A model generated the notes under the pieces. The model was not told the origin of the DNA. It saw nothing but the letters and a program-made list of their open reading frames with translations, and ran no database searches. Below, piece by piece: positions 1-25,880 of a DNA stretch of 25,880 nucleotides. The first letter of the stretch is position 1. Every line of letters starts with the position of its first letter. A program made the position numbers and the translations under genes. The DNA comes from a virus. The DNA lies in IMG/VR virus record IMGVR_UViG_3300027907_000607, positions 1 to 25,880 of that record; one strand, written 5' to 3'.

Positions 1-543
1 ATGCGTATGCTCACTGCGGTATTCATCGTTCTGATGGGTCTAACAGCGTCTGGTGCTGCGGCACAGACGTGGGAAAAACAGCCCACTGACTTTCGCGGTG
101 TGCCTTTTGGCGCTTCAGTCGCAGAGGCTAAGACGCACATTCAAGGTCTTGTTTGTTACCCAGGCAACAAGCCCGACACGTGCCGACTTGTGTTCAGCCT
201 TGCCGACAGGGTTCAGGTCACTACGTTCTGGAAGTTTAGTGACGACAAGTTTGTGTGGGTCGGCTGGAACTTTTCGGCGCGGGATTTCGACTTTGTTCGC
301 GATGCTTTAATCGAACGCTATGGACCACCCAGCGAAAAGGCCCAAGAGCCGGTCCAAACACGGGCCGGTGTCAACTACACGAATGAAATACTGCGCTGGA
401 ACGGTGATCGGATCTACGTTTCCGCCAATCGCTATGGCAGCAGCGTGACAGAGAGCTTTATTCAGATAAGCACCCAAGCGTATCAGGAACAGATGCTCAA
501 AGAAGACGAGGCGAAAAAGAAAAAGGCTGCGACCAGCTTTTGA
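1..543 (+). CDS. Secreted (periplasmic) hypothetical protein
   Basis: This is a 180-residue protein with a clear N-terminal signal peptide: a short basic start, a hydrophobic stretch at about residues 4-18 and an Ala-rich cleavage region ending near residue 21, before QTWEK. The mature part carries an FRGVPFG motif at about residues 31-37 and a W/F-rich segment ending in a RYGPPS motif near residue 106. That pattern is common in small exported bacterial proteins of unknown function. The C-terminus is a Lys/Glu-rich helix. No catalytic motif is visible. It converges on the helicase gene, with a strong inverted repeat between them. The ATG is the first base of the window, so no upstream ribosome site can be checked and a longer start is possible. 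It is either a host gene at a prophage edge or a phage-carried accessory gene. Confidence 0.75.
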   Translation: MRMLTAVFIVLMGLTASGAAAQTWEKQPTDFRGVPFGASVAEAKTHIQGLVCYPGNKPDTCRLVFSLADRVQVTTFWKFSDDKFVWVGWNFSARDFDFVRDALIERYGPPSEKAQEPVQTRAGVNYTNEILRWNGDRIYVSANRYGSSVTESFIQISTQAYQEQMLKEDEAKKKKAATSF

Positions 544-552
544 TCCGGAATA

Positions 553-590
553 GACAAGGGCTACACCCACGATGCGATGCAGCCCTTGTC
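553..590. terminator. Hairpin between convergent genes
   Basis: A perfect 10-bp inverted repeat (GACAAGGGCT at 553-562, AGCCCTTGTC at 581-590) with an 18-base loop lies in the 65 bases between two convergent stop codons. No T-run follows on either side, so it is a candidate bidirectional terminator rather than a textbook one. Confidence 0.55.
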
Positions 591-608
591 GTCTACGCCG
601 TTACATAT

Positions 609-2264
609 CTATACCTGCCATGCCCACCCGCACCCGTCTTCTGCAAGCAATTCACGAATCTGAGCAGGGGTCATGTCCCAATCCCAGGCGGTAGCCTGAA
701 GCTGTTCCCGCTCATATTGCTCAGCCTGCCACTTCACCAATTCCCACTGCTCTTTAAGCGTTGGCTCAGGAATGAAGCCATCATCTAGTGGTGGCTCGTG
801 GTCTACGTTGATAAACGCGTGCTCCTCCGCGAAGCGTGAAGGGTGTGAAGGGTCTTTCCTCTTACTCCCTCTAGAAGAAGATATAGAAGAAGAGTTAGGG
901 ATTCTCCCTTCACCCTTCACAGACCGCCACGCCACCCCCGCATACCGATTGCCTTTTCGTGTGTGGAATCGCTCATACGCCATCTGCACGGCTATGCCGA
1001 ACTGCTTCAACGGGAGCAGTTCGACCCCTTGTGATTCGGACCATACTGTAAACGCCGTATACATTTCCGATGCGCTCAGAGTCGAGTCGGCCTTCGCTAT
1101 CGTCTGGTCCCGCAGAAATCGCTTCACCGCATCCCGTTCACTCCGTAGCTGCTGTGATGCCTGAATCGTTTCCTTCGGTGGCGTCAGGCCGTGCTGCTGC
1201 CACAGTAACGCGCCCTCTACGAGCCACCGAAGAATCCCTGACGCTTCCCGATGGAGCGCGTCTTTCCGCGTCATATCCACTTGTTGCCCCTCAAATATCC
1301 TTGGAAAGATAATCGTTCGGCAGCGTCGAGCGATACCCCGCGATGTGTCTTCAAACGTCGGCGGATGATTCGTCATCAACCAGAACTTCGACTGTGGTGT
1401 AAAGGTGAAAAACTCGCCGTAGAGAAATCGAGCCGTCACTTCATCCCGACCCGTCAGACGTTTGAGCAACCCCTCATCCATCCGAATGCTCTGGTTCGAC
1501 TCAGGCACCGTAACGAAGCGCTTGCCCACAATCTTGGCAAGGTCGTTCCGTGCGGTGCCGCTGTCATGGCGCTCTAACGATTTGAACAACAGCGTATCGG
1601 TATAGTCTCCGAGAATGCGCCCCACGGTATTGAGCACCGTGCCCACGCCTGCTCCCCCGCCACCTCTACACAGAAAGAAGCATTCTTCCTGCGTGCTCCC
1701 GGTTAGCGAATACCCAAGCGCCCGTTGCATGTAGTTCACTTGCGCTTTGTCGTTATCGAACACCTCCATCAGTGTGCTCTCCCACACCGGACATTCCGCC
1801 TGTCGGTCGAACACAACGGGGGATGTTTGCGTGATGCGGTCTGCTGGCCGTCCATCACGCAGCGTGCCTGTGCGAAGGTCGATAACCCCGTTCTGCACGC
1901 CGAGCAAATACGGGTCGTGATTCCAGTTGTCCCCGGCTGCTGACGCAATCCCTGGCTGCGTCTGGGCAATCGACAAGAGACTTTCCAACCTACGTCGAGA
2001 CTCTCCTTTCAGCGCCCAATCCATACTCGCCTTGCGTTCGCCCGAATCCTCGAGTTTCAGGGCGTCTGCCTGTCGTGCTCGCATTGTCTCGATAGCCAGA
2101 GACATCACGCTCGCGGCTGGTTCCCAATGATGGGAGCGAAAGACCAGCCACTGCTTACGGCTACGGTCGAATCGAACTTGAGTGCCGAACCGATGAGCGA
2201 AGTATTCCGCGTCTCCTACTTCCGTGAGCGGAAAGTCTGGGAGTGGGTCTTTGCGTTTGCTCAT
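609..2264 (-). CDS. D5/P4-family phage SF3 helicase with degenerate Walker A
   Basis: This 551-residue replication protein belongs to the D5_N/SF3 helicase (phage/plasmid primase P4 C-terminal) family, which unwinds the phage origin as a ring. The D5_N signature appears at about residues 117-135 (DPYLLGVQNGVIDLRTG). The ATPase core follows: P-loop region 201-209, Walker B-like VTVPESN at 251-257, an R-F-L-Y-containing segment at 279-282, the sensor-like FWLMTNHPP at 294-302 and arginines at 313-314. No TOPRIM or AEP primase domain is present, so priming must come from elsewhere. The P-loop reads GGGGAGVGT where relatives usually have NGKG/ST, so the nucleotide-binding lysine is replaced by valine (codon GTG). 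The start at 2264 has a GGGAGG ribosome site and overlaps the previous stop by 4 bases (ATGA). Residues around 450-475 are Ser/Arg/Lys-rich low complexity and are encoded by the inverted-repeat element at 836-920. Confidence 0.9.
   Translation of the reverse strand: MSKRKDPLPDFPLTEVGDAEYFAHRFGTQVRFDRSRKQWLVFRSHHWEPAASVMSLAIETMRARQADALKLEDSGERKASMDWALKGESRRRLESLLSIAQTQPGIASAAGDNWNHDPYLLGVQNGVIDLRTGTLRDGRPADRITQTSPVVFDRQAECPVWESTLMEVFDNDKAQVNYMQRALGYSLTGSTQEECFFLCRGGGGAGVGTVLNTVGRILGDYTDTLLFKSLERHDSGTARNDLAKIVGKRFVTVPESNQSIRMDEGLLKRLTGRDEVTARFLYGEFFTFTPQSKFWLMTNHPPTFEDTSRGIARRCRTIIFPRIFEGQQVDMTRKDALHREASGILRWLVEGALLWQQHGLTPPKETIQASQQLRSERDAVKRFLRDQTIAKADSTLSASEMYTAFTVWSESQGVELLPLKQFGIAVQMAYERFHTRKGNRYAGVAWRSVKGEGRIPNSSSISSSRGSKRKDPSHPSRFAEEHAFINVDHEPPLDDGFIPEPTLKEQWELVKWQAEQYEREQLQATAWDWDMTPAQIRELLAEDGCGWAWQV
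836..920. repeat. Inverted-repeat element, copy 1, inside helicase gene
   Basis: Two tandem GTGAAGGGT units (836-853) face an inverted CCCTTCACCCTTCAC (906-920). Between them lies a pyrimidine/purine-asymmetric core containing CTCTAGAAGAAGATATAG and ending GAAGAAGAGTTAGGGATTC. The element is in the coding sequence of the helicase C-terminal part and encodes a low-complexity Ser/Arg stretch there. A second element of the same layout is at 7181-7264. In this copy every arm unit has A at the fifth base of GTGAMGGG. Confidence 0.8.
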
Positions 2265-2542
2265 CGCCCCTCCCGTAGATTCTCAATCGCCGCGTCCACA
2301 TGCTCGAACATATACCCCGTATGAAAGTCCTTCCCATATAGCCGCTCGCAGATTTGCAAATGCAGTCGGTCAATCACTCGCCGTGCGGAAGAATGTTCCT
2401 TCCGCGCCTCTGGATAGTCGTATCGTTCTGCCGCCTCCTCCAACCATGTAAGCAGTGTGGTGAGCGGAATCGTTTTTGCGGTCGTCACGTCGCTGAGTGC
2501 GCGTGCGTTGGTCTGAGCTTGTGACTTGCGGTTGCGATTCAT
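2261..2542 (-). CDS. Small hypothetical protein coupled to the helicase
   Basis: This 93-residue protein is not recognised. It is charged and mostly helical by composition, with an ARKEHSSARRVIDRLH segment near the middle and an acidic-aromatic C-terminus. The start at 2542 is preferred because TTGGAG lies 8 bases upstream; extending to 2590 adds a Cys-rich tail with no ribosome site. Its TGA overlaps the helicase ATG by four bases (ATGA), which indicates translational coupling, so a helper role in replication is plausible. This is inferred from position only. Confidence 0.7.
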   Translation of the reverse strand: MNRNRKSQAQTNARALSDVTTAKTIPLTTLLTWLEEAAERYDYPEARKEHSSARRVIDRLHLQICERLYGKDFHTGYMFEHVDAAIENLREGR

Positions 2543-2676
2543 CGAGTTATCTCCAAGTGCGCAACATTGCGCTTTGCGGGCATAGCTCACGCTTACCCGA
2601 TGGTTCTTGCTGCTTTTCAGTTCTTCCGTTGGTGTCTGGTTTCTACGAGGGTCTTACTGTGCCGTTGATGCTGTCG

Positions 2677-3396
2677 TTACACGAACGCCCATTCGGACGG
2701 TGGCGTGTTACTGCCCCGTCCCTCATTCCCGACTGAGGCGTAAGATGCTGCCGCTTCCGCAGCAGATTCGTAGGGACCAAAGCGCCGATAGCCGCCACCG
2801 ATACGACTGACAGCCACATACCGCTTACCTACTCGGCGCACGCCGGTTGGTAGCCCTGTATATTTGCGCTTGACGATTTCCTCCGGCTTCCGTGGACAGA
2901 TGGTATCGAACACCGCGTTGTCGTAGCTGAACGGGGCTGATTCGTCCAAGCGTCCCAACTCGTATTCCGGTTTGGCGATGGTGCCCCGGTCGAATCGCCC
3001 GAAGTCACTCCAGAGCCACGCATACTGCTGTAGGTCCAACTCCCAGGCCACGCCCTGCTGCTTAGCTCGGCGTTTGTCCCGTTCAAAGCAGCGGATGACA
3101 CCGAGCGTCACTCCCTCTCGCCTCAATGCCGCATCACCATCGCGGATGCCACCATGCGTTGCGGTGTCAACGCCGAAGCGCTTCACGCACCTCCGTTCCT
3201 GAGCCTGTTGCGCTCGCACCTGTCTGCGAATCGTCCGAATCCGTCTGCTGTTGATGCCCGCTGTGTCGAGCACCTGTCTGACACGCTCACAAGAAATTCC
3301 GTGTTCTGCTCCGAGCTGTCGAAGTGTGATGTTGCCCTTGAGATACCTCTCTACAATCTGACCGTCACGCAAAGCATTCGCCGAGCCACTATTCAC
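2677..3396 (-). CDS. HTH and AP2-domain DNA-binding protein (homing-endonuclease-like)
   Basis: This 239-residue protein has three visible parts. Residues 10-47 are a helix-turn-helix of the sigma-region-4/resolvase type (TLRQLGAEHGISCERVRQVL). Residues about 90-175 form a middle part with W/G/R spacing (LWSDFGRFDRG, then PFSYDNAVFDTICPRKPEE) that resembles the region in phage HNH-type proteins with a GPYSxxNV-like motif, but no complete HNH triad is obvious. Residues 180-221 match an AP2 DNA-binding fold (GLPTGVRRVGKRYVA, FGPYESAAEAAASYA), a domain often fused to phage homing endonucleases. The start is GTG at 3396, with AAGGA 9 bases upstream. It is divergent from the sigma factor across a palindrome-bearing control region, so a repressor or regulator role is equally possible. 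Confidence 0.75.
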   Translation of the reverse strand: MNSGSANALRDGQIVERYLKGNITLRQLGAEHGISCERVRQVLDTAGINSRRIRTIRRQVRAQQAQERRCVKRFGVDTATHGGIRDGDAALRREGVTLGVIRCFERDKRRAKQQGVAWELDLQQYAWLWSDFGRFDRGTIAKPEYELGRLDESAPFSYDNAVFDTICPRKPEEIVKRKYTGLPTGVRRVGKRYVAVSRIGGGYRRFGPYESAAEAAASYASVGNEGRGSNTPPSEWAFV

Positions 3397-3461
3397 TGAA
3401 GCTGTCCTTTCCGAAGTTACCGAGTTGTTGAGATTGACCGTGGGATGGCTAGAGACGCGAA

Positions 3462-3484
3462 TGGCCCCAAGACGAGCGGGGCCA
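3462..3484. other. Hairpin with TGGCCCC/GGGGCCA arms
   Basis: Perfect 7-bp arms enclose a 9-base loop. There is no T-run on either side. It would lie in the leader of a rightward transcript or upstream of the leftward gene. Confidence 0.45.
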
Positions 3485-3588
3485 CACTTATATTGGCTGC
3501 ATTATCGATACCAGTCGGAGGTGAAGTCCTCGGCGTGTCAAGTCATGAAAATAAATCCTCCGTGGTTTGCAATCATTCGTAAAACTCC

Positions 3589-3608
3589 CGATCAGATTCA
3601 TCTGATCG
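3589..3608. promoter_or_regulatory. 20-bp palindrome, candidate operator
   Basis: CGATCAGATTCATCTGATCG has perfect 9-bp arms around a central TC. It ends two bases before the TTGACA box at 3611-3616, a typical operator position. The core fits GATCA-N8-TGATC, which also occurs at 7632-7649. Confidence 0.5.
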
Positions 3609-3610
3609 CG

Positions 3611-3639
3611 TTGACAAGTCGCCTTGCCATCTGCATTGC
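3611..3639 (+). promoter_or_regulatory. Possible sigma-70 promoter for the sigma gene
   Basis: A perfect TTGACA box at 3611-3616 is followed after 17 bases by CATTGC, a poor -10 box. The -35 match and the adjacent palindrome support it; the weak -10 keeps confidence low. Confidence 0.25.
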
Positions 3640-3754
3640 TGTCCTAATCCGATGGCATTCTAGTTAAGTCGAAGTGACCTTGAAAGTAGACGAACCTCGA
3701 CCGCCAAGCGTCACCCGCGCTCGTTGCTACCTCCGCACCTGTTGATCGGGAAAT

Positions 3755-3774
3755 GTGGAGAAGAACTACTCCAC
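3755..3774. other. GTGGAG/CTCCAC hairpin
   Basis: Perfect 6-bp arms enclose an 8-base loop, with outer ATGTG and CACAT segments that could extend the pairing. It lies about 190 bases upstream of the sigma start and may affect leader folding. Confidence 0.35.
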
Positions 3775-3824
3775 CTAATTCACATGTTACTACAGGTCGG
3801 TTGAGCGTTGTCTACTCAGAATTG

Positions 3825-3848
3825 TTGATCGCTTGATCGCTTCGTCGC
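3825..3848. repeat. Three tandem 8-bp units
   Basis: TTGATCGC, TTGATCGC and TTCGTCGC follow each other without gaps about 115 bases upstream of the sigma start. They could be binding sites, though so short an array may also be chance. Confidence 0.4.
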
Positions 3849-3961
3849 ACTATCTAATCTTTTATCCAATCTTTCCCTCCACAATTCATCCCCTTCCGCA
3901 CCGCTCGTGGAGCAACGGCAGCGATATCACCTCGCGCTGTTGTTGCTTCACCAGAATCCTT

Positions 3962-4906
3962 ATGGACATCAAGCTCATCACTCGCGCCCAGGCCGGAAAT
4001 CGCAAGGCTCGAACGGCGGTGATTGAAAGTCTCGTGGCTGTTGCGAAGTGCGAATCATCAAAGTGGCGGAAGCTCGAACGCTCAGAAGCCAATGCTGTCG
4101 CACTACTCGCTCTCATTCAAGGCGTGGACGCTGCCCTTCTGACATTCGACGCGACGAGACAGGCCGGTATCACTGCTTACGTCCGTAAAAGCATCCGCCG
4201 TGCTCTCGGCGCAGCTCATGACAAGCGTCTCATCGTCTCAGCCCCACTGGACATCCAGCAACAGCTTCGTCGGGCTCGTGCTGGACATCGGATTCCACCC
4301 CGCACTATGAAGACACTTGGCACTCTGCCACAAGGACAACGCAGCTTGGACGAACCTATTTCGGATTGTGATGGAGACGGAGAGGCACGAACGTTCAAGG
4401 ACTTACTTGCGGACCAGATTGAGACGCCGGAGCAGATCGTCAGTCGCAAAGAAGGTCGAGCGTTGCTACGAACCCTACTCCTCCGCGACTTGAGCCCGCG
4501 TGATGCCCTCGTCATCACTCTCTGTTACGGACTCGACAACGGCGAGCCCCTGGAGCAAGGCGACGTGGCCGCTCAGACCGGGCTATCGATTGCGACCATC
4601 AAATCCATCCGGCAGTCTGCTCTGAAGCAGTGGCGGCAGATTCCTGATCTCCACAACATCCTTCGCGCCCTAGTGAGTGACCGGCCCATACGCGCTCGTG
4701 TGGCCGCGAAGCCGCTGGCTGATGGTGCCGCTGGACGGATGCCGAAGTCATTGGAGCATCAGCGGAAGTTGTCTGATGAGCAGATCCAAACGATTCGCGC
4801 TCGTCGTGCTTCAGGAGAAGCGAACCGAGCGTTAGCCAAGGCGTTCAACGTCTCCCCTGCCACTATCACCCGAGTCACCAAGGCACGATTCAAACCCGCT
4901 GCCTAA
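3962..4906 (+). CDS. Phage sigma-70-like factor with extra C-terminal HTH
   Basis: This 314-residue protein resembles the sigma-70 family, which directs RNA polymerase to promoters. Residues about 50-95 match region 2 (LIQGVDAALLTFDATRQAGI, then AYVRKSIRRAL). Residues 128-165 match the LDEPIS..DG..F.DLLAD..ETPEQ linker before region 4. Residues 177-226 match region 4, with LSPRDALVITLCYGLDNGEP and a helix-turn-helix DVAAQTGLSIATIKSIR. Residues 268-306 form a second, resolvase/Hin-type HTH (KLSDEQIQTIRARRASGEAN, ALAKAFNVSPATITRV) that ordinary sigma factors lack. The ATG at 3962 is preferred because upstream residues look random, although no clear ribosome site precedes it. It probably redirects host polymerase to phage promoters. 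Directly downstream is a fragment of a second copy. Confidence 0.8.
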   Translation: MDIKLITRAQAGNRKARTAVIESLVAVAKCESSKWRKLERSEANAVALLALIQGVDAALLTFDATRQAGITAYVRKSIRRALGAAHDKRLIVSAPLDIQQQLRRARAGHRIPPRTMKTLGTLPQGQRSLDEPISDCDGDGEARTFKDLLADQIETPEQIVSRKEGRALLRTLLLRDLSPRDALVITLCYGLDNGEPLEQGDVAAQTGLSIATIKSIRQSALKQWRQIPDLHNILRALVSDRPIRARVAAKPLADGAAGRMPKSLEHQRKLSDEQIQTIRARRASGEANRALAKAFNVSPATITRVTKARFKPAA

Positions 4907-4916
4907 GGAGCCCGCC

Positions 4917-5108
4917 CTGTCTATCCTGCATTCGCTCTGCAATCTCCTTCTCTCCTGTGTGCCAAAGCCACCGCCACAGCATGCGCCTGAATATTGGCGC
5001 AGACGTGGTGATGCCGTGCTCGAAAGAATGGAAGCGAGGATTGATGATGCGCTGAAGCTAGGGTCCGAGCAATCGCAACTATCAAAAGCATCCGCGTTGC
5101 CGCGCTGA
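4917..5108 (+). CDS. Possible small protein with CTG start
   Basis: A perfect AAGGAG at 4905-4910, overlapping the sigma stop, is spaced 6 bases from a CTG that opens a 63-codon frame. The predicted protein has a hydrophobic Leu/Cys-rich start, a Pro-rich turn (PKPPP), then a charged amphipathic helix (DAVLERMEARIDDALKLGSE). This looks more like a protein than noise, and it would be coupled to sigma. Against it: CTG starts are rare, and its last 12 or so codons run through the sigma-like fragment in another frame. It is not recognised. Confidence 0.35.
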   Translation: MSILHSLCNLLLSCVPKPPPQHAPEYWRRRGDAVLERMEARIDDALKLGSEQSQLSKASALPR

Positions 5109-5167
5109 AGAAGTAGCGGCAGAATCCACAACTACGAAATCGTCTTCTCGGCTTAGTGGCTTCCTCA
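5057..5167 (+). pseudogene. Decayed fragment of a sigma-factor region 4
   Basis: From 5075 the + strand reads ATIKSIRVAALKK-stop-RQNPQLRNRLLGLVAS. The intact sigma gene reads ATIKSIRQSALKQWRQIPDL and onward from 4592. About two thirds of bases agree over 90 positions by hand count, and the match is in register, with a TAG in place of the TGG tryptophan codon. The similarity fades upstream of about 5057. It is the leftover of a duplicated or recombined sigma gene. Confidence 0.65.
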
Positions 5168-5226
5168 TGGTGACTTTCGCACGCTGTCTTTTGCAGGGTC
5201 AGGTGAGACGACTGACAGTTGGGGCA

Positions 5227-5994
5227 CTATTTTGTGCCTATTAGCATCCTCATCTGCGCGTTTTCGTTCTCCCTGCCAAACGACATCCCCGGTCTTGGGA
5301 TTTCTTCCAACGGACGGTCAATAAGATTGATGCCAACGTTGTGCCGGGTCAGCTCTGCAGCAAGCGTTTGAGCCGCCTTGCGGACGGGCTCTGTCGCTGC
5401 TCTCGGCAAAGCCAACACGATTCCTGTGACCGTAACGCGACCCTGAGCATGTGCCAGAGCGACATCCCAACCTGCGGCGACGAGGCTGCCCCCAATGGCG
5501 TTGGCAATCGCATTAACTTCAGTAACATCGCTATACGTGAAAATCTCAATTGAGAATGGTCCCAAGGGTTTAAGAGTCGCCGCTATAGCGGCTTGTTGCT
5601 GTAGCGGAAGGGATCGCGGCGCTAGCCGTGCTTCCAGTTGAAGCCGTGCCAGTCGTTCTCGCTCAGCAACTTCATTGGCCGTCGCGGCACGTTCATTTGC
5701 TTCAGCTATCGAAAGTCGGAACCCTTCAGCAGTTTTGTTCGCTTCGGCAGCGTGTTTCTCAGCGACTGCAACACGCTCCGTCGCAAGCGCCGCAACCTTG
5801 TTGGCGTTAGCAATTCGTTCCTCTCTGGCGCGTTCATAATCGCGTAGCAACGCATCCTTGCGGCTCGTCGCAAGAATTACTATGGCGGTGAACGCAAACG
5901 TCAACAGCAACGTTGCCGCGATACCCCAATTTACGGCGGTAATGACGCTATTCAGTCTGTCGGCGGAATTCCATATGGAAACTAGCCAATTCAT
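5227..5994 (-). CDS. Membrane-anchored coiled-coil protein
   Basis: This 255-residue protein has a single N-terminal membrane segment at about residues 18-46 (NWGIAATLLLTFAFTAIVIL). A long Ala/Glu/Arg coiled coil follows (about 50-135), and then a compact C-terminal domain (about 150-240) with an IEIFTYSDVTEVNAIANAI start and a GW..ALA..G pattern. The layout suggests an inner-membrane protein with a periplasmic or cytoplasmic sensor-like domain. The family is not recognised, though similar hypothetical proteins occur in bacterial chromosomes. The ATG at 5994 is chosen because upstream residues to 6174 look random; only a weak GAG precedes it. It stands alone on the minus strand and looks like a host-derived accessory gene. 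A GGCAC/GTGCC hairpin overlaps its stop codon. Confidence 0.7.
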   Translation of the reverse strand: MNWLVSIWNSADRLNSVITAVNWGIAATLLLTFAFTAIVILATSRKDALLRDYERAREERIANANKVAALATERVAVAEKHAAEANKTAEGFRLSIAEANERAATANEVAERERLARLQLEARLAPRSLPLQQQAAIAATLKPLGPFSIEIFTYSDVTEVNAIANAIGGSLVAAGWDVALAHAQGRVTVTGIVLALPRAATEPVRKAAQTLAAELTRHNVGINLIDRPLEEIPRPGMSFGRENENAQMRMLIGTK

Positions 5995-6073
5995 CGTTGT
6001 TCTCACGGCAATTTTTGGAATGATTGTAGCAGCGTTTGTTCTGGGGTATTCAGTCGGTCGCAACAGTCGATAA
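5975..6073 (+). CDS. Possible 32-residue membrane peptide
   Basis: The frame encodes a one-helix membrane peptide (FIVVLTAIFGMIVAAFVLGY) with a basic tail. It overlaps the divergent gene start by 20 bases and has only a weak GGCGGA upstream, so it may be chance. Confidence 0.25.
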   Translation: METSQFIVVLTAIFGMIVAAFVLGYSVGRNSR

Positions 6074-6124
6074 TACGACGCGTGGTTCGCGTCCACGGGC
6101 CGCCAGATCAGCTCGATCAGTATA

Positions 6125-6154
6125 GGGAGACACCCTCTCCACTGGTTGTCTCTC
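6125..6154. other. Hairpin GGGAGACA/TGTCTCTC
   Basis: The 8-bp arms have one G-U pair and a 14-base loop. It lies upstream of the AT-hook gene and could shape its leader. Confidence 0.3.
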
Positions 6155-6178
6155 CAGCGACCTTTGAGTAGCACTCCG

Positions 6179-6188
6179 AACTAGTTCA
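6179..6188. promoter_or_regulatory. GAACTAGTTC palindrome
   Basis: A perfect 10-bp palindrome lies 24 bases before the AT-hook gene start. It is followed by a TTCA/TGAA inverted pair. It is a candidate operator, but short enough to be chance. Confidence 0.3.
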
Positions 6189-6212
6189 TCTTTTTGAAAG
6201 CACAACTGCTTA

Positions 6213-6587
6213 ATGGCAAGAATCAGAACTGGACGACCACCAGGACGCCCACCCGGCACTCCTGCCTTCGCTCGTGTGGAACGTGCTCGTCAAGCACTCG
6301 CGAAAGAAGCGGAGTTCTATGTGAGGAATCACAAGACCGCAGCACAGGTAGCGGCGAAGCGTGGGAATGCAGCTCCATCAGAGTGGGCACTCACGCACAT
6401 TGCCGCCGTCGATGACCAGGGGAAGGAACAGCGGATTGTTGCGCCGAGTGTGGATCGTCAGCAGATTGAAGCAGGCAATCGCGCACCCGTCATCAACATC
6501 GGATTTCTCACAGCTCCGGCTGCACCGAAGCAGCTTGAAGCCGCGAATGTCCAGGTGATTGATGTAGAAGCGGTGAAGGCGGAATAA
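6213..6587 (+). CDS. AT-hook protein, candidate small terminase subunit
   Basis: This 124-residue protein begins with a double AT-hook (GRPPGRPPG, residues 7-15), which binds the minor groove of DNA. A helical segment rich in Ala/Arg/Glu follows, then a repeat-like NAAPSEWALTHIAAVDDQGK segment and a hydrophobic Pro/Ala tail. Small terminase subunits of phages often look like this: an N-terminal DNA-binding motif, helices and a variable tail. It precedes the large terminase by about 1.7 kb, with small genes between, and that distance weakens the call. No clear ribosome site is present. It could instead be a general DNA-binding regulator. Confidence 0.6.
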   Translation: MARIRTGRPPGRPPGTPAFARVERARQALAKEAEFYVRNHKTAAQVAAKRGNAAPSEWALTHIAAVDDQGKEQRIVAPSVDRQQIEAGNRAPVINIGFLTAPAAPKQLEAANVQVIDVEAVKAE

Positions 6588-7275
6588 TCAGAATCGCACG
6601 ATTTGCTCAGCAATGTGTGCGGCATTTGGTTTACATAGGTGCGCTTATAGGACGCAAATCCTTAGCGAATCGGCGGATCTGTTGAATGAATCGGTGGAAA
6701 GCGAAAGTGATCGCTCAGTGACTTACGAGGATCGTTGCGCCGCTAAGTGAGTTGTGCCCAAAGCGAAAGTCAAAGGGCAGACTTCCAGCGCTCAGCAGAC
6801 GAAGCTCAGGTAAGCATTGACGAGGTAGACCACAGCCGTTAGGACGCCAACCTGGAGGGCTCTCTGAGTGACACGCTTTCCAGTCATCATTTCCACGTTA
6901 GGCCGTCGCATCTAGTTTGTCAAAGGGATCGATTCACCACTCCCTACGCTGCCCGATAGAGCCGCAGCCACACAGCGAACATTCGACCACACCGCCCTCT
7001 GTGCGCCAGTCCTCGGCTCCGACTTCTCTCTTGACCCACTGGTCGGTGTGAAGTGGCCTACTGTCGTCTACACCGCTACCCACTTTTCAGCATTGGAGTG
7101 ACGGGTTAGAGAGTGAGATAAGGGCTGCAATTTCACGATAAGTCGCAAAAACGCCCGTAAACACCGCCGATATCCGTAGTAGTGACGGGTTGAGCTATTT
7201 CCCTATTTCTTTCTAGAGAGAGATATATAGAGAAAGAGTGGGGATCAACCCGTCACCCGTCACTCAGTATCCAGA
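6588..7275. other. 688-base region without a convincing gene
   Basis: No frame has protein-like composition and no tRNA cloverleaf was found. It contains an AGCGA/TCGCT hairpin (6700-6715), a leftward perfect TTGACA box (6918-6923) with a poor -10, a lone AGTGACGGGTT unit (7097-7107) and the inverted-repeat element at 7181-7264. It may be a decayed gene region or a regulatory/replication segment. Confidence 0.5.
7181..7264. repeat. Inverted-repeat element, copy 2
   Basis: AGTGACGGGTTGA (7181-7193) faces TCAACCCGTCAC (7245-7256), extended by a second CCGTCAC ending at 7263, so perfect 12-bp arms enclose about 51 bases. The core reads CTTTCTAGAGAGAGATATAT then AGAGAAAGAGTGGGGATC. It aligns through its whole length with copy 1 at 836-920. 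Here every arm unit has C where copy 1 has A. It starts 12 bases beyond the stop of the next leftward gene, so it may also act as that gene's 3' structure. Confidence 0.8.
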
Positions 7276-7476
7276 CTAAGCGTTCTCCCGCTTTTGGTGT
7301 TGAACCAGTGGCTCCTCAAGCTCCACCCGCAAGAATTCCTGTGCGTCTGAGAGTGAGACGGGACGGCCCAGCATGACGCTGAAATGATAGCGACACTCCT
7401 CGATGGTGCGCCATTCGTCGATTCTCTGCACCACTAGGACATCACGAAGGCGTTCACGTTCAATAGCTGAGAGCAT
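7276..7476 (-). CDS. Small hypothetical protein
   Basis: This 66-residue protein is charged and helical, with an IDEWRTIEECRYHFSVMLGR segment that could be a small helix-turn-helix-like or partner-binding fold. No family is recognised. The start at 7476 is chosen for its AGAGGA ribosome site 5 bases upstream; a GTG at 7521 with a weaker site would add 15 residues. It lies just upstream of the copy-2 inverted-repeat element. Confidence 0.6.
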   Translation of the reverse strand: MLSAIERERLRDVLVVQRIDEWRTIEECRYHFSVMLGRPVSLSDAQEFLRVELEEPLVQHQKRENA

Positions 7477-7622
7477 CACGTTCCTCTCAATAAATGCCGA
7501 GATGGCGGTCGGACCATTCACCCTCAGCCTCTGTATCCCATAGAGACGCAGCTCGTTAATGGGTATTGGCTCTACCGCTATCGGAAGACCACGAAGCGCA
7601 TGCTGTCGTAAGAACGCTCGGC

Positions 7623-7844
7623 TTAGCGGTCGATCAACCGTGGTTGATCCGTTGGTCCCATGCTCACAGCTACCAGACGATTATTGACGCGCACCGCCGA
7701 CACGCCGAATGGACTCGTCTTCTGCGCTGGCACAACGACGGTCGCCATGTGCGTAACGGGAGCCAGCCTGTTCGCAATCACTCCCACGGCTACCAGTGAG
7801 GACACCCACAGAACAGCCACGATAGACACAGTGCGAATTGACAT
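7623..7844 (-). CDS. Small membrane or exported protein
   Basis: This 73-residue protein opens with a hydrophobic segment (residues about 5-25, VSIVAVLWVSSLVAVGVIA) that is a membrane anchor or signal sequence, followed by a short polar, Val/Ala-rich part. The ATG at 7844 is preferred because AGGAG lies 9 bases upstream; the ATG at 7853 abuts that site too closely. The function is unknown; a superinfection-exclusion or lysis-accessory role is only a guess. Confidence 0.65.
   Translation of the reverse strand: MSIRTVSIVAVLWVSSLVAVGVIANRLAPVTHMATVVVPAQKTSPFGVSAVRVNNRLVAVSMGPTDQPRLIDR
7632..7649. promoter_or_regulatory. 18-bp palindrome of the GATCA-N8-TGATC type
   Basis: GATCAACCGTGGTTGATC has perfect 8-bp arms with a 2-base centre, matching the half-sites of the palindrome at 3589-3608. 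It lies inside the last codons of a small gene, so it could be a transcript-end hairpin, a binding site or coincidence. Confidence 0.4.
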
Positions 7845-7946
7845 GACATTCATCTCCTGAGAAGGGTGACGACTCGTTCAAATTGTGTGACCAGGATATT
7901 GGCTAGTCAATCCCTTCTTCGACACCTCTCGCTTAGAAAGGTTCCC

Positions 7947-8240
7947 ATGATTCCCCGCACCAGACCCGCCATTCCCACAGCCGCAGAAGAGAAGCCCATA
8001 CCTGAGGCCGAACAAATCGAAGTGACAGACCTTGCGCTGATGTTCGCTGGTGGGCATGTGTTGCCGATGACGATCTTCCCCGAAGATGAATTCTTCAACG
8101 CAGCGGATTCACCACAAATGAGCGTGAAGTCCGCCTCGACAGGTGAAATCACCATCATCCACAAAGACAGGCTACTCTACGAAGTCTCCCGCAAGCGCAC
8201 CATCACTCGTGTGAAGAAAGCCACCACCCCCGCCGTCTAG
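7947..8240 (+). CDS. Hypothetical protein ahead of terminase
   Basis: This 97-residue protein is Pro/Glu-rich at the start, then appears beta-rich (LALMFAGGHVLPMTIFPEDE; then TGEITIIHKDRLLYEVSRKR). No family is recognised. The ATG at 7947 has AAAGG 5 bases upstream. It lies 62 bases before the large terminase and shares its direction, so it is probably co-transcribed. Confidence 0.7.
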   Translation: MIPRTRPAIPTAAEEKPIPEAEQIEVTDLALMFAGGHVLPMTIFPEDEFFNAADSPQMSVKSASTGEITIIHKDRLLYEVSRKRTITRVKKATTPAV

Positions 8241-8302
8241 CGTCGGCTCCCGGCTTCCGCCTCAATCCCGCTGGTCCTTCTCGCCATGAGTCCGCTACAG
8301 CT

Positions 8303-9709
8303 ATGCCTAGTCCCTACGCGTTCACCGTCAACGACACGGTTCTGTTCGATCCGCTTCCTGGCGCACAGCGCGAGTTCCTTGCAGCTCAAGAGGCCAACGT
8401 CTTCCTCTGGGGCAATCGTGGTGGCGGCAAATCCATCACGGCGCGGATGTTCTGCCATGCGATGGCACTTGCCCATCCCGGCTTCATCTACTACGTCGTT
8501 CGTCGCAGCTTCCCCGAGCTGACCAAGAACCACCTCATCTACCTGGATGAGGAAATGAAGAAGTTCGATGGGAAATACAACAAGACCGAGCACATGTGCT
8601 ACTACCCGAACGGCAGCATCGGGTTTTACGCACAGTGCAACAGCGCGGAGGATGTGAAGAAGGTCGTTGGTGCGGAAGCCGCGCTGATCATCTTCGACGA
8701 AGCCCCAGAACTCGAGTGGGAGTGGATACGGCTCATCGCCGCATCTGCTCGTGTATCGAAGTCATCGGGACTGATGCCGATGATGCGGTATCTCGGAAAC
8801 CCCATCGGGCCATCGATTGATGACCTGTGGACCTACTGCATCGACAAGACCGTTGATCCGCTGAAAGACCCCGAGTATCGCCCGCAAGACTGGCGAGCCA
8901 TTGAGATCAGGCTCGAAGACAACGCCCACCTCGATACGGAGCAATACAAACGGCAGTTTGCGGGCATCCCCGAGCACATTCGCAAGGCGTGGCTAGAGGG
9001 CAAGCGCGTTGTCGAAGGCGCGTATTTCATTATCGACCCCGATGCCCACTTCACTCGTGAGTATGTCAGCACGCAAGGCGCTCTCATCTATCGCGCAGTC
9101 GATTGGGGCACGCATGATGCCGCCGTGTGTCTCTGGATTGCGGTGTTTCCGTCTGGCCGAGCGATTGTGTTCAAGGAACGGAGCTGGACTCACACGACCG
9201 CGAAAGAGGTTGCCGCAGAGATCAAGCGTGAGTCTGCAGGGATGAGGGTCATCGAAACGTTTTGTGACCCGACGATGTTCCCACCGGAAGGATCGGACCT
9301 TCAGCTTGCCGGAAACATCATGGAGGCGAACGGCGTTCCGCTCACCAAGTCACGCAACGACCGCACCGCAGCAGGATTCGCTATCAGTGAATGGCTCTAT
9401 ACGCCGCTGGCTGATGGCAAGCCACGGCTGCAGATTCACAAATCCGACTTCGCCGGTATCGGCTGTCCGATGCTCATCAAGACGCTTCCAGCCATGCGAA
9501 TGGACCCGAAGAATCCAGGTCGGCTGGCCGATGGGAATGACCATTGGGTCATTGCACTTGGGTATTTCTGTATGGCTCCATCAAGCGCACCTCGCATCGT
9601 TACGCCTGTTGCCGGACCCACCCGTATTCAACAACTCATCCGACAGGCCGCGATGAGTCGTGGCATGGGACGCACTCGGCTGGGCCGTGAAAGCGTTCGA
9701 GTCCGATAG
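8303..9709 (+). CDS. terL: Large terminase subunit (packaging ATPase and nuclease)
   Basis: This 468-residue protein is the DNA-packaging motor, which pumps phage DNA into the prohead and cuts it. The ATPase has Walker A WGNRGGGKS at residues 36-44 and Walker B LIIFDE at 128-133. The RNase H-like nuclease shows RAVDWG (Asp267), FCDP (Asp322) and GNDHW (Asp413), the three acidic positions expected for metal binding. The length is typical. No strong ribosome site precedes the ATG, and a nearby out-of-frame ATG lies at 8286. It is followed by a short GC hairpin and a membrane-protein insert rather than by the portal, which lies more than 5 kb downstream. Confidence 0.95.
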   Translation: MPSPYAFTVNDTVLFDPLPGAQREFLAAQEANVFLWGNRGGGKSITARMFCHAMALAHPGFIYYVVRRSFPELTKNHLIYLDEEMKKFDGKYNKTEHMCYYPNGSIGFYAQCNSAEDVKKVVGAEAALIIFDEAPELEWEWIRLIAASARVSKSSGLMPMMRYLGNPIGPSIDDLWTYCIDKTVDPLKDPEYRPQDWRAIEIRLEDNAHLDTEQYKRQFAGIPEHIRKAWLEGKRVVEGAYFIIDPDAHFTREYVSTQGALIYRAVDWGTHDAAVCLWIAVFPSGRAIVFKERSWTHTTAKEVAAEIKRESAGMRVIETFCDPTMFPPEGSDLQLAGNIMEANGVPLTKSRNDRTAAGFAISEWLYTPLADGKPRLQIHKSDFAGIGCPMLIKTLPAMRMDPKNPGRLADGNDHWVIALGYFCMAPSSAPRIVTPVAGPTRIQQLIRQAAMSRGMGRTRLGRESVRVR

Positions 9710-9712
9710 TCA

Positions 9713-9726
9713 CCCGCTCCGGCGGG
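9713..9726. other. Short GC hairpin after terminase
   Basis: CCCGC and GCGGG enclose four bases directly after the terminase stop. No T-run follows. It may stabilise the 3' end or weakly terminate. Confidence 0.4.
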
Positions 9727-9748
9727 CTCACATCGCCCAACAAGACTA

Positions 9749-9776
9749 TTGACTTACAAAATGTAAGAACGATAAT
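9749..9776 (+). promoter_or_regulatory. Sigma-70-type promoter of the membrane-protein gene
   Basis: TTGACT (9749-9754, 5 of 6 to consensus) and GATAAT (9771-9776, 5 of 6) are spaced 16 bases apart. The surrounding AT-rich stretch is the most AT-rich seen in this packaging region. The promoter points at the gene starting at 9823. Confidence 0.6.
9753..9767. promoter_or_regulatory. Palindromic operator within the promoter spacer
   Basis: CTTACAAAATGTAAG is a perfect 6-bp palindrome with a 3-base centre, overlapping the -35 edge and the spacer. A repressor bound here would block the promoter at 9749-9776. Confidence 0.5.
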
Positions 9777-9822
9777 CATTATATTATTTCGCGCATTCGA
9801 CCACTTTCGAGTGAAGACACCT

Positions 9823-10296
9823 ATGACTAATCACGTCGTCACAATCATTCAGGACGTGTTTCATCACAAGTTACTGATGGTGCGTGCCCTCGTGGTGGGT
9901 CTGGTGGGAGCGATTATCACGGGACAGCTTGTAATACTGCCTTTGATGGGCATATTCCTGCCTGACGGACTAAATGCGGGTGGATCCTTCTCGTGGCATC
10001 TATTCCTGACACGATGGGCACCCATTCACGGTGCTCATGGGGCGTTTACTGGCTGGCTGATCGCAAGGCTCCACCGAAGCGTTCGCGGAGCAGCATTGAC
10101 TGTGTTCGTCGTGTTTGGACTTCCAGCCGTCCTACCGCGCTTATTTAGGTTGGCGCTTCGGCTAAGCCCGATGTTCTTTCCAATCTTGGCACAATCGTTT
10201 TGGCCAGTGGTCTGCTTGGTAGCAAGTGGCTTGATCTTTGTGAAGTCGGTCGCATCCAAGAACCCTACTCCGTCTTCCGCCCGGCTAAATCTCTAG
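9823..10296 (+). CDS. Multi-pass membrane protein insert
   Basis: This 157-residue protein shows about four hydrophobic segments (residues near 20-45, 65-85, 92-112 and 120-142), with a conserved-looking histidine/tryptophan stretch, HGAHGAFTGWLIARLHR, between two of them. No known family is certain. It splits the terminase and scaffold genes and carries its own promoter/operator, a pattern typical of moron genes that change the host surface or prevent superinfection. The ATG at 9823 is chosen over an upstream GTG at 9811; the ribosome site is weak. The next gene begins about 70 bases after its stop. Confidence 0.7.
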   Translation: MTNHVVTIIQDVFHHKLLMVRALVVGLVGAIITGQLVILPLMGIFLPDGLNAGGSFSWHLFLTRWAPIHGAHGAFTGWLIARLHRSVRGAALTVFVVFGLPAVLPRLFRLALRLSPMFFPILAQSFWPVVCLVASGLIFVKSVASKNPTPSSARLNL

Positions 10297-10364
10297 CTCC
10301 TTCCTTCACCCTGCACTTCAGCAGGCCCGCCGCTATCCGGTCAGATAGCGCCTCAGGTAAGCCT

Positions 10365-11471
10365 TTGTCCGATCCAAATACCGCTACCGCAGTCGTTGCG
10401 TCCTTCGAAACCCTTCCGTCCGCAGTTGAGTCAACATCAACCGTTGAAGCCAGCACGAACGGCACTGGTGAGACCCCAAACACAAGCTCTCAATCCGAGC
10501 CAACGCTCGAAGACAACATCGCTGAAGCCCTCCGAGCCCTAGATGGAGACGAACAGCCCGAACCTGGGCGTGTTGAGACGGCTCCTGAATCTCAGTCTGA
10601 GACCGATGAGGACCGTTTCAATCGTGAGAACGAACTTGAGCCGGGATTCCACAGGAAGCGCGACAACCGTATTCCGCACAAACGTGTGACGGAGATGGTA
10701 TCGAAGGCTCAAGCGAAGATCCTGAAAGAGTTGACCGGAGCCGAGCTGCCAGCAGGTATGACGCTTGAGGCTCATCTCGCGCAGCACAAGACGGCGTTTG
10801 CTGACACGACGACCAAGCTGAAGACTTACGAGAGTCGGATCGTCAACGTCGATAAGATCGAGAAGATCATGCAGGACGATCCTGCGCAGTATCTACAACT
10901 GCTCGCAGATACGTTCCCCGCTTACGCCCAATTGCTGAATGGCGGTGGCACTGCAGTTCGTCGTGAAGCTCCGGCACAGGATGAGATGCCACAGCCTGAC
11001 TACGATCTGGGCAATGGCCAGTTCACCTACAGCGTCGAAGGGCTACAGAAGCGTGATGAGTGGCTAGCTCGACAGGTCGAAGCCCGCATCACGAAGCAGT
11101 TCGCTCCGCTGACACAGAAGTTGGAACAGGAGAAGCAAGCGCTTGCCGCACAGCAACTGATTGAGGTGAACATTCCTGCTGCGACCAAGCAGCTTCAGCG
11201 GATGGAAGCTTCACGGCCACTATTCAAGGAGCACAAACGGGAAATTCTTGCCAAGCTCCAGGCCGACCCGACCCTTGCTGTCGAGGACGCCTATTGGGAT
11301 GTCGTGGGGGCGAAGCTCCAGACCGATCGGAACAAGATCCGGCAGGAGATCATCGAAGAACAGAAGCGTATTCCCCGCTCCACCTCCACAACGGCCAACG
11401 CTCCGACCCAAAAGGTTGAGGACGAGAACGATCTGAATGCGCGGATCGCCACAGCGATTAAAGGGCTGTAA
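10365..11471 (+). CDS. Probable scaffolding protein
   Basis: This 368-residue protein has the acidic, Ser/Thr/Pro-rich start and the long Gln/Lys/Glu coiled-coil helices expected of a capsid scaffold (about residues 115-350). It lies directly before the major capsid gene. The start is uncertain: TTG at 10365 follows an AGG sequence by 7 bases and begins cleanly after the preceding gene; a longer frame would reach back into that gene. No protease motif is visible, so processing may be by another protein or none. The basic C-terminal ends of such proteins usually bind the capsid; here the end reads ARIATAIKGL. Confidence 0.75.
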   Translation: MSDPNTATAVVASFETLPSAVESTSTVEASTNGTGETPNTSSQSEPTLEDNIAEALRALDGDEQPEPGRVETAPESQSETDEDRFNRENELEPGFHRKRDNRIPHKRVTEMVSKAQAKILKELTGAELPAGMTLEAHLAQHKTAFADTTTKLKTYESRIVNVDKIEKIMQDDPAQYLQLLADTFPAYAQLLNGGGTAVRREAPAQDEMPQPDYDLGNGQFTYSVEGLQKRDEWLARQVEARITKQFAPLTQKLEQEKQALAAQQLIEVNIPAATKQLQRMEASRPLFKEHKREILAKLQADPTLAVEDAYWDVVGAKLQTDRNKIRQEIIEEQKRIPRSTSTTANAPTQKVEDENDLNARIATAIKGL

Positions 11472-11875
11472 AAGTGAGCGGTTTCACGCTCCTCATCCCA
11501 CAGGAGCCGTTTCCGTCTAACTAACTCATATAGAGGAACTCCCCACGTTCCTCATTTGCGCTCCGATCTGCCGCGCACCATCGCCGTTGACGGTGCCCGA
11601 TCAGAGCCACTTGGTTTCTCCCTCTTCGTGCGCTCCCAGGAGTAGCGTGTTCGACTCCCGAGCGAGAACCTCCCACACTCAGACACATTCGGAAGGGAAC
11701 AGACGACGTGTCGTTTGCCCCTTCCGCCCGCCTTCTTGCGTTGGGCGCACCAAGCAAGGCTTCTGCTGGTAGGCCAACCGGCTCCTCCCTTACCTGACGG
11801 GTTAGTCAGAAATCCATCCTCGTATTTCTCTCAACCCGGCTGTCTCTCCGACAGCACTCAAAGGTAATCACAACA
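11472..11875 (+). other. 404-base structured leader of the capsid gene
   Basis: No gene fits. The stretch is packed with potential RNA hairpins: 11477-11492, GAGGAAC/GTTCCTC (11533-11553), a branched stem-loop with GATC/GATC and GCACC/GGTGC pairs (11561-11606), GGAAGGG/CCCTTCC around an inner ACGA/TCGT (11691-11725) and GCTGTC/GACAGC (11839-11855). An AAAGG ribosome site lies at 11860-11864. This looks like a folded 5' leader that tunes or protects the capsid message. Confidence 0.55.
11477..11492. repeat. Hairpin repeat, inverted copy of that at 14229
   Basis: AGCGGTTTCACGCTCC is the reverse complement, with one mismatch in 16, of GGAGCGTGAAAGCGCT at 14229-14244. Both fold as short hairpins in gaps of the structural module. 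Confidence 0.5.
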
Positions 11876-12808
11876 ATGGCTGTTCTCTCTCAGCAGGTTT
11901 CTGCTGCTTACAACGAAGTTATCAAGGACCGCAACAAGCCCTTCAATCAGTGGGGCGAGAATGCCTTTCTCAAAGCGCTCGAAGAGAAGGGATTCATCGA
12001 CCGTCGTGCGGGCGGCAATCAGATCGAGTTCACGCTCGACATTCAGGTGAACGCAGGTGCGGACATTCTCGCAGCGGACACCACGGCGGTTTCGACATCG
12101 GTCACGGATGTGCTCGGTGGAGCGGTTTACGACTGGCGTCCTATCGTCAGCCCGATCAACTGGACCATTCACGACGAAGCCAAGCTCGAAGGCGATGCGA
12201 ACGCCAAGGTTCCCTTCCTCCGCTCGCTCGCGGAGAACGCAATCATGTCCCACGATCAGGTCATGGAGCAGGCGCTGTTCTCGACCTCCACGGACAGCTT
12301 CTTGGGTCTTCAGAACCTCGTTCCAACGACTGGCCAGCCGAATGCTGGTGGTATCGACGGCGCGTCAGCGGCTTACTGGCGCAACTATGCAGATACGTAT
12401 CAGGCCGATGGCTCCGATATTCTCATCGCCTTCGGTCTGGCGTTCGATACGGCAGCCAAGGGCACGGGCGGATCGCAACCCACGATGGTCGTGAGCGGCA
12501 TTGACACGAAGAACGTCTTCGAGTCGCAGCTCACCCCGAATCAACGTTACGAGGGCAAGACGGGCGTAGCGGGCTTCGAGATGCTCAAGGTGCGTAGCGC
12601 CGATTACGTCTACTCGATGCACGGCGGCACCAAGGCGTATTTCCTCAACCCGCGTGGCTTCAAGCTCGTGGTCAACAAGAACTACTTCCGCAAGCTGGAA
12701 CCGGCTGAGCGGATGGTCTCGGCGGCGATGCGTCAGAAGCTGATCTTCTCGTCAGCACAGGCGTGCATCTCGGCTCCGAGCCGTCTCGCGGTTGTGTCGC
12801 AGGCGTAA
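11876..12808 (+). CDS. Major capsid protein
   Basis: This 310-residue protein is the likely shell subunit, in the size range of HK97-fold capsids without a pro-domain. It has a helical start (about residues 1-40), then beta-rich segments with DILAADTTAVSTSVTDV and a P-domain-like region around residues 150-270 (an SFLGLQNLVP loop, later an MVVSGIDTKNVFE strand-helix). The placement right after the scaffold and its long leader, plus the compact composition, support the call. No sequence motif is decisive, so a fold prediction would be the test. The ATG has AAAGG 11 bases upstream. Confidence 0.8.
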   Translation: MAVLSQQVSAAYNEVIKDRNKPFNQWGENAFLKALEEKGFIDRRAGGNQIEFTLDIQVNAGADILAADTTAVSTSVTDVLGGAVYDWRPIVSPINWTIHDEAKLEGDANAKVPFLRSLAENAIMSHDQVMEQALFSTSTDSFLGLQNLVPTTGQPNAGGIDGASAAYWRNYADTYQADGSDILIAFGLAFDTAAKGTGGSQPTMVVSGIDTKNVFESQLTPNQRYEGKTGVAGFEMLKVRSADYVYSMHGGTKAYFLNPRGFKLVVNKNYFRKLEPAERMVSAAMRQKLIFSSAQACISAPSRLAVVSQA

Positions 12809-12822
12809 TCACTGACGTGTGA

Positions 12823-12851
12823 ATAGGGGCGCTCGATTCGGGTGCCCTTAT
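12823..12851. terminator. 12-bp hairpin after the capsid gene
   Basis: ATAGGGGCGCTC and GGGTGCCCTTAT pair fully, counting G-U pairs, around a 5-base loop. No T-run follows, so it is more likely an attenuator or 3' stabiliser than a full terminator. Confidence 0.5.
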
Positions 12852-12880
12852 CGCGTCTCACATTTCAGGAGATTACGCAC

Positions 12881-13663
12881 ATGGCAGAACTTTCATTTCA
12901 ACTCGCCGGGATTGTGGGCAATACCTCTTCAGTCCATGACTCGGCACTCAACACAGTCGGACAGGTTGCCTACAACCCCGCGACAGGTGACAAGTTCATC
13001 TACCTCAAGGGTGTGGCATCCACCGTCGCAACCGATTTCGTCACCTATGACGAATTGGGCGCAACCACGCGGCTCCTGACTGGTCAGGTTGGTCCTCTCG
13101 CCGTCGCAATGGCGGCTGTCGTGGCGAACAAATACGGCTGGTATCAGATCGGTGGATCGGCCCAGGCGAACACCGGCACGATTGCGGATAACGCGGCGCT
13201 CTACGCCACGGCAACCGCTGGCCGTGCAGACGATCTCCCGACCGTTGGTGGAGTGAATCAGCTCCAGGGCGTCACGGCTCGCTCAACCGTCACCGCAAAC
13301 GTCTCAACGGTTCAACTCGACAACCCACGTATTGGTGTGGCGGCAGCACCCACCGTCGTGGAATACGCGGCTGATGGCGCGATTGCTGTCACACCGCACA
13401 TGGCCGTGCTGTCCAAAGCCGGTGTGGGTGCGTATACCATCGCAGCCCCGTCGTATGACGGTGTGATCATCGACGTGGTGAATACCACATCTAACGCGCA
13501 CGTCATTACTGGAACGAACCTGTTCTGGGCGGGCGTGACAGGTGGACCGTTCAACAAGGTCACGGCAACCGCGTTCCCTGGCGGCACAGCCCGCTTGCTT
13601 GGAATGGGTGGCTTGTGGCACGTCATGGGCGCTGGGGTAGGCGCACCAACCGTAGGCGACTAA
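12881..13663 (+). CDS. Capsid decoration-like virion protein
   Basis: This 260-residue protein is Ala/Thr/Val/Gly-rich and beta-rich, with two apparent parts. Residues about 1-150 include YNPATGDKFIYLKGVAST and YGWYQIGGSA; residues about 160-255 form a repeat-like beta domain (PHMAVLSKAGVGAYTIAAPS, then VVNTTSNAHVITGTNLFW). This composition and the place after the capsid gene suit a head decoration or cement protein. The start at 12881 has AGGAG 9 bases upstream. Confidence 0.65.
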   Translation: MAELSFQLAGIVGNTSSVHDSALNTVGQVAYNPATGDKFIYLKGVASTVATDFVTYDELGATTRLLTGQVGPLAVAMAAVVANKYGWYQIGGSAQANTGTIADNAALYATATAGRADDLPTVGGVNQLQGVTARSTVTANVSTVQLDNPRIGVAAAPTVVEYAADGAIAVTPHMAVLSKAGVGAYTIAAPSYDGVIIDVVNTTSNAHVITGTNLFWAGVTGGPFNKVTATAFPGGTARLLGMGGLWHVMGAGVGAPTVGD

Positions 13664-13677
13664 CACGTTGCTCTCTT

Positions 13678-13702
13678 GAGGTGAGTCATCCTGATTCACC
13701 TC
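13678..13702 (+). terminator. 11-bp hairpin terminator
   Basis: GAGGTGAGTCA and TGATTCACCTC pair over 11 positions (one G-U) around a TCC loop, followed by TTCTCCTCTTC. The stem is strong and the tail is only partly T-rich, so termination is likely partial. Confidence 0.6.
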
Positions 13703-13785
13703 TTCTCCTCTTCAACCTCCATTCGCAGCACTCGCCTCACATGCTGAGGACAAGGCTGTGATGCAACCAAGAAGGCCAACACACA

Positions 13786-14142
13786 ATGGCAGCTCCTAGA
13801 CCGTGGACGGTGGTCGTGACCCCGAACGCGGATACTCTCGTTCCCGTCAAAGCCGCAGTGGCCGGACGCACGCACGTCGTCACCAAGATCGTCTGGGCCA
13901 TCGGCACTCACGTCAACGCGAAATACATGTCGGTGCAGGACTCGGCGGATACGCCGGTTGTGCTGGCGACGTTCCGTGACCTGACCAAAGCGGCAGGCGT
14001 GGAAGATTGCTTTGAAGTGAACTTCAGCGACCGTAACGATGGTGGCGGCTTCCCCTGCACCGCAGGCAAAGCCATCAACGTCGTCGGTGATGCCTCCAGC
14101 CACACGACCGGCAAGATGACCGTGCAGGGCTACACCATCTAA
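13786..14142 (+). CDS. Small beta-rich virion protein
   Basis: This 118-residue protein is Val/Thr/Ala-rich, with a VTPNADTLVPVKAAVAGRTH beta-like start and an Asp/Gly-rich loop (FSDRNDGGGFPCTAGKA). It could be a second decoration protein or a small head protein, judged only by composition and location. AGAAGG lies upstream of the ATG at a longish spacing. Confidence 0.65.
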   Translation: MAAPRPWTVVVTPNADTLVPVKAAVAGRTHVVTKIVWAIGTHVNAKYMSVQDSADTPVVLATFRDLTKAAGVEDCFEVNFSDRNDGGGFPCTAGKAINVVGDASSHTTGKMTVQGYTI

Positions 14143-14227
14143 ATTCCACCAGTTTGGCATTCATAGGACAGCGCACTACAGCCGGAAGTCCTCCCGCTTG
14201 AACGCGCGAATGTCAAGGAACAGTCGG

Positions 14228-14259
14228 GGGAGCGTGAAAGCGCTTCCCTTTCTGTTTTT
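14228..14259 (+). terminator. Rho-independent terminator
   Basis: A GGGAGCG/CGCTTCCC stem with one bulge and a 6-base loop is followed by TTTCTGTTTTT. It lies about 85 bases after a small virion gene and about 45 bases before the next gene. Confidence 0.65.
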
Positions 14260-14303
14260 CCGTCCAGTTCATTCCTTCGGTTTTCCGTTTAGGTGATCAG
14301 ACA

Positions 14304-14903
14304 ATGACAACGAAGAAGCAAGAGACTTCAGAAGACGCGACTCCCGCCATCGATATCGCCGCCATCGTCAATGCCGCCGTCACGGCTGCGCTCAATGCAA
14401 AGAGCGGTGCGGAGGATCTTGCCGCGACTCTGGGGGGTTCCATCAAGGACGCGATTGAAGCGGCGAATCCCCGTCCCATGACACCAGGGAAGCGCCGAGA
14501 GCTTGGATACGGTCGGACGCCGTTCGACGCGCCCAAGGGTAAGGTCAAGCGCCTCAACCACTACTTCTATCAGAACAAGTGTGAGCTGAGGATTCCCACG
14601 CTCTCCTTCGATGAGTGCGAGACGTTGAACCGGATTGCGGAGTTGCCGAACGGCAAATACTGCAACGGCTTCATCACGCTGGCAAAGGAAGAGAACGGCG
14701 ATGGGCGGTTGAAGGTGTGGATCGGCTACCCCTACGAGACCGCTGATGACAAGCTCCGAGAGAAGAACATCGGAGCCAACTTCACGCAGTTCCTGAACGC
14801 GATTCTCCTTGATGCGAAGGCACAGAAGGCCGCACGACTGGCCATGATGAGAGCTGAAGTCGAAGAGGCGAATCAGGTAGAAGCAGCCGCGCTCGGTCAG
14901 TAA
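14304..14903 (+). CDS. Hypothetical structural-module protein
   Basis: This 199-residue protein has a Ser/Thr/Ala-rich flexible start (residues 1-55), a basic proline-containing segment (MTPGKRRELGYGRTPF), then an aromatic, acidic and mixed domain (YFYQNKCELRIPTLSFDECE; then RLKVWIGYPYETADDKL). It ends in an Ala/Glu helix. The family is not recognised. It lies between the small virion gene and the portal, and AGGTGA precedes the ATG. A structural or assembly role is inferred from location only. Confidence 0.65.
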   Translation: MTTKKQETSEDATPAIDIAAIVNAAVTAALNAKSGAEDLAATLGGSIKDAIEAANPRPMTPGKRRELGYGRTPFDAPKGKVKRLNHYFYQNKCELRIPTLSFDECETLNRIAELPNGKYCNGFITLAKEENGDGRLKVWIGYPYETADDKLREKNIGANFTQFLNAILLDAKAQKAARLAMMRAEVEEANQVEAAALGQ

Positions 14904-14936
14904 ACCCGCACAACCGCACTTCCCCAACCTTTGGGT
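14904..14936. repeat. Bipartite motif before the portal
   Basis: ACCCGCAC and ACCTTTGGGT, 15 bases apart, recur at 19109-19139 with a 13-base spacer. This copy lies directly after a stop codon and just before a terminator. It could be a phage promoter element or a 3' structure. Confidence 0.4.
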
Positions 14937-14939
14937 CAT

Positions 14940-14980
14940 AAGGCCAGTTCCCGCGTATGTCGGGTCTGGCCTTTTTTTTT
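14940..14980 (+). terminator. Strong rho-independent terminator
   Basis: AAGGCCAG and CTGGCCTT pair around an inner CCCG/CGGG stem, and a run of nine T follows. It lies 32 bases before the portal start, so the portal message likely needs its own promoter or read-through. Confidence 0.85.
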
Positions 14981-15011
14981 GTTTCTGTTTCCTATCCCGC
15001 CCATTTCCTCC

Positions 15012-16934
15012 ATGAATGCTGAATCCGCACCAGACACCCGCTCCCCGTGGTTAAGCCGCATCGCTCGGTGCAAGTCACGTCGCCAAGAGCTGATTGCCGA
15101 GTGGCAGATCAACGTGGACTATCGCCGGGGCACGCCGTTCACGAGCGAGAGCAACGAAGACCGCATCAACGTCAATCTGGACTGGCCCCGCGTCAAGGCG
15201 AAAGCCACGAATCTGTTCAGTCAAGTCCCAGAGGTTCGGCTCTCCAGCGAAAACGACCAACTGTCCGACGCCACATCCGTGTTTGCGAAGCAGCTCAACA
15301 AGACGCTGACCAAGGCGAAGGTCGGCACGGCGGTTGATGAAGCGGTCCTGGACTGCATCAATGCCAGCGGTATCAGTGCCGTGGTCGTCAGCTACGAGCG
15401 CCGCACAGAGCCGAAGGACGTTCCAACCGTTGATGCCCTGACCGCTCAGACGCTTGTTGCGCAAGGCCAGCCCATCCCTACAGAGAGGGTGGATGTCACC
15501 ACGGACGCCGCGTTTATCAATCGGCGTATCTCTCCTGCCGATCTCCTCTGGCCTGTCGATTTCACTGGTAGCGATTTTGACGACGCGCCCTGGATTGGCC
15601 GCTCGGGTGTCATGACATGGGCGGAAGCGAAGAGTGAGTTCAAGCTCAAGGATGAGGACAAGGAGAAGGTTGTCGGCACGGCGAAGACGGTAGACGGCAC
15701 GCTGAAGACCGATCCCGATCCACAGTCAGCGGATTGCGATGTCGTTCACTTCGACGAGATTTTCTATTGGGCATATCGATTTGATCCAGACGAGAAGTCC
15801 TTCAAGCGCATCAAGCGTCTCGTCTTTGTCAGTGGCCTTGATGCGCCCGTTATCGAAGGTGATTGGGACGGACAGCGAATCGATAAAGAAACGGGCGCAT
15901 ATCTCGGAGCCTGTAGGTTTCCGATTCGTGTCCTGACACTGACCTATATCAGTGACGACTGCGTTCCGCCGTCAGACAGCGCCATTGGCCGGCCCCAGGT
16001 GTTGGAACTCATCAAGTCACGAACGCAGATGATCCTGCAGCGTGAGCGTTCAATCCCTATCCGGGGATTCGATGTCACCAAGGTTGACCCTGAGGTTCAG
16101 GTCAAGCTGATGGATGGCTCGTGGCAGGGGATGATCCCCATGAACGGCCCATTTGAGCGGGCTATCTGGGAAGTTGCCCGAGCCAACTACCCCGCTGAAG
16201 ACGCCACGTTCGACCGCATCGCCAAGAACGACCTGGATGAAGTGTGGGCGACGAGCCCCAATCAGGGAGGCGCGTTCAACACGGGTGAGCGTTCCGCCTC
16301 TGAAGCTCGCATCGTTCAGCAGAACTTCCAAACACGCATCGGATATGAGCGTGGCAGGGTTGCCGCGTTCTTCCTCGGTATCGCAGAAGTCCAGGCAGGA
16401 CTGTTGGCGTTATATGGCGACTTTGAGACGCCGGGATGGGACCGCACGAAGATCAATCAAGAGCTGGTCTTCTCTATCCTGCCCGATTCTACCGTTCTGC
16501 TCGATGTCAATCAGAAGATCGAACGCAAGATGGCCGTGCTGAACATGCTCGGCAAATCGGGCTTCATCAATCCTGAGCCATTGGTTCGGGATATCGCAGA
16601 GCTGGCAGGCGTCGATCCATCAGAACTGATGGTGAAGCCCACGCCTCCACCCGCCGAAGCACTCAACATCAGCATCCGCAATGCGGAGGATCTGAGAGAT
16701 CCGCTGATGCTCGCGTTGCTCATGAAGACGGGTCAAGCCCCGTCACCGGATGAGCTGGAAGCGGCCAAGAAGCTGCTTCTCGCCTCGCAGTTTCCCCCTG
16801 CTCCAGAACCCCTGGCTGATCCGAACGCTCCTCCGATGGTTGAAGGTCAGCAAGCGCCTCCAGTCGGTCCCAACGGCAACCCGGAGGATTGGAACGTCAT
16901 GAGCAAAATCACGAAGCGCGGGGATTACAACTAA
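15012..16934 (+). CDS. Portal protein
   Basis: This 640-residue protein fits a podovirus-type portal, which forms the dodecameric DNA gate in the capsid vertex. The start has Trp/Arg motifs (WLSRIARCKSRRQELIAEWQ), a segment LDWPRVKAKATNLFSQVPEV typical of the N-terminal wing, a central SAIGRPQVLELIKSRTQMIL helix-turn and a long C-terminal helical region (to about residue 560) ending in a Pro/Ala-rich tail. The start at 15012 has no ribosome site; a pyrimidine-rich stretch precedes it. Its stop overlaps the next ATG by one base. Placement after the capsid gene is unusual. Confidence 0.85.
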   Translation: MNAESAPDTRSPWLSRIARCKSRRQELIAEWQINVDYRRGTPFTSESNEDRINVNLDWPRVKAKATNLFSQVPEVRLSSENDQLSDATSVFAKQLNKTLTKAKVGTAVDEAVLDCINASGISAVVVSYERRTEPKDVPTVDALTAQTLVAQGQPIPTERVDVTTDAAFINRRISPADLLWPVDFTGSDFDDAPWIGRSGVMTWAEAKSEFKLKDEDKEKVVGTAKTVDGTLKTDPDPQSADCDVVHFDEIFYWAYRFDPDEKSFKRIKRLVFVSGLDAPVIEGDWDGQRIDKETGAYLGACRFPIRVLTLTYISDDCVPPSDSAIGRPQVLELIKSRTQMILQRERSIPIRGFDVTKVDPEVQVKLMDGSWQGMIPMNGPFERAIWEVARANYPAEDATFDRIAKNDLDEVWATSPNQGGAFNTGERSASEARIVQQNFQTRIGYERGRVAAFFLGIAEVQAGLLALYGDFETPGWDRTKINQELVFSILPDSTVLLDVNQKIERKMAVLNMLGKSGFINPEPLVRDIAELAGVDPSELMVKPTPPPAEALNISIRNAEDLRDPLMLALLMKTGQAPSPDELEAAKKLLLASQFPPAPEPLADPNAPPMVEGQQAPPVGPNGNPEDWNVMSKITKRGDYN

Positions 16935-17188
16935 TGACCTGCGAACACTGTCAGCACGAACTGCAGATCGGGGAATACCCCTTTTGCCCGCACGGGTTCG
17001 CCACACTGAAAGTGGTTGGCGATGACATTCCTGGTGGCGTGCTGATCGAACACGGACTCTGCAACCCGGACGGTTCTCCTCGCCGCTACTACTCGAAGTC
17101 GGAGATGGCACGAGAAGCCGAGAAGCGTGGATTGGTGAACGTCGTCAGACACATCGACGGTTCACCGCATACCACCAGATGGGTTTAG
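16934..17188 (+). CDS. Zinc-ribbon phage protein
   Basis: This 84-residue protein begins with CEHC and has C-x-H-G a dozen residues later (MTCEHCQHELQIGEYPFCPH), an arrangement that fits a small zinc-binding ribbon. The rest is a mixed sheet-helix fold (VLIEHGLCNPDGSP). Small zinc-ribbon proteins often follow portals in phage clusters and may be structural adaptors. TAATG coupling with the portal is present. Confidence 0.65.
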   Translation: MTCEHCQHELQIGEYPFCPHGFATLKVVGDDIPGGVLIEHGLCNPDGSPRRYYSKSEMAREAEKRGLVNVVRHIDGSPHTTRWV

Positions 17189-17398
17189 TTAGCGTGCTTG
17201 CTTCGGTAGGTAACTGAATCTTGCCAACACGACAGCGCTGATGACCGCCATAAGCGGCCAGCGATGGGCGCTAGAGAACAACGTCCAGAACCAAAGAGCA
17301 GCCAGCCCAACCCACACACTGACTCCCGGAATTCTCCACATAGCGAGCGAATTGTAATACACCAGCGAAACCAGCCGCCATATGACTTTCACCGACAT
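17189..17398 (-). CDS. Possible antisense small membrane protein
   Basis: The minus strand of the 193-base gap encodes a 69-residue protein with two hydrophobic segments (VSVWVGLAALWFWTLFSS; then LMAVISAVVLARFSYL) and a basic end. Its stop touches the stop of the zinc-ribbon gene, and its start runs a few bases into the adaptor gene. The composition looks real and the gap is otherwise empty. No ribosome site supports the start; an internal ATG at 17341 is an alternative. Confidence 0.4.
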   Translation of the reverse strand: MSVKVIWRLVSLVYYNSLAMWRIPGVSVWVGLAALWFWTLFSSAHRWPLMAVISAVVLARFSYLPKQAR

Positions 17399-18914
17399 CC
17401 AAACCGAGATTCTTGACCGTCTGGGGTTGACCAGCACCGATGACACGACCCGCATTGGTCGCGCCATCAACCGCGTCTATCGCACCGTCACGTCTGCGCT
17501 CGGCATCAAACATGTGTCGAGGCGGACGACGGTCCAGGCAACGACGACGCTTGGTGTCAGTTCGCTGTCATTCACAGGTGCTGAAAAGGTTGTTGCGGTC
17601 TTCAATCGCAACGTCACACCTTACAAGCAACTTGAGGAAGTCACGGTCGATGAGCTGCGAGCGGAGCAACCGTTCTCCGCATCCGACACACCCACGAAGT
17701 ATGCGGTTGAGTCGATAGCCGCCGATACCGTCACGGTGTTGCTGAACTGCACGCCGCAGACGGCGTTTGCGCTCTACGCCGATGTCTATGCGACGGGGGC
17801 AACGCTAAGCGGCAGCGATGAGCCCGCGTTCTCAGAGAGCTACCACGACATTCTGATTCATGGGGTGTTGGTGGATGAGTATCTGAAGCTCGAAAAGCCA
17901 GGTCTCTCCACAATCTCTGAGAAGCGCTATGACAAGCGGATGGGCGAGCTGCAGTTGTGGATCGCCGTATCCACGACGAAGCAGATACACCAGGGCAAGA
18001 CCCGCCAGCTCAGGCCGGGAGCGAGTGCGGGCGGCTCGGGCAGTGCAACTAACGGGGCGCTGAGCTACACACAGACCGGATTGATCACGTTCGACCGCTC
18101 CGCTGCTGGTGACGTAGCCCCGTTTGCGGTTGACGCAGACGCAGACGCCGTTGTCACGAACCTCGATGCAGACAAACTCGATGGCCAGCACGGCAGTTAC
18201 TACCGCGATGCGAGCAACCTGAACGCAGGCACGCTGCCCGATGCACGCTTCCCGGCAACCCTTCCGGCTGTCAGTGGCGCGAACCTCACGAATCTCGATG
18301 CCTCGGACTTAGCCTCGGGAACAGTTTCGGACGCCCGTCTCGCCACCACCATCGCGAGATTGGGAACCGCGAATACAGGAGGCCATCTCCTTTTCACTGA
18401 CGCCACCTACGACATCGGTGCAAGTGGAGCGACCAGACCCAGAGACTTGTTTCTGAGTCGCAACGCGGTCATCGGCGGAACACTGGCGGTGACGGACGCG
18501 ACCACGCTTGAACAAGTGGTCATGAATCCGGCCTCGGGGAGCCCGGATCAAGGGCTGGTCATTAACACCACGGGCTTGGCCAACGGGTCGAACGCGTTCT
18601 TCATGAATGCCCCCAGTGGATGGACCGGCAACCTGTTCAAGGGCAACTTGAACAACGCCGAAGTCTTCGCCATCACGGAAGCAGGCACTGCATTTTTTGC
18701 ACGGGGCACCGCAACTCCCGCCGGTGGATCGGCCACAGCACGTATCGCTATTGGCTCCGCCGTATTCGGCGTCTATGTTGGGTCCGGCGTGCCAACGGTA
18801 TCTGCGGCCAAAGGCAGTCTCTATCTGCGGTCGGACGGCACGACGACGAACAACCGCGCCTACATCAACACCGATGGTGCCACGACGTGGACGGCCATCG
18901 TAACAGCAGGCTAA
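17382..18914 (+). CDS. Head-tail adaptor fused to tail-fibre-like repeats
   Basis: This 510-residue protein shows two distinct halves. Residues about 1-210 resemble a phage head-tail adaptor (gp4/gp6-type): a helical start, TDIQTEILDRLGL, RIGRAINRVYRTV, then DEYLKLEKPGLS. Residues about 215-510 are Gly/Ser/Ala/Thr-rich with the KLDGQHGSYYRDASNLNAGT and LPDARFPATL signature of tail-fibre or tail-spike shaft repeats, ending in a beta-rich Gly/Thr segment. In most phages these are separate genes. No ribosome site precedes the ATG at 17382. Confidence 0.75.
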   Translation: MTFTDIQTEILDRLGLTSTDDTTRIGRAINRVYRTVTSALGIKHVSRRTTVQATTTLGVSSLSFTGAEKVVAVFNRNVTPYKQLEEVTVDELRAEQPFSASDTPTKYAVESIAADTVTVLLNCTPQTAFALYADVYATGATLSGSDEPAFSESYHDILIHGVLVDEYLKLEKPGLSTISEKRYDKRMGELQLWIAVSTTKQIHQGKTRQLRPGASAGGSGSATNGALSYTQTGLITFDRSAAGDVAPFAVDADADAVVTNLDADKLDGQHGSYYRDASNLNAGTLPDARFPATLPAVSGANLTNLDASDLASGTVSDARLATTIARLGTANTGGHLLFTDATYDIGASGATRPRDLFLSRNAVIGGTLAVTDATTLEQVVMNPASGSPDQGLVINTTGLANGSNAFFMNAPSGWTGNLFKGNLNNAEVFAITEAGTAFFARGTATPAGGSATARIAIGSAVFGVYVGSGVPTVSAAKGSLYLRSDGTTTNNRAYINTDGATTWTAIVTAG

Positions 18915-18926
18915 AGGACACGCAGC

Positions 18927-19097
18927 GTGGATACCAACATCACCTTAAACGAATTCCTACTCCTCATCGGGGAGAAGGAAGTGCTGAACTTTCAGCTTAG
19001 GCGCGAGAACGCTCAGCTCAGACAGGCCTGCCAAGCGCTGATTGCTGAGTTGGACGCACTGAAGCAATCGCTAGCGAGCACCAACGGCGGCAAGTAG
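18927..19097 (+). CDS. Small coiled-coil protein
   Basis: This 56-residue protein starts at GTG 18927 with AAAGGA 8 bases upstream. It has a short Leu-rich start (NEFLLLIGEKEV) then a heptad-like helix (LRRENAQLRQACQALIAELD). The family is not recognised, but short coiled-coil proteins between tail genes are common. The strong ribosome site and clean frame make it convincing despite its size. Confidence 0.75.
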   Translation: MDTNITLNEFLLLIGEKEVLNFQLRRENAQLRQACQALIAELDALKQSLASTNGGK

Positions 19098-19108
19098 CAC
19101 GCCTCTCG

Positions 19109-19139
19109 ACCCGCACTACATCACCGCCCACCTTTGGGT
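19109..19139. repeat. Bipartite motif before the tail-hub gene
   Basis: ACCCGCAC and ACCTTTGGGT, 13 bases apart, match the motif at 14904-14936. It lies 30 bases upstream of the tail-hub start. Confidence 0.4.
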
Positions 19140-19168
19140 TCTTCGCTGTTTCTGCTGATCACAACTCA

Positions 19169-21139
19169 ATGGCTGATTTTTCTCTCCTAAACCTGCGTGG
19201 GGGTCTGAACGATACAGACCCCCCGACAGCGCTTCCCGACAACCAATGCACCGTTGCCACTAACGTGGAGTTCAACAAATCCACGCTGGGTGAGCGTCGG
19301 CTTGGCTGTGTGGATATTGATCTCCCGACCAGCATCACAGGCAACGCGAACATTCAGGCCATCACGTTCCTGCATCGGCATCTCCCCACGACCGATGAGA
19401 CGGCGTCCGAGCTGTGGGTCATGGGACAGCACCTGACGACACAGAACGTTGTGCTGACCCGGAAGACAACGAGCTGGACGACAGCGACGTTCGATACCTC
19501 CAACAGCAACATCGATGTCACGTCAGCGAGAGGCTTTCAGGTTGCCGCGCAGACGCTGCACGGCAAACTCTTTCTTGCCTACAAGTCCACAGGAGCACAG
19601 AACCGGCTGCATGTTGTAGACGCTTCGGGCACCACGGTTCGCAGAGTCGGGCTGGCGGAGCCTGCCGCACCTACCGGGGCGAACACTGGCACACCTGGCA
19701 TCGCCTTCACCGGAACCCGTTACTACCGCGTCCGCTACACCGTGCAGTCAGGTGGAGCCACACTGCGGCGTTCTGAACCGTCTGATGTGCTCACCTTCGC
19801 GCCATCGGGCACCGGCACGGCAGCACGAATCACCAAGCCTGCGTCTATCAGCGAGAGTGAAACGCATTGGGAGCTGGAAGCCAGTCTCGATAACAGCACT
19901 TTCTACGTCATCGCAACTACCGTGGTGGGCACCACCACCGTTGACGACTCGGGGGCGTTTTCAACGGGCTATGCCGCGTTTGTGCTCTCGGAAGACATCG
20001 GGGACTACTCGACCATTCACTCCGGTAAGTTCCTTAGTGCTGATGAGGACCGTCTCATAGTCGGTGGCAGTTGGGAAGACAACGAACTCGCTTCTCGTGT
20101 GAGCTGGACGCCGGTATACGGCGATCCGGGTGACGGCAATGACGAACGCATCCCGACAGATACGGACAACTATCTCGACCTCGATGGGTTCGAGGGAGGG
20201 CCACTCACCTACCTCTCGCGCCCCATCAATAGCTACATCTGGGCATTCAAGCGAAGCCACACGTATCGCCTAAACCGGACGAACAACCGCAGTCGAGCGT
20301 ATGAAGCGGTGAACCTTTCAAAGTCCCTTGGTGCGCTCCCTGGCTCGGTCGTTGAGGGTGTGGACCAATACGGGATGCCCTGTCTCTACTTCCTTGACCC
20401 GGAGACCGGCCCCTGTCGCACTGGCGGGGCTCGCGTCATTCAGTCGGCATCACGCGACATTCTGAACACATGGCGAAGCGTCAACACGGATGCGATTGTG
20501 GTGAGTCGTGCAGTCTTCTATCCGGAGTCTCGACAGATTCATTGGTGGGCTGCGACGAACGATTCTGACTATCCGAATCTCAAGCTCGTGCTTCAGACGA
20601 ATGAGACGCGAGAGACGGAGGATGGTGTGCGTAAGGGCTGGTCGTTGGCGACTGGAAAGATTTCCGAAGCTTACGCGGTCTGCATGTATGCCGACAATAT
20701 CGATGGCAACATCGCGCGTTCACTCACACTCAAGCCGTTCATCGGTGTGTCGAGCAGCAACGGCTACGTCTTGCGATGCGACACCGGGAACGATGACAAC
20801 GGCACCGCTTTCGCTGCACGTATCGTCACGAAGCCGTTCGTCCTTCGCGGAATCCTGAATAAGTTCGGCGTCTTGGCGTCTGCGCTGCTCGCAAAGGTTC
20901 ATGCCACGGCGAATGTGAAGGTGACGCTGATACGCGATTTCGGCCTTGAAGAACCGAAGTTTGTTGAGACCGCCCTCTCAGCAGCAGCCTCGGAGACACA
21001 GGTTGTCAAACAGCTCCGCAATCTTGTTGGCTCGCAAATGTATGCGATGCAGATCGAATTTGAGGATGTCACCGTGCCATCTGGTCAGTGGGAGTTGAAT
21101 CGCCTCGATATGCGGATCAGCGATCAGGAGCGGGCGTAA
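19169..21139 (+). CDS. Tail hub/stabilisation protein (P22 gp10-like)
   Basis: This 656-residue protein resembles the packaged-DNA stabilisation/tail-nozzle proteins of short-tailed phages. Residues 9-47 carry the motif LRGGLNDTDPPTALPDNQ with a downstream TNVEFNKSTLGERRLG, typical of these proteins. A fibronectin-like beta domain follows at about 170-270 (RYYRVRYTVQSGGA; then ETHWELEASLDNSTFYVIAT), then a long beta-propeller-like body with repeated Trp, Gly and Asp. The role is to plug the portal channel after packaging and link the tail. The start has no strong ribosome site. Confidence 0.8.
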   Translation: MADFSLLNLRGGLNDTDPPTALPDNQCTVATNVEFNKSTLGERRLGCVDIDLPTSITGNANIQAITFLHRHLPTTDETASELWVMGQHLTTQNVVLTRKTTSWTTATFDTSNSNIDVTSARGFQVAAQTLHGKLFLAYKSTGAQNRLHVVDASGTTVRRVGLAEPAAPTGANTGTPGIAFTGTRYYRVRYTVQSGGATLRRSEPSDVLTFAPSGTGTAARITKPASISESETHWELEASLDNSTFYVIATTVVGTTTVDDSGAFSTGYAAFVLSEDIGDYSTIHSGKFLSADEDRLIVGGSWEDNELASRVSWTPVYGDPGDGNDERIPTDTDNYLDLDGFEGGPLTYLSRPINSYIWAFKRSHTYRLNRTNNRSRAYEAVNLSKSLGALPGSVVEGVDQYGMPCLYFLDPETGPCRTGGARVIQSASRDILNTWRSVNTDAIVVSRAVFYPESRQIHWWAATNDSDYPNLKLVLQTNETRETEDGVRKGWSLATGKISEAYAVCMYADNIDGNIARSLTLKPFIGVSSSNGYVLRCDTGNDDNGTAFAARIVTKPFVLRGILNKFGVLASALLAKVHATANVKVTLIRDFGLEEPKFVETALSAAASETQVVKQLRNLVGSQMYAMQIEFEDVTVPSGQWELNRLDMRISDQERA

Positions 21140-21142
21140 ATC

Positions 21143-21790
21143 ATGTTTGGATTGCGCTTTCGTGACGTTCTCCCTTCTGCCGTTGCCGATGAACTCGATG
21201 GTCTGACATCCGCGATGGGTCGATTCGCTGTCACCGAGCATCATGAGGACGGCACACATCGTGATGTGACCGCTGATAGCGTAACGCTCCAAGGCGCAGC
21301 AGTGGGCGAGATCGTCAGTCTCGCGCATGATGCGGCTCGGTATCAGACCAGTGGTGCGGGTGTCTGGACCGTCGCAGCGGGGGATCAGGTCTATCTACGC
21401 TTCTCTCGACTCGGACAGATCGTGTTCTTGCAGTTTTACTTCCAGACAACGGCACTCACCGTGTCTGCGGAAGACTTCCTGATCATCAACGTCCCCGAGC
21501 TGCACGCGATACCGACGCTCACTAGCCTGAGCAACCCCGCCTATCAGACGGGTGGCATCGGGGAGTGGAGCGACATCACAAACGGACGATCAGGCATCCT
21601 CTCCATCTCAGCGATAGCAGATAACTTCATCGGCACTCCCACGACTTCCATCTACCTGCAGCGATATGGCTCAAACGCCGGGTCGGCAGACTTCGCGCAG
21701 TGGTCCACCACGTCGGAACTGTGGCTTTCGGGCTCCATCACGTTTATGTGTCAGCCCGACAACATTCCCACTCCCTTCTACGGTAGTTAG
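21143..21790 (+). CDS. Minor tail/virion beta-rich protein
   Basis: This 215-residue protein starts with a short helix (FRDVLPSAVADELDGLTS) then is beta-rich with Thr/Ser/Gly-heavy strands (FLQFYFQTTALTVSAEDFLI; then IGEWSDITNG). It starts three bases after the hub gene. AGGAG lies 12 bases upstream, which is long spacing. A tail-tip or receptor-binding accessory role is possible from composition and location only. Confidence 0.65.
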   Translation: MFGLRFRDVLPSAVADELDGLTSAMGRFAVTEHHEDGTHRDVTADSVTLQGAAVGEIVSLAHDAARYQTSGAGVWTVAAGDQVYLRFSRLGQIVFLQFYFQTTALTVSAEDFLIINVPELHAIPTLTSLSNPAYQTGGIGEWSDITNGRSGILSISAIADNFIGTPTTSIYLQRYGSNAGSADFAQWSTTSELWLSGSITFMCQPDNIPTPFYGS

Positions 21791-21792
21791 TG

Positions 21793-22320
21793 ATGCCTAT
21801 CAACATCGATCCGGAACTCATCAACGAATTCGTGAAGCGGCAAATTGCCGAGCAGGATACACAGGCGCGGATGCAGACTCCGGCTGTTCCGGCCAGCGAA
21901 AAGAAGAATGGGTTGGGTCTCCTTGCCAAGCTGATCTATGCGGCAGGGCTTGGCGCGGATGTCGGCACGTCCATCTACGGGGAGAGCACCGGGGTGACGC
22001 ATGAAGTGAACCCCCTGCTCAAGCCGCTCGACGGTATGAACCCGAAGCTGAAGTTCCCGCTGGCAGCCGGGGCGGAAGTGGGCGGCATCGCGCTGCTCAG
22101 CAAGCTCATCGGTAAGAAGCATCCCAAGATCATGAAAGCCATCGTCATGGGCACAGGCGCATCGCATGGTGCAGCGGCTGTGCGGAACATCGGTCAAATC
22201 AGGCAGGGACAAGCAGCGCTCGCTGCGCATCCGCCGTCCGCATCTTCTCAACCCCCTTCTCCAGGTATGGTCCAGCTCGAAGACGGCAGTTGGATCAACC
22301 CGGACTACTTCGGACGCTAA
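21793..22320 (+). CDS. Small membrane-associated phage protein
   Basis: This 175-residue protein has a polar start, then two or three hydrophobic stretches (GLLAKLIYAAGLGADVG; FPLAAGAEVGGIALLSKLIG; then IMKAIVMGTGASHG). A TGVTHEVNPLLKP motif resembles the E-N-P-L-L motif of small membrane families (DUF5658-like). It could be a lysis or membrane-channel protein. It is coupled to the previous gene (stop and start two bases apart). ATG 21793 was chosen over GTG 21790. Confidence 0.6.
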   Translation: MPINIDPELINEFVKRQIAEQDTQARMQTPAVPASEKKNGLGLLAKLIYAAGLGADVGTSIYGESTGVTHEVNPLLKPLDGMNPKLKFPLAAGAEVGGIALLSKLIGKKHPKIMKAIVMGTGASHGAAAVRNIGQIRQGQAALAAHPPSASSQPPSPGMVQLEDGSWINPDYFGR

Positions 22321-22327
22321 CGGTCTC

Positions 22328-22603
22328 ATGGAAACATTGGTCACTGCGCTCACGACTCTCTTCACAGCCGCCAACGCTCTCACGCCTCTCGCGCTCGTGG
22401 GATTGATGATCGGTGTGATCTACATCCAGATTTACAAACAGCCGAGCAAACAGGAACTTAGCGTGGTCAAAGACAACCATCTGCACGAGCTACCTGAAGT
22501 AGCCGCGAACATGCGGAAGGCAGCGGAGACGTTGCAACGGATGGAAGTGTCGCAGGAGCGCAACTTCGCCGTGATCATCTCGAAGCTCGAAGGACAGAAG
22601 TAA
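22328..22603 (+). CDS. Holin-like single-pass membrane protein
   Basis: This 91-residue protein has one long hydrophobic segment (about residues 6-33, LFTAANALTPLALVGLMIGV) followed by a charged helix (LHELPEVAANMRKAAETLQR). Short membrane proteins of this shape in phage late regions include holins and holin-like accessory proteins. No endolysin lies nearby in this window. It begins 8 bases after the previous gene and overlaps the next by one base (TAATG). No clear ribosome site is present. Confidence 0.55.
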   Translation: METLVTALTTLFTAANALTPLALVGLMIGVIYIQIYKQPSKQELSVVKDNHLHELPEVAANMRKAAETLQRMEVSQERNFAVIISKLEGQK

Positions 22604-23742
22604 TGGCTTACGACAACTATCTCGACGCGTCCGCAAATCCCTACGTGTATGGGCAGGATGAATTCTGGCGCGATGATGAGGAGCTGAAACGCTTCGATCA
22701 GTCCGCCAATCCGACGCAAGCGGCGAAACAGGAAAGCGGGGGCTTCACGGCTGCCCCACCGCCCTCCTCGTCTCCCGCGACACAGGCATGGACGCGACAG
22801 AACGTCAACGAGACGTTGCAGCGTTACGGAGCACCAACCCAAGAGAACCTTGTGAAAGCCGTGGCCGAGAATCCGTGGCTCGGCAAGGTAGCGGGCAACG
22901 GTCGCATTCAGGATACGCAGGCAGGTGGATCGGGTGAGACATGGGATGTCATTGCGAATCTCATGGACCCAACCCAAGCGAAGCACTGGCAGACGCTGAC
23001 CGGTCACACCGCTGCGGCCAAAGCAGCGGCTGCGGCGAAAGCGGGCATCAGCTCAGCAGGCGCGACTTCAGGCTCTAAGTCGTCTTCTGCTGCTCAGTCA
23101 GTGGTTCAACCGATTACGGGCGGCAGCACGCTGTCCATCGATGAGCAGCGAAGGAAGACGGAGGATGAAGCGCTCCGTCAGCAGCTCATCACTCAGCTTT
23201 CGCAGCGGGCTCAGCAGGGTCTAGCGATTGACCGCAACGATCCCAATATTCGTGTCCAGGCAGACGCGTATGCGGCCAACGAAGAGCGGGCGCGACGGAA
23301 CTATCTGGCTGACATTGCTGAACAAGCGGGACCACTCGCCAACCTTCGTGGTGAACAGCGACTTGCAGCGGAGCGTGTGGGACAGCGAACCGGAACATTT
23401 GAAGCCGAACTCGTGGGACGTGAGCTAACAGCGAAGCGTGCAGAGATTGCCGATGCACTCGAATCCATGCGCGGGATGCTAACGACGGGTCAGGAAATGA
23501 CGCTGAGGAAGGAACTCGCGTTGATGGATGACGCCATCAAGCGTCTGCAGATCAAGAACCAGTCTACGCAGTTCGGTCAGAACCTCTCTGAGCAGGCACG
23601 TCAGTTTAACGCGGATCTCGAGTTCAAGAATCGTCAGCTCGCAGAACAGAGCAAGCAAGCGGCGAATCAGCTTGGATTCAACTACGACAGTTTCGATTGG
23701 GTTCGTTCGCCATTGAATCCGGCGAACATGCCACAGAGCTAA
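22603..23742 (+). CDS. Gln/Ala/Glu-rich internal virion-like protein
   Basis: This 379-residue protein has a flexible acidic start (residues 1-75), an Ala-rich stretch (AAAKAAAAAKAGISSAGA) and a long helical C-terminal part (about 190-365) rich in Gln, Glu, Arg and Leu. The composition suits the internal proteins that short-tailed phages eject with their DNA. AAGGA precedes the ATG at 22603 by 8 bases, and the TAATG overlap couples it to the holin-like gene. Confidence 0.6.
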   Translation: MAYDNYLDASANPYVYGQDEFWRDDEELKRFDQSANPTQAAKQESGGFTAAPPPSSSPATQAWTRQNVNETLQRYGAPTQENLVKAVAENPWLGKVAGNGRIQDTQAGGSGETWDVIANLMDPTQAKHWQTLTGHTAAAKAAAAAKAGISSAGATSGSKSSSAAQSVVQPITGGSTLSIDEQRRKTEDEALRQQLITQLSQRAQQGLAIDRNDPNIRVQADAYAANEERARRNYLADIAEQAGPLANLRGEQRLAAERVGQRTGTFEAELVGRELTAKRAEIADALESMRGMLTTGQEMTLRKELALMDDAIKRLQIKNQSTQFGQNLSEQARQFNADLEFKNRQLAEQSKQAANQLGFNYDSFDWVRSPLNPANMPQS

Positions 23743-23745
23743 CCG

Positions 23746-24696
23746 ATGACTGACACATCTATCAACGATTTCAATCTCAAGATTCGGCTGACGCCTTGGT
23801 ATCAGGAGTGGTTCGCTCAGCGCGGACTGAACCCGAATCAGGTGAAACTCAATGACCGGCAGCGAGAAGAACTCAAGCAACTCGTCGTTGCCAACACTGA
23901 GGAGTTTCGACGGAACGGGATGCCGGGGGATATGAAGATCGACCCTGCAGGCAACCTGAATGAAAAGGGCGGATGGGCGGGACTGCCTACGGGCGTCAAG
24001 CTTGCCATCATTGCTGGTGCCACCTTAGCGACCGCTGGTGCTGCAGGTGCCTTCTCTGCAGGCACTGCACCTATCACGACGATTGGTTCTACTCCCCTGT
24101 CCACGAGCGTGGCAGGCTATGGTGTGGTTCCTTCGCTCGCGGGCTCGACTGCAGCGGGAGCGGGTTCGATGGCTGCTGGAGCAGGAACGGCGGCTGCAAC
24201 GACAGCGGCGAGCGGTGGAGCCTTCACGACGATGGCTAACGCGCTGAAGAACCCCGCTACCCGAACGGTGCTCTCCGGCGTGGGTCGGATGGTCAGTGGT
24301 GCAGGCGATGCCGCTGCTGCCAATCGTGGCACGGAGATCGAAGCGCAACTCGCGCACGATAGGCTGACACTCGATGCGGAGCGTGAGGGCCGTTCGCGTC
24401 AATCCGACGCCTACCGCAAAGCGATGCTTGGGCAGCTCGCATCGAGCTATCAGCCCTCTAACCGTCCCGTAGGTTCCGAAGGTCGCAACCCACAAGGGTT
24501 CATCACGCCTGAAGCACGAGCGGCAGGCGAATTCCTCTACTCACAGGGCATGGATCAACTGAAGCACGGTGACACACCGTCTATCACGCCGTTTGACAGG
24601 CTTGCGACTCAGCCGGGACGACTTGAGCGGTTCTCGGCCTACGCCGGGCCAGCGCTCTCTATGTTCGATCTACTCGCAGAAGCAAGGAAGCGATAA
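23746..24696 (+). CDS. Ala/Gly-rich ejection-protein candidate
   Basis: This 316-residue protein has a helical start (TPWYQEWFAQRGLNPNQVKL), then a hydrophobic Ala/Gly/Thr-rich segment (about 85-160, LAIIAGATLATAGAAGAF) that could insert in membranes, then a polar helical part (about 195-316). Membrane-active Ala-rich regions are known in DNA-ejection proteins of podoviruses. It begins 3 bases after the previous stop and has no strong ribosome site. Confidence 0.6.
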   Translation: MTDTSINDFNLKIRLTPWYQEWFAQRGLNPNQVKLNDRQREELKQLVVANTEEFRRNGMPGDMKIDPAGNLNEKGGWAGLPTGVKLAIIAGATLATAGAAGAFSAGTAPITTIGSTPLSTSVAGYGVVPSLAGSTAAGAGSMAAGAGTAAATTAASGGAFTTMANALKNPATRTVLSGVGRMVSGAGDAAAANRGTEIEAQLAHDRLTLDAEREGRSRQSDAYRKAMLGQLASSYQPSNRPVGSEGRNPQGFITPEARAAGEFLYSQGMDQLKHGDTPSITPFDRLATQPGRLERFSAYAGPALSMFDLLAEARKR

Positions 24697-24698
24697 CG

Positions 24699-25880
24699 AT
24701 GGCTCTCAGATTTCATAATCCTGGCAGCGCAGCAGTCGATGAACTGACGAAGTTCTTGGCTGAACGCAAGGCTGAGCAACAGCGCGAGTTCATCAACCGC
24801 ATCACGATGCAGGAGCAAGCGCGAGCTGACGCATCGAGTAAGCGTGCAGACCAGCAGATGGCACTGCAGCAGGACCAGTTCAACGCGGGTCTCGCCGACA
24901 AAATTTACGATGACCTGATGCCTAATGATGTCCTCAACCCAGAGAGTGCTGCTCTGCTCAAGAAGTATGGACGTGGTGGAGGGTTGAAGGATTCAGGCAC
25001 AGGTATTGCGGCTGAAGCGCGGTTCACACCCGATGAAGTGGATGTGAATACCTCTGGCAATCTGACACCAGAGCAAATGGCCGACCTCGACAAGGCGCTG
25101 ACCGGTAGCGTCGATGACCTGAAGTCCACACAGACCAAATCGACCATCGTTCCCGGTGTCATCTTCTCGGAACGTGGTGGACCGAAGTGGGCGGCTGCGA
25201 GACAGACTGCCCAAGAGCGGGCAACTGCGGCGGGCGTATCAGCAACAGCGCGGGCTGAAGAAAAGGAACGGGATCGTGTTGCTGCGAAAGAACGTGCCGA
25301 CGATAGAAACGCCATTACGATGGCGATTGCTCAGTTGAGCAAATCGAATGATGCGACTTCGCGTGAACTCGCCAACCAGCTCAAGCAGCTCCAGATCGAC
25401 GCAGAGCGCACCAAGCAGGACACCGCTGCATCAGAGCGCAATAAGACGTTGGACGCTGCGAAGTCGTCTACCCAGACAGCTTACGACCTGACGAATCGAT
25501 TGCTTGACCCGAACGACGTGGGAGCCGACATCGGTGCCGCGACTGGTGCGTATGAGATGCGAGGGTTCACACAGGGCGCACAGGACTTCAACGCGGTTCG
25601 TGAGCAGTTGGTCGCAGCCCTGGCGCTGCCGAATCTCGGGATGCTCAAAGGTCCAATGTCTGACAAGGATGTGGTCTTCGTGAAGCAGCTCGCTACACGG
25701 CTGGCGAATACACGGATGTCAGAACCGGAGACGGTCACAGCGATCCGTGAGGCTCAGCAGTTCCTGGAGAACAAGGGAGCGGTCAGACCGGAGGCAGCAA
25801 GTCCGACTCCTCCGCCTGCAACAGCAACAACACCACCGTCGCCTGCTCCTAACGACTACCGCACGAAATACGGATACTAA
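24699..25880 (+). CDS. Coiled-coil internal virion-like protein
   Basis: This 393-residue protein is Ala/Gln/Glu/Asp/Arg-rich, with long helical segments (KFLAERKAEQQREFINRITM; then RAEEKERDRVAAKERADDRN) and a Pro/Thr-rich tail (PTPPPATATTPPSPAP). It is the third of three adjacent proteins of this kind, so it likely belongs to the same internal/ejection set. AAGGA lies 10 bases before the ATG. The stop is the last codon of the window. Confidence 0.6.
   Translation: MALRFHNPGSAAVDELTKFLAERKAEQQREFINRITMQEQARADASSKRADQQMALQQDQFNAGLADKIYDDLMPNDVLNPESAALLKKYGRGGGLKDSGTGIAAEARFTPDEVDVNTSGNLTPEQMADLDKALTGSVDDLKSTQTKSTIVPGVIFSERGGPKWAAARQTAQERATAAGVSATARAEEKERDRVAAKERADDRNAITMAIAQLSKSNDATSRELANQLKQLQIDAERTKQDTAASERNKTLDAAKSSTQTAYDLTNRLLDPNDVGADIGAATGAYEMRGFTQGAQDFNAVREQLVAALALPNLGMLKGPMSDKDVVFVKQLATRLANTRMSEPETVTAIREAQQFLENKGAVRPEAASPTPPPATATTPPSPAPNDYRTKYGY

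Follow-up and report, generated by a model that had tools for sequence, protein, structure and literature searches.

The 25,880-nt window analysed here (virus record IMGVR_UViG_3300027907_000607) carries two related inverted-repeat elements, and we assign a probability of about 0.85 to the reading that both are iteron-type replication-origin sites of the phage, bound by the winged helix of the phage's own helicase. In plain terms, the repeat is very probably the place where the phage's own motor protein, which opens DNA, lands and begins to copy the genome. We directly observed the anatomy of the elements, a position and layout conserved in relatives, a coincidence with annotated origins and a correlation between repeat units and winged helices. 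The same layout of about 100 letters, in a different spelling, directly follows this motor gene in most of the distant relatives, phages and plasmids, that we examined, so start points of this kind can often be read from the sequence itself.

Anatomy of the two elements

Element 1 (836–920, minus strand) is a dyad of 2+2 GTGAAGGG iterons around a 53-bp core and spans codons 449–477 of the helicase gene. Exact copies of the unit lie on the plus strand at 836–843 and 845–852 and on the minus strand at 906–913 and 913–920, where the plus strand reads CCCTTCAC. The two sets of short repeats thus flank an AT-richer core (853–905, no strand; 62% AT versus 46% in the surrounding 440-bp region), the putative melting site. 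We found exactly four copies of GTGAAGGG in the whole window, all within 836–920, and no other 8-mer of the window has four copies spread over both strands inside 120 bp; 30 mononucleotide-shuffled windows yielded no such 8-mer. The first-pass annotation had described an inverted-repeat element here, and its position and sequence were confirmed.

Strict collinearity of the arms is lacking in element 1. The spacing between unit starts is 9 nt in one arm and 7 nt in the other, so the stem has a bulge, and because of this bulge the strict palindrome score (11.0) falls under the null threshold (95%, 12.5). In single-strand folding the element surpasses shuffles by a moderate margin only (z about −2.6 to −2.9). 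The case for element 1 as a candidate origin rests on its repeated units and its position, not on its palindrome score. We also considered an intrinsic terminator, which would be a short G+C-rich hairpin behind a gene with a T run next to it, and rejected it; element 1 is a long interrupted dyad within a gene and has no T run after it.

Element 2 (7181–7264, minus strand) is an intergenic second dyad 6.3 kb from element 1, with GTGACGGG units at 7182 (+), 7249 (−) and 7256 (−) and an alignable core. Only one left-arm unit lies inside it, and a further exact GTGACGGG match lies outside at 7098–7105 (+); the arrangement proposed earlier, a tandem pair facing a tandem pair, therefore holds for element 1 but not for element 2. 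The two elements align along their full length, as had been claimed, with a score of 33 versus −3.5 ± 4.6 for 2000 dinucleotide shuffles (maximum 14.5), and their cores alone are also similar (p = 0.0005). The spelling of the units differs by the same single base at the two sites, A in element 1 and C in element 2, and this difference, too, holds in every unit. Single-strand folding of element 2 (z −5 to −6 versus shuffles) is better than that of element 1. A GC-skew switch, suggested as a check on an origin, is not visible at either element. By analogy with P4, which has crr beside its initiator gene and ori elsewhere, element 2 would be a second binding or start site.

An 81-aa ORF (7276–7521, minus strand) ends 12 bp before element 2 and gave no family matches. 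Its orientation to element 2 is that of the helicase to element 1, and it is possibly a remnant or partner of a second replicon.

The helicase and its winged helix

The gene at 609–2264 (minus strand) encodes a 551-aa D5/P4-family (SF3, AAA+) initiator helicase without a primase domain, identified by profile matches (PF08706, E 9e-27; phrog_6088, E 8.5e-100) and by an AlphaFold (AF2) model built on 55 sequences with a mean pLDDT of 87.9. Foldseek matched the model to ASFV PrimPol, monkeypox virus (MPXV) E5 and the SaPI5 primase-helicase (7ola), and 7ola was also the first match in a PDB sequence search (E 1.8e-5). A protein-pattern search using the window helicase alone returned no matches, and aligned relatives were needed. 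The Walker A motif reads GGGGAGVGT (1638–1664, minus strand; codons 201–209), with valine in place of the catalytic lysine of G.G.NGK[ST], and the invariant residues elsewhere in the alignment are retained. Helicase activity is uncertain because this lysine is missing; natural loss, a partner subunit or a sequence error may account for it. Scanned ORFs of the early region (609–4906) gave no match to a separate primase family. Since the helicase has no N-terminal primase domain either, priming must be supplied from elsewhere or by a protein that escaped recognition. Within the same region, an ORF at 3833–4906 (plus strand) has a sigma-70 region 4-like stretch and a resolvase-type helix-turn-helix (PF04545, PF13936), and its product is perhaps a phage transcription factor.

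The AF2 model places a C-terminal winged helix, the proposed iteron reader, at codons 392–447 (924–1091, minus strand) and a helical C-terminal tail at codons 503–542 (639–758, minus strand), the two joined by a linker that is disordered from about residue 457 to 497. Within the initiator gene, element 1 directly follows the DNA-binding domain: the winged-helix codons end 3 bp before it, it starts just after codon 447, and it encodes residues 449–477 within the low-confidence linker. A D5/P4-family helicase with a C-terminal winged helix is thus encoded beside element 1, and the model suggests that the element begins right behind the DNA-binding domain, where the protein has residues that it can do without.

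We compared the repeat units with the proteins across 56 loci. Unit similarity correlates with similarity of the winged-helix recognition region (helix and wing; rho 0.108, permutation p 0.026), a weak effect obtained with approximate 8-mer registers, and the correlation persists when the helicase core is partialled out (p 0.008). Similarity of the helicase core itself is not correlated with unit similarity (rho −0.015, p 0.61). The four winged helices nearest to that of the window all come from loci with TGACGG units, a class that makes up 10 of 55 (p 6e-4, post hoc). The effect is small, but it points to the winged helix as the candidate reader of the units.

We propose the following mechanism. 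The C-terminal winged helix of the helicase would bind the GTGA[A/C]GGG units of about 8 bp, and the oppositely oriented unit sets would place two helicase assemblies, probably as a double hexamer, face to face across the core. The core would melt between them, and each hexamer would take one strand, so that forks would start, presumably in both directions. Element 1 occupies the standard place of this replicon family, here with the reading frame running through it as a disordered linker.

The site after the helicase domain in relatives

A search of related phages for a like element near helicase genes had been suggested, and we carried it out in two ways. For the survey, 160 D5-type helicase loci from viral and genome contigs were reduced to 78 (below 60% identity, with enough flank). 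To keep the test unbiased, we divided each locus into segments of 440 bp and set the one that directly follows the conserved helicase domain against the rest. An 8-mer repeated at least four times over the two strands occurs in 32% of the post-domain segments of the 78 loci, versus 1.9% of 579 control 3′ ends of other long ORFs. The post-domain segment strictly beats all other segments in 41% of the 78 loci (4% expected), and its inverted-repeat score exceeds the 99th percentile of the null in 59% (p 3e-27). The dyad spans cluster at about 100–120 bp. The units are lineage-specific (GGGTTACT, TGTGAACC, GTGAACGA, GTGTATAG, TGACGGGT and GCGGACGC, among others), and a TGAC/GTCA core is present in 21 of 53 repeated words at the post-domain site versus 5 of 173 elsewhere (p 4.5e-11).

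The elements of relatives lie at a median of 62 bp past the end of the conserved domain. Among 54 such elements, 34 lie past the stop codon, 7 span it and 13 fall wholly within the gene; in view of these counts, the in-gene location in the window is a normal minority state. Second sites occur in 3 of the 54 loci (3.4 expected), which is background, and the expectation that relatives would have them was unmet. The less common traits of the window are its in-gene position and its second, one-base-shifted site.

The other search used only the motif and was blind to genes. It returned nine stretches, six of which (L003, L004, L006, L007, L008 and L009; L003 and L007 are one phage sequence) lie beside the 3′ end of a D5-type helicase, and a seventh (L002) repeats the element sequence of L003. 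The earlier guess of an origin is supported by position, architecture and annotated anchors, and it withstood the refuting outcome named with it, that helicase genes of relatives would have no such element nearby. Among culturable relatives, phage phi105 of Bacillus subtilis shares the layout, with its dyad after gene 40.

The layout is not universal. Four of five sampled actinophage D5-type loci gave no dyad match at the expected place, namely Streptomyces phage Euratis, Arthrobacter phage Ascela, Microbacterium phage Eden and Curtobacterium phage Moss (L180, L181, L183 and L184), and these contradict the proposition that all D5-type phages have the dyad. Their origins may lie elsewhere or be built differently. 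In three of the four, DNA polymerase I lies directly or almost directly downstream. A different pattern was seen in a viral contig (L005, 195–1328), where non-coding tandem arrays of the 7-mer GTGAAGG are unlike the dyads and a D5 helicase was not found. Two further loci (L026 and L022) have several dyads in series together with GTGGCGCA/AAGGTGGC units after the helicase, which suggests, by analogy, duplicated origin units as in P4 crr.

The cores of relatives share a central motif, about TCYCTAYRYGRG (EM log-likelihood 97.8 versus 44 ± 2.5 for shuffles). When learnt from viral loci, it is found again in genome loci that were held out (p 1.5e-9); training on genome loci gave a different motif that generalised poorly to viral loci (p 0.026). 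Both cores of the window match the central motif only weakly (p about 0.3). In the closest helicase relative (L017), TCCTATATGAG can be seen by eye between TGACGGGTTT and AACCCATCA, and the dyad is below threshold.

Could the symmetry itself, and not the iterons, be what matters? In an origin with an essential cruciform or stem-loop, pairing of the arms would expose the core, as proposed for the Sulfolobus plasmid pRN1. That origin needs an intact stem-loop of about 100 nt located 3′ of its initiator gene, and after one of the stem mutations it replicated again only when symmetry was restored (PMC4234260). With the units excluded, cores are self-complementary in 14 of 59 elements of relatives (about 3 expected), and in L006, L008 and L107 the arms are near-perfect complements, spacers included. 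Against this, the self-complementarity of the window cores does not go beyond chance (p 0.99 and 0.17), the arms of element 1 are not collinear, unit numbers per strand are often unequal (5+1 or 6+3, for example), and binding by SCCmec Cch2 survived deletion of the inverted repeats and was abolished by deletion of the direct repeats (PMC7581432). The first-pass annotation had taken the A-to-C change as covariation of the arms that keeps pairing. The unit-wise change stands, but the pairing interpretation is weakened by the chance-level cores; from one copy to the other all units change in the same way, whether direct or inverted, which needs no pairing and fits repeated protein sites better than hairpin covariation. 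The hairpin as main driver was demoted after the core test, and we regard an essential cruciform as unlikely in the window. Given the self-complementary cores of relatives and the stem required by pRN1, a cruciform may contribute in some lineages.

The remaining alternatives fare worse. Iteron origins often serve as autoregulatory sites too, and element 2 is intergenic, so the elements might be operators through which the helicase or another phage protein controls transcription or copy number while replication starts elsewhere; yet the site is at the 3′ end of a gene and not at a promoter, in relatives as well, and it coincides with the annotated origins of phages A2 and Sfi21, which makes a purely regulatory role quite improbable. 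The presence of two copies that align, one lying within a gene, could recall a mobile palindrome, either MITE-like, as had also been raised earlier, or of the kind that inserts in frame into genes. We found no support for this, since no scattered near-identical copies were found, pattern matches mostly have non-alignable cores and lie mostly at D5-helicase ends, and relatives share place, size and layout with unrelated units, which insertion cannot explain; we hold it to be very improbable. Least credible of all, at close to zero, is a repeat that exists only because the linker peptide repeats. Element 1 is translated, but its repeats are inverted and fall in a low-confidence disordered linker, and the non-coding copies, with 34 of 54 relatives' elements downstream of the stop codon, refute this account. 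Iteron-type origin sites remain the preferred reading of both elements.

Comparison with known replicons

Origins of this kind are already known from PICI, P4, A2, Sfi21 and pRN1; what is new is the breadth of the iteron-dyad layout across D5-helicase replicons. An AT-rich region with iteron sets on both sides, placed 3′ of the initiator gene, was described as shared by PICIs and found in "no other known bacterial replicon" (PMC6092414), a PICI-specific view that the breadth of our survey contradicts and corrects. We found no general survey of D5-helicase origins in the open-access literature, to which our search was confined. We consider it rather probable that D5-helicase replicons across phages, plasmids and phyla share one ancestral design, a dyad of about 100 bp with lineage-specific iterons at a fixed place after the winged helix and a conserved centre (about TCYCTAYRYGRG), in which the units co-evolve with the winged helix while layout and centre stay. 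If so, the window adds to this design an in-gene site and a second site with a single-base switch in all units. The origins of most uncultivated phages are unknown, and a fixed address with a recognisable layout would let one predict from sequence alone where replication begins in many phages, satellites and small plasmids. Paired unit and winged-helix data from dozens of lineages would also open the specificity code of these initiators to testing.

The annotated origins of Lactobacillus phage A2 and Streptococcus phage Sfi21 both lie at the 3′ end of the primase/helicase gene, with inverted iterons around an AT-rich core as in the window. In A2, the rep_origin (32208–32717) overlaps the 3′ end of the primase gene and has inverted ACGGGAGGAT units around an AT core. 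In Sfi21, the "origin of replication" (34487–34784) overlaps the 3′ end of the primase/helicase gene and has inverted GTAACTAA units; the record describes it as "origin of replication, 302 bp non-coding region, phage inhibitory sequence". Both origins, as annotated in the records, were reportedly mapped experimentally. They differ from the window in their units and in lying largely downstream of the gene, and we know of no second origin site in either phage.

The origins of PICIs and SaPIs (Rep or Pri-Rep with ori) likewise hold an AT-rich region between two iteron sets, immediately 3′ of a D5-type initiator gene (PMC6092414, PMC7581432). SCCmec Cch2 uses its C-terminal domain to bind iterons that directly follow its gene, and SaPI Rep does likewise (PMC7581432); such reading of iterons by the C-terminal domain of the initiator (PMC6092414, PMC7581432) is what we propose for the window. 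The window differs in being a tailed phage with capsid and terminase genes, and in having a site in the gene and not 3′ of it, a second distant site and another unit. In pRN1, a dyad of about 100 bp also lies just 3′ of a gene for a primase–SF3 helicase–winged-helix initiator, but it is described as a stem-loop without iterons; a dyad 3′ of the initiator gene has been reported for phage BIP-1 too (PMC4234260).

P4 is the one precedent we found for the two-site layout. Its crr, with inverted type-1 repeats, adjoins the 3′ end of alpha, so that inverted iteron sets directly follow the initiator gene (gp alpha), and a second iteron site (ori) lies 4.7 kb away. P4 crr is reportedly needed in cis. 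The P4 units (GGTGAACAG) resemble those of the window and are close to GGTGAAGGG, which is itself found within crr, as is GGGTGAAGGG. P4 differs in that the primase of alpha is of the Toprim type, crr consists of a 120-bp unit in duplicate and the unit sets flanking the core point the opposite way, whereas the two sites of the window differ by one base in every unit. Two origin-like sites with the same base switched in every unit would serve as a natural experiment on the strictness of the initiator and on whether both sites are needed, as in P4.
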